DNA of 64,000 nt from Blastococcus sp. HT6-4 (GTDB lineage Bacteria > Actinomycetota > Actinomycetes > Mycobacteriales > Geodermatophilaceae): contig NZ_CP155551.1 of assembly GCF_039679125.1 (NCBI RefSeq), positions 2,170,001 through 2,234,000 on the forward strand. Direction: 5' to 3'. A model generated the notes under the pieces. That model made no database searches. It was not told the DNA's origin and worked only from the letters and a program-made list of their open reading frames with translations. Positions 1 to 64,000 of this stretch are shown here, piece after piece; within the stretch, counting starts at the first letter, position 1, and the number at the start of each line of letters is the position of its first letter. The translations under genes were made by a program, and so were the position numbers.

Positions 1-1505
1 GTCTTCTCCGGGTCCATCACCTCGGACTCGGCGAGCACCCGTTCGCCCGGACCGAGCTCGGGCGGTTCGAACGGCACCAGCGAGCGGCCGGTGGGCCGGC
101 GCAGCCGCTCGATCGCCTGCACCAACGAGCCGGTGTCGGCGATCGCGGCGGCGACGTCGTCCGGGGTGCAGCCGAGGTGCTCGGCGAGCAGGCCGTTCCG
201 GAAGCCGACGATGGTCGCGGCGAGCCGATCGGCGCCCGGCCGCCCCTCCACCGCCTCGATCGCCAGGTCGCACTCGGTGTCCAGGCCCATCGAGCGGTTG
301 TTCACGTTGCTGGAGCCGATCCGGATCAGGCGGTCGTCGATCACGGTCACCTTGGCGTGCACGTAGATGTGCGCGCGCTGCTCGGTCACCGGTGTGTAGA
401 GCCGGAACCGGTCGTGCGCGTCGGCCGCGCGCACGATCTCCAGGACCCGGGCGCGCGCGGTGCCCATCGCCTTCTCCGAGAGCCAGCCGTCGGCGGTCCA
501 CGGGTTCACCACGACCACGTCGGGGCCGTCGGGCTCGCGCAGCCGCTCGGCGATGGCCTCGGCGATCCGGCGGCTGGCGAAGTACTGGCTCTCCACGTAG
601 ATCGAGCGGCGGGCGGCGGCGATCGCGGCCAGCCACAGCAGCTCGATCTCGTGCACCAGGGGGGCGCCGCCGTGCTCGGGCCGGGTGCGGGAGATCGCGA
701 CGTCGACGTCGGTGAGCAGCGGCTCGACGTCCTCGGGCCAGCACTCCCGCGCGTCGAGGACGGGCTCCAGCCGCTCTCCGGTGCCGCTCTCCCACCGCTC
801 GCGCGCCAGCTCGGCGACGGCACGAGCGGCGGGCCCGCTCATGATGCTGGTCGCGTCGTGCCACGGGCCGGTCAGCCGGCCCCGTGCGCGTCCGGTCGCC
901 GGACGGCGCCGGTGCGGGTTGCCGTCGGCGTGCTCGGAGGTGTCCCAGCGGTCGGCGGTGACGTCGATGCCGCCGGCGAAGGTCAGGCAGTCGTCGATGA
1001 CGACGATCTTCTGGTGGTGCGCCCCGCCGACGGGGTGGTGGGTGTCGATGGCCAGGGTGAGCCGGTCGGGAGTGCGCCGGTCGAGCAGCACGATCGGTTC
1101 GAGACCGCGGCCGAGCGCGCGGAGCATGCCCAGATCCCACTGCAGGACGCCGATCTCCAGCTGCGGGTTCTGCTCCACCGCCTGCTCGAGGACGGCGCCG
1201 AGCCGGTCGTCCTTCGGCCGGCTGCCGTCCAGCGGATCGAGCCGGATCCGCGGGTCGAAGTCCCAGCCGATGAACAGCACCCGCCGCTGGGCCTGCATCA
1301 CGGCACGCTTCAGGGTGGCGAAGTAGCCGGCCGCGTCGACGAAGATCGCGAAGCGGGTGGCCCGCTCGATCCGCCAGCACGTCTCGCCGGGGATCAGCAG
1401 CGGCGCACCCTGCTCCGGCCCGCCGACGCCGGGAGCGTGGGCCGGCGCGGGCGACCCGGTACCGGGATCGGTATCGGGTTCCGACGTGGTCTCGGCACCG
1501 TCCAT
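1..1505 (-). CDS. Phospholipase D-family protein (3' end outside window)
   Basis: Two HKD motifs are visible. The first reads HHQKIVVIDD with His164 and Lys166, followed by a GG-containing stretch. The second reads HAKVTVIDD with His383 and Lys385, followed by GSSNVNNRSMGLD, the classical HxKx4Dx6GSxN signature. The enzyme should form a phosphohistidine intermediate on phosphodiester substrates such as phospholipids or, in cardiolipin synthases, transfer a phosphatidyl group. No membrane segment is seen near the N-terminus, so I favour a soluble or peripheral PLD over a classical membrane cardiolipin synthase. At least 501 residues lie in the window; the C-terminus is cut off at position 1. 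I chose the ATG at 1505; the frame stays open upstream with Arg-rich, non-conserved residues, so the start is not certain. The neighbour is transcribed divergently. Confidence 0.88.
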   Translation of the reverse strand, partial: MDGAETTSEPDTDPGTGSPAPAHAPGVGGPEQGAPLLIPGETCWRIERATRFAIFVDAAGYFATLKRAVMQAQRRVLFIGWDFDPRIRLDPLDGSRPKDDRLGAVLEQAVEQNPQLEIGVLQWDLGMLRALGRGLEPIVLLDRRTPDRLTLAIDTHHPVGGAHHQKIVVIDDCLTFAGGIDVTADRWDTSEHADGNPHRRRPATGRARGRLTGPWHDATSIMSGPAARAVAELARERWESGTGERLEPVLDARECWPEDVEPLLTDVDVAISRTRPEHGGAPLVHEIELLWLAAIAAARRSIYVESQYFASRRIAEAIAERLREPDGPDVVVVNPWTADGWLSEKAMGTARARVLEIVRAADAHDRFRLYTPVTEQRAHIYVHAKVTVIDDRLIRIGSSNVNNRSMGLDTECDLAIEAVEGRPGADRLAATIVGFRNGLLAEHLGCTPDDVAAAIADTGSLVQAIERLRRPTGRSLVPFEPPELGPGERVLAESEVMDPEK

Positions 1506-1774
1506 CACATCGGCAGTGTGCCCGCCGTCGCGGGCGGAGCCAACGACCGGCTCTCCTGCAGCCGCGGCCGCAGCCGTGCGCGTGTCGCGCCCCGGACCGG
1601 CGGGCCCTCTCGAGCGCGGCCTCCTCCGCGCGATCGCGGTGCCGGTACGCCGCAGGCGCCGGAGGGAGCGAATGGCCGCATCCGAACGCGAACTTTTCGC
1701 CGGCGCGCGGCGCACACGCCGACGACGTGGGTACCGTTTGTGACCTGGACCACAGGGATGAGTGGAGGTCGACC

Positions 1775-3289
<1,515 letters not shown>

Positions 3290-3367
3290 CGCCGTCGCGC
3301 CCTGCCCAGACCTCGCCGCCGGGCGTCGTGCCCGGCGGGCCCCGTCACCGCTCAGGAGGAAGTTCCC

Positions 3368-4189
3368 ATGCCGCAGACGGCCGTCCGAACCGGAGTCACG
3401 CTGAACTACGAGGTCAGCGGCGAGGGGGATCCGCTGCTGCTCATCATGGGGACGTCCGGGTCGATACCCCTGTGGGGTGAGCTGATCCCGCGGCTGGCCG
3501 AGCACTACCGGGTGATCGCGTACGACAACCGCGGGCTCGGCGGGAGCGAACGGGGCGAGGGCGAGATCTCCGTGGCATCCCTGGCCGAGGACGCCTCGGC
3601 CCTGCTGGAGGCGCTGGACATCCCGCGGGCCCACGTCATGGGCTGGTCGCTCGGCTCCGCCATCCTCCAGGAGCTGGCCCTCGCGCACCCGGAGCAGGTC
3701 GCCACCGCGGTCATGTACGCCAGCTGGGCGCGCTGCGACGGTTTCCAGCGTTCCGTCCTCTCCGCGTTGCGGCACCCCTACGCGACGAGGGACATGGAGG
3801 CGGCACTCGCAGCCGCCGGCCTGGCCTTCTCCCCGCAGCTGCTCGACAACCCGGACTTCGAGAAGATGCTGGAGCCGATGCTGCCGGCGTTCCCGCAGAC
3901 CGAGGAGCAGATGCAGGTCACGGTCGAGCAGTGGGACGCGGACCTGGCGCACGACACCCAGGACCGCCTGGGCGACATCGCCGCCCCCACCCTGGTGGTC
4001 GTCGGCGAGCAGGACCTGCTGACGCCGCCCTGGCAGGCGAAGAAGGTCGCCGACGCCGTCCCGGGCGCGCAGTTCGAGCTGATGACCGGTCCGGGGTCGA
4101 GCCACGGCGTGCACATCGAGCGCCCGGAGGACCTGGTGGGGATCGTGACCGGCTTCCTGGGCGGGAACGCCCTGCGTGCATCGAGCTGA
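3368..4189 (+). CDS. Alpha/beta hydrolase, probable ester or lactone hydrolase
   Basis: A 273-residue alpha/beta-hydrolase-fold protein. The nucleophile elbow is GWSLGS with Ser94, the catalytic histidine is likely His246 in SSHGVH, and an HG-type oxyanion region is replaced by LLIMGTSGS near the N-terminus, a variant common among 3-oxoadipate enol-lactonase-like enzymes. A strong AGGAGG lies just before the ATG. Its position directly after a Baeyer-Villiger monooxygenase, on the same strand with a 78-bp gap, suggests that it hydrolyses the ester or lactone that enzyme produces. That pairing is inferred from gene order; the substrate cannot be read from the sequence. Confidence 0.88.
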   Translation: MPQTAVRTGVTLNYEVSGEGDPLLLIMGTSGSIPLWGELIPRLAEHYRVIAYDNRGLGGSERGEGEISVASLAEDASALLEALDIPRAHVMGWSLGSAILQELALAHPEQVATAVMYASWARCDGFQRSVLSALRHPYATRDMEAALAAAGLAFSPQLLDNPDFEKMLEPMLPAFPQTEEQMQVTVEQWDADLAHDTQDRLGDIAAPTLVVVGEQDLLTPPWQAKKVADAVPGAQFELMTGPGSSHGVHIERPEDLVGIVTGFLGGNALRASS

Positions 4190-4195
4190 CCGCCC

Positions 4196-4969
4196 TCAGC
4201 CTCGCACCTGGGCCGTGTGCGTCAACGTGATCAGCAGGAGCCCGCCGATCATGTTGCCCGCCGTGGCCAGCCCGATGTTCGTCCACAGGTCCGCGTAGGC
4301 CACCCCGTCCGAGAGCCAGATCCCGAACAGCAGGTGCAACGCCGACACGACGACGTGGTCGAACGGTCCCAGCGCCAGCAGGAAGCCGACGGAGAGCGCG
4401 ACGAGGATCCGCGCCGTCACGCTGTCGCACGCCCGGACCATGTAGGACAGCAGCGTGATCAGCGCCCCGGCGAAGATCGCCCGGACGAACGTGGCCGCCC
4501 AGCCCTTGGCGGCGATGTCCTCGGCCACCGAGACCAGGGCATCGGCGGCGCCGGACGGCAGCGCCCCCGGCACCGTCATGAGCCCCACCAGGATCCCGCC
4601 GCCCACGAGGTTCAGGACCAGCGTCACCACCCAGAGCCGGCCCAGCCGGAGCCAGGGCCCCCGGCCCTTCTCCTCGATCGCCGCCGCCACCGGGTCGAAG
4701 AAGTCCTCCGTGAAGAGCTCGGAGCGACCTACGATGAGGAACACCACGCCCAGGGCGAACGCCAGCGCGCCCCCGACCGAGGCGACCCCCGGGCCGACGT
4801 CCGGTTCCAGGAGCCCCTCGACGACCCCGAGCGCCACGACGCCGAAGACGATCGTGACCCCGGCGATGAACGCCGTGGAGATCTTCTCGAGCGGTGACAT
4901 GGAGAGCCGGCGGTCGCCCTCCTGTTTGGCGCGCTCGTAGATCTCGTCCGGGTCGGCGGCGACGGGCAT
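4196..4969 (-). CDS. Formate/nitrite transporter (FNT) family channel, YfdC-like
   Basis: A 257-residue integral membrane protein with about six hydrophobic helices after a charged N-terminus (PDEIYERAKQEGDRRL). Conserved FNT features are visible, including GRSELFTEDF in the second third and the pore-region histidine stretch FDHVVVSALHL, followed by the C-terminal helix ATAGNMIGGLLL. FNT channels form pentamers that pass small monovalent anions such as formate, nitrite, hydrosulfide or lactate. The SELFTEDF motif is closest to the YfdC branch, whose substrate is not established. An AGAGAGG ribosome site precedes the ATG. The gene converges on the hydrolase gene, leaving only 6 bp between the stops. 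Confidence 0.9.
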   Translation of the reverse strand: MPVAADPDEIYERAKQEGDRRLSMSPLEKISTAFIAGVTIVFGVVALGVVEGLLEPDVGPGVASVGGALAFALGVVFLIVGRSELFTEDFFDPVAAAIEEKGRGPWLRLGRLWVVTLVLNLVGGGILVGLMTVPGALPSGAADALVSVAEDIAAKGWAATFVRAIFAGALITLLSYMVRACDSVTARILVALSVGFLLALGPFDHVVVSALHLLFGIWLSDGVAYADLWTNIGLATAGNMIGGLLLITLTHTAQVRG

Positions 4970-5039
4970 GCCTCTCTATACCGGGGACCTCCGGCGGTCG
5001 CACGGGGTCGCGCCGGTGGCTCCGGCTCCCTCTCCGGGG

Positions 5040-5375
5040 CTACGGGGCGCGGTGGAGCAGTCGGCGCAGCAGCCCTCGGGGCCGCTGCGGCGGATCCGCG
5101 ACCACCGGCGTGGCCTGCCGTGCGTCGGGCACGGGGCTACCCGCGGCCGGGTGGTGCACCGCGGCCGGGCGTGGCCGGGGCGGATGGGCGACCCGCTCGT
5201 GCGCGAAGTAGTGCTGCAGGACGTCGGGTGCCCCCCGGTGACCGCGGGCCGCCACGTCGTGGCGCGCCTCCCACTCGGCCATCCGCTTGTCGGCCTCGGT
5301 CATCTGCAGGGGGTCCACGTCCCGCCGCGTCCGACGGCCTTCCGTCGCGTGCGGGGATCCGTTCTCGGTGCTCAT
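5040..5375 (-). CDS. Small hypothetical protein, charged N-half
   Basis: A 111-residue protein not recognised as a known family. The N-terminal half is hydrophilic and charged, with a repeated Met-Glu-Trp-Glu type helix (MTEADKRMAEWEARHDVAAR), while the C-terminal half is rich in Pro, His and Arg with no membrane segment. The ATG at 5375 is preceded by a good GGAGG at 7-8 bp, which supports translation and rules out the longer in-frame reading. It sits 70 bp upstream of the FNT gene on the same strand and might be co-transcribed with it. Confidence 0.55.
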   Translation of the reverse strand: MSTENGSPHATEGRRTRRDVDPLQMTEADKRMAEWEARHDVAARGHRGAPDVLQHYFAHERVAHPPRPRPAAVHHPAAGSPVPDARQATPVVADPPQRPRGLLRRLLHRAP

Positions 5376-5539
5376 CACGCCTCCTCGAGGCTTCCGGCGC
5401 CGTCCACATGGTGGACCCGACGGGAGGCGCCGGGAACCCCTCGGTGCCCGGCGCCGCGTCGCCGTGGCGGTGGACCGCCCGCCCCGGCCACGTTCCCGGT
5501 CGCCGCAGTGGCGGGGGCGCTGTACCATCGAGTCTGTAG

Positions 5540-5551
5540 TTGAGCGCTCAA
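5540..5551. promoter_or_regulatory. Perfect 12-bp palindrome upstream of wrbA
   Basis: TTGAGCGCTCAA is a perfect inverted repeat, 57 bp ahead of the wrbA start and in the only AT-richer stretch of the 233-bp gap between the divergent small gene and wrbA. Its symmetry and position fit an operator for a dimeric repressor, for example of the TetR type. No such regulator gene is adjacent. The rest of the gap holds nothing else I can name. Confidence 0.5.
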
Positions 5552-5608
5552 TGATTTACGTCGATCACCGACCGGCCTGATCGCCGTCCACCAGCCCCAG
5601 GGAGAACC

Positions 5609-6211
5609 GTGCCCAAGATCGCCGTCATCTACTACTCGTCCACCGGCAACGTCCACCAGCTCGCCGCCGCGCTCGCGAAGGGGGCCGAGGAGGCCGGCGC
5701 CGAGGTCCGCCTCCGCCGGGTGCCCGAGCTCGCGCCCGAGGAGGCCATCGACTCGAACCCGCTGTGGCGCGCGCACGTCGACGCCACCGCCGACGAGGTC
5801 GAGGTCGCCACCCCCGCCGACATGGAGTGGGCCGACGGCTACGCCCTGGGCAGCCCCACGCGGTTCGGCACCCCCGCCGCGCAGATGAAGCAGTTCATCG
5901 ACCAGCTCGGCGGCCTGTGGTTCTCCGGCAAGCTCGCGAACAAGGGTGCGACCGCGTTCACCAGCGCGCAGAACACGCACGGCGGCAACGAGTCGACGAT
6001 CCTGACCTTCTTCAACGTGTTCTCGCACTTCGGTGCCGTCATCGTGCCGCCCGGCTACACCGACCCCCTGCTGTTCGAGGCCGGCGGCAACCCCTACGGC
6101 GTCTCCAACGCCTCCGGAGGGAAGTCGGCGACGGCCGGCGCGGCCGAACTCGCCGCTGCCCGCTACCAGGGCCGTCGTCTCGCCGAGGTGACCGCGAAGC
6201 TCGTCGCCTGA
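5609..6211 (+). CDS. wrbA: NAD(P)H:quinone oxidoreductase WrbA
   Basis: A 200-residue flavodoxin-like FMN protein. The N-terminal phosphate-binding loop SSTGNVHQLA starts at residue 10, and GSPTRFGTPAAQMKQFID is the typical WrbA active-site stretch. NTHGGNEST and the closing GGNPYG region are also conserved. Family members reduce quinones by two electrons with NAD(P)H, avoiding semiquinones and oxidative stress, and work as tetramers in the cytoplasm. Length matches the family. Translation starts at a GTG with AGGGAGAACC just ahead. A perfect palindrome 57 bp upstream may control it, and a strong hairpin lies directly after the stop. Confidence 0.95.
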   Translation: MPKIAVIYYSSTGNVHQLAAALAKGAEEAGAEVRLRRVPELAPEEAIDSNPLWRAHVDATADEVEVATPADMEWADGYALGSPTRFGTPAAQMKQFIDQLGGLWFSGKLANKGATAFTSAQNTHGGNESTILTFFNVFSHFGAVIVPPGYTDPLLFEAGGNPYGVSNASGGKSATAGAAELAAARYQGRRLAEVTAKLVA

Positions 6212-6217
6212 GCTGGT

Positions 6218-6252
6218 GGTCCCGGGGCCGCTCCGCGAGCGTCCCCGGGACC
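6218..6252. terminator. Bidirectional terminator hairpin
   Basis: GGTCCCGGGG (6218-6227) pairs perfectly with CCCCGGGACC (6243-6252). Inside the loop GCTC and GAGC can pair again. It lies between the convergent stops of wrbA (6211) and the acyltransferase (6260), the expected place for a shared terminator. There is no T-tract, which is usual for high-GC actinobacteria. Confidence 0.7.
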
Positions 6253-6259
6253 GGCCGGG

Positions 6260-7321
6260 TCAGCCGTCGGCGGCCCGGCGGCCCCCCCGGGCCGGCTGCT
6301 CCGCGGCCGACGTCGCACTGACCCAGGCGTCGATCGTCGCCCACCACCGGTACAGCCAGTCCGTCAGCTCGGTGTCGTCCCGCGGCACCTCGGCGGCCGG
6401 CACGAACCACCAGCGCAGGTGCAGGGTCTTGTCCATCGGCAGGTCACGCCACAGGTCCCGGACCGTGCTCAGGTGCTCCAGCCCGGTGTGCGCGACGAAG
6501 ACGACGTCGGCGTGCGGGGCCGCCCGCAACGCCGCGGTGACCCCGGCCGGGCGGGGTGGCAGCAGGTGCTGCAACGCCTCGGCCCGGCGCACCGCCGCCA
6601 CCAGCGACCGGTCGCGCAGCCGCTGGATCGCCCGGAACCGGCGCTGCGGGGTGAAGTTCGCGCCCTCGGGGAAGATCAGCAGCGCGTCCTCCTCGCCCAG
6701 GTCGCGGGCCAGGTCGGCGATCGCCTCCGTGGAGCTGTACCCCACCGCCGGATCGGCCGCGACGAAGTGGTTCGGCAGCCGGTTGAGGTAGACGTCCAGC
6801 AACGGGTCCAGCTGCAGCAGGTCCTTGAGCACGATCCGCGGCCGGCGCAGGTGGTCCCGGTTCATGAGCGTGTCCACGAGCAGGAACGAATCGCCCGGCC
6901 CGGCGTGGCGGGAGAGCACCACCATGGCGTTCGTCGAGCCCGGCACCCCGTCGTCGAGCGGCGACCAGGACGTGCCGTCGGTGACCAGCCGCAGCGCGAA
7001 CACCCGCTGCGCCGCCCGCATCAGGGCGTCCAGGAGCAGCCGCAGGACGGTGTAGTGGGCCGCCCGCCACCGCGGGGTGTCCAGTCGGCAGCCGAACGCG
7101 CTCAGTGCCCACAGCACCCCGGCGACCACCAGGCCGACCACCTCCAGCGCGAGGTACACCAGGGCGAAGCACAGCAGCCGCAGTGCGCGCCACCGCCCCG
7201 GGAGGAACACCGAGGCGACCGCAGCCACCGGCACGAGCACGGGCAGCAGGGCGACCGCAGCCACCAGGGCGCCGATGACGACCGGACCGCTGATCCGCCG
7301 GACGCGGCGCGGGGGCAGCAC
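6260..7321 (-). CDS. Membrane acyltransferase of the PlsC type
   Basis: A 353-residue protein. Two hydrophobic N-terminal segments (about residues 10-35 and 45-75) are followed by a glycerolipid-acyltransferase-like domain. The HxxxxD catalytic motif is HAGPGD within LSRHAGPGDSFLL, and the substrate-binding motif FPEGANFTPQRR comes later. It should transfer an acyl chain from acyl-CoA or acyl-ACP to a lysophospholipid or similar acceptor at the membrane. I chose the GTG at 7321 because it follows the patatin stop by one base and has GGAGG within the patatin 3' end; the longer in-frame reading is antisense-like and Arg/Pro-rich. Coupling to a lipase suggests a deacylation/reacylation pair. Confidence 0.85.
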   Translation of the reverse strand: MLPPRRVRRISGPVVIGALVAAVALLPVLVPVAAVASVFLPGRWRALRLLCFALVYLALEVVGLVVAGVLWALSAFGCRLDTPRWRAAHYTVLRLLLDALMRAAQRVFALRLVTDGTSWSPLDDGVPGSTNAMVVLSRHAGPGDSFLLVDTLMNRDHLRRPRIVLKDLLQLDPLLDVYLNRLPNHFVAADPAVGYSSTEAIADLARDLGEEDALLIFPEGANFTPQRRFRAIQRLRDRSLVAAVRRAEALQHLLPPRPAGVTAALRAAPHADVVFVAHTGLEHLSTVRDLWRDLPMDKTLHLRWWFVPAAEVPRDDTELTDWLYRWWATIDAWVSATSAAEQPARGGRRAADG

Positions 7322-7322
7322 C

Positions 7323-8192
7323 TCAGGCCTCCGCGCCGGACGGCGCGCCGGCCCGCTCCAGGTAGCCGCGGGCCGCGGCGTGGGCCTTGTCGATCCGCGC
7401 GGAGACGCCGGAGAAGTCGCGGTACCGCAGGTTCGCCGCGCCCGACGGGGCCGGATCCCCCGAGGGCAGGACGTGCACCGTGACATCCGGGGGGAGCGCG
7501 GCCAGGTCGGCGGCGAACCGGTGGCGGCGGGCGATCTCGAAGGCGACCGTCGCGACCTCCCAGGGCCGGGTCGGCGGGCGCAGCGGGCGGTCGATCCGGC
7601 CGACGTGCAGCACGTAGATCGTCCGGGCACCGAGCGCGACCGCCCGGCCGACCGGGATGCTGTGCACCAGCCCGCCGTCCAGGTAGTGCTCCCCGTCGAG
7701 CTCGACCGCCGGCAGCAGCCCGGGGACGGCGCAGGAGGCGAGGACGGCGTCGACCAGCGAGCCGTCGCTGAACCAGCGCTCGGCGGCGCGCTCGATGCTG
7801 GCCGCGACGCACTGGAACGGGACCCGCAGCTCGGCGAACGTCTGCACCGGCAGGTGCGCAGCCAGCAGGTCGCGCAGCGGCTCGCGCGGGTGCAGGTGCG
7901 TGCGGGTGCGCGCCAGGGTGTTCATCCGGGACAGCACCGATCCGGCGAAGATCTGCCGCGAGGCCAGCTCCTCCCAGACGGCGCGCAGCCGGCCCACCGC
8001 GCTCGGCGCCGGGTCGGCGGCGACGAGCGCTCCGTTGATCGCCCCCACCGACGTGCCGACGACGAGATCGGGCCGGACGCCGTGCTCGAAGAGTGCCTGC
8101 AGCATCCCCACCTCGGCGGCACCGAGCACTCCCCCGCCACCGAGGACGAAGGCCGTGCCGCCCGGCCCGGCAGGCACCTCTGGCGAGGTCAT
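7323..8192 (-). CDS. Patatin-like phospholipase
   Basis: A 289-residue patatin-family lipid acyl hydrolase. The glycine-rich oxyanion loop GGGGVLG (18-24), the nucleophile motif GTSVG with Ser48, and the dyad aspartate in LDGG (Asp172) are all present, so it should be active. Such enzymes cleave acyl chains from phospholipids or neutral lipids with a Ser-Asp dyad. The ATG at 8192 starts directly before the conserved domain. The stop codon lies one base from the GTG of the acyltransferase, so the two are almost certainly translated together, suggesting lipid remodelling. Confidence 0.93.
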   Translation of the reverse strand: MTSPEVPAGPGGTAFVLGGGGVLGAAEVGMLQALFEHGVRPDLVVGTSVGAINGALVAADPAPSAVGRLRAVWEELASRQIFAGSVLSRMNTLARTRTHLHPREPLRDLLAAHLPVQTFAELRVPFQCVAASIERAAERWFSDGSLVDAVLASCAVPGLLPAVELDGEHYLDGGLVHSIPVGRAVALGARTIYVLHVGRIDRPLRPPTRPWEVATVAFEIARRHRFAADLAALPPDVTVHVLPSGDPAPSGAANLRYRDFSGVSARIDKAHAAARGYLERAGAPSGAEA

Positions 8193-8342
8193 GGCGGCAT
8201 CGTGCCATCCGCGGCGGGACCGGGCAGCCCCGCCTCCACCGGCGCGCAGCGGCCCGGCGTCGTCGGCCTCCCAGCGTGCGAAGTCCTCGACCAGGCCGCG
8301 GCCCGCGGTGGCGCAGCTACCCCGCCTGCCGGCGCCCCTGGG

Positions 8343-9044
8343 TCAGCGCGCCCCGGAGTCGAACTCCATCCAGACCCGCCGGCGGTCCGGCCTGCGCCGG
8401 ACGTTCGACATGGCCTCCACCCGGCGACGCTGCTCGTCGGTCGCGACGTGCTGGGCGACCGCCCGTTCGGCCTCCTTCATCGCCTCCTCGGCCTCGGCCT
8501 CCCGGGGAGTTCGGGGCAGTTCCTCGGTCCGCGACGGCTCGTGGTCGTCGGGTGCGGACGACCGGTAGGGGCTCTCCTCCGGCAGGTTGCCGCTCACCCG
8601 GCCGTAGGCGCCGAGCAGCAACAGGCCCAGGCCGACCACGACGGAGAAGACCACGTTGCTGAAGTCGAAGGCCAGGACGTTGTAGTCGGTGCGCAGCACC
8701 GCGAGGTTGCCCAGCGCCGAGAGCACGAACAGCACCCCGACGACGATCATGACGGTCGACGCCACGCGCGCCCCGATCAGCGCGGCCCCGATGAGCACGA
8801 GGCCGACGACCACGGAGATGGTGGACAGCAGGCCGTTGGTCGACAGGCCCAGCACCGACTCCCCGCTGGTCGAGAAGAACGGCAGCCCGCGGGCGAGACC
8901 GAGCACCGCGAACAGCAGCAGGAACGCGCCCACGACGGCGGCTCCCACGCGGTGCACCATCAGCACCCGGCTCCGTACGGCTCGCCGGCCCTCCGGCGAC
9001 GACGCCGCCGTGGTGGTCCGTTGTGGATCGCTTCTCCGGGTCAT
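8343..9044 (-). CDS. DUF4383 membrane protein
   Basis: A 233-residue protein with about four hydrophobic segments between residues 30 and 150. It has the spacing and Gly/Phe-rich pattern (HRVGAAVVGAFLLLFAVLG, then LGLSTNGLLSTISVVVG) of DUF4383 proteins, which are common in actinobacteria and have no known function. The last 80 residues are hydrophilic and charged, with a helix rich in Glu and Ala (REAEAEEAMKEAERAVAQ), so this tail is probably cytoplasmic. It is 150 bp upstream of the patatin gene on the same strand; co-transcription is possible. Confidence 0.85.
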   Translation of the reverse strand: MTRRSDPQRTTTAASSPEGRRAVRSRVLMVHRVGAAVVGAFLLLFAVLGLARGLPFFSTSGESVLGLSTNGLLSTISVVVGLVLIGAALIGARVASTVMIVVGVLFVLSALGNLAVLRTDYNVLAFDFSNVVFSVVVGLGLLLLGAYGRVSGNLPEESPYRSSAPDDHEPSRTEELPRTPREAEAEEAMKEAERAVAQHVATDEQRRRVEAMSNVRRRPDRRRVWMEFDSGAR

Positions 9045-9356
9045 CGGGACGTTCCTCCTCGCTACCGAGGTGACTGGTGGCCTCCGTGCTCCGTACTGCG
9101 GCTACCTCCGGTCAACGACCGGGGCGCGGGCAGAGTGCCCGGCGGCGCGGATTCGGGAGCTCCTGGTCCGCCGGGCGAGGGCCATACCGCACGGTCTCCT
9201 CGTGCCACGACAGGCGGCCGCCGCTCCCCCGATCGCGTCACTCTGGAATCCTCGGTCCGACGGCCCGGTGTACCTGTCGCCCCGACGGGTAAGCGCGCCG
9301 GACGAGGGTGGCGCACGAGGACGGCGGCCGCCCGCCGCACCTCACGAGTGGACCTG
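9045..9356. other. Divergent intergenic region before oleA
   Basis: This 312-bp gap separates the divergent DUF4383 and oleA genes and must carry their promoters. I could not pick convincing -35/-10 hexamers. A small perfect inverted repeat, CCGGTC-AAC-GACCGG (9108-9122), lies about 60 bp upstream of the DUF4383 start and is the only symmetric element I noticed. The frame of oleA stays open upstream through this gap, but that stretch is not conserved. Confidence 0.4.
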
Positions 9357-10382
9357 ATGACCGGCAACGCCACACACCGATTCAGCAACACCGCGATCCT
9401 CACCGTGCAGACGGTGGACGCGTCCCAGATCGTCACGTCGGCCGCGTTCGACGAACAGCTGGGCGACACCTACCAGCGCGTCGGGCTGCGCCCGGGTCTG
9501 CTGCAGCGGCTCGCGGGCATCGAGGAGCGCCGCTGGTGGGCCGACGGGGTCTCGTTCACCGACGGCGCCGCCACCGCGGGCGCCAAGGCGATCAGCGAGA
9601 GCGGGGTCGACCCGGCGCACATCGGCCTGATGGTCAACACGTCGGTCAGCCGCAAGCACCTCGAGCCGTCGACGGCCGTCGCGGTGCACGACGCCCTCGG
9701 GCTGCCGAGTTCCTGCCAGAACTTCGACGTGACCAACGCCTGCCTGGGCTTCATCAACGGCATGGAGCTGGCCGCGGCGATGATCGACGTCGGGATGGTC
9801 GAGTACGCCCTGGTCGTCAACGGCGAGGACTCGAGGCCCGTGCAGGAGCGCACCATCGACCTGCTCAACCGGCCGGACACCGTGGCCAAGGACGTGATGG
9901 GCCACTTCGCGACCCTCACCCTCGGCTCCGGCGCGGTGGCCATGGTCCTGGGCCGGGCCGACCGGCACCCCGAGGGCCACCGGCTGGTCGGGTCCGTGAG
10001 CCGGGCCGGTACCGAGCACCACCAGCTCTGCACCGGCGACAACGACGGGATGCAGACCGACCTCAAGGGCCTCCTCGCCGCCGGCCTCGACCTGTCCGGT
10101 GAGCTCTGGGCGGACGCCGCGGCCGAGTTCGACTGGGCGCGGGGAATGGACCGCTACGTCATCCACCAGGTCTCCAAGGTGCACACCGGCGCGCTGTGCG
10201 ACCGGTTCGGCATCGACCGGGCTCTGGTGCCCACGACCTTCCCGACCCGCGGCAACCTCGGTCCCGCGTCGGTGCCGTTCACCCTGGCGAGCCAGGCGGA
10301 CACCCTCACCGACGGCGACCGGGTGCTGCTGATGGGGATCGGCTCCGGCCTCAACGCCTGCTGCCTCGAGATCGCCTGGTGA
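9357..10382 (+). CDS. oleA: OleA, fatty acyl-CoA head-to-head condensing thiolase
   Basis: A 341-residue thiolase-fold enzyme that joins two fatty acyl-CoAs into a 2-alkyl-3-ketoacid, the first step of long-chain olefin synthesis. The nucleophile is Cys129 in TNACLGF. Glu103 in KHLEPSTA sits 26 residues before it, the same spacing as the Glu117/Cys143 pair that marks Xanthomonas OleA and separates it from FabH. His270 (YVIHQ) and Asn300 (RGNLGP) complete the active site. The context confirms this: OleBC and OleD follow, each overlapping the previous gene by 4 bp. The start could also be the in-frame GTG at 9348; no strong ribosome site decides. Confidence 0.94.
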   Translation: MTGNATHRFSNTAILTVQTVDASQIVTSAAFDEQLGDTYQRVGLRPGLLQRLAGIEERRWWADGVSFTDGAATAGAKAISESGVDPAHIGLMVNTSVSRKHLEPSTAVAVHDALGLPSSCQNFDVTNACLGFINGMELAAAMIDVGMVEYALVVNGEDSRPVQERTIDLLNRPDTVAKDVMGHFATLTLGSGAVAMVLGRADRHPEGHRLVGSVSRAGTEHHQLCTGDNDGMQTDLKGLLAAGLDLSGELWADAAAEFDWARGMDRYVIHQVSKVHTGALCDRFGIDRALVPTTFPTRGNLGPASVPFTLASQADTLTDGDRVLLMGIGSGLNACCLEIAW

Positions 10383-12973
10383 CGGCGGGCGCGCCGGTCG
10401 AGCTGCCGGGACTGGACCCGTCCTGGTCGCGGTGGATCACCGTTCCCGGTGCCGACGGCGAGAAGCACCTCTGGCACGTGCTCGACAACGGGGTCCCCGA
10501 CGCGGTCGGCACCCTGCTCTGCGTCCACGGCAACCCGACCTGGTCCTACCTGTGGCGCCGCCTGGTCGCCGCCGCACCGCCGGGGTGGCGCGTCGTCGCT
10601 CCCGACCAGCTGGGCATGGGCTGGTCCGAACGGCCGGCCGCGCCGCGGACCCTGGCCCAGCGGGTGACCGATCTCGGAGACCTCACCGCCGCGCTGGGCA
10701 TCAGCGGACCGGTCGTGACGGTGGCCCACGACTGGGGCGGCATCATCTCCCTCGGCTGGGCGCTCGAGCACCGGCCGGTCGTGCGGGGCGTGGTCCTCAC
10801 GAACACCGCCGTCGCCATGCCCGAGGGTGATCTGGGGCCCGCACTGATCCGGCTGGCGCACGCGCCGGGCCTGCGCGCCGCCGTCACCGTCGGCAGTTCC
10901 GTGTTCGTCCGCGGGGCGACGGCGCTGTCGTGGCCGCCGCTCCCCCGGGAGATCCGCCGGGCGTACGCGCAGCCCTACCCGTCGGCCGCACGGCGCCGGG
11001 CCGTGGGCGAGTTCGTCGCCGACATCCCCTTCCGGCCGGGCCACCCCTCCCGTCCGGCGCAGGAGGCGATCGCGGAGGGCATCCGCACGCTGGACGTCCC
11101 CGCGCTCCTCCTGTGGGGGCCCCGGGACCCGGTCTTCGGTGCGAAGTACCTGGCCGACCTGCGCGAGCGGCTGCCCCGGGCAGAGGTGCACCGCTACGAG
11201 GGCGCCTCCCACCTGCTCCCGGAGGACGCACCGCAGTACGCCGAGGCGGTGGCCACGTGGGTGACCGACACGTTCGCCGCGCCCGACGCTCCCGCCCCGG
11301 CCCGGGGCGGGACGTCGGCGGAGCCGCCGGCCCGGCCGTGGGCGGCCCTGGCCGCCCGCTCGGAGGACGACTCCCCGGCGGTCGTGGAGGCGGGCGGGGG
11401 CTCGGTCACCTGGGCGCGACTGGCCCGCCGGGTCTCCGATCTCGCCGCCGGCCTGGCCGCGGCCGGCGTCCGTCCGGGAGACCGGGTGGCGCTCCTGGTG
11501 GAGCCCTCGGCCGACCTGACGGCAGCGGTCTACGCCACCTGGCGCGCCGGAGCCGTCATCGTCGTCGCCGACAAGGGCCTCGGCCTCCGCGGCATGCGCC
11601 GGGCGTTGCGCGGCGCGGCGCCGGACCACGTCCTCGGCAGCACCGCGGGTCTGGCCGCCGCACGGGCGATGGGCCTGCCCGGGACGCGCATCCTGGCCGG
11701 GCCGGCGACGGCGCGGCTCCGCCGGGCCCTCGGGGCCGAGCACGACCTGGCCTCGCTGGAGGTGCTCGGCCGGGCGTCGTCCGCCCCGGCGGAGGCCCCG
11801 CCGGACGCCGACTGCGCGGTCGTCTTCACCTCCGGGGCCACCGGCCCGGCGAAGGGCGTGGTCTACACGCAGCGCCAGGTCGGTGCGCAGCTCGAGCTGG
11901 TCCGGACGGCCTACGGCCTCACGCCCGGTGACTCGCTGGTGGCCGCGTTCGCACCCTTCTCCATCCTCGGCCCGGGGCTCGGCATCGCCTCGTCCGTCCC
12001 CGACATCGACGTCACGGCGCCCGGCACGCTCACCGCCGCGAAGCTGGCCGACGCCGCGGCCGCGGTGGACGCCACGGTGGTGTTCGCAGCGCCGGCCGCC
12101 CTGCGCCGCGTGGCCGCCACCACCGCGGAGATGACCGGGGAGCAGCGGTCGGCGCTGAGCCGGGTGCGGCTGCTCATGTCCGCGGGAGCGCCCGTACCGA
12201 CCCCGCTCCTGCGCAGGCTCGGTGACACCTTCCCGGGGGCCGAGCCGCACACGCCCTACGGCATGACGGAGGCGCTCCCGGTCACCGACGTCTCCCTGGA
12301 CGAGGTCGAGGCCGCCGGTCCGGGCGACGGCGTCTGCGTCGGCCGCCCGGTGCCCGGCGTCGAGGTCCGGATCAGCCCGCTCTCCCCGCTGGGCGCCGCC
12401 GACGGCCGGCTCACGAGCGCTCCCGGGGTTCCCGGCGAGGTGTGCGTGCGCGCCCCGCACGTGAAGGACCGCTACGACGCCCTGTGGGCCACCGAGCGTG
12501 CCGCCGCCCGCGACCCGGGATGGCACCGCACCGGGGACGTCGGGCACCTGGACGGCGAGGGACGGCTCTGGATCGAGGGCCGGCTGGCGCACGTGATCAC
12601 CACCCCGGACGGCCCGGTGACCCCGGTCGGCCCGGAGCTCCGGATCGAGGACCTGGACGCCGTCTCCGCCGCGGCGGTCGTCGGCGTCGGCCCGCCAGGC
12701 GCCCAGGTGGCCGTGGCCGTCGTCGTGCCCGCGGGCCGTGCCCCGCGCCGTGCACCCCGCGCCGGCCGGCTCACCGTGGCTCCTCCCGAGCTCGCCGACC
12801 GGGTCCGCGACGCGGCGGGGATCGACCTCGCCGCCGTCCTCGGGGCCACCACGCTGCCGGTCGACATCCGGCACCAGTCGAAGGTGGACCGGGCGGCGCT
12901 GTCCCGCCGGGCGGCCCGTGTCCTCTCCGGCACGCCGGTCCGGTGGGGTGCGCGGCGCGGCAGCACGCCGTGA
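10379..12973 (+). CDS. oleBC: OleBC fusion: beta-lactone decarboxylase plus beta-lactone synthetase
   Basis: A natural two-domain fusion of 864 residues. Residues 1 to about 300 form an alpha/beta hydrolase like haloalkane dehalogenases (OleB): HGNPTW from His50, nucleophile Asp118 in AHDWGG, catalytic His278 in GASHLL. It decarboxylates a beta-lactone to an olefin. After a Pro/Ala-rich linker (about 300-325) comes an AMP-dependent ligase-fold domain (OleC) with the nucleotide motif TSGATGPAKG (484-493) and YGMTE (627-631), which activates the 2-alkyl-3-hydroxyacid and closes the beta-lactone. Such fusions are known from actinobacteria, for example Micrococcus luteus. It starts at a GTG overlapping the oleA stop (GTGA) and overlaps oleD in the same way. 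Confidence 0.94.
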   Translation: MTAGAPVELPGLDPSWSRWITVPGADGEKHLWHVLDNGVPDAVGTLLCVHGNPTWSYLWRRLVAAAPPGWRVVAPDQLGMGWSERPAAPRTLAQRVTDLGDLTAALGISGPVVTVAHDWGGIISLGWALEHRPVVRGVVLTNTAVAMPEGDLGPALIRLAHAPGLRAAVTVGSSVFVRGATALSWPPLPREIRRAYAQPYPSAARRRAVGEFVADIPFRPGHPSRPAQEAIAEGIRTLDVPALLLWGPRDPVFGAKYLADLRERLPRAEVHRYEGASHLLPEDAPQYAEAVATWVTDTFAAPDAPAPARGGTSAEPPARPWAALAARSEDDSPAVVEAGGGSVTWARLARRVSDLAAGLAAAGVRPGDRVALLVEPSADLTAAVYATWRAGAVIVVADKGLGLRGMRRALRGAAPDHVLGSTAGLAAARAMGLPGTRILAGPATARLRRALGAEHDLASLEVLGRASSAPAEAPPDADCAVVFTSGATGPAKGVVYTQRQVGAQLELVRTAYGLTPGDSLVAAFAPFSILGPGLGIASSVPDIDVTAPGTLTAAKLADAAAAVDATVVFAAPAALRRVAATTAEMTGEQRSALSRVRLLMSAGAPVPTPLLRRLGDTFPGAEPHTPYGMTEALPVTDVSLDEVEAAGPGDGVCVGRPVPGVEVRISPLSPLGAADGRLTSAPGVPGEVCVRAPHVKDRYDALWATERAAARDPGWHRTGDVGHLDGEGRLWIEGRLAHVITTPDGPVTPVGPELRIEDLDAVSAAAVVGVGPPGAQVAVAVVVPAGRAPRRAPRAGRLTVAPPELADRVRDAAGIDLAAVLGATTLPVDIRHQSKVDRAALSRRAARVLSGTPVRWGARRGSTP

Positions 12974-13998
12974 AGGTCCTGGTCACCGGCGCGAGCGGGA
13001 TGCTGGGCCGGGTCGCCGCCCGGCGCCTGCTGGCGCGGGGCGACGAGGTGACGGTCCTGCAGCGCCGTCCCGCCGGCCTGCCCTGCGCCGAGGTGCTCGG
13101 GGACGTCGCCGAGCCCTCCGTGGTGGCCCGGGCGGCCGAGGGGCAGGACGCGGTCGTCCACCTCGCCGCGAAGGTCGACGTCACCGGCAGGTGGGCGGAG
13201 TACGCCCGAGCCAACATCCAGGGGACGAGGAACGTCGTCGCCGCCTGTGCCGCCGGGGGCGTCGCGCGGCTGGTGCACGTGTCGTCCCCGTCGGTCTCGC
13301 ACGCCGGTTCCCCGCTGGTCGCCGCCGGGGCCGATCCCGCCGACCCGGCGCGGGCGCGCGGGCACTACTCGCGGTCCAAGGCGGTGGCCGAGCAGGAAGC
13401 CCTCGCCGCGGACTCGGCGGGGCTCGCGGTGCTCGCCGTGCGCCCCCACCTGGTGTGGGGGCCCGGCGACGAGCAGCTCGTGGCGCGGATCGTCGGGCGC
13501 GCCCGGCGTGGTCGCCTGCCGCTCATCGGCTCGGGCGCCGCGCTCATCGACACGACCTACGTCGACAACGCTGCTGCCGCCCTCGTGGCCGCCGTCGACG
13601 CGTGCGGCCCCGTGCACGGGGAGGCACTGGTGGTCTCCAACGGCGAGCCGCGCACGGTCGCCGAGATCCTGCGGCGGCTGTGCGCTGCCGCGGGCGCGCC
13701 CGGACCGCGGGGTCGGGTGCCGACCCCCGCGGCCTGGCTGGCCGGCGCGGTGGTGGACGGCGTCTGGGCCGCGACCGGCCGGCGCGCGACCCCTCCCCTG
13801 ACCCGGTTCCTCACCGAGCAGCTGACGACCGCGCACTGGTTCGACCAGCGGCGGACCCGGGCAGCGCTCGGCTGGCGGCCGGAGGTCGGCCTCGACGAGG
13901 GCTTCGCCCGGCTGGCCGCCTGGTACGCCGGCGCGGCCGAGGGGACGGATCAGGGGGCGGGCACCGTCGGCGTCCGGCAGGTGCCCGTCAGCCGGTGA
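12970..13998 (+). CDS. oleD: OleD, 2-alkyl-3-ketoacid reductase
   Basis: A 342-residue extended short-chain dehydrogenase. The NADP-binding motif VTGASGMLG is at the N-terminus, VHVSSPSV supplies the catalytic serine region, and YSRSK provides Tyr133 and Lys137. OleD reduces the OleA product to the 2-alkyl-3-hydroxyacid used by the OleC domain. It starts at a GTG inside the stop of oleBC. Its last bases overlap the last bases of the convergent cytochrome P450 gene by 11 bp. The region around residues 200-280 (LIDTTYVDN, then FLTEQLTTAHWFD) is typical of the 3-beta-HSD-like branch that includes OleD. Confidence 0.92.
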   Translation: MKVLVTGASGMLGRVAARRLLARGDEVTVLQRRPAGLPCAEVLGDVAEPSVVARAAEGQDAVVHLAAKVDVTGRWAEYARANIQGTRNVVAACAAGGVARLVHVSSPSVSHAGSPLVAAGADPADPARARGHYSRSKAVAEQEALAADSAGLAVLAVRPHLVWGPGDEQLVARIVGRARRGRLPLIGSGAALIDTTYVDNAAAALVAAVDACGPVHGEALVVSNGEPRTVAEILRRLCAAAGAPGPRGRVPTPAAWLAGAVVDGVWAATGRRATPPLTRFLTEQLTTAHWFDQRRTRAALGWRPEVGLDEGFARLAAWYAGAAEGTDQGAGTVGVRQVPVSR

Positions 13999-15256
13999 TC
14001 GACGCCTCGGCCGGGACGCCCGGCCGGACGTCGTGGATCACGAAACCGTCCCGCGGGAGGGTGGGCAGCCGGGTGAGGCCGACGCTGAGGTCCTGGACAC
14101 CGACCCGGTAGCTCATCGACCGCGTGAGCAGCCGGACGGACTCCGCGATCAGCAGCCGGGTCATCGGCTCGCCCGGGCAGCGGTGGTCGTCGCGGTAGTC
14201 ACCGGCGCCCTGCGGCACCAGGGTGTACGGGTCACCGGGCCAGTCGCGGAAGCGTTCCGGTCGGAAGACCTCCGGATCTGTCCACACCCGCTCGTCGTGG
14301 TTGGTGCCGTAGAGGTCGAGCAGCACCCGCTCCCCCACCGGGAAGTCGTACCCGGCCCAGGTGAACGGCCGCCGGACCCGGCCGCCGACGAGCGGGAAGA
14401 ACGGGAACAGCCGGCGGACTTCGTCGACGAACCCGAACAGGTCGTCCTCGTCTCCGGCAGCGAACGTCCGGTGCCACCGCGGCTGCTGGAGCAGGGCCAG
14501 CGCGGCGAAGACGACGAACCGGCTGACCGCCACGGTCGGGCGCAGCACGTTGAGCAGCTCGACCCCGGCAGCGGGCACCGTGAGCAGCTCTCCCTCGGTG
14601 TCCCGGTGCCGCGCGATCACCGCCAGGGCGCTGTCCTCGGGCACCTGCAGCGCACCGGCCCGCACCTGTGCCACCAGCCCGCGCGCCCACAGCTCCGACC
14701 GGTTGCGCAGCAGCCGGGCCCACCAGTTGGGCGGGCCGATGGTGCCGGCCCGATCGACCATCACCGCCAGCTCCCGGGTGCGGCGGCGGACGTCACGCTC
14801 GGTCGCCGGCACGCCCGCCCAGCGCAGCGCCGTGCGGGTGAGCACGTCCCGGACGGCGTCGTGCAGGACGACGCGACCGGCACGCTGCCACCGCGGCACC
14901 GCGGCTCGCCACTCCTCGGCGAACAGGTCGGTGATCCGTTCGCTCCCCGTGCCCTGCAAAACGGTGAGGAACATGTCCTTCCGGTGCCGGTGGGCGCCCC
15001 CGTCCAGCGCCTGCACGCTCCCCAGGTCCTGCAGCAGGTGGAGGATGGACGGCGGGAACGCGTCGGTCCGGGTGAACCGCTCGCCGCTGTAGAAGATCCG
15101 CGCGGCTTCGGCGCCGCGCACGCAGACCGCCGGCTCGAGCAGCAACCGGGTGCGGAAGGCGTCGGTCCCCAGCCGATCGCAGCGGCTGGAGATGAAGGTG
15201 TAGCCCTCACGCAGGAGGGCCAGGCTGCTGTCGGGGGTGCGGAGGGTCGGGATCAT
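13988..15256 (-). CDS. CYP152-family fatty acid peroxygenase (P450)
   Basis: A 422-residue P450 that aligns closely with Bacillus P450-BSbeta by eye with a constant offset of three residues. Arg239-Pro240 in NVLRPTVA equals the carboxylate-binding Arg242-Pro243, the heme ligand Cys360 in HRCPGE equals Cys363, and Gln82 in SVQALDG equals Gln85. Family members use hydrogen peroxide without redox partners to hydroxylate or decarboxylate fatty acids. The terminal-alkene producer OleT has His at position 85, so Gln here favours hydroxylation, although mixed activity is possible. The ATG at 15256 gives the BSbeta-like N-terminus; the in-frame upstream start would add 15 residues. Tail overlap with oleD may link regulation or function. 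Confidence 0.93.
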   Translation of the reverse strand: MIPTLRTPDSSLALLREGYTFISSRCDRLGTDAFRTRLLLEPAVCVRGAEAARIFYSGERFTRTDAFPPSILHLLQDLGSVQALDGGAHRHRKDMFLTVLQGTGSERITDLFAEEWRAAVPRWQRAGRVVLHDAVRDVLTRTALRWAGVPATERDVRRRTRELAVMVDRAGTIGPPNWWARLLRNRSELWARGLVAQVRAGALQVPEDSALAVIARHRDTEGELLTVPAAGVELLNVLRPTVAVSRFVVFAALALLQQPRWHRTFAAGDEDDLFGFVDEVRRLFPFFPLVGGRVRRPFTWAGYDFPVGERVLLDLYGTNHDERVWTDPEVFRPERFRDWPGDPYTLVPQGAGDYRDDHRCPGEPMTRLLIAESVRLLTRSMSYRVGVQDLSVGLTRLPTLPRDGFVIHDVRPGVPAEASITG

Positions 15257-15374
15257 GCAAGGCCTCTTCCCGTCTGAGCAGGCGTTGGTTTCACCCGGCA
15301 AGCACCGTAACCGTGCCCACCCCGACCACGCAGCTCTGCGGCCGGCCGGGGCCGGTGCCCGAGCGCCCCGGACG

Positions 15375-15785
<411 letters not shown>

Positions 15786-15790
15786 GCCGA

Positions 15791-16273
15791 TCACGCTAGG
15801 TGCGGCTCCGGGACCTGGGCTTCTCGATTCCTGACCGGTCTGGTCACCTGCTTGGCGATGCACGGCGGGATCCCCGGGAGCCCCTCGGCCACCCGCTGCC
15901 GGTAGACGCTGGGGGGCATGCCGACCAGCTCGGTGAAGCGGGTGCTGAACGTCCCGAGCGAGCCGTAGCCGACCGCGAAGCAGATCTCGGTCACGCTGAG
16001 GTCGCCCCGGCGCAGCAGCGTCATCGCGCGCTCGATCCGCCGGGTCATGAGGTAGGCGTACGGCGACTCCCCGTACGCCCGCCGGAAGGTCCGGCTCAGG
16101 TGCCCGGCCGACATGTGCGCTCCGCGGGCGAGCGCCTCGACGTCCAGCGGCTGCGCGTACTCCCGGTCGATCCGGTCGCGCACCCGGCGCAGCAGCACGA
16201 GGTCGGACAGGTGCTGCCCGGAGACGGGTCGGCCGGCCACGTGCACGATCGTAGGGATGCGCCGGATCCGCAC
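15791..16273 (-). CDS. AraC-family transcriptional regulator
   Basis: A 160-residue protein made almost entirely of an AraC-type double helix-turn-helix. It shows VEALARGAHMSAGHLSRTFRRAYGESPYAYLMTRRI and VTEICFAVGYGSLGTFSTRF, both canonical. No effector domain precedes it, so it is a minimal regulator, similar to those found with VOC genes. It is 5 bp upstream of the VOC gene and likely controls its own operon. The exact start is uncertain: the ATG at 16273 gives about 27 non-conserved residues before the domain. Confidence 0.88.
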   Translation of the reverse strand: MRIRRIPTIVHVAGRPVSGQHLSDLVLLRRVRDRIDREYAQPLDVEALARGAHMSAGHLSRTFRRAYGESPYAYLMTRRIERAMTLLRRGDLSVTEICFAVGYGSLGTFSTRFTELVGMPPSVYRQRVAEGLPGIPPCIAKQVTRPVRNREAQVPEPHLA

Positions 16274-16296
16274 AAGGGTCCGCGGCGGTCGGCCGG

Positions 16297-17037
16297 TCAG
16301 GCCGCGTCGAGCTCGCGGGCGACGGCCGCGGCCGCCTCGGCCAGGTGCGACACCCAGTACGGCACGCGGTCCGCGGAGTACCGCACGGACGGCGCGGCCA
16401 CCGACAGCGCGGCCCCGTCGAACCCGCCGGCCGGTGGGACGGCGACCCCCACCGCCGTCAGCCCCGCCTCGGTGCCCTGGTCGTTGACCGCGAACCCCCG
16501 GCGCCGGACCGTGTCCAGCTCCCGTTGCAGGCGGGCCGCCGCGGCTCCGTCCAGGGCGTCGAGGACGACGGCGCGCCGATCGCCGTCCAGCGTCGCCAGC
16601 ACCGCCTTGCCGCCCGAGCTCAGGTGGGCCGGGAGGGTCCGGCCGGTGCGGTCACCGACCCGCAGCACCTGGTCGCTCTCGGCCGTCGCGACGAACCGGA
16701 CGACCGAGCCGGTCAGCACCATGACGTTGGCCGTCTCGCCCACCGCCCCGGCCAGCCTGCGCAGGTGCGGCAGGGCGGCCTCGCGCAGCGTGGCGGCCGA
16801 CGCCCGCTGCACCGGGCCGGCGCCCAGGACCGGCCCGGGGCCGTACCGGCGGTCCGGGAGCTGCTCGGCGAAATCGCGGTAGACCAGCATCCCCAGCAGC
16901 CGGTGGGCCGTCGAGACCGAGACCTCCAGCCGCGTCGCTACGTCGGTCACCCGCATCGCGCCCTCCTGCTGGAGCAGCGTCGCGAGCAGCAGCGCGGAGT
17001 CCACGGATCCGATCGCGTAGGCCGGCTTGTTCCTCAC
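16297..17037 (-). CDS. IclR-family transcriptional regulator
   Basis: A 246-residue regulator with an N-terminal winged HTH (residues about 10-65, VTDVATRLEVSVSTAHRLLGMLVYRDF) and a C-terminal effector-binding domain recognisable from HLSSGGKAVLATL and GLTAVGVAVPPAGG. IclR proteins often control degradation of aromatic or small carbon compounds by binding an operator between divergent genes. It is transcribed away from the flavin hydroxylase gene with an 83-bp gap, which makes that gene the obvious target. The effector is unknown. Confidence 0.93.
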   Translation of the reverse strand: MRNKPAYAIGSVDSALLLATLLQQEGAMRVTDVATRLEVSVSTAHRLLGMLVYRDFAEQLPDRRYGPGPVLGAGPVQRASAATLREAALPHLRRLAGAVGETANVMVLTGSVVRFVATAESDQVLRVGDRTGRTLPAHLSSGGKAVLATLDGDRRAVVLDALDGAAAARLQRELDTVRRRGFAVNDQGTEAGLTAVGVAVPPAGGFDGAALSVAAPSVRYSADRVPYWVSHLAEAAAAVARELDAA

Positions 17038-17120
17038 ACCAGAAAAGCCTATCCCGCGCTGCGGAAGGTGCGGGACCGTGGGACGGTGCCGCCGCCGGCG
17101 GTCGCCGAGGGAGTTGAGTC

Positions 17121-19037
17121 GTGCAGTTCCACCTGGACGGATACCGGCCCGGGGACCCCCTGGTCGAGGACGCGCACCCGTCGGTGGCCGACCGGCCGCG
17201 CGGCCTGCCCGAGGAGGTCGACGTCCTGATCGTCGGCTGCGGGCCGGCCGGCATGGTGCTGGCCGCGCAGCTGGCCGCCTTCCCCGACATCCGGACGGCG
17301 ATCGTCGACCGCCGCGACGGCCCGCTCGCCGTGGGCCAGGCCGACGGCGTCGCCTGCCGGACGGTGGAGATGTTCGAGGCGTTCGGGCTGGCCGACCAGC
17401 TGGTCGCCGAGGCCTACTGGGTCAACGAGGTCTCCTTCTGGCGGCCGGACCCGGCCGACCGGACCCGGATCACCCGCACCGGCCGGGTGCAGGACGTCGA
17501 GGACGGCCTGTCGGAGTTCCCGCACGTCATCGTCAACCAGGCCCGGATGCTGGCCTGGCTGCGCGACCACATGGCGCGGTCGGCGTCCCGGCTCGAGCCG
17601 TTCCACGGCCTGCAGGCCGCCGACGTCCGGGTCGACCCCGGGGGCGAGCAGCCGGTGACGGTCACCCTGCGGCACGTGCGGGGCGGGGTCGAGACCGGCG
17701 GGACCTCGACGATCCGGGCCACGTACGTCGTCGGCTGCGACGGCGCCCGCAGCGCGATCCGCGGCGCCATCGGCCAGGAGCTGGTCGGCGACCCCATGAA
17801 CCAGTCGTGGGGCGTGATGGACGTGCTGGCCGTGACCGACTTCCCCGACATCCGGCTCAAGTGCGCGATCCACTCGGCCAACCAGGGCAACATCCTGATC
17901 ATCCCGCGCGAGGGCGGGTACATGGTGCGCCTCTACATCGAGCTCGACGCGGTCCACGACCGGGAGATGCTCGAGAGCCGGGACGTGACACCGGAGAAGC
18001 TGGCCGCGGTGGCCAACCGCATCATGGCGCCGTACACCCTCGACGTGAAGGACGTCGGCTGGTGGTCGGTCTACGAGATCGGCCAGCGGCTGTGCGCGAG
18101 GTTCGACGACCTGCCGCCCGGGGAGACCGACCGGCTGCCGCACGTCTTCATCGCCGGCGACGCCTGCCACACGCACAGCGCGAAGGCCGGCCAGGGCATG
18201 AACGTCTCCATGGCCGACGCCTGGAACCTCGGGTGGAAGCTCGCCGCCGTCCTGCGGGGCACCGCCCGGCCGGAGCTGCTGAACACCTACTCCGCCGAGC
18301 GCCGGGCGATCGCCCAGGAGCTCATCGACTTCGACCGCGAGTTCGCCCGCATGTTCAGCGCCGCGCCCGCCGACGGCGACACCACCGCCGGGGGCGTGGA
18401 CCCGGAGGAGTTCCAGCGGTACTTCGTGCAGCAGGGCCGGTTCACCGCCGGCGTCGCCACCCGGTACGCGCCGTCGATGATCACCTATGGGACCGGGCAC
18501 CAGCACCTGGCGGAGGGCTTCCCGGTCGGGATGCGGTTCCACTCCGCGCCGGTCATCCGGCTGGCCGACGCCAAGCCGGTCCAGCTCGGGCACGCCGCCC
18601 GCGCGGACGGCGCCTGGCGGCTCTACGTCTTCGCCGACGCGGACAGCCCGGCTGCTCCCGGCTCGCGGGCCCGCGCGCTGTGCGACGTCCTGGCGTCGGA
18701 GGGGTCCCCACTGGTCCGGTTCACCCCGCCCCGCGCCGACCCCGACTCCGTGATCGACGTCCGCGCCGTCTTCCAGCAGGGGCACCGGGACCTGACCGTC
18801 GACGAGCTGCCCCCGGTCCTGCTGCCGCGCAAGGGCCGGCTGGGGCTGGTCGACTACGAGAAGGCCTTCTGCCCCGACCCAGCGGCCGGAGACGTGTTCG
18901 CGCTGCGGGGCATCGACCGCGAGCAGGGCTGCATGGTGCTCGTCCGGCCGGACCAGTACGTCGCGGCGGTGCTCGCGCTGGACGCGCACCGGGAGCTGAC
19001 GGACCTCCTCGCCGGGGTCCTGCTCGACGCCCGGTAG
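17121..19037 (+). CDS. FAD-dependent aromatic hydroxylase, 3-hydroxybenzoate 4-monooxygenase/phenol 2-monooxygenase type
   Basis: A 638-residue class A flavoprotein monooxygenase with three parts. The FAD motif GCGPAG is near residue 40, the DG motif VVGCDGARSAIR near 210, and the GD motif FIAGDACHTHSAKAGQGMN near 345. A C-terminal thioredoxin-fold-like domain follows (about 460-638). The length and three-domain layout match 3-hydroxybenzoate 4-monooxygenase (MobA) and fungal phenol hydroxylase, rather than the shorter PobA. The likely reaction is NADPH-dependent ortho-hydroxylation of a phenolic ring. No ring-cleavage gene is nearby, so the exact substrate is open. It is divergent from an IclR gene that probably controls it, and it ends at TAG. 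Confidence 0.9.
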   Translation: MQFHLDGYRPGDPLVEDAHPSVADRPRGLPEEVDVLIVGCGPAGMVLAAQLAAFPDIRTAIVDRRDGPLAVGQADGVACRTVEMFEAFGLADQLVAEAYWVNEVSFWRPDPADRTRITRTGRVQDVEDGLSEFPHVIVNQARMLAWLRDHMARSASRLEPFHGLQAADVRVDPGGEQPVTVTLRHVRGGVETGGTSTIRATYVVGCDGARSAIRGAIGQELVGDPMNQSWGVMDVLAVTDFPDIRLKCAIHSANQGNILIIPREGGYMVRLYIELDAVHDREMLESRDVTPEKLAAVANRIMAPYTLDVKDVGWWSVYEIGQRLCARFDDLPPGETDRLPHVFIAGDACHTHSAKAGQGMNVSMADAWNLGWKLAAVLRGTARPELLNTYSAERRAIAQELIDFDREFARMFSAAPADGDTTAGGVDPEEFQRYFVQQGRFTAGVATRYAPSMITYGTGHQHLAEGFPVGMRFHSAPVIRLADAKPVQLGHAARADGAWRLYVFADADSPAAPGSRARALCDVLASEGSPLVRFTPPRADPDSVIDVRAVFQQGHRDLTVDELPPVLLPRKGRLGLVDYEKAFCPDPAAGDVFALRGIDREQGCMVLVRPDQYVAAVLALDAHRELTDLLAGVLLDAR

Positions 19038-19046
19038 TGCCCGCGG

Positions 19047-20606
<1,560 letters not shown>

Positions 20607-20977
20607 CGGTTGCGCTCCTTCCGTCGGTCCCGGCCACGACGTGTCCGTCGCGTCGTCCGTCCTCCCGCACGGCGGCGCCGCCGGCGGGGGCCGATGGGTG
20701 GCCGTCGGCCTCGATGGCGACGTTACGGTCCCCCGGGTGTGCGCTGAGCGGCGCGCCGCGAAGAAGTCGCCGCACGCGGCGCCGGTCGGCCCGCCGGGCA
20801 GCGCCGCCCCGAGCACGACGTGGCGGACATGGCCGACGTGCGGTGCGTCGGCCATGTCGGCCACCGCCGGTGCTCGGCGGATCGTCCTCGGGCCTCGGCG
20901 CACCCTGGTGGATCACACGGCCGGACCCATCCGCGACGACATCGGCATCCCGGCGCCGGATGGCGGCCCCGCTCGGC
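20607..20977. other. Intergenic region between LysM deacetylase and glpK
   Basis: This 371-bp stretch contains no convincing gene. It must carry the glpK promoter at its left end and holds one striking structure, a 19-bp inverted repeat listed separately. I saw no other repeat or conserved element. Confidence 0.5.
20820..20864. repeat. 19-bp near-perfect inverted repeat
   Basis: GTGGCGGACATGGCCGACG (20820-20838) pairs with CGTCGGCCATGTCGGCCAC (20846-20864) across a 7-base loop with one mismatch. It lies downstream of the LysM deacetylase stop and 214 bp upstream of glpK, both on the minus strand. It may act as terminator of the first gene or as a leader/operator element of the second. The absence of a T-tract does not argue against a terminator in this kind of genome. 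Confidence 0.6.
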
Positions 20978-22135
20978 TCAGCCGCCGGGGATGGTGAACC
21001 GCTGGCCGACCTGGATGAGGTTCGGGTTCGGCCCGATGGTGGCGCGGTTGGCGTCGTAGATCTCGCGCCAGCTCACGCCGTCGTACCGGGAGGCGATCCG
21101 GCCCAGCGTGTCCCCCGGCTGCACGACGTGCGTGGTCGACCCGGCGTCGGGCGTCGTCGGCGTGCCACCGCCACCGCCACCGGAGCCACCGCCCGCCCCC
21201 GGGATGGTGAGCCGCTGGCCGACCTGGATGACGTTCGGGTTCGGCCCGATGGTGGCGCGGTTGGCGTCGTAGATCTCGCGCCAGCTCACGCCGTCGTACC
21301 GGGAGGCGATCCGGCCCAGCGTGTCCCCCGGCTGCACGACGTAGGTGCCACCCTGGCTCGCATCACGCGGGAACGCCCGCCCCACCGGATCGGTGAAGGT
21401 GTACCCGCGGGAGTCGTAGAACGAGATGACGTCGTCCAGTGCGGCGACGGTGTTCTGCCGGTAGCCGCCGCCGTCGTGCATCAGGACGATGGGGTGCGTA
21501 CTGCGCGGCGAGGTGGCGCGGTCGATGATCTGCTGCTGGAACGACGGGCTCCAGTTCGGCGGCGCCGTCCAGTCGCGGGTGTCGATCGACCAGTCGACGA
21601 CCGTCATGCCGCGGTCCCAGGCCAGGCCGGCGATCGACGGGCTGTGGTGGATGCCGAACGGCCCCCGGAAGAAGCAGGGCGCCGTGCCGGTCGCGTCGAC
21701 GATCGTCCCCGTCGTCCGCTCGATCTGTGCCACCCGGTCCGCCGGGGACAGCTGGCTCAGGTCCGGGTGCGACCAGGTGTGGTTGCCGATGGCGTGGCCC
21801 TCGGCGACGATCCGCCGGACGAGGTCGGGGTGGGCGGCGGCGTGGTCCCCCCGCACGAAGAAGGTGGCCTTGACGCCCCGGGACCGGAGCACGTCCAGCA
21901 CGTCGGGTGTGTTCTGCGGGAAGGGGCCGTCGTCGAAGGTCAGCGCCACCGTGTGGTCAGCGGTCGCCGGGGTGGTGTCGAGGACGGTGCGGACCGGGGC
22001 GGGGCAGTCCGCCGCGGTCGCGGCCGGACCGGTGACGGCCTGACCGGTGGAGAGCAGCACCATCGCCGCGACCACCGTCCCCAGCCGCGGGACCCGTCGC
22101 CGTCCGCCGGTGGATGTCGTACCGGTCTGAGTCAT
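20978..22135 (-). CDS. Secreted polysaccharide deacetylase with two LysM domains
   Basis: A 385-residue exported enzyme. A signal peptide (residues 1 to about 42, Arg-rich then VVAAMVLLSTGQAVTG) is followed by a NodB domain with the catalytic TFDDGP (Asp68/Asp69) and metal ligands in GNHTWSH, plus RGPFG and WSIDTRDW. Two LysM repeats close the protein, each reading YVVQPGDTLGRIASRYD or nearly so, joined by a Gly/Pro linker. It should bind peptidoglycan and remove acetyl groups from N-acetylglucosamine or N-acetylmuramic acid. The ATG at 22135 follows GAAGGGGA. The two LysM units are almost identical at the DNA level. Confidence 0.93.
   Translation of the reverse strand: MTQTGTTSTGGRRRVPRLGTVVAAMVLLSTGQAVTGPAATAADCPAPVRTVLDTTPATADHTVALTFDDGPFPQNTPDVLDVLRSRGVKATFFVRGDHAAAHPDLVRRIVAEGHAIGNHTWSHPDLSQLSPADRVAQIERTTGTIVDATGTAPCFFRGPFGIHHSPSIAGLAWDRGMTVVDWSIDTRDWTAPPNWSPSFQQQIIDRATSPRSTHPIVLMHDGGGYRQNTVAALDDVISFYDSRGYTFTDPVGRAFPRDASQGGTYVVQPGDTLGRIASRYDGVSWREIYDANRATIGPNPNVIQVGQRLTIPGAGGGSGGGGGGTPTTPDAGSTTHVVQPGDTLGRIASRYDGVSWREIYDANRATIGPNPNLIQVGQRFTIPGG
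20988..21129 (-). repeat. Near-identical LysM-coding direct repeat, copy 2 of the protein
   Basis: This 142-bp segment matches 21201-21342 at all but about two positions, in the same orientation at a 213-bp offset. It encodes the C-terminal LysM unit of the deacetylase. Such identity at third codon positions points to recent duplication or gene conversion. Confidence 0.85.
21201..21342 (-). repeat. Near-identical LysM-coding direct repeat, copy 1 of the protein
   Basis: Partner of 20988-21129. It encodes the first LysM unit of the deacetylase. Between the two copies lies a linker with a run of Gly codons that may itself be prone to length change. Confidence 0.85.
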
Positions 22136-22384
22136 ACGTTCCCCTTCGGTATCGGAATCGACGTTCAGTGGCACGTTCGCAGCGTGGTCGCCACGGGCCA
22201 AGGCGATGGGTGCGTGCTGCGGACTTCCTTCACGAAACCGTCATGGAGCCCGGCGCAGGTCCGGGGCCCGCTCCGGCGCACGGGTTCTGTCGGTACGCCG
22301 GGCCACCATGTCCGGACGTCGCACCGGTGGGTGACGAACTCCGGGTGCGGCCATCGGCACGCACATCTGCACGAGGAGGAACGG

Positions 22385-22589
22385 ATGAACGTCGTCGTCA
22401 CCACTCCCACCGGCCACGTCGGCTCGCGCGTCGTGCGACTGCTGCTCCAGGCCGGCCACCGGCCGACCCTGCTGCTGCGCGACGTGAGCAGGCTCGACCG
22501 GGCCACCCGTCCCCTGGTGGACGTGGTCGAGGGTGATCAGCGCGACCCCGACGCGGTCCTGCGCGCCACCGCGGGCGCCGACGCCCTAG
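22385..22589 (+). pseudogene. 5' fragment of an NmrA-like NAD(P)-binding protein gene
   Basis: The first 68 codons encode the start of an NmrA/SDR-type Rossmann protein: MNVVVTTPTGHVGSRVV with the GxxGxxG dinucleotide motif, LLLRDVSRL and VVEGDQRDPDAVLRATAGADAL, exactly as in intact relatives. A good GAGGAGGA precedes the ATG. After ADAL the reading departs from the family and becomes Arg/Pro-rich until a stop at 22906, because the DNA has switched to the 3' end of another gene in a different frame. The protein would lack its substrate domain and is very likely non-functional. Confidence 0.8.
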
Positions 22590-22832
22590 TTCGCGCTCAC
22601 GTTCTACGCCGCCGTCCGCGCGCAGGACCGGGCCGCCGTGTACGGGATGTTCAACGACTTCGTCATCCCCTACCTCGACATCCGGGACCGGACCAAGGGC
22701 TACGCGGTCTCCATCGTCAAGGCCGGGCTCACCGCGGTGGGCCGCGACGGCGGCCCGGTGCGCCCGCCCCTGTCGAACCTGACCGAGGCCGACCTCGCCG
22801 ACCTCACGCTCCTGATCCAGAAGATGTCCTGA
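22590..22832 (+). pseudogene. kdgD: 3' remnant of 5-dehydro-4-deoxyglucarate dehydratase
   Basis: Directly after a TAG, the frame encodes about 79 residues: FALTFYAAVRAQDRAAVYG and so on, with IRDRTKGYAVSIVKAGL, GGPVRPPLSNLTEADL and a normal C-terminus. This is the characteristic end of KdgD, a DHDPS-family aldolase-type enzyme that converts 5-dehydro-4-deoxy-D-glucarate to 2-oxoglutarate semialdehyde. About three quarters of the gene is missing. The dehydrogenase for its product lies intact 66 bp downstream, so the pair was once an operon for glucarate or galactarate use. Confidence 0.85.
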
Positions 22833-22898
22833 CCCGAGGCCCGCGGAAGGCGATGACGCCGGTCCGCACGACACCAGACCCACGCACCGGAGGACAGC

Positions 22899-24413
22899 AT
22901 GGTTGACGTCGTCGGCATCGAGCCCCGCACCGGGGAACCCATCGGGGTCGCGGCCCAGGAGACGGCGCCCGAGGAGGTCGCGCGTCTCGCCGAGGCCGCA
23001 CTCGCCGCGGCGCCGCACCTGGACCGGATGGGCCGCACCGGGCGGGCCGCGCTGCTGCGGGCCCTCGCCGATGGGCTGGAGGCCGAACGCGACGACATCG
23101 TCGCCGTCGCCGACCGGGAGACCGCCCTCGGTACCGGCCGCCTCGACGGCGAGCTGACCCGGACGTGCTATCAGCTGCGGCTCTTCGGCGACGTGCTGGA
23201 GGAGGGGAGCTATCTCGAGGCGGCCGTCGACCACCCCGGCGACAGCCCGATGGGCCCCGTGCCCGACCTCCGCAGGATGTTCGTCCCCTTGGGCCCCGTC
23301 GCCGTCTTCGGCGCGAGCAACTTCCCGCTGGCGTTCTCCGTGCCCGGCGGTGACACCGCCTCGGCCCTCGCCGCCGGGTGCCCGGTCGTGGTCAAGGCTC
23401 ACGGGTCGCACCCGGCGACCTCCCGGCTGTGCTTCGAGGTGCTGGCCCGGGCGGCACGCGGGTCCGGGGCCCCGGAGGGCACGCTCGGCATCGTGCACGG
23501 CCAGCAGGCGGGCGCCGGGCTGGTGGCGCACCCGGCGATCCGGGCCGTCGGCTTCACCGGCTCGGTCACCGGCGGGCACGCCTTGCTGCGCATCATCGAG
23601 CAGCGCCCGGACCCGATCTCGTTCTTCGGCGAGCTCAGCAGCCTGAACCCGGTCGTGGTCACCCCGTCGGCGGCGCGGGAACGGGCCGCCGACATCGCCG
23701 CCGGGCTGGTCGGCTCCTTCACCCTCGGCGCCGGCCAGTTCTGCACCAAGCCCGGGCTCGTGCTGATCCCGGCCGGTGCCGACGGCGACGCCGTGGTCGA
23801 CGCGATGGCGGAGTCCGTCGCGCACGCCCCCGCACAGATCCTGCTGAACGAGGGGATCGCCACCGCCTACGCGCGCGTCTCCGCCGGCCTCTCGGGCCGA
23901 CCGGGTGTCCGGACGGCCGCACGGGGCGGTGACCCGGCCGGCAAGGGGTTCGAGGCGGTCCCGCTGCTGCTGACCACGTCGGTCGCCGACCTCTCACCGG
24001 AGATCACGGAGGAGTACTTCGGTCCGCTCGCGGTCGTGGTCCGCTACGCGGCCGAGTCGGAGCTCTTCGTGGCGCTGGACCGCATGCCCTCCTCCCTGAC
24101 CGCGACCGTGCTGCGCGGCACGGGTGAGACGGCGCTGCCCTTGGCCGTCTCCGAGCGGATGCGCTGCCGGGCCGGCCGCCTGCTCTTCGACGCCTACCCG
24201 ACAGGTGTCGCGGTCACGTGGGCCCAGCACCACGGGGGCCCGTGGCCGTCGACGAACTCCCAGCACACGTCGGTCGGCACGTCGGCCATCCGCCGCTTCC
24301 TGCGGCCCTTCACGTGGCAGAACGCCCCGCAGGAGGTCCTCCCCGAGGAACTCACCGACGACTACCGGGGCATCCCGCGGCGCATCGACGGGCAGCTCCA
24401 CCTGCCCGGCTGA
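22899..24413 (+). CDS. 2-oxoglutarate semialdehyde (2,5-dioxovalerate) dehydrogenase
   Basis: A 504-residue NAD(P)-dependent aldehyde dehydrogenase. The catalytic Cys is in GAGQFCTKPG, the general-base Glu in FFGELSSLNP, and GASNFPLAFSVPGGDTASALAAGCPV is typical of the KGSADH type II/III subgroup used in sugar-acid and pentose oxidation. It oxidises 2-oxoglutarate semialdehyde to 2-oxoglutarate. The C-terminal TWAQHHGGPWPSTNS segment also marks this subgroup. A GGAGGA precedes the ATG. The gene looks intact, although its expected partner kdgD just upstream is truncated; it could still serve another pathway that produces the same semialdehyde. Confidence 0.92.
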   Translation: MVDVVGIEPRTGEPIGVAAQETAPEEVARLAEAALAAAPHLDRMGRTGRAALLRALADGLEAERDDIVAVADRETALGTGRLDGELTRTCYQLRLFGDVLEEGSYLEAAVDHPGDSPMGPVPDLRRMFVPLGPVAVFGASNFPLAFSVPGGDTASALAAGCPVVVKAHGSHPATSRLCFEVLARAARGSGAPEGTLGIVHGQQAGAGLVAHPAIRAVGFTGSVTGGHALLRIIEQRPDPISFFGELSSLNPVVVTPSAARERAADIAAGLVGSFTLGAGQFCTKPGLVLIPAGADGDAVVDAMAESVAHAPAQILLNEGIATAYARVSAGLSGRPGVRTAARGGDPAGKGFEAVPLLLTTSVADLSPEITEEYFGPLAVVVRYAAESELFVALDRMPSSLTATVLRGTGETALPLAVSERMRCRAGRLLFDAYPTGVAVTWAQHHGGPWPSTNSQHTSVGTSAIRRFLRPFTWQNAPQEVLPEELTDDYRGIPRRIDGQLHLPG

Positions 24414-24642
24414 CCCGGCCGCGACCCGTCTCGCCGTCCGACGCGCCGGAGCGGTCCGGTCCGGCGCGACGCCCCGCCCCCCGCGGGCAGGCCCTGCGTG
24501 ACGCCTCGTGTCGACGTCCGTCAGAGGCCTCGGGACACGCGATGCCGGTTCGGCCGGGTGCCGTGCAGCGGATGGAGCCGGTGCCGGACCGCGAGCCCGG
24601 CCGGGGTCACCTGTCGGCTCCGCTCCCGCGGCGGGGCCGGTC

Positions 24643-24670
24643 GGTGGAGGGGACGGACGTCCCCTCCACC
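24643..24670. terminator. Strong bidirectional terminator hairpin
   Basis: GGTGGAGGGGAC (24643-24654) pairs perfectly with GTCCCCTCCACC (24659-24670) across a GGAC loop. It lies between the convergent stops of the aldehyde dehydrogenase (24413) and the SRPBCC gene (24684). The rest of the 270-bp gap shows nothing else. Confidence 0.8.
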
Positions 24671-24683
24671 GGCCGCATCTCGA

Positions 24684-25550
24684 TCAGCGGTTGGCGCCGC
24701 CGGTGCTGCGGTCGTCGTCGGGTGCGACCGTTCCCCGCTCGACGCTGTCGGAGGACCGACCCGTGGTGGTGCTGGCCCGGTCGGACTCCTCGACCACGCG
24801 CTCCTCCCGGGTGCCCTCCGTCGAGGGCGGCGGGACGACGGTGACGACCTCCTCCGGCCGGCCCGAGGTCTGGTGCGTCTGCCCCGTGCCGACCCGGGCC
24901 GTCTCCGTGCTGCTGCCCTGGGACGTGTCCTCGTTGCTGCTGCTCTTGGAGGAGGCGGCGGCGACCCCGGCGGCTGCGGCCGCGACGCCGGCAACGGCAG
25001 CGCCGGCGGCCTTGACCGTGCCCGAGACGCCGGCCTTGCCGCTGTCGCCGCGGGAGGTGAAGGCCGCGTTCGTCCCGGGCGTACCGACGTCCTGACCCGC
25101 GTTGATCGTCCCGCGCCATCCACCGGTGGCGTAGCCCTCGCTCTCGACGAGCGACTTGAACCGCTTCAGGTCGGACTCGATCTGGCGCTCGACGATGCCC
25201 AGCTTGTCACCGGCCTTCTCGACCAGCCCCTCGGGCTCGTACTCCAGGGACAGGTGGACCATCGTGGAGTTGGCGCCGACCGGCGTGAACCGGACCGCCC
25301 CGGCGTTGGTGGCGCCTTCCTTCGCGGCCCAGGCGATCTTCTGGTCCGGGACCTGCTCGAGGATCGCGGCCTCCCACTCGCGCTTGACGCCGGCGATCTG
25401 GGCGACCCAGTGCAGGCTCCGGTCGCTGTGCTGGTGGACCTCTTCGACCCCGCCCATGAAGTGCGGGAAGTCCTCGAACTGCGTCCACTGGTTGTAGGCC
25501 GTGGACACCGGTACGTCGACCTGGATGGACTTCTCTGCCTTGGTGGTCAT
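24684..25550 (-). CDS. SRPBCC (cyclase/dehydrase) protein with long low-complexity tail
   Basis: A 288-residue protein. Residues 1 to about 145 form a START-like SRPBCC domain: EKSIQVDVPVSTAYNQWTQFEDFPHFM is the typical beginning, and the segment ending FKSLVESEG the typical closing helix. The rest is low-complexity: an Ala-rich hydrophobic patch (AAGAAVAGVAAAAAGVAAA) followed by about 80 residues rich in Ser, Thr, Glu and Arg. Domains of this kind bind hydrophobic ligands; no function is established for this group, which often accompanies stress proteins. The ATG at 25550 follows GAGGACG. Confidence 0.85.
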   Translation of the reverse strand: MTTKAEKSIQVDVPVSTAYNQWTQFEDFPHFMGGVEEVHQHSDRSLHWVAQIAGVKREWEAAILEQVPDQKIAWAAKEGATNAGAVRFTPVGANSTMVHLSLEYEPEGLVEKAGDKLGIVERQIESDLKRFKSLVESEGYATGGWRGTINAGQDVGTPGTNAAFTSRGDSGKAGVSGTVKAAGAAVAGVAAAAAGVAAASSKSSSNEDTSQGSSTETARVGTGQTHQTSGRPEEVVTVVPPPSTEGTREERVVEESDRASTTTGRSSDSVERGTVAPDDDRSTGGANR

Positions 25551-25713
25551 CGTTCGTCCTCTCGTTGGACCGTGCTGGACACCTCTCGTCACCGCTACCC
25601 CGCTGGGATGGCTCCATGCCCGCGCTCGGGGGCTACGCCGGTGGACGGGGACGGGTCCGCCGACCTCGACGACCCCGTCCAGCGCCACGATCCCGGGGAC
25701 GGCGGCGACCGGG

Positions 25714-25974
25714 TCAGCCCCCGACGGTCTGCTGCAGGTCGTTGCGCGGGACCACGCGGAGCGCGCGGAACGGCAGCCCCTCCGCCCCCGGCTCGGCCCA
25801 GTCCACCTCGACGACCTGACCGGCCCGGAGTTCTCCCGATCCGGTGGTGCTCTGCTCGACCGCGGCCGCGTCGGCCCAGCAGCCGCCCGGCAGCTCCGGG
25901 GCCTCGATCACCGCGCCGCTCGCGTCGTCGTCCCACCGGACCACGGTGCCGAAGGTCGTGCCGCCGCGCGTCAT
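25714..25974 (-). CDS. Small cold-shock-domain-like protein
   Basis: An 86-residue acidic protein. The pattern GTVVRWDDDASGAVIEAPELPG, then GQVVEVDWAEPGAEGLPFRALRV resembles a five-stranded cold-shock (OB) fold in order and length. The aromatic RNP1 and RNP2 residues that bind nucleic acid are not conserved, so RNA binding is doubtful. It starts at an ATG at 25974 and lies 163 bp upstream of the SRPBCC gene's ATG region on the same strand. Fold assignment is an inference from spacing. Confidence 0.65.
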   Translation of the reverse strand: MTRGGTTFGTVVRWDDDASGAVIEAPELPGGCWADAAAVEQSTTGSGELRAGQVVEVDWAEPGAEGLPFRALRVVPRNDLQQTVGG

Positions 25975-26095
25975 GCGCTCGAGGCTCCGCCGTCACCGCG
26001 CCGGAAGCAAGCCGACGGCGCGCGATCCCCGGGACCGGGCGGGGCAACGACCCGGGACGGATTGCGCCCCCGCGCCGCCGGAGGTGGGATGGGTC

Positions 26096-27094
26096 ATGGC
26101 TGTCGCCCGGGACGAACGTCCGTCGGCCGGCACGCGAGGCCGCCGGGGCGGGAGCGGCAGGAACGACGCGACCTCCCCGCGCGGGATATCCGCGGCCGGC
26201 TGGCGGTCCCTGCTCCGGCGCGTCGGCCGGGAGATGCTCGGTGACCGTCTCATGGTGCAGGCCGCCGGGGTCGCGTTCTTCGCCGTCCTGTCGGTCGCCC
26301 CGGTGCTGGTGACGGCGCTGTCGATCTACGGGTTCGTGAACACACCGGAGACCGCCACCCGGCAGCTGTCCGACATCGCGGACACGCTTCCCGACGACCT
26401 CGAGTCGATCGTGATCGACCAGCTCACGTCGATCACCGCGGCCTCGGCGCAGGTGCTGACCTGGCGCGGGCTCACCGGTCTCCTCGTCGCGCTGTGGACG
26501 GCGATGACCGCGATGACCTACCTCATCGACGGGGTGAACCTCGCCTACCGCCAGACCGAGACGCGCGGTCTGCTGCGCCGGTCGGGGCTGGCGCTGGTGT
26601 TCGTGCTCGGGGGGGCGTTACTGCTCGCCGCCCTGATCGCCGTGGCGGGCCGGGCCGCGGCCGAGCTCGTCGGTGCTCCCGGTCCCGTGCAGACTGCCGC
26701 GTCGGTGGGGTCGTGGGTGGCCCTGGCGGTCCTCATGGCCGTAGGCCTCGCCGTCCTCTACCGCGTCGCCCCCGACCGCAGGCACGCGCAGTGGCGGTGG
26801 ATCACGGCGGGATCGGTCCTCGCCACGGCCGTCTGGCTGGCCGTGACCCTCGGCTTCTTCACCTACGTCCAGAATCTGGGCAACTACCAGTCCACCTACG
26901 GCTCGCTCGCCGGTGTCGCGATCAGCATGTTCTGGCTGTGGGCCACGGTCACGCTGGTGTTCCTCGGGGCCGCGGTCAACGCGGAGACCGAGCGGCAGAC
27001 GGAGTGCGACTCGACCGTCGGGCCGGATCGGCCCGTGGGCTCCAGGGGCGCCGTCGTGGCCGACAGCACGCCGCCGTATCCCCGGGGGTCGTGA
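26096..27094 (+). CDS. YihY/BrkB-family membrane protein
   Basis: A 332-residue inner-membrane protein with about six hydrophobic segments. The conserved features are AAGVAFFAVLSVAPVLVTALSIYGF near residue 60, LVALWTAMTAMTYLIDGVNLAY, and SLAGVAISMFWLWATVTLVFLGAAVNAE near the C-terminus. The family was once called ribonuclease BN but is a membrane protein of unsettled function, possibly a transporter or envelope factor. The first 40 residues are basic and disordered-looking. GGAGG lies ahead of the ATG. A second member of the family is encoded at 53595-54761. Confidence 0.9.
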   Translation: MAVARDERPSAGTRGRRGGSGRNDATSPRGISAAGWRSLLRRVGREMLGDRLMVQAAGVAFFAVLSVAPVLVTALSIYGFVNTPETATRQLSDIADTLPDDLESIVIDQLTSITAASAQVLTWRGLTGLLVALWTAMTAMTYLIDGVNLAYRQTETRGLLRRSGLALVFVLGGALLLAALIAVAGRAAAELVGAPGPVQTAASVGSWVALAVLMAVGLAVLYRVAPDRRHAQWRWITAGSVLATAVWLAVTLGFFTYVQNLGNYQSTYGSLAGVAISMFWLWATVTLVFLGAAVNAETERQTECDSTVGPDRPVGSRGAVVADSTPPYPRGS

Positions 27095-27131
27095 CCACGC
27101 CGGCGGCGCCCGCCCGGACCGGCCCCGGCGG

Positions 27132-27974
27132 TCAGGCGCTACCGACGTCCACCCGGGCGACCTCGATCCGGCCGGCCCGCCGCCCCGGGCGCCAGCTCGG
27201 CGCGGTGCAGACGAACAGGCTCCGGCCGTCGGCGCCACCGAGCGCGCACGCGTAGGACAGCGAGCCGCTCCCCACGGCGACCCGGCCGGTCACCTCTCCG
27301 CCCTCGCGGACGCGGAGGACCTCGGGGCTGCGGGCGGTGGCCACCCAGACCTGCCCCTCGGCGTCGAGGCAGATCCCGTCGGGGGCCACCCCGGGGAGCT
27401 CGGCGAAGACCCGCCGGCCCGACAGCGTGCCGTCCCCGGCGACGTCGAAGACGATCAGCCGGGCCGCATAGGTCTCGGCGACCACGAGCCTGCGGCCGTC
27501 CGGGCTCAGCACCATGCCGTTGGGGAAGACGACGTCCTCGGCGGCCACGTGGACCGAGCCGTCGAGGTCCACGCGCAGCAGGGCCGTTGGCTCCGGGTCG
27601 GCGCCGCCCTCGAGGTCGAAGCCGAAGCTGCTGACGTACGCCCGGCCCGCCGCGTCGACGACCAGGTCGTTGGCCCGGAACCGGGTCGAGCCGGACACGT
27701 CGGCGTGCAGTTGGGGACCGCGCTCCCCCACCCGCAGCAGCGCCCGACGGACCATGGAGACGACCAGCAGGTCGCCGTCGGGCAGCCAACCAAGCCCCGA
27801 CGGGCTGTCGTCCAGCTCCACGGCCACCTCCTGGCCGCCGTCGGCCCCCAGCGTCCGCACCACGCGATCGTGGAAGTCGGAGAACCACAGCCGGCCCCCG
27901 TGCCAGCGGGGTGCCTCGGGGAAACCGAGGCCGTCGGCGAGGACGGTGGTCGTCAGGGCGGTCACCGGCCGCAC
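27132..27974 (-). CDS. SMP-30/gluconolactonase-like beta-propeller protein
   Basis: A 280-residue six-bladed propeller of the SMP-30/gluconolactonase/LRE family. GLGFPEAPRWHGGRLWFSDF opens it with the metal-ligand Glu, and VFPNGMVLSPDGRRLVVAETYA and GVAPDGICLDAEGQVWVA supply the Asn and Asp metal ligands. Members hydrolyse sugar lactones with a divalent metal. The gene is divergent from an alditol oxidase; a lactonase beside a sugar-alcohol oxidase is suggestive but not proof of a shared pathway. It starts at a GTG at 27974, with another GTG at 27965 equally possible. Confidence 0.87.
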   Translation of the reverse strand: MRPVTALTTTVLADGLGFPEAPRWHGGRLWFSDFHDRVVRTLGADGGQEVAVELDDSPSGLGWLPDGDLLVVSMVRRALLRVGERGPQLHADVSGSTRFRANDLVVDAAGRAYVSSFGFDLEGGADPEPTALLRVDLDGSVHVAAEDVVFPNGMVLSPDGRRLVVAETYAARLIVFDVAGDGTLSGRRVFAELPGVAPDGICLDAEGQVWVATARSPEVLRVREGGEVTGRVAVGSGSLSYACALGGADGRSLFVCTAPSWRPGRRAGRIEVARVDVGSA

Positions 27975-28102
27975 CGTAGCCGGGCCGCGCGCCGCGCGGG
28001 AACCGCCCTCTTCGCCGGCACGGCGGTGGGCCGCTGATGAGAGGCTGGGCGTCCGCTCCGGTCCGGAGTCGGTCGTGAGCGAGCGTGCAGGAGATGGTGT
28101 CC

Positions 28103-29380
28103 ATGGCCCCGGAGGCGATCCGGCCCGCGACCAACTGGGCGGGGAACGTCACCTACCGGGCGGCCCGGCTGCACCGGCCCGCGAGCGTCGCCGAGCTGCA
28201 GGACGTCCTGGCGGGCAGCGACCGGGTCAAGGCGCTCGGCTCGCGGCACTGCTTCAACGACATCGCCGACACCACCAGCGATCTCGTGCTCCTCGACGGG
28301 CTGGACACCGGCGTGGAGGTGGAGCGGTCCCCCGGCGGGGACGGCGGCGTGGTGTGGGTCCCCGGCGGGATGCCCTACAGCCACCTGGTCCCCCGCCTGG
28401 CGGAGCACGGCTGCGCGCTGCACAACCTCGCCTCGCTGCCGCACATCACCGTCGCGGGGGCCACCGCCACCGGGACCCACGGATCCGGCAACCGCAACGG
28501 CTCGCTCAGCACCTCGGTGGTGGGTCTGGACCTGGTCCGGTCCGACGGCGAGGTCGTCACCCTCCTGCACGGGGACCCGGACTTCGCCGGCGCCGTCGTC
28601 CACCTCGGCGCGCTCGGCGTCGTCACCCGGATCGGCCTGCGGTTCCAGCCGGCCTTCCAGGTGCGCAACACCGTCTACACCGGCCTGACCTGGGACCGGC
28701 TCGTCACCGACTTCCAGGCCGTGACGGACGCGGCCTACAGCGTCAGCGTCTTCACCGACTGGCACGAGGTGAGCCAGGTGTGGGTCAAGTCGCGCACGGA
28801 CGAGCCCGACGTCGCCCCGGAGGACTTCTTCGGCGCCCGTGCGGCCACGGTGCCGACCCACATGCTGAAGGACACCCCGGTCGAGAACCTCACCGAGCAG
28901 CTGGGCGTCCCGGGCGAGTGGCACGAGCGGCTCCCGCACTTCCGCACCGGGTTCACGCCCAGCAACGGCGACGAGCTGCAGACCGAGTACTTCGTCCCGC
29001 GCCGGCACGTCGCCGAGGCGTGCGCCGCGCTGCGCTCCCTCGCGCCCCGGATCGCTCCGCTGCTGCAGATCAGCGAGCTGCGCACCGTGGCGGCCGACGA
29101 CCTGTGGCTGAGCCCGGCCCACGACGCCGACGTCCTGGCGCTGCACTTCACCTGGCTCCCCGACGAGGCCGGGGTGCGCGCGCTGCTCCCGGAGATCGAG
29201 GCGGCGCTGCGCCCGTACGGCGCGCGGCCGCACTGGGGCAAGCTCTTCACGACCGGGGCCGACGAGCTCGAGCGGGCGTACCCGCGGATGCCGGACTTCC
29301 GGGCGCTGGTCCGCCGCTTCGATGCGCGCGGCGCGTTCCGCAACGACTTCCTGGACCGGACGGTCGCGGCGTTCGGGTGA
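28103..29380 (+). CDS. aldO: FAD-linked alditol (xylitol) oxidase
   Basis: A 425-residue VAO-family flavoprotein very like Streptomyces AldO. WAGNVTY at the start, GSRHCFND with His49 at the position of the covalent FAD link, LASLPHITVAGATATGTHGSGNRNGSL as the FAD loop, FTDWHEVSQVWVK, and RPHWGKLF at the C-terminus are all shared. It oxidises polyols such as xylitol or sorbitol to the aldose with release of hydrogen peroxide. I chose the ATG at 28103, nine bases after AGGAG; in-frame GTG (28085) and ATG (28094) starts are possible. Peroxide from this enzyme would be a substrate for CYP152-type peroxygenases, but the genes are far apart. Confidence 0.93.
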   Translation: MAPEAIRPATNWAGNVTYRAARLHRPASVAELQDVLAGSDRVKALGSRHCFNDIADTTSDLVLLDGLDTGVEVERSPGGDGGVVWVPGGMPYSHLVPRLAEHGCALHNLASLPHITVAGATATGTHGSGNRNGSLSTSVVGLDLVRSDGEVVTLLHGDPDFAGAVVHLGALGVVTRIGLRFQPAFQVRNTVYTGLTWDRLVTDFQAVTDAAYSVSVFTDWHEVSQVWVKSRTDEPDVAPEDFFGARAATVPTHMLKDTPVENLTEQLGVPGEWHERLPHFRTGFTPSNGDELQTEYFVPRRHVAEACAALRSLAPRIAPLLQISELRTVAADDLWLSPAHDADVLALHFTWLPDEAGVRALLPEIEAALRPYGARPHWGKLFTTGADELERAYPRMPDFRALVRRFDARGAFRNDFLDRTVAAFG

Positions 29381-29404
29381 CCGGGGCGCCCGGCCCCCGC
29401 CCGG

Positions 29405-30733
29405 TCAGCGGCGCCGCCGGCCCGCGCCACCGGGTGCCGGACGGGCCAGGAACTCCCCGAGGATGACCCCTGCCGCCAGCGCCAGCCCGATCGTGGTCGC
29501 CTGGCTGAGCAGGACCAGCCCGGTCCCGGTGTCCCCGGCCGCCAGGAACAGCATCCCGCGGTAGATGAGGAGGCCCGGGAGCAGCGGGATGATCCCGGCC
29601 GCGATGTAGATCAGCGGCGAGGCCTTCTGCCGGTGGGCCAGCAGGTAGGCGCCGGCCCCGACCAGCACCGCCGCCGCACCGGTGGACAGGGCGGGATCGA
29701 GCCCCAGTTCGCCGAGGCCGCGGAAGGCTCCCCAGCCCAGCGCGCCGGCCAGGCCGGCGGCCGGGAGGGTGCGCCGCGGGGCGTAGTTCGCCGCCGCCGC
29801 GGCCGCCGCCGCGATCACCGCGGCGACGAGCTGCACGGGCACCTCACCCAGCCTGCCGGCCGGCGCCTGGGCGACCGCGAGGGCGACCCCCGCCCGGTCG
29901 GCGACCGAGAGGACGGCCGCCACGCCGCTCACGATCCCCGCGGTGAGGATGAACACCTCGAACGCCCGGGCGCTGGCCGTCAGCACGAAGCCGTTGATCG
30001 CGTCCTGGACCGCGCCGACCAGCGTGACCCCGGGCAGGAGCAGGACGATGCCGCTCGCCACGATCAGGGACGGGCGCACCCCGAGGTCGGCCACCGTGAC
30101 GGCCATGGCCACCGCGGTGGCGATCGCCGCCCCCACCACGTTGGCGTAGAAGTCGGGCAGCCGGCGGGCGACCAGGGCCCCGGTCGTGCGGTCGACCAGC
30201 ACGGTGGTGACGAAGGCGATGACCGTCACCAGGAGGCCGGCGCCGATCAGGACGGCGAAGCCGGCGCCCAGCAGCGCGCGGAAGCCGGTGATGGCCCACC
30301 GCCGGTACGCGGGGCGCCGGCTCTCGATCGCCTCCAGGCGGGCAACCGCCTCGGCGAGGCCGATGCGCCGGCTCACCACGTCGTCCACCAGGTTGTGGAT
30401 CTCGGTCACCCGGGTGTAGTCGGGGTTCCGCTCCTGGACGAGGCGGACGCTGGTGACCGGGGCGACGTCGGGCGCCCGCAGGTAGGACATCGTGATCGAG
30501 GTGAAGGTGACCTCGCTGACCAGGCCCCGCAGACCGCACGCGCGAGCGAGCGCGATCGTCGCCGCCGTCACGTCGGAGGCCGCCGCACCCCCCGAGAGGA
30601 GCACCTCGCCGGCCCGGAGCGCGAAGTCCAGGATGCGGTAGGCCTCGCGCTCCTCGGGTTCGGGGAGGTGGACCGGCTCCGGAGGTCCGGCCGGGTCCCG
30701 TCGTCGCCCCCCGCGACGGCGACCTGCGACCAC
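29405..30733 (-). CDS. thrE: ThrE-type threonine/serine exporter
   Basis: A 442-residue membrane protein joining the two halves of the ThrE family. The soluble N-terminal part (about 30-145, with RILDFALRAGEVLLSGGAAASDV and EVTFTSITMSYLR) is followed by about ten membrane segments, including the repeated LLLPGVTLVGAVQDAINGF and GIIPLLPGLLIYRGM motifs. The Corynebacterium relative exports L-threonine and L-serine using the proton motive force. Both halves are in one chain here, as in ThrE. The start is a GTG at 30733. It converges on the alditol oxidase. Confidence 0.92.
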   Translation of the reverse strand: MVAGRRRGGRRRDPAGPPEPVHLPEPEEREAYRILDFALRAGEVLLSGGAAASDVTAATIALARACGLRGLVSEVTFTSITMSYLRAPDVAPVTSVRLVQERNPDYTRVTEIHNLVDDVVSRRIGLAEAVARLEAIESRRPAYRRWAITGFRALLGAGFAVLIGAGLLVTVIAFVTTVLVDRTTGALVARRLPDFYANVVGAAIATAVAMAVTVADLGVRPSLIVASGIVLLLPGVTLVGAVQDAINGFVLTASARAFEVFILTAGIVSGVAAVLSVADRAGVALAVAQAPAGRLGEVPVQLVAAVIAAAAAAAANYAPRRTLPAAGLAGALGWGAFRGLGELGLDPALSTGAAAVLVGAGAYLLAHRQKASPLIYIAAGIIPLLPGLLIYRGMLFLAAGDTGTGLVLLSQATTIGLALAAGVILGEFLARPAPGGAGRRRR

Positions 30734-30816
30734 CGTTGCTCCTCACCTGTTCGTCGATCGTCGGGGTCGCCTCGCACCCCGCTACCCGGCGGCCGGGTGG
30801 CCCCGGCTGCCCGTCC

Positions 30817-32955
30817 CTACGACGACGTCGTCAGCGCGTCGGTCAGCAGGGCGACGAGCGCCTCGTGCTGGACGTCGGCGGAGGACGAGATCTCGTCCCC
30901 CGAGCCGTCGAGGGCCCTGGCGGCGAGCCCCGCCTTGCTGTCGATGAGCTCGGCGACCCGGGCGTCGATGGTCTGCGCGGCGATGATCCGCCACGCGGTG
31001 ACCGGTTCGGTCTGCCCGATGCGGTGGCTGCGGTCGATGGCCTGCGTCTGCTCGGCGTCGGTCCAGGACAGCTCGGCGAGCACGACGTTGGAGGCGACCT
31101 GCAGGTTGAGCCCCACGCCGGCCGCGGTCAGGGAGCACACCGCGACGGCGACGTCCGGATCGTTGACGAAGGCGTCGACGTGCTTCTGCCGCGTCGCGGG
31201 GGTCTGGTCGCCGCGGATGGAGGAGAACCTGATCCCGAGCTTGGTGAAGGTCTCCTCGGCGGCGTCCATCACGTCGACGTGCTTGGCGAAGAACACCACC
31301 TTGCCGGCGCTGCGCGCGAGCTGGGCGGCGTAGTCGGCGGCGGGGCCGGCCTTCGCCCGGCCGATGCGCCGCATCATGCTGAAGACGTTCTCGCCGTCCT
31401 GCGTGGTGCTGGCCTCCTTCAGCTCCCACCGGGCCACCCGGCGCACGAGGTCGTGGTCGATGCCCTCGACGACGTCGTGCGACTCGCGGGCGGCGAGCGC
31501 GCTCTCGTAGCGCTTCACCAGCCGGCGCGCCAGCTCCCGCTCGGCCGCGCGGATGGAGCGGCCGGCCTTGTCGTCGAGCTCGACGGGGAGGTCGGCGATC
31601 CGGCGGGCGGGGATGTCGGCGGCGACGTCCACCTTGCGGCGGCGGACGATGCCGAGGTCGACCACGGACCTGCGGGCGGCCGGGTAGAAGCCGGGGTCGG
31701 CGGGCGTCAGGCCCGTCTCCTCCAGCGCGTCCGTCAGCTCGGCGAGCGGTCCGCTCTCGTCGATCCAGCCGAGGAACTGCCAGATGGCCCGGAAGTCCTC
31801 GATGTCGTTGATCAGCGGGGTGCCGGTGAGCGCCATCAGCAGGGGGCGCCCGGTGCGGGCCCGGATGCGCTCGGACAGCTCCAGCACGTGCTGCGAGCGC
31901 TGGGAGGTCTTGTTCTTGATGAAGTGCGCCTCGTCGACGACCATGCCGCGGAAGCCGAAGTCGCCGATCCACCCCACGTGGCGGTCGAGCACCTCGTAAT
32001 TGACGACGACGATGTCGGCGAAGGCGTCGATCGTCTCGCCGTTGCCGTGGATCACGGTGGCCGCGCGGTGCGGGGTCCAGCGGCCGGCCTCCCGTGCCCA
32101 GTTGGTCTTCACCACGTTCGGCACGACGACGAGCAGCGGGTACGCGTCCGCCGCCTCGGCGGCCAGCAGCGCCTGGGCCGTCTTGCCCAGGCCGGGCTCG
32201 TCGGCGAGCAGGAAGGTCCGGTGGCCGGACGCGGCGGCGGCGACCACCTCCGCCTGGTGCGGCATCAGCTCCAGACCACCCGGCGCGCGCAGGGACGACG
32301 GCGCGGGAAGGGTCATGCACGCCGAGGCTCCGCCGCTCGCGCGCTCGAAGGAACTGAGGAGCGGGCCGAGCAGCTCCCAGCCGGCCAGCCGGCGCGGGCG
32401 GGGCGCACTCGGCCGCGGGGCCGAGAAGTCCGGGGCGAGGAAGGGGTTGGCCAGCTGCCGCGAGATGACCGACTGCGGCACGACCCGGTTCTCGGGAACC
32501 GCGGGTGCGGGCGCGGGCTCCGGCGGCGCGACCTCGTCCGGCACCGGCTCGATGCCCACGGCGCGCAGCAGCTCCTGCTTGCGCGACCGGACCGCGTCGG
32601 GGACGACGGCGTCCTCGGAGAGGAGCCCGAGCAGCGCGGGGTCACGGACGGCCGTCTTCGCGAGGATGGTCGCGATCCCGTCGAGGCGCTTGAGCCGCTC
32701 GGCCCGGCGGGCTTCGCTGAGGGACTCGTCCGCACGGACCCGGGCATGCTCCTCGCGCAGCATCAGCGCGACGACCTGGAACTTGGCGCGCACCGACGGC
32801 GACACGGGGCCGCGCTCGGCGGCCGCCTCGACCTCACGGACGGTGCGCGCGAGCACCGAGACCACGTCGTCGCGGTCGCGGTCGCGGACACGCCGCTGGT
32901 TCCGCGGGGCGGCGGTGCGGCGGGTGCCCGCCTTCGACTGGCCTCGTCGGGCCAC
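30817..32955 (-). CDS. SNF2-family DEAH helicase
   Basis: A 712-residue protein. A basic, coiled-coil-prone N-terminus of about 230 residues precedes an SNF2 ATPase: motif I DEPGLGKTAQ, motif II VDEAHFIKN, motif III LTGTPLIND, and the C-terminal lobe closing with DRSHRIGQTEPV. A basic insertion with RRRK separates the lobes. Such enzymes translocate on double-stranded DNA and remodel protein-DNA complexes or help repair; the layout is like SMARCAL1-type single-chain bacterial relatives. The start is the GTG at 32955 with GGAGGA ahead of it; an upstream open frame of 72 codons is Arg/Pro-rich and unsupported. The gene ends at TAG. Confidence 0.92.
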   Translation of the reverse strand: MARRGQSKAGTRRTAAPRNQRRVRDRDRDDVVSVLARTVREVEAAAERGPVSPSVRAKFQVVALMLREEHARVRADESLSEARRAERLKRLDGIATILAKTAVRDPALLGLLSEDAVVPDAVRSRKQELLRAVGIEPVPDEVAPPEPAPAPAVPENRVVPQSVISRQLANPFLAPDFSAPRPSAPRPRRLAGWELLGPLLSSFERASGGASACMTLPAPSSLRAPGGLELMPHQAEVVAAAASGHRTFLLADEPGLGKTAQALLAAEAADAYPLLVVVPNVVKTNWAREAGRWTPHRAATVIHGNGETIDAFADIVVVNYEVLDRHVGWIGDFGFRGMVVDEAHFIKNKTSQRSQHVLELSERIRARTGRPLLMALTGTPLINDIEDFRAIWQFLGWIDESGPLAELTDALEETGLTPADPGFYPAARRSVVDLGIVRRRKVDVAADIPARRIADLPVELDDKAGRSIRAAERELARRLVKRYESALAARESHDVVEGIDHDLVRRVARWELKEASTTQDGENVFSMMRRIGRAKAGPAADYAAQLARSAGKVVFFAKHVDVMDAAEETFTKLGIRFSSIRGDQTPATRQKHVDAFVNDPDVAVAVCSLTAAGVGLNLQVASNVVLAELSWTDAEQTQAIDRSHRIGQTEPVTAWRIIAAQTIDARVAELIDSKAGLAARALDGSGDEISSSADVQHEALVALLTDALTTSS

Positions 32956-33340
32956 AGACTCCTCCTTCGAACGCCCGGCACGGTGCCGCGGCGGGATGCC
33001 GCAGCCGGCTCCACGGACCCGTGGGACCGACGCCGCGAGGAGGGGCCTGGGCGGCGGTTCGCGACGCGACTCGACCCCACGGATCGGCAGGCATCGACGC
33101 CTCGGGACCCGACGGCCCGCCCGCGGTGGGCAGCCATGGCCACCAGTCGATGGCCGGGGCACCGACCGCACGGGGGGAGCCGTCGTCAGACAGGCGACGG
33201 CGTCCCTGGGTCGGTGCTGCCCGCCATGCTAGCGCCTGTCCGCCCGGCTCCGCCTGCCGCGGCGGCCGGACGGCGCGAACCGGCCACCGGTTTCCGCGCG
33301 AGGTGCTGCGCGCGCCGCGACACGCTGGTTGACTCGGCGG

Positions 33341-33511
33341 ATGGTCGAACCACTGCCCGAGCCCGAACCGCAGCTCCATCCGGACCAGCCGATGCCCGAC
33401 GACCCGGCCGAACTGCTCCCCGACGCGGCGGAGCCGCTCCCCCCCGCGCCGATCGAGTCGACGCCCGACGATCCCGGCGGCGACACCGGAGGCGTGCCCG
33501 AGCCCGCCTGA
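33341..33511 (+). CDS. Possible 56-residue Pro/Glu/Asp-rich protein
   Basis: A short open frame beginning MVEPLPEPEPQLHPDQPM, strongly acidic and proline-rich with no membrane segment or known domain. The 700-bp gap between the divergent helicase and LacI-type genes otherwise holds no clear gene. There is no good ribosome site and composition alone could produce such a frame, so I list it with low confidence. The rest of the gap contains only short GC-rich inverted repeats. Confidence 0.3.
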   Translation: MVEPLPEPEPQLHPDQPMPDDPAELLPDAAEPLPPAPIESTPDDPGGDTGGVPEPA

Positions 33512-33657
33512 TCCACCGCCTGCGACCACGGGGTGGCCGGGCGCCCCTCGCTCCGGCGGGTGGAACCGGCCGGACATGCCCGGCGGGCCCGCACCGGAGG
33601 GTTATCGTCGGCCGCACATCCTGAGCGCGTCAGTCCACGAAGGAGCACGAGAGCCAG

Positions 33658-34839
33658 GTGCGGAGGCCCTCACCGAGGATGGCGGACGTCGCCCGCGCGG
33701 CCGGGGTGTCGCTGGGCACCGTCTCCAACGTCCTCAACAACCCGGCGCGGGTGGCTCCCGAGACGCGCCAGAAGGTCGAGGCGGCCATCGCCGAGCTCGG
33801 CTTCGTCCGCAACGGCGCTTCGCAGCGCTCCTCCCCCGGCATGGTCGACGTCGCGCGGGCGGCCGGGGTGTCGCTGGGCACCGTCTCCAACGTCCTCAAC
33901 GACCCGGCGAAGGTGACCGCCGAGACCCGCCGCAAGGTCGAGGCCGCGATCGCCGAGCTCGGCTTCGTCCGCAACGGCGCGGCGCGCTCGCTGAAGTCCG
34001 GCACCAGCAGCACCCTCGGCTTCGTCGTCCAGGACCTGAGCAACACCTTCTTCCTCGACATGGTCCGCGGCGCCGAGGAGGAGGCCGCCCTGTCCGGGAT
34101 GAACGTGCTCCTCGCCAACTCGGCCTCCGACGGTGCCAAGCAGCAGGCCTACCTGAACCTGTTCGAGCAGGAGCAGGTCGCCGGGATCCTCGTCGCCCCG
34201 CATCGCCGGACGCTCGACCAGATCCGCGCCCTCCAGGCCCGCGGCATGCCGCTCGTGGTGCTCAACGATCCCTCCCCCGGGCTCGACGTCTGCGCGGTCA
34301 TGACCGACAACGTCCGCGGCGGTTACCTGGCGGCGCGGCACCTGATCGACTCCGGGCGCCGGCGGCTGCTCTTCGCCGGCCCCCAGCAGTTCCGGGTCAT
34401 CGGCGAGCGGCTGGAGGGAGCTGCCCGGGCCGTGTGTGAGGCGGGCGCGGCGGTCACCCTCGAGCGCGTCGACACCCCGGAGGTCCGGGCCGAGGACGGC
34501 CGGCGGGTCGCCGAGGAGATCCTGGGGCGTCCGGAGGCCGACCGCCCGGACGCCGTGCTCGGCGCGGCTGACCTGCTCGCCCTCGGCGTCATCCAGCACG
34601 TCCTGCTGGACGGCCGGCTGCGCATCCCGGAGCACCTCGCCGTCGTGGGTTACGACAACAACCGCTCGGCCTGGAACAGCGTCGTCCCCATCACCACGCT
34701 GGACCAGGCCGGCGAGGAGATGGGCCGGACGGCGGCGCGACTGCTGCTCGAACAGCTGACCTCCCCCCGCCGGCAGGAGCACCGCGCCGTGACGCTGGAG
34801 CCGGTGCTCATCCCGCGGGAGAGCACCGTCGGTCGCTGA
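33658..34839 (+). CDS. LacI-family regulator with duplicated DNA-binding domain
   Basis: A 393-residue regulator. Instead of one LacI headpiece it has two in tandem: residues 8-54 (MADVARAAGVSLGTVSNVLN...) and 62-108 (MVDVARAAGVSLGTVSNVLN...), differing at about 6 of 47 positions. The second copy leads into a normal hinge (ARSLKSGTSSTLGFVV) and a periplasmic-binding-protein-like ligand domain. AAGGAG (33640-33645) lies 12 bp before the GTG at 33658, which keeps both copies in frame; a start at 33841 would remove the first. The flanking GH3, GH78 and ABC genes are its probable regulon, and it points toward them convergently. The effector is probably a sugar. Confidence 0.92.
   Translation: MRRPSPRMADVARAAGVSLGTVSNVLNNPARVAPETRQKVEAAIAELGFVRNGASQRSSPGMVDVARAAGVSLGTVSNVLNDPAKVTAETRRKVEAAIAELGFVRNGAARSLKSGTSSTLGFVVQDLSNTFFLDMVRGAEEEAALSGMNVLLANSASDGAKQQAYLNLFEQEQVAGILVAPHRRTLDQIRALQARGMPLVVLNDPSPGLDVCAVMTDNVRGGYLAARHLIDSGRRRLLFAGPQQFRVIGERLEGAARAVCEAGAAVTLERVDTPEVRAEDGRRVAEEILGRPEADRPDAVLGAADLLALGVIQHVLLDGRLRIPEHLAVVGYDNNRSAWNSVVPITTLDQAGEEMGRTAARLLLEQLTSPRRQEHRAVTLEPVLIPRESTVGR
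33679..33818 (+). repeat. HTH-coding direct repeat, copy 1
   Basis: A 140-bp unit encoding the extra, N-terminal LacI DNA-binding domain. It matches 33841-33980 in frame at a 162-bp (54-codon) offset, with long runs of identical DNA. Confidence 0.9.
33841..33980 (+). repeat. HTH-coding direct repeat, copy 2
   Basis: The second 140-bp unit, in the canonical position directly before the hinge. The spacer between units encodes SQRSSPG. Confidence 0.9.
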
Positions 34840-34860
34840 GGCGGCGGCCGGGCGGCGTCC

Positions 34861-37350
34861 TCACCGGCGGTCCGCGCGGTCGACCGTCCGCGGCCGGCCC
34901 GCCGTCACCTCCAGCGTGAAGGCCTCCCCCTCGTCGGCGGAGTCGGCGGCCACCCGCAGCCGGTGCCGGCCGTCGGCCACCACGCGCCGGCCGAGGCCGG
35001 GGTCGAAGCGCAGGAGCGCCTCCGGCCCGAGCACCACGCGGACGTCGGCGGACTCGCCCGCGGCCAGCGGCACGCGGGCCACCCCGGCGAGGGCGGCGCC
35101 GTCCGTGGCGCCCTCGAGCTCCAGGTACGCCTGCACCACGTGCACCGTGGGCCGGCTCCCCCGGTTGGCCGCCCGCAGGACGAGGACCACCTCGCCGTCG
35201 ACCACCCGCGCCGCCGTGAACTCGTGCGCGGTCGTGGAGTAACCGAGGCCGTGGCCGAACGGGAACAGGGCGCCGGCGCGCCGCACGGCCGGCGAGCGGT
35301 GCCCGATCGCCGCGCCCTCGTCGTACCGCAGCTCGGTGCGGACGTCCTCCGGATCGCCGGCGCCGGGGAGGTGGCAGGGGTCCCGTGGAAAGGTCAGCGG
35401 CAGCCGCCCACCGGGCTCCGCGTCGCCGAAGAGGACGTCCGCGAGGGCGGCGCCGAACTGCTCTCCCGGGTACCAGACCTGGAGCACCGCGGCGACCTCG
35501 TCCCGCCACGGCATCAGGACTGCGCCCGGGGTGTTGAGCACGACCACCGTGCGCGGGTTGGCCGCGGCCACCCGGGCCACCAGCTCGTCCTGGTCCCCGG
35601 GCAGGGCGAGCCCGGCGCGGTCCATCCCCTCGCCGGAGACCGCCTGCACGAGGACGACGGCGACGTCCGCGCCCGCGGCCGCCGCGACCGCTTCCTCGAT
35701 CAGGGCATCGGGCTGCTGCCAGCCCAGGTGCAGCTCGGGGGCCCAGCCCATGGGCGGGAAGAGCATGGCCGGCCCGATGTCGTAGTCGATCTCCACCGTC
35801 ACCGGCACCCCCGCCTCCAGGTGCACGACGGCCTGGAGCGCGTACCGGGGGCCGGCGATGAACCGCACGGCCTCGCGGCTGCCGGCGAGGACGACCTCCC
35901 CGTCGACCCGGACCACCGCGCGGCCGGCCAGGGCGAGCGAGAGCCGGTGCGGGCCGGAGCGGTCGGAGGTCAGCCGGGTGGCCCACCGCCGGGGCCACGC
36001 GTTCCGCATGTCCTCCTCGCCGGCCCGGAAGTCGACCGTCTCCTCGACCCCGGCCCGCGCCGAGCCGTCGGCCGCGACCCGCTCGACGTGCACGCCGGGT
36101 CCGGAGCCGTCGGGCAGGGTGAAGGCGCCGGCCGGCACGGCCGGCAGCTGCACGTCGCCCCACGAGCCCTGGGCCGCGACGACGCGCACCGCGGAGCCCG
36201 CCCGCCGCCGGATGCCCGCGAGCGGGGAGATCGCCCGCGCGGGGTCGATGTCCACCGCCCCCGCGCCCCCCATCGTGTACAGGGCGTCCTCCCCGGCCGG
36301 CCCGAGGACGGCGAGCGTCCGCACGTCCGCGCTCAGCGGCAGCGTCGCGTCCCGGTTGGTCAGGAGCACGGTGCCGGCGACCGCCGCCCGCCGCGCGAGG
36401 TCGAGGTGCCCGGCCGTGGACGGTGCGGCGGCCTCGGGCAGCGGGGAGTCCACCAGCCCGGAGCCGATGAGCGCGCGCAGGATCCGCCCGGCGATCGCGT
36501 CGCTCGTGCCCGCCGGCAGGCCAGGTGCCGCCAGCATCTCCGGCGTCCGCCCGCCCGGCTCGCCCAGCCCCGGGACGTCGAGCCCCGCCGCCAACGCCGC
36601 GGCCGGGTCCCGGACGGCGAACAGGAAGTCGGGGGCGAGGAACCCCCGCCATCCCCATTCCCGGCGCGGCAGCTCGAGCAGCTCGCGGTTCTGGCAGGTG
36701 TACTCACCGCCCAGCCGGTTGTAGGAGCCCATGATCGCCCAGGCGCCGGCGTCGACCGCCGCCCGGAAGGGCGGGAGGTGGACGTCGTGCAGGGTCGCCC
36801 AGGAGGCCTGCACGTCCATCGCGTCGCCGCGCTGCCAGCCCGGCCCCCACCCCGTCCGGCGGTCCTCGGCGGTGTAGCCGACGTAGTGCTTCAGCATCGC
36901 GATCACCGCGTTGCCCTGCACGCCGCGGACGTGCGCCGCCCCGATCAGGCCGGTCAGGTGCGGGTCCTCGCCGAAGCCCTCGGGCACCCGTCCGCCACGG
37001 GGGTCTCGGGCGAGGTCGAGGGTCGGGCCCAGCAGCACGCTGAACCCGCCGGTCCGGACCTCGGCGCCCACGGCGGCGCCGTACTCCGCCGCCAGGGCGG
37101 CGTCGAACGAGGCCGCCAGCGCGATGCCCGCGGGGAAGGCGGTGGCGCCATCGACCCCGCGCAGGCCGCTCCCCGCGTCGACGTAGTGCGGGTGCGGGAG
37201 GCCGCGCGCCGTCAGCGGTGCCCACTCCCCGAGTGCGAGGGCGGTGCGCTCGTCCGCGGACAGCTCGGCGAGAAGGGCCCGGACGCGCTCCTCTACGGGG
37301 AGTGCCGCGTCGCGCCAGCGCGGGAGCGGCGCGGCGGGGTCGGGGCTCAC
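34861..37350 (-). CDS. Glycoside hydrolase family 3 enzyme with PA14 domain (beta-glucosidase-like)
   Basis: An 829-residue GH3 enzyme without a signal peptide. The N-terminal barrel contains KHYVGYTAEDRR and the nucleophile Asp241 in GFLAPDF, in place of the common SDW. A C-terminal GH3 domain is split by a PA14 module near residues 400-560 (VRVDGEVVLAGSREAVRF), and the chain ends with a fibronectin-like domain. PA14-bearing GH3 enzymes usually cleave beta-glucosidic bonds in glycosides. Its GTG start overlaps the stop of the rhamnosidase gene (GTGA), so both are co-translated and likely act on the same rhamnose/glucose-containing glycosides after import. Confidence 0.9.
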   Translation of the reverse strand: MSPDPAAPLPRWRDAALPVEERVRALLAELSADERTALALGEWAPLTARGLPHPHYVDAGSGLRGVDGATAFPAGIALAASFDAALAAEYGAAVGAEVRTGGFSVLLGPTLDLARDPRGGRVPEGFGEDPHLTGLIGAAHVRGVQGNAVIAMLKHYVGYTAEDRRTGWGPGWQRGDAMDVQASWATLHDVHLPPFRAAVDAGAWAIMGSYNRLGGEYTCQNRELLELPRREWGWRGFLAPDFLFAVRDPAAALAAGLDVPGLGEPGGRTPEMLAAPGLPAGTSDAIAGRILRALIGSGLVDSPLPEAAAPSTAGHLDLARRAAVAGTVLLTNRDATLPLSADVRTLAVLGPAGEDALYTMGGAGAVDIDPARAISPLAGIRRRAGSAVRVVAAQGSWGDVQLPAVPAGAFTLPDGSGPGVHVERVAADGSARAGVEETVDFRAGEEDMRNAWPRRWATRLTSDRSGPHRLSLALAGRAVVRVDGEVVLAGSREAVRFIAGPRYALQAVVHLEAGVPVTVEIDYDIGPAMLFPPMGWAPELHLGWQQPDALIEEAVAAAAGADVAVVLVQAVSGEGMDRAGLALPGDQDELVARVAAANPRTVVVLNTPGAVLMPWRDEVAAVLQVWYPGEQFGAALADVLFGDAEPGGRLPLTFPRDPCHLPGAGDPEDVRTELRYDEGAAIGHRSPAVRRAGALFPFGHGLGYSTTAHEFTAARVVDGEVVLVLRAANRGSRPTVHVVQAYLELEGATDGAALAGVARVPLAAGESADVRVVLGPEALLRFDPGLGRRVVADGRHRLRVAADSADEGEAFTLEVTAGRPRTVDRADRR

Positions 37351-39926
37351 CGGAGCGTCACCTCGAAGCAGTGGGTGCCCGGACCGATCTCGGCCGGCTC
37401 GGCCCCGGGCAGATCCACGGTGGCCGTCGTACCGGTGGGCACCTCCACCCGGACGGTGAGCTCCGGGCCGGCCAGCCGCCACGACACCTCGGCCGGGCCG
37501 TACGGCGTCTCGTGCCGGGCCCGGGCTGACGTGAGGCCCCCGCCCGGGCGCGGCCGGACCAGGATCCGGCGGTAGCCCGGCGCGGCCGGGGCCAGCCCGG
37601 CCACCACCCGGTGCAGCCAGTCGGCCACCGCACCGAGGGCGTAGTGGTTGAAGGAGGTCATGTCACCCGGGTTCACCGTGCCGTCGGGCAGCAGGCTGTC
37701 CCAGCGCTCCCAGATGGTGGTCGCCCCCTGGGTCACCGGGTACAGCCACGAGGGGCAGCTGCGCTCCAGGAGGAGGGCGTAGGCGGCGTCCTCCCGGCCG
37801 ACCGAGCTGAGGGCGTCGCAGACGACCGGGGTGCCGGCGAACCCGGTGGCGATGCGGTTGCCGCCCTCGGCGACCAGCTCGGCCAGCCGCCGCCCGGCCC
37901 GGGCGCGCTGCGCGGCCGACGGGATCAGGTCGAAGACGAGGGCCAGCGCGTAGGCCGTCTGCGCGTCGCTGACGACGCGGCCGGTGGGGCTGACGTACTC
38001 GGCGGCGAACGCCGCGGCGACCCGCTCGGCCATCGCGCCGTAGTGCTTCTCGTCCTCGAGCTCCCCCAGGACACCGGCGATCCGGCTCAGGTGCAGGGCG
38101 GACCACGCGTGGTACGCGGTGGCCACCAGGTACCGGTCGGTCCGGGCCGCTGCCGGGTCCTCCGGGGGTGCGGCCGGGTCCAGCCAGTCCCCGAGCTGCA
38201 TCCCGTGGTCCCACAACCCGTCGTCCCCGACGCGGGCCGCCACGCAGTCCACCCACGCCTTCGCACTGGCGTACTGGGTGCGCAGGACACCGCTGTCCCC
38301 GAAGCGCTCGTACAGCACCGCCGGCGTCAGCACCGCCACGTCGCCCCAGACGGCCCCCGGGTTGGCCGGCGTCCAGTCCCCGCCGGGGATCTCCGGCACG
38401 TACCAGGGGATGGTCCCGTCCGGGTACTGCTCGGCGGCGACGTCCCGCAGCCAGGAGCCGACCATCCCCGCGCAGTCGTAGAGGAAGCCGGCGGTCGGCG
38501 CGAACACCTGCAGGTCACCGGTCCAGCCCAGCCGCTCGTCCCGCTGCGGGCAGTCGGTCGGCAGGTCGACGAAGTTGCCGCGCATGCTCCACACCACGTT
38601 CTCGTGCAGCCGGCTGACCAGTGGGTCGGAGCACTCGAACCAGCCGGTCCGCTCCATGTCGGTGTGGTAGACGCGGGCGACCACGTCCCCGGGCGCCGGC
38701 TCGCCCGGCCAGCCGGTGATCTCGGCGTAGCGGAACCCGTGGAAGGTGAACCGCGGCTCCCAGGTCTCCACCCCGCCGCCGCGGAGGGTGTACTCGTCGG
38801 TGGCCTCGGCCCCACGCAGCGGGCGGGTGCAGAGCTCGCCGTCCTCCAGCACCTCGGCATGCCGGAGCCGCACCGTCGTCCCGGCCGGCCCGTCGACGCG
38901 GATCCGCAGCCGCCCCGCGATGTTCTGGCCGAAGTCGACGATCGTCGCGCCCGACGGGGAGGTGCCGATCGACACCGGTCGCAGCTCGCCGGTGCAGCGG
39001 ACGGGCGGACCGGTCGGGGCGACCAGGGTGGCCGGGTCGCGCTCCACGGGGACGACCGGGGCCCAGCCCGAGTCGTCGAATCCCGGGCGTGACCAGCCGG
39101 CGGGCTCCCGCCGGGCGTCGTAGCGCTCGCCCTCGTAGAGCCCCGCGCGTGCGATGGGGCCGAGGCCCGCCCGCCAGCGCGGACCGGTCGCCACCGTCTC
39201 GCCGGTGCCGTCGGTGTAGCGCACCTCGAGCTGGGCCAGCAGCGCGACCCGGTCGCCGTAGAGGTTCCGGTGCCCGCCGTGAAAGCCCAGCCGGCCGCGG
39301 TACCAGCCGTCGGCCAGCCAGGCGCCCACGGCGTTCTCCCCCTCGACGAGGAGCGAGGTCACGTCGTGGGTCGCGTACCGCAGCCGGGAGGAGTAGCTCG
39401 TCCAGCCGGGGGCCAGCGCGTCGTCCCCGACGCGGTGCCCGTTCAGCTCGACCTCGTAGAGGCCGTGCGCGGTCACGTACAGGCGTGCCTGCGCGACCTG
39501 CCGGCCGACGGTGAACGACGTCCGGACCAGTGGAGGCGGCTCGTCGCCGTCCCGGTCCGCCGGCCACGACGGGGTGACGGCCACGGCGGTCCAGTCCCCC
39601 GGGTCCAGCAGCCCCGCCTCGACCGGGGCGGGGCTGCTCCAGGACGACGGGTGCGGCCCGTCCCCCCAGACCCGGATCCGCACGACCCGCCGCTCGCGGG
39701 AGGCCAGCGGGCCGGTCGGCCACGGGACCAGCACGCTGTCGGGGCTCTCGATCCGCCCGCTGGCCCAGCGCCGACCCTCGCCCGTCGCCTCGACCTCGTA
39801 GGCCCGCTGCCGCCAGTCCGGCGGCGCCGTGACCTTCCAGGACAGCCGCGGCGCGGCCTCCCCGATGCCCAGCGCCTCGCGATGGTGCTCGAAGCGGGGG
39901 GCGGAGACGGTCACGGTCGTCGGCAT
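37347..39926 (-). CDS. Alpha-L-rhamnosidase, GH78
   Basis: An 859-residue cytoplasmic enzyme (no signal peptide). N-terminal beta-sandwich domains with LYVTAHGLYEVELNGHRVGDD and FHGFRYAEITGWPG lead into an alpha/alpha-barrel containing DCPQRDERLGWTGD, the conserved acidic catalytic stretch near residue 457, and TTIWERWDSL further on. It releases terminal L-rhamnose from glycosides such as plant flavonoids, saponins or pectin side chains. GAAAGG precedes the ATG. It is followed by GH3 with a 4-bp overlap and preceded by an ABC transporter, forming a glycoside uptake and breakdown locus. Confidence 0.94.
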   Translation of the reverse strand: MPTTVTVSAPRFEHHREALGIGEAAPRLSWKVTAPPDWRQRAYEVEATGEGRRWASGRIESPDSVLVPWPTGPLASRERRVVRIRVWGDGPHPSSWSSPAPVEAGLLDPGDWTAVAVTPSWPADRDGDEPPPLVRTSFTVGRQVAQARLYVTAHGLYEVELNGHRVGDDALAPGWTSYSSRLRYATHDVTSLLVEGENAVGAWLADGWYRGRLGFHGGHRNLYGDRVALLAQLEVRYTDGTGETVATGPRWRAGLGPIARAGLYEGERYDARREPAGWSRPGFDDSGWAPVVPVERDPATLVAPTGPPVRCTGELRPVSIGTSPSGATIVDFGQNIAGRLRIRVDGPAGTTVRLRHAEVLEDGELCTRPLRGAEATDEYTLRGGGVETWEPRFTFHGFRYAEITGWPGEPAPGDVVARVYHTDMERTGWFECSDPLVSRLHENVVWSMRGNFVDLPTDCPQRDERLGWTGDLQVFAPTAGFLYDCAGMVGSWLRDVAAEQYPDGTIPWYVPEIPGGDWTPANPGAVWGDVAVLTPAVLYERFGDSGVLRTQYASAKAWVDCVAARVGDDGLWDHGMQLGDWLDPAAPPEDPAAARTDRYLVATAYHAWSALHLSRIAGVLGELEDEKHYGAMAERVAAAFAAEYVSPTGRVVSDAQTAYALALVFDLIPSAAQRARAGRRLAELVAEGGNRIATGFAGTPVVCDALSSVGREDAAYALLLERSCPSWLYPVTQGATTIWERWDSLLPDGTVNPGDMTSFNHYALGAVADWLHRVVAGLAPAAPGYRRILVRPRPGGGLTSARARHETPYGPAEVSWRLAGPELTVRVEVPTGTTATVDLPGAEPAEIGPGTHCFEVTLR

Positions 39927-40068
39927 GCGGGGCCTTTCACGGGTGGATCGAGCGACGTTCGGTCGTCGCGGGTGGGGATGCGCGGGGCGGGATCGGGCGT
40001 GCGGCGACGGAGCCCGGCCACGCGGAACGGCAGGCCGGGGGCCGGTGGTGCGGGACCGCGGCGGCGGG

Positions 40069-41145
<1,077 letters not shown>

Positions 41146-41248
41146 GTTCTGCCTTCCTGAGGGGCCGGTACGGGGCCCGTGGTGTCAGCTCACCGGAGCG
41201 AGCGCTGGTCGGGTGCGGGATGCGCGGAGGGGAGGGCCCTCGCGCCGG

Positions 41249-42076
41249 TCAGCCCTTGACGGCGCCGGCGGTCATGCCCTCGACGATCTTCTTGTTGAAG
41301 AAGAGGAACATCAGCAGCGGCGGGATCGTGATGAGCAGGATGTCGGTGAAGAGCAGGTGCCACTGCGTGGAGAACTGGCTCTGGAAGTTGAACAGCGTCA
41401 GCTGCACCGTGGCGTTCTCGTCACCCGGCAGGAAGTACAGCGGGTTGACGAAGTCGTTGAAGACGAACACCGACTGCACGACGATCACCGTGACGATCAC
41501 CGAGCGCAGCAGCGGGAAGACGACCTGGAAGAACAACCGGATGGGTCCGGCCCCGTCGATGGTCGCCGCCTCGTCCAGCTCGCGGGGGATGGTCGCGATG
41601 AATGCCTGGAAGAGCAGGATCGTGAACGCCAGCCCGAAGGCGATCTCGACGAGGATGAGCCCGCCGAGCGTGCGGAACAGGCCGATGCCCTGGAGCACCC
41701 AGATGGTCGGGACCACGGCCGGGGGGATGATCAGCCCCGAGAGCACGAGCAGGTTGATCGCCCCGTTCCAGCGGCTCTGCCGGCGCTGGAGCACGAACGC
41801 CACCATGGCCCCGAGGATCACCATGCCGGCGACGCTGGCCACGGTGAGGATCGTGCTGTTCACGAACGCGGTCAGGAGCATGTAGTCCCGGGCCGACACG
41901 ACCTCGACGATGTTGCTGACCAGGTTGTTGCTCGCCGGCCAGGAGAAGTCGAGCCGGGCCGCCTGCTGCCGGTCCTTGAAGGCCATCAGCACGATGAAGA
42001 CGAACGGGACGATGAAGAGGGCCGCCGTCAGCAGGAGGGCGGCGCCGCCCATCCAGTAGCGCGATGCGCGTCTCAC
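41249..42076 (-). CDS. Carbohydrate ABC transporter permease, MalG type
   Basis: A 275-residue permease with six membrane helices. The EAA-loop motif reads ELDEAATIDGAGPIRLFFQVVFPLL, the coupling helix that docks on the ATPase. It forms the importer channel together with the MalF-type partner. Its GTG start at 42076 overlaps the partner's stop in a GTGA arrangement, so the two are translated together. Confidence 0.94.
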   Translation of the reverse strand: MRRASRYWMGGAALLLTAALFIVPFVFIVLMAFKDRQQAARLDFSWPASNNLVSNIVEVVSARDYMLLTAFVNSTILTVASVAGMVILGAMVAFVLQRRQSRWNGAINLLVLSGLIIPPAVVPTIWVLQGIGLFRTLGGLILVEIAFGLAFTILLFQAFIATIPRELDEAATIDGAGPIRLFFQVVFPLLRSVIVTVIVVQSVFVFNDFVNPLYFLPGDENATVQLTLFNFQSQFSTQWHLLFTDILLITIPPLLMFLFFNKKIVEGMTAGAVKG

Positions 42077-43002
42077 ATTTCCACCTGCTTGCGGTTGAGT
42101 GCCCAGAACAGCGGGACGACGATCAGCGCCACCGCGAGGAAGAGGATGACGTTGCCGGCCGTCGAGAGACCCCAGAAGCCGGCCTGGTACTGCTTGTAGA
42201 TCACCGACGCGATGACGTCGGAGCTGAAGCCCGGCCCCCCGCGCGTCATCGCCCAGATGAGGTCGAACGACCGCAGGCCACCGATGAGCGACAGGATGAT
42301 GACCGTGACCGTCGCCGGCCGGGCCAGCGGCAGGATGATGTTCCGGAACCGCTGCCACGCACCTGCGCCATCCATCGCGGCCGCCTCGAAGTAGTCGCGC
42401 GGGATCGAGACGATGCCGGCGATGTAGATGACCGTCGCCAGGCCGACGCCCTTCCAGACGTCGACCAGGGCCACCGAGTAGAGCGCCAGGTCGGGGTCGG
42501 TCAGCCAGCCGGGGCCGTCGATACCGACGAGCGCCAGCGCCTCGTTGATCAGGCCTTCCTGCGGGTCCATCAGGACGACGAAGGTGATGCCGACCCCGAT
42601 CGTGCTCACGAGCACGGGGAAGAAGACCACCGAGCGCAGCCAGCCCCGGGCGATGATCTGCGACGTCAGCATGACGGCGAACAACAGCCCCAGGACCACC
42701 TTCAGCGCGGACGTGAGGACGCCGTAGATCAGGCTGTTCTTGAGGCCGGTCACCAACGCCCGCTCGCGGAAGAACTGGACGAAGTTGTCGAAGCCGATGA
42801 ACTCCTGGGAGAACAGGCCCCACCGGGTGAGGCTGAAGTAGAAGGCGATGACCGTCGGCACCAGGAACAGGACGCCGTAGACGACGCCGGCAGGGAGGTA
42901 GAACCAGTACGGGTACTGGCTCTTCGCCCGCCTGCGTGGTCGTTCCGGAGCCGGCGGTGCCGAGGCCTGCCCGGCCGGTGCGCTGTGGATCACTGTGGCC
43001 AT
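42073..43002 (-). CDS. Carbohydrate ABC transporter permease, MalF type
   Basis: A 309-residue permease. A hydrophilic N-terminus with APPAPERPRRRAKS is followed by six helices, and the EAA loop is DYFEAAAMDGAGAWQRFRNIILPLA. It is the heterodimer partner of the MalG-type permease. The ATG at 43002 follows GGGGGAG; an upstream in-frame ATG (43020) lacks such a site. The gene lies 78 bp downstream of the binding-protein gene. Confidence 0.94.
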   Translation of the reverse strand: MATVIHSAPAGQASAPPAPERPRRRAKSQYPYWFYLPAGVVYGVLFLVPTVIAFYFSLTRWGLFSQEFIGFDNFVQFFRERALVTGLKNSLIYGVLTSALKVVLGLLFAVMLTSQIIARGWLRSVVFFPVLVSTIGVGITFVVLMDPQEGLINEALALVGIDGPGWLTDPDLALYSVALVDVWKGVGLATVIYIAGIVSIPRDYFEAAAMDGAGAWQRFRNIILPLARPATVTVIILSLIGGLRSFDLIWAMTRGGPGFSSDVIASVIYKQYQAGFWGLSTAGNVILFLAVALIVVPLFWALNRKQVEM

Positions 43003-43080
43003 GTCGGCTCCCCCGAGCACCCGACCGCGGCCCGGCCCACGGAAGCCGGGCCGGACCGCGATCGAGCGTTCATCGTCGGA

Positions 43081-44400
43081 TTACCAGCCCTCGATACCGA
43101 GCTGCTGGGCCTGCTTCTTGGCGTCCTCGTCGTAGAGGGCCGCAGCGTCCTGCGCCGAGCGGATGCCCGACCCCACCTCGACGGTGATCTGCTCCAGGGA
43201 GGTGCCCTTCACCGGGGAGACGAACTCCAGGGCCGGCGTCGTGCGACCGTCCTCCTCGAAGTAGCTCTGCAGGTCCTGCACCGCCTGCGGGACGTCCTCG
43301 GGCAGGGTGCAGCCCTCGACCAGGTACGGGCCGGCCGGCGAGGCCACCTCCGTCATGGCGTCGCAGCCCTCGGGGCTGGCGATGAAGCCGAGGAAGTCCA
43401 TGGCCAGCTCGCGCTTGTCCCCCTCGGTGGTCACCGGGACGTACACGCCGGCCGGCGCCCACACGGTCAGACCGTTGGTGGCCGCATCGTCGCCCGGCAG
43501 CGCGAAGAAGCCGACGTCCTGCGCCTGGTCGGGGAACTGCGCGACGATCTCCGGCACCGCGAAGGTCAGCATCGGGTAGTGGGCGCCCTCCCCGGAGGCC
43601 AGCATCTCGAGCCCGTCGCTGTACCCGGCCGAGGCGAAGTCCTCGTTCTGGTAGCCGGCCTCGTGGATCTCCTGCAGGTGCTCGAAGCCGGCCGCCGCCG
43701 CCGGGGTCGAGGCGAACTTGGCCTCACCCGCCGTCCACTGCTCGGCGAAGTCGGGCTCCTCGGCCGCCACGTTGTGGAAGTCGCCGAGGACCGGCAGCTG
43801 CGAGGTCCAGGTGGCGTCCGGGCCGTAGGTCTGGATGACCGGCGTGATCCCGGCCTCCTCGATCGCGGCGTTGTTGGCCATGAACTCGTCCCAGGTCTGC
43901 GGCACCTCCAGGCCGAGCTGCTCGTAGACCGCCCGGTTGTAGAGCACGCCGCCGCCCATCGCGGTGCCGAACGGCGCGCCGTAGACCTCGCCGTCGATGG
44001 TGACGGCCTGCCGGAAGACGTCCTCCAGGTTGTCCACGAACGGCTGGTCGGTCACCGGCACCAGCGTCTCCGCCGGGTTCAGCGCCTGCAGCAGCGACCC
44101 GGAGTTGTACTGGAACACGTCGGCCATGTCGCCGGTGGAGAGCCGTGTCTTGACCACGTTGTCGCCCTCCCCGCCCTGCGGACGGGTCTCGACCTGGACG
44201 TCGACGCCCTCGTTCTGCGCCTCGAATGCGCTGGCCAGCGCCTCCGCGAGGTCCACCGACAGCTCGGTGTTGTCGACCAGGAACGTCAGCGTGTTCGCGT
44301 CCTCGGCGGAGTCGCCACTGCTGCCGCACGCGGCCAGCACGAGCGTGCTCACCGCGACTCCGGCGACCACGGCCGCCGGCCGGCGCCTGTTTCGGATCAT
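43081..44400 (-). CDS. Sugar-binding lipoprotein of the ABC importer
   Basis: A 439-residue extracellular solute-binding protein of family 1. The signal peptide ends in the lipobox LVLAAC with Cys25, which would be lipidated and anchor it outside the membrane. TLTFLVDNTELSVDLAEALASAFEA starts the binding fold and QLGLEVPQTWDEFMANNAAI is a typical sugar-binding-protein segment. The ligand is inferred from the neighbours: a rhamnoside or glucoside cleaved by GH78 and GH3. GAAGGAGAG precedes the ATG. It is the first gene of the transport operon and has a LacI-type operator in its upstream region. Confidence 0.93.
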   Translation of the reverse strand: MIRNRRRPAAVVAGVAVSTLVLAACGSSGDSAEDANTLTFLVDNTELSVDLAEALASAFEAQNEGVDVQVETRPQGGEGDNVVKTRLSTGDMADVFQYNSGSLLQALNPAETLVPVTDQPFVDNLEDVFRQAVTIDGEVYGAPFGTAMGGGVLYNRAVYEQLGLEVPQTWDEFMANNAAIEEAGITPVIQTYGPDATWTSQLPVLGDFHNVAAEEPDFAEQWTAGEAKFASTPAAAAGFEHLQEIHEAGYQNEDFASAGYSDGLEMLASGEGAHYPMLTFAVPEIVAQFPDQAQDVGFFALPGDDAATNGLTVWAPAGVYVPVTTEGDKRELAMDFLGFIASPEGCDAMTEVASPAGPYLVEGCTLPEDVPQAVQDLQSYFEEDGRTTPALEFVSPVKGTSLEQITVEVGSGIRSAQDAAALYDEDAKKQAQQLGIEGW

Positions 44401-44570
44401 CCATCTCTCCTTCGGGAGGCCACCGCGGTGTCGCGGCGGCGTGATCGGGGTGCCGAGGACTCGGGGGCACCCGTTGCACCGGCCGGCCGCTCGCCGTCGC
44501 GGAGCGGGCGGCGACCGACCCGAGCACGCCGGGTGCGGGATCAGCCAGCGCCTTCGACGCAGGCTGTGCG

Positions 44571-44582
44571 TGAAACGTTCCA
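44571..44582. promoter_or_regulatory. LacI-type operator
   Basis: TGAAACGTTCCA is a near-palindrome centred on CG (TGRAACGTTYCA), the general form recognised by LacI/GalR proteins. It lies 171 bp ahead of the binding-protein ATG and about +8 to +19 from the predicted transcription start, a repressing position. The locus encodes one LacI-type protein (33658-34839), the natural candidate. Confidence 0.65.
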
Positions 44583-44596
44583 AGGAAACAGGGAGC

Positions 44597-44626
44597 ACTG
44601 TATGTGGCGCAGACCACGGTCGGCAA
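44597..44626 (-). promoter_or_regulatory. Predicted promoter of the sugar-import operon
   Basis: On the minus strand TTGCCG (44626-44621) and TACAGT (44602-44597) are separated by 18 bp, fitting an actinobacterial housekeeping sigma promoter. Transcription would start near 44590, just before the LacI-type operator. Confidence 0.5.
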
Positions 44627-44931
44627 GGGACAGTTATCGACTTGTGTTCTGACTACTCGAAGTCAGGATCTTCTTGCTGAGTGTCACCGGCAGGCGGCAC
44701 GGCGGGGCCCGTGCGGGCAGCTCCCCACTGTCGGTGAGCATCACCCCGGAGGGAAGAGCAAGGTCCTGATGCACGCCATCAGTGGCGGTTATGGCGTTTC
44801 GGCGGCGAGGTTCCCACCGGCCGGGCCCCCTGGGACACCTCTCGAGGCCGGGGCGCCATCCGTCACCGTGCGCCGTCCGGGTTCTCCGGCTCAGGCCCCC
44901 CTCGGCGGCCTCAGCGCCTAGCCTCGGATCC

Positions 44932-45441
44932 GTGGGCTTCACCGTTCCCGACGCACACCTGCTCGCACTCGACGCCCACGACGGGCAGGTGGACGAGCAC
45001 GGGCGCGACCACTACCTCGCCCACCTGCGGCCCGTCGCCGAGCTGCTGCGGCCGCACGGCCCGCTCGCCGAGATGGCCGGCCTGCTCCGCGACATCGTCG
45101 AGACCACCCGCGAGCACCCCGACCCCGCCCGCCGCTACGACCTCGACCGGCTGCGCGCCCTGGGGGTCCCGGAGGTCGTCGTGGAGGCGGTCGACGCGGT
45201 GACCCGACGGCCGGGTGAGCCGTACATGTCGGGCCTGATCAGCCGCGCGGCCGCGCACCCGCTCGGCCGCCTGGTCGAGCTCGCCGTCAACAGCCACCAC
45301 CTCGCCGCCAGTGCCGCACTGGCCGAGACCGACCCCGAGAAGGCGCGCCGGCTGCGCGAGGGCCGCTACCGCCCGGCCCGCCGGATGCTGCTCGCCGCCG
45401 AGGCCGCCGACCGCCTCCACGGCTGCCGCGTCCTGGTCTGA
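44932..45441 (+). CDS. MESH1/SpoT-like HD-fold protein with altered HD motif
   Basis: A 169-residue all-helical protein. The start FTVPDAHLLALDAHDGQVDEHGRDHYLAHLRPVAELL matches the beginning of ppGpp hydrolase (MESH1/SpoT) domains, including the first metal-ligand His region. The key motif, HDxVE in the family, reads LLRDIVETT here, so the metal-binding His is replaced by Arg. That suggests loss or change of the hydrolase activity. It starts at a GTG at 44932. The assignment comes from motif order only, and it might instead be a structural relative with another role. Confidence 0.65.
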   Translation: MGFTVPDAHLLALDAHDGQVDEHGRDHYLAHLRPVAELLRPHGPLAEMAGLLRDIVETTREHPDPARRYDLDRLRALGVPEVVVEAVDAVTRRPGEPYMSGLISRAAAHPLGRLVELAVNSHHLAASAALAETDPEKARRLREGRYRPARRMLLAAEAADRLHGCRVLV

Positions 45442-45532
45442 CCGGCGCCGGCGCCGGCGGCTGGGTCGGCCGTACGGCTACGGGCCACGGACGGTCCCGA
45501 CGGTGGGCACGGCGGGGCTCCAGAGGTCGGTC

Positions 45533-45812
45533 TCAGCGGACGGTCTGCCAGTCGGTCTGCTCGCGCAGCGGGGGCTTGAGCACCTTGCCGCCGGGGTTGC
45601 GCGGCAGCGGGTCGGTGCGCACGGCGAGGAACTGCGGCACCTTGAAGTCGGCGAGGCGCTCCCGGGCGAAGGCCAGCAGCTCCCCGGCGTCCAGCCCGTG
45701 CCCGGGGAGGGGGACGACGACGGCGCCGACCTTCTCCCCCATCATCGGGTCGCAGCACACCGACGACCGCCACCTCGCCCATCGCCGGGTGCCCAGCCGC
45801 CACCATGCGCAT
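45533..45812 (-). pseudogene. Frameshifted C-terminal remnant of an acyl-CoA synthetase
   Basis: Two adjoining frames together give the end of an AMP-dependent acyl-CoA ligase: GHPAMGEVAVVGV in one frame, then DPMMGEKVGAVVVP, FARERLADFKVPQFLAV and LPRNPGGKVLKPPLRE in another. The latter holds the catalytic Lys of GGKVLK. The switch near 45757 is a one-base frameshift, and the N-terminal 80 percent of the gene is absent, the sequence running directly into the serA stop region. It cannot make an active enzyme. Confidence 0.8.
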
Positions 45813-45835
45813 ATCGGCGAGCCGGGCGGGTGCGG

Positions 45836-47044
45836 TCAGCCCGGCAGCACGTCCAGGCGGATGGTCTCGGGCAGGCCGCGCAGCTGCTCCACCACGGCGT
45901 CCACGAGAGTCCCCCGGACGTCGGTCACCGCGTACCCGACGCTGCCCGCCGTGGTGAGCAGCTGCTGCTCGACGTTCAGCCCGCCGTCGGCGAGCACTCC
46001 GGCCAGGTGCGCCAGGGCACCCGGCTGGTTCCGGTGCAGGAGCAGCAGCCGGATGGCGCCGTCGAGCCGGGGCAGCTGCACCTCGGGCAGGTTCACCGAC
46101 AGCCCGGTGACCCCGGCGCGCAGGTAGCCCACCAGCTTGGTGGCGACGAAGTCACCGATGTCCTGCTGCGCCTCCTCGGTGGAGCCGCCGACGTGCGGCG
46201 TGAGGATGACGTTGGGCAGCCCGCGCAGCTCCGACTCGAACGGATCACCAGGTCCGGCCGGCTCCTTCGGGAAGACGTCGACGGCCGCACCCGCCAGGTG
46301 ACCGCTGACGATGCGCTCCCGCAGGGCGCCGTGGTCGACGAGGAACCCGCGCGAGAGGTTGAGGAAGATCGCGCCCCGGGGCATCCGCCCGAACTGCGCG
46401 TCGCCGAACATGCCGCTGTTGCCCGGGCGCCCGTCGACGTGCAGCGAGACGACGTCGGAGTCCTCCAGCAGCTCCTCGAGCGTGGCGCACCGGCGGGCGT
46501 TGCCCAGCGCCAGCCGGTCGGCGGTGTCGAAGAAGCGCACGTGCATCCCGAGCGCCTCGGCGAGCACGGACAGCTGGCTGCCGATCTTGCCGTAGCCGAC
46601 GATCCCGAGCCGCCGGCCGCGCAGCTCGTGGCTGCCCTTCGCCGACTTCCGCCACTGCCCGGCATGCATGGCGTCGTCCTGGACGGTGAGCCGGCGGGTC
46701 AGCGCGATGATCTCGGCGATGGCCAGCTCGACCACGCTGCGGGTGTTCGAGAAGGGGGCGTTGAACACCGCGACGCCGCGCTCGGTGGCCGCGCGCAGGT
46801 CGATCTGGTTCGTGCCGATGCAGAAGGCGCCGATCACGCGCAGGTCGGGCAGCTGCTCGAGCACCTCGGCGGTCACGTGCGTGCCCGAGCGCAGGCCCAG
46901 GACCTGGACCCCCGCCAGCCGGTCGACCAGCTCCGCGCCGCCGAGAGCGCGGTCCTCCCGGGTGACGTCGATCCCCGAGGCGGTCAGCACCTCGGCCGCC
47001 ACCGGGTGGATCCCCTCGACCAGGAGGGCCTTCAGGTCGTTCAC
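45836..47044 (-). CDS. serA: D-3-phosphoglycerate dehydrogenase
   Basis: A 402-residue enzyme for the first step of serine synthesis, oxidising 3-phosphoglycerate with NAD. RGVAVFNAPFSNTRSVVELAIAEI and the NAD motif GIVGYGKIG, the substrate Arg in NLSRG, and the catalytic His in LTPHVGGST are present. The C-terminal 75 residues form an ACT domain (LLLLHRNQPGALAHLAGVLADGG) for feedback by serine. Length and order match the E. coli-type enzyme without the extra ASB domain. The GTG at 47044 follows GGGGAGA. Confidence 0.95.
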   Translation of the reverse strand: MNDLKALLVEGIHPVAAEVLTASGIDVTREDRALGGAELVDRLAGVQVLGLRSGTHVTAEVLEQLPDLRVIGAFCIGTNQIDLRAATERGVAVFNAPFSNTRSVVELAIAEIIALTRRLTVQDDAMHAGQWRKSAKGSHELRGRRLGIVGYGKIGSQLSVLAEALGMHVRFFDTADRLALGNARRCATLEELLEDSDVVSLHVDGRPGNSGMFGDAQFGRMPRGAIFLNLSRGFLVDHGALRERIVSGHLAGAAVDVFPKEPAGPGDPFESELRGLPNVILTPHVGGSTEEAQQDIGDFVATKLVGYLRAGVTGLSVNLPEVQLPRLDGAIRLLLLHRNQPGALAHLAGVLADGGLNVEQQLLTTAGSVGYAVTDVRGTLVDAVVEQLRGLPETIRLDVLPG

Positions 47045-47152
47045 GCGTTCTCCCCTGCAGTTGGCTGCACCGACGTGGCGGCGCGCGCCCCGCCAGGTGG
47101 CCGAGGCGCTCCACAAGCATGCCCTCTCGCCCGATCCGGCCGCCGGGGTGGC

Positions 47153-47977
47153 TCAGCCGAGGAGCGGACGGAGGTTCTCCACCCACACGTCCCAGCCCAC
47201 CCGGCCGATCAGTGCCGTGACGACGACGAGGAACACGACGCGGATGAAGCTGCTCCCCCGGGCGGTCGCCGTCCGGGAGCCCAGGTAGCCGCCGAGCATG
47301 TTGGCCGCGCCCATCACCAGGCCCAGTGCCCAGAACACCGCGCCGTAGGGGGCGAAGAACAGCAGGGCCCCGACGTTGGTCGCGACGTTCACGATCTTGG
47401 CCTTGGCGCTGGAGTTCAGGAAGTCGTAGCCCAGCAGCGAGACCATGGCGAACACCAGGAACGACCCGGTCCCGGGCCCGAGGATCCCGTCGTAGAAGCC
47501 GATGGCCGCCCCGATCGCCGCCGCGACGCCGTGGTGCCGCCGGCCGGTGTGGCGCAGGGCGGTCACCTCCCCGAGCGAGGGGCGGAGCACGGTGAAGACG
47601 GCGATGGCGATCAGCGCGACGACGATGACCGGCTTGAACACGCTGGCCGGGAGCGCCGCCGCGACCGAGGCCCCCGCGAAGCTGCCGACCAGGGCCACGC
47701 CGGCCATCGGGAGGGCGGTCCGCAGGTCGGGACGGACGCGCCGGTAGTAGGTGACGGCGCTGGTCGTGGTCCCGAAGACCGAGGCCAGCTTGTTCGTCGC
47801 GAGGGCCTGCACCGGGGTGATGCCGGGGACCAGGAGCAGCGCGGGCAGCTGCAGGAGCCCACCGCCACCGACGACGGCGTCGATCCACCCCGCGGCGAGC
47901 GCGGCGAACACCAGGAGGAGCAGGACCTCGGTGGTGAGTCCGTCGGGGAGCAGGTCGCCCGGGAAGGCCTCCACCAT
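47153..47977 (-). CDS. TSUP (TauE/SafE) family permease
   Basis: A 274-residue membrane protein with about eight helices arranged as two similar halves. GWIDAVVGGGGLLQLPALLL and GFYDGILGPGTGSFLVFAMVSLLGYDFL are the paired TSUP motifs. Family members move sulfite, sulfoacetate or other organosulfur anions out or in. No sulfur genes lie beside it, so the substrate is unknown. It precedes serA on the same strand after 108 bp, which is probably coincidental. Confidence 0.92.
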   Translation of the reverse strand: MVEAFPGDLLPDGLTTEVLLLLVFAALAAGWIDAVVGGGGLLQLPALLLVPGITPVQALATNKLASVFGTTTSAVTYYRRVRPDLRTALPMAGVALVGSFAGASVAAALPASVFKPVIVVALIAIAVFTVLRPSLGEVTALRHTGRRHHGVAAAIGAAIGFYDGILGPGTGSFLVFAMVSLLGYDFLNSSAKAKIVNVATNVGALLFFAPYGAVFWALGLVMGAANMLGGYLGSRTATARGSSFIRVVFLVVVTALIGRVGWDVWVENLRPLLG

Positions 47978-48164
47978 CCCCGTTCCGGCCTCCTCGTCCC
48001 CGGGCCCACGCCGGGTCCGTCACGTGCACCGTAGGGGGCGCCGGGCACCGGACGGGCGGCCGGGTGTCGCCGGTCGTCCGCGCCGCCGCCACGGCCGGCC
48101 GTCCCCGCCGCGCCCGAGGCCGGTCGTCCTTGCCGCGCCCGCGGCCACCCGACAGGGTGGGGCC

Positions 48165-49037
48165 ATGCGCAGACGGGCCTTCCTCGCCGCGACCGGGGCG
48201 GCCGTGCTCGCTGCCTGCTCGGTTCCCTCCGGCAACCGGTCGACCGCTCCGGCGACCACCAGCCCCCGTGCGACGGCGCCGGGAACGCCCACCTCGTCGG
48301 CCGCGCCGCCGTCCAGCAGCGCTCCACCCACCCCCGCCACGGCGGAGGAGATCCTGGCCCGCTCCACCGTGCCCGTGCTGTGCTTCCACCAGCTGCGCGA
48401 GTTCCGCGCCGACGACAGCGCGTACGCCCGAACGATCATCACCCCGCCGGCGGTGTTCCGGGCACAGCTGCAGGCGCTGCGCGACGGGGGTCGGACGCCG
48501 ATCGGCGCAGGGACGCTCGTGGACCACCTGCAGTTCGGCCACCCGCTCCCCGACCGGCCGGTGCTGCTGACCTTCGACGACGGCTCGGTGACCCACCACT
48601 CGGTGGCCCTGCCGATCCTGACCGAGTTCGGTTTCCCGGCGGCGTTCTTCCCGATGACCGTGGTGCTCGGCAAGACCGACTGGCTGAGCCACGACCAGCT
48701 GCGCGACCTCGACCGCGCCGGCATGGACATCGGCGCGCACAGCTGGGACCACCAGCGGGTCGACCGGCTCAGCGGCGACCAGTGGGCCGTCCAGCTGGAC
48801 GGGCCGCGGGCCGAGCTGGGCGAGATCCTGGGCCACCCGGTGGACCTGCTGGCCTATCCGCACGGCGTCTGGTCGCCCGAGGCGCTCCCCCGGGTCGAGG
48901 CGGCGGGCTACCGGGCGGCGTTCCAGCTCTCCGACCCCCAGGACCCGGCGTACCCGCTGCTGACCGTCCGGCGGATCATGCCGCCGCCGACCTGGGACGG
49001 CCCGACGCTGCTCGCCCAGCTGGACTCGTCCTTCTGA
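48165..49037 (+). CDS. Lipoprotein polysaccharide deacetylase
   Basis: A 290-residue exported protein. The signal peptide has an Arg-rich start (MRRRAFL) and the lipobox VLAAC with Cys18, then a Ser/Thr/Pro/Ala-rich spacer of about 40 residues. The NodB domain shows PVLCFHQLR, VLLTFDDGS and GAHSWDHQRV, with the metal ligands in place. It probably removes acetyl groups from cell-wall glycans or exopolysaccharide outside the membrane. The ATG at 48165 directly follows GGTGGGG. It differs clearly from the LysM deacetylase at 20978-22135. Confidence 0.92.
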   Translation: MRRRAFLAATGAAVLAACSVPSGNRSTAPATTSPRATAPGTPTSSAAPPSSSAPPTPATAEEILARSTVPVLCFHQLREFRADDSAYARTIITPPAVFRAQLQALRDGGRTPIGAGTLVDHLQFGHPLPDRPVLLTFDDGSVTHHSVALPILTEFGFPAAFFPMTVVLGKTDWLSHDQLRDLDRAGMDIGAHSWDHQRVDRLSGDQWAVQLDGPRAELGEILGHPVDLLAYPHGVWSPEALPRVEAAGYRAAFQLSDPQDPAYPLLTVRRIMPPPTWDGPTLLAQLDSSF

Positions 49038-49062
49038 CGGCGGTCGCCGCGCGGGGGCCCGG

Positions 49063-49833
49063 CTACCGGCAGAGGTCCTCGAGGGCGCCGAGCACCGCTG
49101 GCCAGGCCGTGCTGCGGGGGTCGATGACCGCGAAGTGCCCGGCGGGGACGACGGTGAGCCCGGCCCGCGGGTGGCGCCGCAGGTAGGCCTCGCTGACCTC
49201 GACGGGGACGATGCGGTCGTCGGTGCCGTGCACGATCCGGACCGGTCCGGCCGGCGCCGGCAGGCGCGCGGGGTCCAGGTCGGGGCGCCCGGCGGCGTCC
49301 TGCCCGAGGAAGGCCGGCACCGCGTCGGTGTCCAGGCCCAGCGCCTGACCGCGCCGGAGGTCGGCCACCGGCGCGAGGGCGAGGACGCCGTCGGGCGCGG
49401 ACGGCAGTTCGAGGACCGCGGCCGCCTGCAGCGCCAGGTGCCCGCCGGCGGAGTGCCCGAGGAGCACCGTCCGCGGATCGCGCCGGCCGGCGAGGTCCCG
49501 CGTCCCGGCCGCGGCCCGCACCGCCGCGTGGACGTCCTCGACGGCGAGGTCGGGCCGACCGGGACTCCGGCGGTACCCCGGCGTCAGCGTCGGCCACCCG
49601 GCGGCGGCGAGGGCCTCGGTCATCGGCCGGACGTGCGCCCGGTCGTATCCGGGGCGCCAGAAGCCGCCGTGCACGACGACCACGAGCGGCCGGTCGGCCA
49701 CGGAGTGCCGGGGGAAGCGGACGTCGGCCACCTGCTCCCCGCCCGGCCCGTACCGGAACAGCGCGTCGGGCGCCGACGCCGGCCGGGTCAGCACCGACCG
49801 GTCCTCGCATCGCCCGCCGCCGGTCACGTCCAC
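49063..49833 (-). CDS. Alpha/beta hydrolase, probable kynurenine formamidase
   Basis: A 256-residue alpha/beta hydrolase. VVVHGGFWRPGYDR contains the HGGFW oxyanion motif from His55, and LGHSAGGHLAL the nucleophile Ser; IVHGTDDRIVPV and GHFAVID carry the other triad residues. HGGFW/GHSAGG is the pattern of eukaryote-like N-formylkynurenine formamidases. Being divergent from tryptophan dioxygenase and kynureninase, it fits the missing middle step, formylkynurenine to kynurenine. The start is uncertain (GTG at 49833 or a later GTG). The gene ends at TAG. Confidence 0.8.
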   Translation of the reverse strand: MDVTGGGRCEDRSVLTRPASAPDALFRYGPGGEQVADVRFPRHSVADRPLVVVVHGGFWRPGYDRAHVRPMTEALAAAGWPTLTPGYRRSPGRPDLAVEDVHAAVRAAAGTRDLAGRRDPRTVLLGHSAGGHLALQAAAVLELPSAPDGVLALAPVADLRRGQALGLDTDAVPAFLGQDAAGRPDLDPARLPAPAGPVRIVHGTDDRIVPVEVSEAYLRRHPRAGLTVVPAGHFAVIDPRSTAWPAVLGALEDLCR

Positions 49834-49943
49834 CGCCCAGGGGCCGCCGGCGTGATCGCCGGCGGGAGGTGCGAGAGCATGTGCGCAGGATCGACCGCAC
49901 CGGCTCCCCCGGTCCAGTCGACCCGGAGCGGAGGAACGGCGGC

Positions 49944-50792
49944 ATGGCGGTCGAGGACGGCGTCCGCGCCATCGAGGACGGCGTGCGGACCGATTTCCGG
50001 GCGGAGATGGACTACGGGGGCTACCTGGCCCTGGACACGTTGCTGTCCGCCCAGCACCCGATCAGCGACCACCACGACGAGCCGCTGTTCATCATCCAGC
50101 ACCAGACGACCGAGCTGTGGCTGAAGCTGGCCCTGCACGAGCTGCGCGCCGTCCGCTCCTGCCTCGACGCCGACGACGTCCAGCGGGCCCGCAAGGCGCT
50201 GGCGCGGGTCAAGCACGTGTTCCGCACCATCACCGAGCAGTGGTCGGTCCTCGCGACGCTGACACCCAGCGAGTTCGCCGAGTTCCGCGGCGTCCTCGGC
50301 CACTCGTCGGGCTTCCAGTCGTACCAGTACCGCGCCGTCGAGTTCGTCCTGGGCAACAAGGACGCGCGCCTGCTCACGGTCTTCCGTTCGCGGCCGGAGG
50401 CCCACGACCTGCTGGCCGGGTTGCTCGACTCCCCCACGGTGTACGACTCCTTCCTCCGATGGCTCGCGCGCAGGGGGCACCCCGTCCCGCAGCACCTCCT
50501 GGACCGCGACGTGCGGAAGGCCTGGGTGGAGCAGGAGTCGCTGCTGCCGGTGTACCGCGGGATCTACGCGGACACGACGGCCCACTGGTCCGAGTACGCC
50601 ACCTGCGAGGACCTCGTCGACCTGGAGGACGCCGTCCAGCTGTGGCGGTTCCGCCACCTGCGGACGGTGCAGCGGACCATCGGCTTCGGTGCGGGCACGG
50701 GCGGGAGCTCGGGCGTGGACTTCCTCAAGCGGGCCCTGGACCTCACCTTCTTCCCGGAGCTCTACACGGTGCGGGGTGGGATCGGTGCCTGA
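49944..50792 (+). CDS. kynA: Tryptophan 2,3-dioxygenase
   Basis: A 282-residue heme enzyme that opens the indole ring of L-tryptophan to N-formylkynurenine. The conserved start MDYGGYLALDTLLSAQHPIS, FIIQHQTTELWLKL (distal-pocket His), GFQSYQYR and the proximal heme ligand His238 in FRHLRTV are visible, as is the substrate loop GTGGSSGVDFL. GGAGGAAC precedes the ATG; an upstream in-frame start would add 25 non-conserved residues. It overlaps kynU by 8 bp. Confidence 0.96.
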   Translation: MAVEDGVRAIEDGVRTDFRAEMDYGGYLALDTLLSAQHPISDHHDEPLFIIQHQTTELWLKLALHELRAVRSCLDADDVQRARKALARVKHVFRTITEQWSVLATLTPSEFAEFRGVLGHSSGFQSYQYRAVEFVLGNKDARLLTVFRSRPEAHDLLAGLLDSPTVYDSFLRWLARRGHPVPQHLLDRDVRKAWVEQESLLPVYRGIYADTTAHWSEYATCEDLVDLEDAVQLWRFRHLRTVQRTIGFGAGTGGSSGVDFLKRALDLTFFPELYTVRGGIGA

Positions 50793-52035
50793 GCGCGTCG
50801 TCGACGGGCTGCCGCGGGCGTTCGCCGAACTGGCGGCCGAGCTCGACGAGCGCGATCCGCTGGCGGGTCACCGGGCCGAGTTCGTCCTGCCCGACGGCGT
50901 CGTCGCCTACCTGGACGGCAACTCGCTCGGCCGGCCCCTGACGGTGACCCGCGATCGGCTGACCGCGTTCGTCGACGGCGAGTGGGGCGAGCGGCTGATC
51001 CGCGCGTGGGACGAGCGGTGGATGGACCGGCCCACGGTCGTGGGCGACCTCATCGGGCGGGCCGTGCTCGGAGCCGCCCCGGGGCAGACGGTCGTCGGCG
51101 ACTCGACCACGGTCCTGCTCTACAAGCTGGTCCGGGCGGCGGTGGACGCCCGGCCCGGTCGCTCGGAGATCATCGCCGACACCGAGAACTTCCCCACCGA
51201 CCGCTTCGTGCTGGCCCGAGTCGCCGCGGAGACCGGCCGGACCGTCCGGTGGATCGAGCCCGACCCGGGGACGGGGGTGCAGCCGGCCGAGGTGGCGGAG
51301 CTGCTGTCGGACCGGACGGCGCTCGTGCTCCTCAGCCACGTCGCCTACAAGTCGGCCTACATCGCCGACCTGCCGGCGATCACCGCCGCGGCGCGCGACG
51401 CCGGCGCCCTCGTGCTCTGGGACCTCTCCCACTCCGCCGGGGTGGTCGAGGTGGGGCTGGACGCCGCCGGCGTCGACCTCGCGGTCGGCTGCGGCTACAA
51501 GTTCCTCAACGGCGGGCCGGGCGCGCCGGCGTTCGGCTACGTCGCGGAGCGGCTGCACGCCGAGTTCGTCCAGCCGATCACCGGGTGGATGGGCTCGGCC
51601 GATCCGTTCGCGATGGGCCCGGACTACGTGCCGGCGCGGGGCATCCGCCGCTTCCTCAGCGGCACGCCGCCGATCCTGGGGATGATCCCGGTCGAGGACA
51701 TGCTGGCGCTGATCGAGCGGGCCGGCCTGCCTGCGATCCGGGAGAAGTCGGTCCTCCTCACCGAGTACGCCGTCGCGGTCGCCGACGAGGTCCTCGCGCC
51801 GCTCGGCGTGGTGGTCGCCTCGCCGCGCGAGCCCCGGCGGCGGGGGGCACACGTCACCCTCGAGCACGAGGCGATGAGGTCGGCGGTCGAGGAGCTGTGG
51901 CGGCGCGGGATCATCCCGGACTTCCGCCCGGCCCGCGGCCTCCGGATCGGGCTGTCCCCGCTGAGCACGAGCTTCGCGGAGCTGGCGACGGCCCTGGCCC
52001 ACCTCCGGCAGATCCTGGCCGCCCGGGTGCGCTGA
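50785..52035 (+). CDS. kynU: Kynureninase
   Basis: A 416-residue PLP enzyme that splits kynurenine into anthranilate and alanine. YLDGNSLGRP at the start, SHVAYKSAYIADLPAI, the PLP-proximal LWDLSHSAGVV and the Schiff-base Lys239 in GCGYKFLNGGPGAP are canonical. It starts at a GTG inside the kynA 3' end, so translation is coupled. With the divergent formamidase this makes a compact tryptophan-to-anthranilate route; no anthranilate-degrading gene is close by. Confidence 0.96.
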   Translation: MPERVVDGLPRAFAELAAELDERDPLAGHRAEFVLPDGVVAYLDGNSLGRPLTVTRDRLTAFVDGEWGERLIRAWDERWMDRPTVVGDLIGRAVLGAAPGQTVVGDSTTVLLYKLVRAAVDARPGRSEIIADTENFPTDRFVLARVAAETGRTVRWIEPDPGTGVQPAEVAELLSDRTALVLLSHVAYKSAYIADLPAITAAARDAGALVLWDLSHSAGVVEVGLDAAGVDLAVGCGYKFLNGGPGAPAFGYVAERLHAEFVQPITGWMGSADPFAMGPDYVPARGIRRFLSGTPPILGMIPVEDMLALIERAGLPAIREKSVLLTEYAVAVADEVLAPLGVVVASPREPRRRGAHVTLEHEAMRSAVEELWRRGIIPDFRPARGLRIGLSPLSTSFAELATALAHLRQILAARVR

Positions 52036-52092
52036 GCGATCTCGGGCCGGGGCCGCGACGGTCTCCGGGAACGGCACCCCGTCGTGGGGTCG

Positions 52093-52398
52093 TCAGGCCG
52101 GTCGCGAGCTGGATCGGCGTGGCCGGTGCAGCGGGTGCTCGGCGTCGCCGGGGTGCGAACTCCGCAGCCCCGGACCAGGGGTGCGCCATGGGGACGGCTG
52201 CGGGCTCCTGCGCGATCGCGCGTCGAGCCACGCCTGCCACTCCGACCGGCCGCTCACCGCGGCGCCGGCCGCCAGCACCACGACGAAGGCCACGGCGACG
52301 GCCACCACGAGGAGCACCGCCGTCAGCAGGTCCTCCCAGCCGGCCAGCGGCGGCACGGTCAGATTGCCCGGGAGCGCCGGGGCCGGATCGGTCGCCAT
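52093..52398 (-). CDS. Small single-pass membrane protein
   Basis: A 101-residue hypothetical protein. One strong hydrophobic segment (about residues 18-45, LLTAVLLVVAVAVAFVVVLAAG) is followed by a basic, Ser/Pro/Arg-rich tail, so the tail is probably cytoplasmic. I do not recognise the family. It converges on kynU. The ATG at 52398 begins the sensible part; the ribosome site is weak. Confidence 0.5.
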   Translation of the reverse strand: MATDPAPALPGNLTVPPLAGWEDLLTAVLLVVAVAVAFVVVLAAGAAVSGRSEWQAWLDARSRRSPQPSPWRTPGPGLRSSHPGDAEHPLHRPRRSSSRPA

Positions 52399-52606
52399 GG
52401 GGAACAGGGTGCGCGGCGGTGCGCATCCCGAAACTCCCGGTACCCCGCGGGTCACCCGCACGAGGGAGTCGCCGGCGGACGGCGTCCCGGGGGCCGGGCA
52501 TGCCCTTCCCCGTCCGGGTGATGCCCGTCCGCCGAACGGGCGCCGGCCCGTCCGGGGAGCCGTAGCGTCCCCGGCCCGGAGACCTATTGCAGGGGAAGGC
52601 AGGGCG

Positions 52607-53563
52607 ATGACCGCGGAACCGCATGCCGACGAGCGGGCTGCCCGCCCGCCGAGGGCGCTGCAGGTGGTGACGGACGAGCCGGACCGGACCCGGCCGAACG
52701 TCTCCGGTGACCTGCCGACCGTCTTCCAGGCGGCACCGATGTTCCGCCGGACCGTGGCCGGCTACGACCGGTTCCAGGTCGACACCTACGTGCAGTGGGC
52801 GGAGGAGCAGCTGGCCACCGCCGATCGCGAGCGGGAGCACCTGGAGACCCGGCACCTGCGCGCGCTCACCGAGCTGGACGAGGCCCGGGAGCTGCTCGCG
52901 CACTCCGCGGACGGCGGCGAGTTCCTCCACCAGTCGCGGCGGGTCGGAACGCTGCTCGCCACCGCGGCCGACGAGGCCGACAGCATGCGCGCCGAGGCCG
53001 CGGCGATCCGTTCGGCCGCCGCCACGGAGGCGGAGCGGATGGTCGAGCTCGCGCACCGGGTGCTGGCGGACGCCGAGAGCGAGGCGGAGCGCCTGGTCGC
53101 CGAGGCCGGCGTCCGGGCCGCGGAGCTGGCCGCCGAGGCCCGCGAGGTGGTCGACCGGGCGGAGCTGGCGGGCGAGGAGGTCCGGGTGGAGGCCGCGGCC
53201 CGGCTGGCCGAGGCCCGTGCGGTGGAGCAGCGGGCCGCCGCGGACGCGGAGCGGATCATGCAGCAGGCCCGGCAGGAGGCGGCCGCCGCCCGGCTGCACG
53301 CCCGCGCCGAGGCCGTCCGGACACTGGGCACCGGGCGGGATGAGCGGCGGCGGGCCGACGCCGAGGCCGCGGCCGACCGCGACCGCCTGGAACGCGAGTG
53401 CACCGCCCTCGCCGCGGAGGTCGAGGCCCTCGCACAGCGTCGCTCCGCGCTCCGCGCCGAGGTCGAGCTGCTGGCGGGCCAGGTCGGCCACACGAGCCAC
53501 GACCGTCCGGCGGTCGACCAGCGCGGGCTCCTCGGGCGAGCCCGGTCGCTCCTCGCGCGCTGA
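52607..53563 (+). CDS. DivIVA-like coiled-coil protein
   Basis: A 318-residue protein. After a disordered start, FRRTVAGYDRFQVDTYVQWAEEQL (from about residue 46) resembles the DivIVA N-terminal dimer motif. Residues about 65-300 form an almost continuous coiled coil rich in Ala, Glu and Arg (AEAAAIRSAAATEAERMVELAHRVLADAESEAERL). DivIVA-type proteins mark curved membrane and organise polar growth or division in actinobacteria; the Ala-rich coil here is longer than in typical DivIVA and is like the SepIVA/ATP-synthase-b-like variants. AGGGGAAGGCAGG precedes the ATG. Confidence 0.8.
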   Translation: MTAEPHADERAARPPRALQVVTDEPDRTRPNVSGDLPTVFQAAPMFRRTVAGYDRFQVDTYVQWAEEQLATADREREHLETRHLRALTELDEARELLAHSADGGEFLHQSRRVGTLLATAADEADSMRAEAAAIRSAAATEAERMVELAHRVLADAESEAERLVAEAGVRAAELAAEAREVVDRAELAGEEVRVEAAARLAEARAVEQRAAADAERIMQQARQEAAAARLHARAEAVRTLGTGRDERRRADAEAAADRDRLERECTALAAEVEALAQRRSALRAEVELLAGQVGHTSHDRPAVDQRGLLGRARSLLAR

Positions 53564-53594
53564 CCGGGCACCGCACGGCCGGGGCCGGACCGGC

Positions 53595-54761
53595 TCAGCC
53601 GGCGGACCGCCCCCCGTTGCCGGGACCGGCGGGCTCCTGACGAGCGGAGGTGGCGCGGGTACCCCGGTCCGCGTCGTCCCGGTCCGCGTCGTCCCGGGCT
53701 GAGTCGTCCCGGGCTGAGTCGTCCCGGGCCGAGTCGTCCCGGGCCACGTCGCCGGGGAAGCCGTCGGCACCGGCCGGTCCCGGCGCGGCGTCCTTGCGGA
53801 AGCTGGCCTCCACCCGCTGGAAGCCCTTGTACCGCTCGCTGCGGGCGTAACCGGTGTAGGCGCGGACGTCGGCGCTGGTGAGCTCGACGTCGTCGGTGAA
53901 GGGCGTCATCAGCGAGCGGGGGTAGAGCCGCCGGTGCCGGACGACGTTGATCTCCGCCGCCAGCACCACGACCAGCGCCTGCAGGTAGATCCAGATGATG
54001 AGACCGAGGATCACGCCGAAGACGCCGTAGACGTCGCTGGACCGCATCACGTAGGTGCCGATGACGTAGGTGCCGAGCAGGTGCAGCAGCTCCCACAGGA
54101 CGGCGGCGATGGCGGCGCCCACCGCGACGTTGCGCCAGTCCAGCCGGCGGGCGGTCAGGACCTGGAAGACCACGAGGAAGATCCCGACGTTGATCAGCAG
54201 ACCGGCCACCGTGGCCCCCGCCGTCACGACCGGCCCGGGGACCGGGACGAGCCCCGAGAACGTCGACACGAGCGCGCTCGACGCCGTCGACGCCACCGCG
54301 CCCAGGCCGAGCGCGACCACGAGCAGCAGGCTGCGCAGCCGCGACAGCAGGGGGTTCGGCTGGGCGAAGCGCGGCACCGCGTAGATGCGGTTCAGCGCCG
54401 CCTGGGCCGCCTGCATGACCCCGAGCCCGCCGTAGAGGCTGCCGAGGATGCCGACGACCAGCGCGACCCCGCTCCCCCGGAAGCTGCCGATGTTCTCCAC
54501 GAGCGTCGGGCCCAGCAGCGGGAAGTCCGACAGCGCGGACTCGACGATCCGCTGCTGCAGGGCGGGGTCGTCCTCCAGGACGAAACCCAGCACCGAGGTC
54601 AGCATCAGCAGCAGGGGGAACAGGGAGACGAACCCGTAGTAGGAGATCAGCGCGGCCAGGTGCGGCCCGCGGTCGTCGACGAACTTGTAGATCACCGCGA
54701 GCGGCAGGGCCGCGGCCCGATGCCTGGCCTGGAATGCGTCGAGCCGGTCGACGACCCCCAT
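53595..54761 (-). CDS. YihY/BrkB-family membrane protein with repeat tail
   Basis: A 388-residue protein. The membrane core of six or so helices shows AALISYYGFVSLFPLLLMLTSVLGF, LYGGLGVMQAAQAALNRIYAVPR and SDVYGVFGVILGLIIWIYLQALVVVLAAE, all conserved in the family. The last 70 residues are hydrophilic and contain five RDDSA/RDDAD pentapeptides in a row. Function of the family is unsettled. It is divergent from the MDR dehydrogenase gene and distinct from the paralog at 26096-27094. Confidence 0.9.
   Translation of the reverse strand: MGVVDRLDAFQARHRAAALPLAVIYKFVDDRGPHLAALISYYGFVSLFPLLLMLTSVLGFVLEDDPALQQRIVESALSDFPLLGPTLVENIGSFRGSGVALVVGILGSLYGGLGVMQAAQAALNRIYAVPRFAQPNPLLSRLRSLLLVVALGLGAVASTASSALVSTFSGLVPVPGPVVTAGATVAGLLINVGIFLVVFQVLTARRLDWRNVAVGAAIAAVLWELLHLLGTYVIGTYVMRSSDVYGVFGVILGLIIWIYLQALVVVLAAEINVVRHRRLYPRSLMTPFTDDVELTSADVRAYTGYARSERYKGFQRVEASFRKDAAPGPAGADGFPGDVARDDSARDDSARDDSARDDADRDDADRGTRATSARQEPAGPGNGGRSAG
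53673..53747 (-). repeat. 15-bp tandem repeat, five units
   Basis: Five consecutive 15-bp units with the core GTCGTCCCGG (plus strand) encode the RDDSA/RDDAD pentapeptides of the YihY tail. The period is a multiple of three, so copy-number change would keep the frame. Confidence 0.85.
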
Positions 54762-54871
54762 GCGCCCCCTCCTCGTCGGCGTCCTGCGAGGCCTCAGGTC
54801 TACCCGTTGCCGGGCACGGCGGCCGCCCGGGGATCCAGCGACCGTCGCCGGGCTCGGCTAGCGTCGACGGC

Positions 54872-55843
54872 ATGTGGGCTCAGCGGCTGAGCGGACCCTT
54901 CACCTTCCAGCAGGTCGAGGTCGAGGCGCCGCGGGCGGACCGGCTGGCGGCCGGCCAGGTCCTGCTCGCCACGCGGGCCGGCGGGATCTGCGGCAGCGAC
55001 CTGCCCTTCTTCAAGGGCGCCCCGTTCCTGCACGCGGCCGACCCGGCAGGCCGGACGACTCCGGCACCGGGCTTCCCCCTGCACGAGGTCGTCGGCGAGG
55101 TCGTGGCCAGCCGGCACCCGGAGCACTCCCCCGGTGACCTGGTCGTCGGCTGGGCGTCCGCGTTCGACGGGATCGCCGAGCTGGTGGTCACCGACGGCGA
55201 GGGCCTGGCCGGCTACGACACCACGATGCCGCCCACCACCGCGGTCATGCTGCAGCCGCTCGCGTGCGTCCTGTACGCGGCGGAGCAGGTCGGCGACGTG
55301 CGGGGCAGGACCGTGGCGGTCATCGGCCAGGGGCCCATCGGCCTGCTGTTCAGCCACGTGCTCAAGCAGCGCGGCGCCGGCCGCGTGGTCGGGGTGGACC
55401 GGGTCGACCGCAGCGACGCGGCCGGCGTCTTCGGCGTGGACGAGACCGTGACCGCCAGCGCGAACCTGTGGTCGGCGACCGTCGCCGACGCCGACCGCCC
55501 CGAGCTCGTCGTCGAGGCGGTCGGGCACCAGGTGACGACGCTGCAGGACTGCGTGGACGGCGTCGCCTTCGGCGGGCAGGTGCTCTACTTCGGGATCCCC
55601 GACGACCTGGTCTACCCCGTCGACATGATGACGTTCGTGCGGAAGAACCTCACGCTGCGGGCCGGGGTCACGCTCGAGCGGCGGCGGGTGCTGCGGGACG
55701 CCGGCAGCTACCTCGCCGACCACCCCGCGCTGCGGGAGGTCTACGTCAGCGACGTCCACCCCGTGGGCCGCGCCCAGGAGGCGTTCGCGGCGGCCGTCCA
55801 GCCGGCGGTCGGCCAGTACAAGGTCGCTCTCGACGCGACCTGA
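54872..55843 (+). CDS. Zinc-type MDR alcohol dehydrogenase
   Basis: A 323-residue medium-chain dehydrogenase. The catalytic zinc ligands appear as Cys40 in GGICGSD and His71-Glu72 in FPLHEVVGEV. The structural-zinc lobe with its four cysteines is missing, which explains the short length. The Rossmann motif VIGQGPIGLLFSHVLK follows near residue 150. It probably oxidises a secondary alcohol or polyol with NAD(P). The substrate cannot be told from the sequence. The ATG at 54872 lies 110 bp from the divergent YihY gene. Confidence 0.88.
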   Translation: MWAQRLSGPFTFQQVEVEAPRADRLAAGQVLLATRAGGICGSDLPFFKGAPFLHAADPAGRTTPAPGFPLHEVVGEVVASRHPEHSPGDLVVGWASAFDGIAELVVTDGEGLAGYDTTMPPTTAVMLQPLACVLYAAEQVGDVRGRTVAVIGQGPIGLLFSHVLKQRGAGRVVGVDRVDRSDAAGVFGVDETVTASANLWSATVADADRPELVVEAVGHQVTTLQDCVDGVAFGGQVLYFGIPDDLVYPVDMMTFVRKNLTLRAGVTLERRRVLRDAGSYLADHPALREVYVSDVHPVGRAQEAFAAAVQPAVGQYKVALDAT

Positions 55844-55937
55844 ACGGGGCCGGCCACCAGCAGGCCGCGCAGGTCGGAGGCGACGCGATCGCCGGGCCAG
55901 GCATGGGAGGAGGCCACTGACGGGTAGCGACCCGATC

Positions 55938-57479
55938 ATGGACGCCACCACGCAGCTGGAGACCGCCGACCGGAAGGAGCTCCTGCGCCTCGCCAAGGAG
56001 CACGGGATCCCCGGCCGCAGCCGGATGTCCAAGCGGGAGCTGCTCGACGAGCTGCAGCGGCGGCAGGAGCAGGAGCCCGCGGCCGAGCAGTCCGGGCCGG
56101 GCCCGCGCGGGAACGGCCGGCGGGAGATCGGCTCCCGGGTCGACGCCTTCCGACAGCTCGCCGAGGCCCGGGCGGCCGGCGAGATGGTGCTGATCCCGCG
56201 CATGCTGACCGGCAACGACCGCCGGGTCCACGTGCGCGAGACGGTGCGCGAGGACCACGAGACCCGCATCGCCAGCCACGACGTCGAGGCGCAGGACAAG
56301 TTCGACAAGCTGGCCGGGTCGGTCTTCCACTTCTTCCGCGGCACCGCGCTGCTCTTCTACCGGGACCTGGTCGGCGAGGACGCCCGGCTGCCCACCGTGC
56401 TCGCCCTCGGCGACGTCCACCCGGGCAACTTCGGGGTGATGCCCAGCGGGGACAACGTCCCCATCTTCGGGGTCAACGACTTCGACGACGCGTACTACGC
56501 GCCGTTCACCTGGGACCTCAAGCGCGGCGCGGTCGGCTTCCTGCTCGCCACGGCGGAGGAGGGCGGCCTCGGGGCCAGGAAGCAGCGCGCCGTCACCCGC
56601 CGGTTCGTCGAGGGCTACGTCGCCGGGATCGCCTCCTACGCGGCCGAGGGCACCGAGGACTCCGAGCAGCTCCGGCTGGACAACTCCCCGAAACTGATCA
56701 AGAAGCTGATCGCCGCCGCGCTGGAGGGCACCCGCGCGGACTGGCTGGCCGGCCTGCTCGACGAGTCCCGCAGCGGCTTCCGCACCGACGAGGAGCTGGT
56801 CCCGGTGAGCAGCCGCCGGGACGAGTTCCAGGAGATCATCGACCGGTTCGTCGCCGACAACGAGGTGCCGGTGCCCGACCGGGCCCGCGGGATGCGCGTG
56901 AAGGACGTCGCCGAGCGCAAGGGTGCGGGGACGGCGTCCCTGGGGCTCACCCGGTTCTACGTGCTGATCGAGGGGCGGCGGGCCGACGGCACCGACGACC
57001 TGCTCCTGGAGTGCAAGCAGGCTCGTCGATCGGCCCTGGCGGAGCTCGTCCCGCCGTCGGACTACGTGGTGGACGGCCAGGCCGACCGGATCCAGCACGC
57101 CCAGCGCGTGCACCTGGTCAACGGCGACGTCTTCTACGGCAGCGTGGACATCGAGGGCCGCAGCTTCATGGTCCGCGAGCGCGCGCCGTACCGGGAGTCG
57201 ATCGACCTGGACGAGCTCTCGGAGCGCCAGTGGAAGGACTACGCGGAGATCTGCGGCCGGGTGCTGGCGCACACCCACGCGATGTCCGACGAGACCGGGA
57301 TCGTCGACTACGACGTCGAGCCGGCGATCCTGGACGCCATCGGTAGCCGGGACCTCTTCGTCGACGACATCCTGCGGTTCGCCGAGGAGGCGGCCGCGCG
57401 GGTGCGCCGGGACCACGAGTACTTCGTCGCCGACCACGCCATGGGGGCCTTCCGGCGTGTCGACGTCGTCTACCGCTGA
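55938..57479 (+). CDS. DUF2252 protein with N-terminal Rho-N/SAP-like segment
   Basis: A 513-residue protein. The first 45 residues (DRKELLRLAKEHGIPGRSRMSKRELLDELQRR) look like a Rho-N/SAP helix pair that often binds nucleic acid. The remainder is DUF2252, recognised from FFRGTALLFYRDL, LALGDVHPGNFGVM and VNDFDDAYYAPFTWDLKR, which resemble the HxxN and DxD motifs of aminoglycoside-phosphotransferase-like kinases. Its substrate is unknown. The gene converges on the response regulator with 9 bp between stops. Confidence 0.9.
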   Translation: MDATTQLETADRKELLRLAKEHGIPGRSRMSKRELLDELQRRQEQEPAAEQSGPGPRGNGRREIGSRVDAFRQLAEARAAGEMVLIPRMLTGNDRRVHVRETVREDHETRIASHDVEAQDKFDKLAGSVFHFFRGTALLFYRDLVGEDARLPTVLALGDVHPGNFGVMPSGDNVPIFGVNDFDDAYYAPFTWDLKRGAVGFLLATAEEGGLGARKQRAVTRRFVEGYVAGIASYAAEGTEDSEQLRLDNSPKLIKKLIAAALEGTRADWLAGLLDESRSGFRTDEELVPVSSRRDEFQEIIDRFVADNEVPVPDRARGMRVKDVAERKGAGTASLGLTRFYVLIEGRRADGTDDLLLECKQARRSALAELVPPSDYVVDGQADRIQHAQRVHLVNGDVFYGSVDIEGRSFMVRERAPYRESIDLDELSERQWKDYAEICGRVLAHTHAMSDETGIVDYDVEPAILDAIGSRDLFVDDILRFAEEAAARVRRDHEYFVADHAMGAFRRVDVVYR

Positions 57480-57488
57480 GTCGCCGGC

Positions 57489-58139
57489 TCACGGCGTCAT
57501 GAAGCCGCTCTCGTAGGCGGCGATGACGGCCTGGGTGCGGTCCCGGGCGCCCAGCTTCAGCAGCACGCCGCTGACGTGGGTCTTCACCGTCTCCCGGCTG
57601 AGGAACAGCTCGGTGGCGATCTCGGCGTTGGACAACCCACCGGCCACCAGCCGCAGCACGTCGGCCTCCCGGCCGGTGAGCTCGGGCAGTGCGGCGGCAC
57701 CCCGGGCGCGGGACGGCGCGTGCGAGGCGATCAGCCGCCGCGTCAGGTCCGGCAGCACCAGCGACGTCCCCCGCGCGACGACGCGGATGGCGTCCACCAG
57801 CTCGTCGGGGTCCGACCGCTTGAGCGCGAACCCGCTCGCCCCGGCCTGCAGCGAGCGGAAGAGGTAGTCGTCGTCCTCGAAGGTGGTCAGCACCAGGACG
57901 CGGGGCCGCTGCGGGTCGCGGGCCACCAGCTCCGCCGTCGCGGCGATGCCGTCCATGTCCGGCATCCGGACGTCCATGAGGACCACGTCCGGATCGGTCT
58001 CGGCCGCGACGGCCAGCGCCTCGCGCCCGGTGCCGGCGTCACCCACCACGGTGAGGTCCGGCTCGCTCTCCAGGATGACCCGCAGCCCGGAGCGGACGAG
58101 CACGTCGTCGTCGACCAGCAGCAGCCGCAGAGCGGTCAC
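57489..58139 (-). CDS. LuxR/NarL-type response regulator
   Basis: A 216-residue two-domain regulator. The receiver domain has the phosphorylated Asp56 in VVLMDVRMPDMDG and the switch Lys in ALKRSDPDEL, and the C-terminal HTH (LTGREADVLRLVAGGLSNAEIATELFLSRETVKTHV) is complete. It is paired with the histidine kinase just upstream; the GTG start overlaps the kinase stop by 4 bp (GTGA). The divergent ABC exporter beyond the kinase is the probable target, as for DesR- and LiaR-like systems. Confidence 0.95.
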   Translation of the reverse strand: MTALRLLLVDDDVLVRSGLRVILESEPDLTVVGDAGTGREALAVAAETDPDVVLMDVRMPDMDGIAATAELVARDPQRPRVLVLTTFEDDDYLFRSLQAGASGFALKRSDPDELVDAIRVVARGTSLVLPDLTRRLIASHAPSRARGAAALPELTGREADVLRLVAGGLSNAEIATELFLSRETVKTHVSGVLLKLGARDRTQAVIAAYESGFMTP

Positions 58140-59416
58140 GCGGCGCCCGACAGGGGCAGGGTGACGCACAGGTCGAAGCCGCCGGACGGCGTGGGCTCGG
58201 CGCTCAGCGTGCCGCCGGCGGCGGCCGCCCGCTCGCGGAGGCCGGCCAGCCCGCGGCCGCCGCCGGGGCCCGGGCGGCTGTCCAGCTGCGAGGCCTGCTC
58301 GTTGCACACGCGGACGACCAGGCTGTCCCCGCTCCGGACGACCTGGGCGACCGTCAACGGGGTGCCCGCGTGCCGCAGCACGTTCGTCGTCCCCTCCTGG
58401 ACCACCCGGTAGGCCAGCTCCTGGACTCCCGCGGGCACGTCGTCCACCTCGCCGTCGACCACGAGGGCGACCGGCAGGCCGCCGTCGCGGAGTCCGGCGA
58501 GGAGATCCTCCAGGTCGTCGAGCGCCGGTGCGGCGAACGGGGCGGGGTTCCGGCCGCCGTCCTCCGCCCGGAGCACGGTGAGCACCCGGTCGAGCTCGGC
58601 CAGCGCGGTCCGGGTGTTGGTCTCGATGTGCCCGAGCGCCTGGCGGGCGAACTCCGGCTGCAGCGGCCGGTCGTCCGCGGGCGTCAGCGTGCGGCGCGCG
58701 GCGGTGGCCTGCAGCAGGCTGGCGGTCAGCGCGTGGCCGATGGTGTCGTGCAGGTCGCGGGCGAGCCTGTTCCGGTCGGCCAGCCGCCGGGTGCTCTGCT
58801 GCAGCGCCGCGATCTGCTGCTCGGGGGCGGCACCGAGCAGCCGGGGCGCCACCGCTGCGGCGAGACGGACCAGCACGTCGAGCACGGCCAGGGTCAGCCC
58901 GACGACGAGCGCCATGAGCGCCAGCAGCGGCAGCGCGGTCAGGGGGTTCCATTCGGTGGTCCAGCCGAGTGCGACGAATCCGGCGGTGCCGAAGAACAGG
59001 GTGGCGAGCGTGGCCAGCCCCATGAGCACGCGGATGCCCAGCCAACCGAGAGCGCGCCAGGTGTCGGCCGCGAACACCAGGCGCCGCAGGCTCTGCACGA
59101 TGCCGCGCTGGTCGCTCACCCGCTGGGCATCCGGGACGTCCACCCCGAGCAGGGAGCGGGCCAGCCGGCGCTCCATGTCGGCGAACCCGCGGGTCAGCGC
59201 CAGCACCGCGAGGATGAACAGGACGCCGACGCCGTAGACGACCGCGACGACCGAGCCGAGCAGGCCGGCGAACAGCGCCAGGTACAGCAGGGAGAGGGGC
59301 AGGCTGGCCAGTGCGTACACGGCGCGGCCGGGCCAGCCGGGGCGGGCGGCGGCCAGCAGCGCACGCAGCCGGGCGGTGAGGCCGGCAGCACCGCCGGCGC
59401 CGGTCGTCGATGACAT
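58136..59416 (-). CDS. DesK/NarL-class membrane histidine kinase
   Basis: A 426-residue sensor kinase. About five hydrophobic segments fill residues 20-185, followed by a HisKA_3 dimerisation helix with the phospho-acceptor His223 in ARDLHDTIGHAL and an ATPase domain whose G-box is GGGRGLAGLRERA. No extracytoplasmic domain is evident, so it probably senses within the membrane. I chose the ATG at 59416; an in-frame upstream start would add 22 residues. It is divergent from the ABC exporter genes with a 191-bp gap. Confidence 0.93.
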   Translation of the reverse strand: MSSTTGAGGAAGLTARLRALLAAARPGWPGRAVYALASLPLSLLYLALFAGLLGSVVAVVYGVGVLFILAVLALTRGFADMERRLARSLLGVDVPDAQRVSDQRGIVQSLRRLVFAADTWRALGWLGIRVLMGLATLATLFFGTAGFVALGWTTEWNPLTALPLLALMALVVGLTLAVLDVLVRLAAAVAPRLLGAAPEQQIAALQQSTRRLADRNRLARDLHDTIGHALTASLLQATAARRTLTPADDRPLQPEFARQALGHIETNTRTALAELDRVLTVLRAEDGGRNPAPFAAPALDDLEDLLAGLRDGGLPVALVVDGEVDDVPAGVQELAYRVVQEGTTNVLRHAGTPLTVAQVVRSGDSLVVRVCNEQASQLDSRPGPGGGRGLAGLRERAAAAGGTLSAEPTPSGGFDLCVTLPLSGAA

Positions 59417-59607
59417 GCGCCGATCCTGGCCGACCGGCGGGCCTGGCGACTCCCCCCTCAGCGCGCTCCGCCCCTCCCCCACGCGGGGGATCGAGGTCGG
59501 TGCTGCCGGGTGATCCGCGGCGGCCTCCAGGCCGGACAGGCTCCGTTCATGACGCCTGCTCCCCTCCCCGCGCGGCTGCGCCGTCGCCGTCCCGACGGGC
59601 CGAGCGC

Positions 59608-60546
59608 ATGATCCAGGTGCGCGAGCTCACCAAGCAGTACGGCGCCGTGTGCGCCGTCGACCACCTGACCTTCGACGTCCGGCCGGGCACGGTGACCGGC
59701 TTCCTCGGGCCCAACGGCGCGGGCAAGTCGACCACGATGCGCATGATCCTCGGTCTCGACCGGCCCACGTCGGGTTCCGCCCTCGTGGGCGGCCGGCCGT
59801 TCGCGCAACTGGCCGAGCCGCTCCGGGCAGCCGGTGCGCTGCTCGACGCCGGGGCCGTGCACCCCGGGCGCAGCGGCCGCGACCACCTGCGGGTGGCCGC
59901 CCGCACGCAGGGCATCCCCCTGCGGCGGGTGGACGAGGTCGTCGACCAGGTGGGGCTCGGCCCCGCGGCGCGGCGGCGGGTGAAGGGCTACTCGCTGGGC
60001 ATGCGCCAGCGGCTCGGGATCGCGAGCGCCCTGCTCGGCGACCCCGCCGTCCTGCTCTTCGACGAGCCGATGAACGGCCTGGACCTCGACGGCGTCCGGT
60101 GGATCCGCCGCCTGGTGCGCGGGCTGGCCGACGAGGGCCGCACGGTGCTCCTGTCCAGCCACCTGATGAGCGAGATGGAGCAGACCGCCGACCACCTGGT
60201 GATCATCGGCCGCGGCCGGCTGATCGCCGACGCCTCGATGCAGGACGTGATGCGGGGCGAGGGCGCGCACCGGCGGGTGCGGGTGCGGACCCCGTCGCGG
60301 GACGACCTGGCGGGCGAGCTGCTCCGCCGGAAGCTGCGGGTCCACCCCACCGACGACGGCGACCTGCTGGTCGAGGGGGCGACGGCCGAGACCGTCGGTG
60401 ACGTGGCCCTCGAGACCGGCGTCGCCGTGCACCGGCTGGCCGAGGAGCACAGCTCCCTGGAGCAGGTCTACCTCGACCTCACCGGGAACAGCGTCCAGTA
60501 CCGCGTGTCGACCGAGCCGGAACCGGCCGGGCAGGTGCGGCCGTGA
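59608..60546 (+). CDS. ABC exporter ATP-binding protein
   Basis: A 312-residue ATPase. Walker A GPNGAGKST, signature YSLGMRQRLGIASAL, Walker B VLLFDEPMNGLD and the His switch in LSSHLMSEME are intact, with an 80-residue C-terminal extension typical of drug/antimicrobial-peptide exporters. It pairs with the permease that overlaps it by 4 bp. Position opposite the two-component genes suggests induction by envelope stress or an antibiotic; that link is inferred. Confidence 0.93.
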   Translation: MIQVRELTKQYGAVCAVDHLTFDVRPGTVTGFLGPNGAGKSTTMRMILGLDRPTSGSALVGGRPFAQLAEPLRAAGALLDAGAVHPGRSGRDHLRVAARTQGIPLRRVDEVVDQVGLGPAARRRVKGYSLGMRQRLGIASALLGDPAVLLFDEPMNGLDLDGVRWIRRLVRGLADEGRTVLLSSHLMSEMEQTADHLVIIGRGRLIADASMQDVMRGEGAHRRVRVRTPSRDDLAGELLRRKLRVHPTDDGDLLVEGATAETVGDVALETGVAVHRLAEEHSSLEQVYLDLTGNSVQYRVSTEPEPAGQVRP

Positions 60547-61346
60547 GCGCGGCAGGGCTCGCCGCCCGGACGGCGGGACCGGCGGGGACCGAACCGGGGA
60601 CGGCGACCGTCCTCGCCCGCGCGGCTGCTGCCGAGTGGCTGCGGCTGCGCACGGTGCGGACGACGTGGTGGTGCCTGCTGGCCGCCGCGGGAACGATCGT
60701 GGGCATCGGCGCCGTCATGGCGTTCGACGTCCGGGACGTGACGGCGTCCGGCGAGTTGCCGCCGGCGACGGCGGCCGGAGAGTCCGGCCTGCTGCTCGGG
60801 CAGTTCGCCCTGCTGGTGCTCGCGCTGCTCGCGGTCACGCAGGAGTACGCGAGCGGGTCGATCGGCCCCACGCTGCAGTGGACGCCGCGCCGCGGGGTGC
60901 TGCTCGCCGCGCGGATCAGCGTGCCGGTCCTCGTCGCCACGGTGGCCGGGGTGCTGCTGGCGCTGATCGCCGACGTCACCGCCTGGCTCATCGCGCCGGA
61001 CCTGGCGCTGTCGGTCGCCGACCTGGCCGACAGCCTCGGGCGGATCGCCGCGGTGCTGGTCGCCGGAGGCGTGCTCACCGTCGGCGTCGGCCTGCTTCTG
61101 CGCAGCACCGCCGGCGCGCTGGCGACGGTGTTCCTGCTGCAGCTCGTGCTGCCGTTCCTGCTGCCCGCGTTCGGGGTCGCCTGGATGAGCGACACCGGCA
61201 AGCTCTTCCCCGGGTCCGGGGCCGTCTGGACGCTGCTCGGAGAGCCGGACATGACGGCGGCGGCGGCGACGTCCCTCCTGGTGGGCTGGGCCGCGGTGGC
61301 GCTGGCAGCGGGTGGCTGGTCCCTGCTCCGCCGCGACGCGACCTAG
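60543..61346 (+). CDS. ABC-2-type exporter permease
   Basis: A 267-residue membrane protein with about six helices (LRLRTVRTTWWCLLAAAGTIVGIGA opens the first). EYASGSIGPTLQWTPRRGVLLAARI is the conserved first-loop motif of ABC-2 permeases that pair with BcrA-like ATPases. The GTG start overlaps the ATPase stop (GTGA). Substrate unknown. The gene ends at TAG. Confidence 0.92.
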   Translation: MSAAGLAARTAGPAGTEPGTATVLARAAAAEWLRLRTVRTTWWCLLAAAGTIVGIGAVMAFDVRDVTASGELPPATAAGESGLLLGQFALLVLALLAVTQEYASGSIGPTLQWTPRRGVLLAARISVPVLVATVAGVLLALIADVTAWLIAPDLALSVADLADSLGRIAAVLVAGGVLTVGVGLLLRSTAGALATVFLLQLVLPFLLPAFGVAWMSDTGKLFPGSGAVWTLLGEPDMTAAAATSLLVGWAAVALAAGGWSLLRRDAT

Positions 61347-61458
61347 CGGGCGGCGGACGCACCCCACCCCCGAGGGTGACGCCGCACGGACCCGGCCCGG
61401 CGTTCCTCAAGCTCCGCCGTCGGCGACCGATGGAGGTGGTACGGCCAGAGGAGGCACG

Positions 61459-62940
61459 GTGTCGAACATTGAGCGGAGCAGGACCACTGCGGGGCGGCGG
61501 AGCTGGGGGCCCCTCGTGATCTCCGGCGTGCTGGTCGCCGTCATGGGCGTGCTGGGGCTCGCCTCCACCCGGCACGCCGGCGAGCTGGCCGTCGACCAGC
61601 ACCGGGAGGACCGGATCCAGCACGCGCGGGTCCTCGGCCAGCTCACGTCCCAGACCGTCCGCGACGGCTTCAACCAGTTGGCCTCGGTCCTGGCGGTGCA
61701 GGCGAGCGCGGGAGTGCCCGCGTTCAGCGCCACGCCGGCGACCGGCGCCGTCGCGGACCGGGACAGCGAGCGAATCCGGAAGTTCGTGGTCAGTTCCGGC
61801 GACGCGATGAACCGCGGTGCGGCCGTCATCAACCGGCTCGGCCAGGTCGTGACCGCCTACGCGCCGACCGGTGAGCAGGCCTCGGCCGACGACCCCGGCC
61901 TCCGTCCGCTCGTCGCGGCGCTCGGCGAGGGCGGTCCGGATCGCCTTCCGCTGTCCGGCATCCTGCAGATCGGGGACGAGCCCGCGGTCGCGCTCGGGGC
62001 GCCCGTGACGCTCTCCGACGGGAGCACCGGGTTGTTCATCTGCGCCTGGGCCGCCCGGGACACCTCGACCGAGTTCTTCACCGCCGGCGAGGGCGAGGGC
62101 TGGATCGTCGACGAGGCCGGGCTCGTGGTCGGCGCCGCCGACACCCGGGTGATCGGCTCGGCGTTCCCCTACCCGCAGGCGCTCGCGGCCGCGCGGTCCG
62201 GTGGTGACCACGGCATCGTGGACACGACCGAGGACGGGACCGACTACGTCACCAGCTGGCAGCAGGTCGCCGGGACGACGTGGCTGACCCTGAACGTCCA
62301 GACGAAGGAAGGCTTCCAGGGGCACCTGGACCGAGCCGCGCTGCGCACCGAGATCCTGGTGCTCGCCATGCTGCTGATCACCGGCACCGCGCTGGTCGTC
62401 ATGAGCCGCCGCCGGGAACGGGCCATGGCCGTCATCGCCTCGACCGACGAGCTGACCCGGATCCACAACCGGCGGGGGTGGTTCGAGCTGGCCGAGCGGG
62501 AGCTCGCCCGCGCCGCCCGGAACGGCGAACGCCGGCTGGCGGTGTTCATCGACCTCGACGGCCTCAAGCAGGTCAACGACGTCCTCGGGCACGAGGAGGG
62601 CGACCGGGCCATCGCGTCGGCCGCGACGGTCCTCCGGGCGGCCTGCCGGTCGGGCGACGTGGTCGGCCGGCTCGGCGGTGACGAGTTCGTCGTCCTGCTC
62701 GGCGACGGCGCCGACGAGGCGGTGGTCCGGCAGCGGTTGGCCGCCGCCCTCGACGACTTCAACGCCGGATCCAGCGCCGCGTTCGAGCTCCGCTTCTCCA
62801 TCGGCGCCGAGGCGTGGGACCCGCAGCACCCCTGCTCGGTGGAGGACCTGGTCCGCCGCGCGGACGAGCGGATGTACGCCGACAAGCAGTCCCGCACCGA
62901 TCGCTACGTCAACCTGATCCGGGTGCCGGCGAAGGTCTGA
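61459..62940 (+). CDS. Membrane diguanylate cyclase (GGDEF)
   Basis: A 493-residue signalling enzyme that makes cyclic di-GMP from two GTP. A first membrane helix (about 18-36), an extracytoplasmic sensor region of about 260 residues with a Cache-like pattern (GWIVDEAGLVVGAADTRVIGSAFPY) and a second helix (about 297-314) lead to a GGDEF domain. The active site is intact, GGDEF at 406-410, and the inhibitory site RSGD (397-400) stands exactly five residues before it. The GTG at 61459 follows GAGGAGG. Its last 32 bp overlap, antisense, the end of the UGSC gene. Confidence 0.94.
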   Translation: MSNIERSRTTAGRRSWGPLVISGVLVAVMGVLGLASTRHAGELAVDQHREDRIQHARVLGQLTSQTVRDGFNQLASVLAVQASAGVPAFSATPATGAVADRDSERIRKFVVSSGDAMNRGAAVINRLGQVVTAYAPTGEQASADDPGLRPLVAALGEGGPDRLPLSGILQIGDEPAVALGAPVTLSDGSTGLFICAWAARDTSTEFFTAGEGEGWIVDEAGLVVGAADTRVIGSAFPYPQALAAARSGGDHGIVDTTEDGTDYVTSWQQVAGTTWLTLNVQTKEGFQGHLDRAALRTEILVLAMLLITGTALVVMSRRRERAMAVIASTDELTRIHNRRGWFELAERELARAARNGERRLAVFIDLDGLKQVNDVLGHEEGDRAIASAATVLRAACRSGDVVGRLGGDEFVVLLGDGADEAVVRQRLAAALDDFNAGSSAAFELRFSIGAEAWDPQHPCSVEDLVRRADERMYADKQSRTDRYVNLIRVPAKV

Positions 62941-63469
62941 CGCCGTCCGGCTGCGCGGTCGCGGTGACGGCGGCGACCACGGCCGGGTACGCCCGCTCGG
63001 CGGCCGCCCGCAGCTCCGCGTCCGTGCGGTCCTGCACCGGGTGCGGGACGAGCACGCACGGCGCGGCGAAGCCCAGCGCCGCACCCTGCTGGCGGGCGGC
63101 CTCGGCGAACGCCTCGCTGGCGAGGAACACCCCCACCACGCCCCGACGCTCCAGATCGGCGATGTCGTGCACACTGCACGACGTGCACGAGCCCTAATCG
63201 GCCAGTGCCTCGATGACCACCTCGCACTGCTCGGCGATCTCGTGCCGCAGGTCGACCGGGGCGGTGCGGGCGAACGTGGGCTTGCGGTAGCGGCGGACGA
63301 CGGCGCCGTCGGCGGCCAGCAGCTCCTCCAGACGGTCCAGGACCACGTCCCCCCGCGCCTTGCTGATGTCGAGCAGCCCGACGCTGCGGCCGCGCAGCGA
63401 CGCCGGGCGGGGCAGCAGTTCCCGGGCGGAGGTCCGCCGTTCGCCGGTCGGGTCCAGGACGGTTCTCAT
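62909..63469 (-). CDS. UGSC-family selenoprotein with selenocysteine encoded by UAG (amber)
   Basis: Read through one in-frame TAG (63196-63194, codon 92), this frame gives a 186-residue protein in one piece. Codons 1-91 end in CEVVIEALAD. The amber codon follows, and then GSCTSCSVHDIADLERRG continues to a TGA at 62909. UGSC-family proteins carry Sec-Gly-Ser-Cys at precisely this place, or Cys in Sec's stead. The residues after the TAG start with Gly-Ser-Cys, so the amber codon occupies the Sec position. A perfect 8-bp hairpin lies 11-29 nt past it. Sec on UAG has been reported for Geodermatophilus and Blastococcus. A conventional annotation would split this gene at 63194. The function of the family is unknown; a redox role is inferred from the U-x-x-C arrangement. 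The ATG overlaps the upstream gene's stop (ATGA). Confidence 0.85.
63164..63182 (-). promoter_or_regulatory. Probable bacterial SECIS hairpin
   Basis: In the mRNA, GUCGUGCA (63182-63175) and UGCACGAC (63171-63164) form a perfect 8-bp stem with a GUG loop, or 7 bp with loop AGUGU. The loop starts 18-19 nt after the amber codon and has a G among its first two bases. This agrees with the general rules for bacterial SECIS elements (loop about 16-37 nt from the Sec codon). A weaker outer pairing GGC (63193-63191) with GCC (63160-63158) could extend it. Confidence 0.75.
63194..63196 (-). other. In-frame amber codon at the selenocysteine position
   Basis: Plus-strand CTA, minus-strand TAG, codon 92 of the UGSC gene. 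It is flanked by conserved coding sequence in the same frame on both sides (EALAD before, GSCTSC after), so it is not a frameshift and not a natural end of the protein. Confidence 0.85.
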
Positions 63470-64000
63470 GCGCGCACCTCTCTGGTCACCGGGACGCTCC
63501 CGGTCTCCCCCGCCACCCAGCCCCCGACGACGGCGCTGAACAGACCGGCGTCGCCCCCCGCGTGCAGGACGAGCAGGCCCCCGGGCCGGAACTTCGGCAG
63601 CTCGGCCGCCTCGATCCCCGCGGGCACGCCCTCGGCCATGCCACCGGCCCCGCGCACCAGCTCGCCGACGGGGAGGGTGAGCAGGCCCTCGAGCTCGGCC
63701 AGCAGCCGCGCACGGTCCCAGCCCGCCTCGCGGAAGACCCGGCCGTGCTCCGGCGAGACGACGAGCATCGCGTCGAACGCCATCGGCAGCTTGGGGTGGG
63801 CGTTGACCCGCAGGCAGGCGGCGAACGTGCGCGCGAGCGACTCCGGGTCCCGGCTGAGCTGGTCGACCACCGGCTGCACCCCGGAGCCGGCGAAGACGGT
63901 CACCGCGTCACCGGGCACCCCGCGGTCGGCCGCCAGCGGGGCGAACGGGCTGTCCTCCTCGCGCTCGGCGAAGCAGAAGGTGAGCTTGCCCGGGTTGCCC
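63466..64000 (-). CDS. Unrecognised partner protein upstream of UGSC gene (5' end outside window)
   Basis: At least 177 residues of an open frame that continues past the window edge. It reads from GNPGKLTFCFAEREEDSPF through VTVFAGSGVQPVVDQLSRD, RVNAHPKLPMAFDAMLVVSPEHGRVF and FRPGGLLVLHAGGDAGLFSAVVGGWV. I do not recognise the family. There is no membrane segment or signal in the visible part; the His, Asp and Gly-rich patches suggest an enzyme. Its TGA overlaps the ATG of the UGSC gene in an ATGA arrangement, so the two are translated together and probably function together. Confidence 0.75.
   Translation of the reverse strand, partial: GNPGKLTFCFAEREEDSPFAPLAADRGVPGDAVTVFAGSGVQPVVDQLSRDPESLARTFAACLRVNAHPKLPMAFDAMLVVSPEHGRVFREAGWDRARLLAELEGLLTLPVGELVRGAGGMAEGVPAGIEAAELPKFRPGGLLVLHAGGDAGLFSAVVGGWVAGETGSVPVTREVRA

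Follow-up and report, generated by a model that had tools for sequence, protein, structure and literature searches.

An in-frame UAG as a probable selenocysteine codon in a UGSC-family gene of Blastococcus sp. HT6-4, and the setting of UAG-encoded selenocysteine within Geodermatophilaceae

Blastococcus sp. HT6-4 carries a UGSC-family gene whose reading frame is interrupted by a single TAG, and we consider the finding real and the TAG correctly interpreted as a codon for selenocysteine (Sec), with a probability of roughly 0.95. The gene lies in a stretch of 64,000 nucleotides (positions 2,170,001 to 2,234,000 of NZ_CP155551.1), referred to here as the window. Its frame runs from an ATG to a TGA, and the TAG at codon 92 is the sole internal stop; the product would have 186 residues by read-through, compared with 91 if the TAG terminates. 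Gly-Ser-Cys follows directly after the TAG (TAG-GGC-TCG-TGC), which would place Sec at the head of a U-G-S-C motif. With the TAG entered as Cys, the read-through protein matches PF24696 'UGSC' with 145 bits over residues 3-169 (Pfam cut-off 25) and NF041046 'UGSC family (seleno)protein' with 146.1 bits (NCBIfam cut-off 125). It is the one UGSC gene found in the genome. The initial annotation of this DNA had described the gene as it is entered in Table 1, and its coordinates, the frame, the position of the TAG and both product lengths were all reproduced. At the 3' end the gene shares 32 bases with a convergent ORF (61312-62940, plus strand), which we take to carry a GGDEF motif. Annotation under the standard code truncates the UGSC gene, together with the formate dehydrogenase (FDH) genes discussed below, at the TAG.

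Table 1. Locations of the genes and elements discussed in the text (window positions unless a contig or locus is named)
Feature	Location	Strand	Remarks
UGSC-family selenoprotein gene	62909..63469	(-)	186 residues with UAG read as Sec
Putative Sec codon (in-frame TAG)	63194..63196	(-)	residue 92, motif U-G-S-C
Candidate SECIS hairpin GUCGUGCA-GUG-UGCACGAC	63164..63182	(-)	begins 11 nt after UAG
Upstream partner gene	63466..64000, continuing past the window edge to about 64863	(-)	465 aa
tRNA-Sec (selC), anticodon CTA	contig C1:1309686-1309777		RF01852 65.7 bits (gathering score 47)
UCA selC and AhpD-like gene of Geodermatophilus G058	L080:1169-2154 (G058:C17)

Is the interrupted frame a genuine coding sequence? 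A scan of named genomes returned 356 UGSC relatives, and in the best 80 of these, which were kept, the xGSC site holds TAG in 28 genes, TGA in 52 and nothing else; with our own gene added, the set comprises 81 genes, 29 with TAG and 52 with TGA. All 28 TAG relatives are titled Blastococcus or Geodermatophilus, as is none of the 52 TGA relatives. Judged from their codon substitutions, both halves of the protein are under purifying selection: across the 29 TAG genes (our own included) dN/dS is 0.33 before the TAG and 0.21 after it, or 0.23 after it when the first ten codons are left out, which argues that the C-terminal half is not decaying. A stop at exactly the codon 92 site in 80 of 80 kept relatives and purifying selection on both halves thus indicate that the frame is a product neither of chance nor of decay. 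The initial annotation had placed the TAG exactly at the Sec position of the family, had proposed that homologs be inspected at codon 92, and had named decayed 3' halves in sister strains as evidence that would speak against it. The first of these claims stands, since every kept relative has TAG or TGA at this site; homologs carry TGA or Cys codons at the aligned position, and the 3' halves are intact. Among more distant UGSC loci, of which 40 were examined and 22 could be read, 17 have TGC (Cys) and five have TAG; the TGC loci are found both within Geodermatophilaceae (L018-L025) and elsewhere in the class (L204-L212). The remaining 18 loci were missed by the site pattern, and 13 of them hold a TAG according to the UGSC scan of the family's genomes.

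The genome, a single contig of 4.30 Mb, encodes a tRNA-Sec with the matching anticodon. A search with the tRNA-Sec model RF01852 yielded nine matches, two of them above the cut-off. One is the selC of Table 1, whose CTA anticodon is directly observed; the other, at 48.2 bits, was identified by ARAGORN as a tRNA-Ser with anticodon TGA and is described better by the general tRNA family. Six further matches were read by ARAGORN as tRNA-Ser, -Tyr, -Leu and -Met, and a TCA anticodon occurs in none of the eight (of nine) matches that it read. The selC gene sits between selD, which lies upstream and is divergent, and selA, with selB behind selA; the profile matches of selD, selA and selB reach 387.8, 423.3 and 288.2 bits against NCBIfam cut-offs of 125, 267.9 and 242.25, respectively. 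This locus bears out what had been predicted from the window, namely a tRNA-Sec with a CUA anticodon somewhere in the genome and, with it, selA, selB and selD; the opposite outcome considered at the time, a tRNA-Sec with only a UCA anticodon, did not materialize among the matches read. Two FDH alpha genes of the same genome each contain one TAG, followed by His, inside the frame of the family match, so that the two families searched account for three genes with TAG at the Sec position, one UGSC and two FDH. A crude prediction of genes in the window gave 39, of which 32 end in TGA, six in TAG and one in TAA. UAG therefore remains in use as a terminator, and read-through has to be confined to particular sites.

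How might UAG specify Sec at one site and termination at others? By extension from the established course of bacterial Sec insertion, we envision that Sec would be made by SerRS and SelA on the tRNA-Sec with anticodon CUA, with selenophosphate supplied by SelD, and that SelB would deliver the Sec-tRNA to a UAG that is singled out by a hairpin some 11 nucleotides downstream. Sec insertion at this UAG would compete with release factor 1, and ordinary genes would still be terminated by UAG. Read-through would yield the UGSC selenoprotein of 186 residues, which probably acts as a redox enzyme together with the thioredoxin-like protein encoded just upstream. Constraint at synonymous sites is directly visible where such a hairpin would act. 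Across the TGA set of 52 genes, the codons from +4 to +10 after the stop have 0.05 synonymous differences per synonymous site, the median being 0.70, and no lower value occurs among the 108 seven-codon windows; across the TAG set of 29 genes, which are closely related, the same codons have 0.057, the median being 0.307, and rank sixth of 108. The favoured codons at these positions are identical in the two sets. A near-frozen synonymous stretch of this kind is as expected if it held a SECIS signal, and we read the hairpin GUCGUGCA-GUG-UGCACGAC as a putative SECIS. The centroid fold contains this hairpin; the minimum-energy fold pairs differently, and the folding energy is about what the base composition alone would give (z -0.25).

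The likely activity of the protein is suggested by its neighbour. The TGA of the upstream gene overlaps the ATG of the UGSC gene, and of the 70 relatives for which 1400 nt or more of upstream sequence is available, 67 carry a homolog of this partner immediately before UGSC, the exceptions being L161, L171 and L191. The N-terminus of the partner contains the motif CPTC and resembles thioredoxin weakly, in matches that stay below threshold; no family was matched above threshold. An AlphaFold2 model of the UGSC protein (mean pLDDT 86.1, 24 sequences) consists of alternating strands and helices and places the Sec site at residue 92 between a strand (84-90) and a helix (93-108), and the fold matches of the model are of a generic alpha/beta type, for example flavodoxin, receiver and B12-binding domains. 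UGSC and its partner would most likely act as a pair in a redox reaction that depends on selenium.

Could the TAG have a meaning other than Sec? Under the standard code it is an in-frame stop, and the gene might accordingly be a pseudogene broken by a nonsense mutation. We regard this as exceedingly improbable, given that a stop (TAG or TGA, depending on lineage) occupies the same codon in every kept relative, that dN/dS remains low behind it, and that a selC with the matching anticodon is present in the genome. Alternatively, UAG might be read as another amino acid, be it pyrrolysine or one inserted by an ordinary amber suppressor. ARAGORN names the CTA tRNA 'tRNA-Pyl', presumably from its anticodon, but the tRNA scores well above the gathering score of the tRNA-Sec family RF01852 and sits among selD, selA and selB, and the aligned codon of homologs is TGA or Cys. 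Moreover, it has a long variable arm, unlike tRNA-Pyl, in which the available text of PMC7609411 gives this arm three nucleotides. Decoding by pyrrolysine or a suppressor is, in our view, very improbable as well.

It is also conceivable, if unlikely, that Sec is inserted at the TAG as a minor and selenium-dependent event, with the TAG serving as a regulated stop and the 91-residue protein as the main product. Insertion of Sec at UGA is described as competing with release factor 2 (PMC8124441, from the portion of the article available), and UAG still ends genes in the window, both of which would fit such a scheme. Yet the U-G-S-C motif is conserved and the C-terminal half is constrained, which implies selection on the full protein. 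UAG-encoded Sec in a full-length UGSC protein is the reading that we carry forward.

Where did the Sec codon change? Of 112 Geodermatophilaceae genomes, 101 match the core of the CUA-type tRNA-Sec; seven others (genera g5, g6 and g7) have a single tRNA-Sec match with the anticodon TCA, and in four no tRNA-Sec match was obtained. The wider comparison was a class survey of 394 genomes, drawn from a larger group and including our own genome and one congener, which gave 102 tRNA-Sec matches, two of them from Geodermatophilaceae. Outside the family, all 30 selC loci that were read have TCA; they are the best-scoring 30 of the 102 matches, a choice by score that favours the usual UCA type. One genome of the survey, G386, has two tRNA-Sec matches (76 and 66.8 bits). 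The CUA tRNA-Sec of HT6-4 and the UCA tRNA-Sec of G072 are identical at 87 of 95 positions. Because UCA genera occur within the family, because UCA is found outside it, and because the two types of tRNA match so closely, the UGA-to-UAG change appears to lie inside Geodermatophilaceae. A change of the anticodon from UCA to CUA takes two substitutions, and a route via UUA, which reads UAA, would spare the Trp codon UGG.

The selenoprotein genes were surveyed in the same genomes. UGSC matches occur in 54 of the 112 Geodermatophilaceae genomes, and of these 95 matches, 72 contain one TAG, 23 no stop and none a TGA. In the class survey, 23 of 394 genomes have UGSC matches; outside Geodermatophilaceae, one match has a TGA and none has a TAG. 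As for FDH in the family's genomes, at least 45 of the matches listed have one TAG, and one has a TGA (G079). The latter, L107 (G079:C12:812469-814946), is an FDH fragment covering model positions 208-1004, with the TGA inside the match, and the selC of G079 is of the CUA type. The TGA may stem from a pseudogene, a frameshift or another cause.

The history of the UGSC gene itself seems to be more intricate. In the protein tree of the 81 UGSC rows, well-supported branches require at least three changes of codon label, and a single origin of TAG in this gene tree is unsupported. A large TAG clade comprises 25 TAG rows and one nested TGA row, L145, in a 19-row branch supported at 100/99, and a second TAG clade consists of four Geodermatophilus rows adjoining two TGA MAGs (Frankiaceae and Frankineae). 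Such mixed clades raise the possibility that the codon changed on transfer of the UGSC gene from one lineage to another whose code differed. L145 is known from a single MAG contig (JAOPWW010000043.1 of Frankiales MAG RYN_184), a TGA UGSC gene within the Blastococcus/Geodermatophilus TAG clade; it is placed as if the Sec codon had changed back after transfer.

Might a single cell use both codons? In the Geodermatophilus genome G058, a CUA selC (locus L083) lies beside genes read as selD, selA and selB, and the FDH and UGSC genes contain TAG. G058 also has a second selC with the anticodon TCA, which at 81.8 bits is the highest among the Geodermatophilaceae matches listed. About 0.3 kb from it, a 192-codon AhpD-like frame contains a TGA in the motif CFY-stop. 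This frame exceeds the cut-off of TIGR01926 'peroxidase-related enzyme' (112.6 bits against 81.8); NF041238 AhpD_rel_CFYUT was considered as its family and rejected, the match of 51.8 bits lying far under the cut-off of 175. AhpD-like selenoproteins with a CxxU motif are already known, as far as the accessible part of PMC2398784 describes them; G058 resembles them in its CFY-stop motif, and uses UGA despite a CUA selC in the genome. Alternatively, the TGA may be a nonsense mutation from TGG. Of 233 homologs, 120 were listed, and at this site 59 of the 120 have Trp, 58 have Cys and one has Leu, with two unread; 58 of the 59 Trp rows come from JGI alone, from which some Cys rows also derive, and JGI gene calls may read TGA as Trp. 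The 112 Geodermatophilaceae genomes contain no other close copy of the gene, the next match having 40% identity.

The surroundings of the UCA selC in G058 are of a different base composition from the remainder of its contig. The stretch from 1 to 6 kb of C17 has 59-65% G+C, compared with mostly 71-82% beyond 30 kb, and further in the contig belongs to the genus (77% identity to G041 over about 2.4 kb). Two plasmid records, from Tsukamurella and Arthrobacter, match over the UCA tRNA among the 20 records listed of 30. On both plasmids (L224 and L225), selB, selA, an unannotated tRNA-Sec and selD lie together, with the tRNA between selA and selD, and adjoin genes annotated as nrfD and a 4Fe-4S protein; by its typing, the plasmid from Arthrobacter is conjugative. 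The grouping of sel genes on plasmids, one of them conjugative, means that Sec decoding may be mobile. The entry of a mobile UCA selC into a UAG-coding host would be the simplest reading of G058, and its sequence suggests two Sec codons, UAG and UGA, in one cell. From an abstract perspective, the Sec codon of Geodermatophilaceae may have switched wholesale from UGA to UAG, with at least one Geodermatophilus (G058) later regaining, on a stretch of low G+C, a tRNA-Sec that reads UGA along with a selenoprotein gene that uses this codon; one cell would then use both codons, apparently sharing SelA and SelB, and UGSC genes would seem to change their Sec codon when passing between UGA and UAG lineages. 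To this scenario as a whole we assign about even odds. Bacteria with two tRNA-Sec genes have been reported, the text available of that report making no statement on differing codons (PMC5330540), and a limited literature search turned up no bacterium reported to employ UAG as well as UGA for Sec. The possible dual-code genome G058 is thus the newest lead of this work, and deserves follow-up.

How does the window relate to known systems? Mukai et al. reportedly proved in 2016, by labelling, that selenoproteins are synthesized at UAG in Geodermatophilus and Blastococcus. The phenomenon is already published for Geodermatophilaceae, and the window shows a further member of a known system. That one stop codon can replace another as the codon for Sec is the published view, and our findings agree with it. 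They place such a swap within a single bacterial family, in which genera with a UCA selC occur next to genera with a CUA selC, and this makes the reassignment of a Sec codon directly testable. The use of both UAG and UAA as Sec codons in some species is mentioned in the accessible part of PMC10778597, and a 2026 review includes the UGSC family, the mentions of UAG for Sec in its available sections being of the engineered kind (PMC13188914). In the UGSC-containing selenoprotein family as described earlier, Sec is located in the UGSC motif (PMC2398784, available part); the gene of HT6-4 belongs to this same family (PF24696, NF041046), but its Sec codon would be UAG, not UGA. The closest counterpart is the UAG-decoding Sec system of Geodermatophilus and Blastococcus, for which the available text reports three Geodermatophilaceae genomes with a CUA tRNA-Sec and FDH and UGSC-motif selenoproteins, as well as a UAG-containing AhpC in Blastococcus saxobsidens (PMC5330540, citing Mukai et al., 2016). 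The system of HT6-4 is alike in the bacterial family, in the CUA tRNA-Sec and in the presence of UAG in FDH and UGSC genes. To this, our analysis adds a further genome, a count across the whole family, the recognition of genera within it that have UCA, the partition of TAG and TGA over 81 genes, and the near-frozen stretch downstream of the codon.
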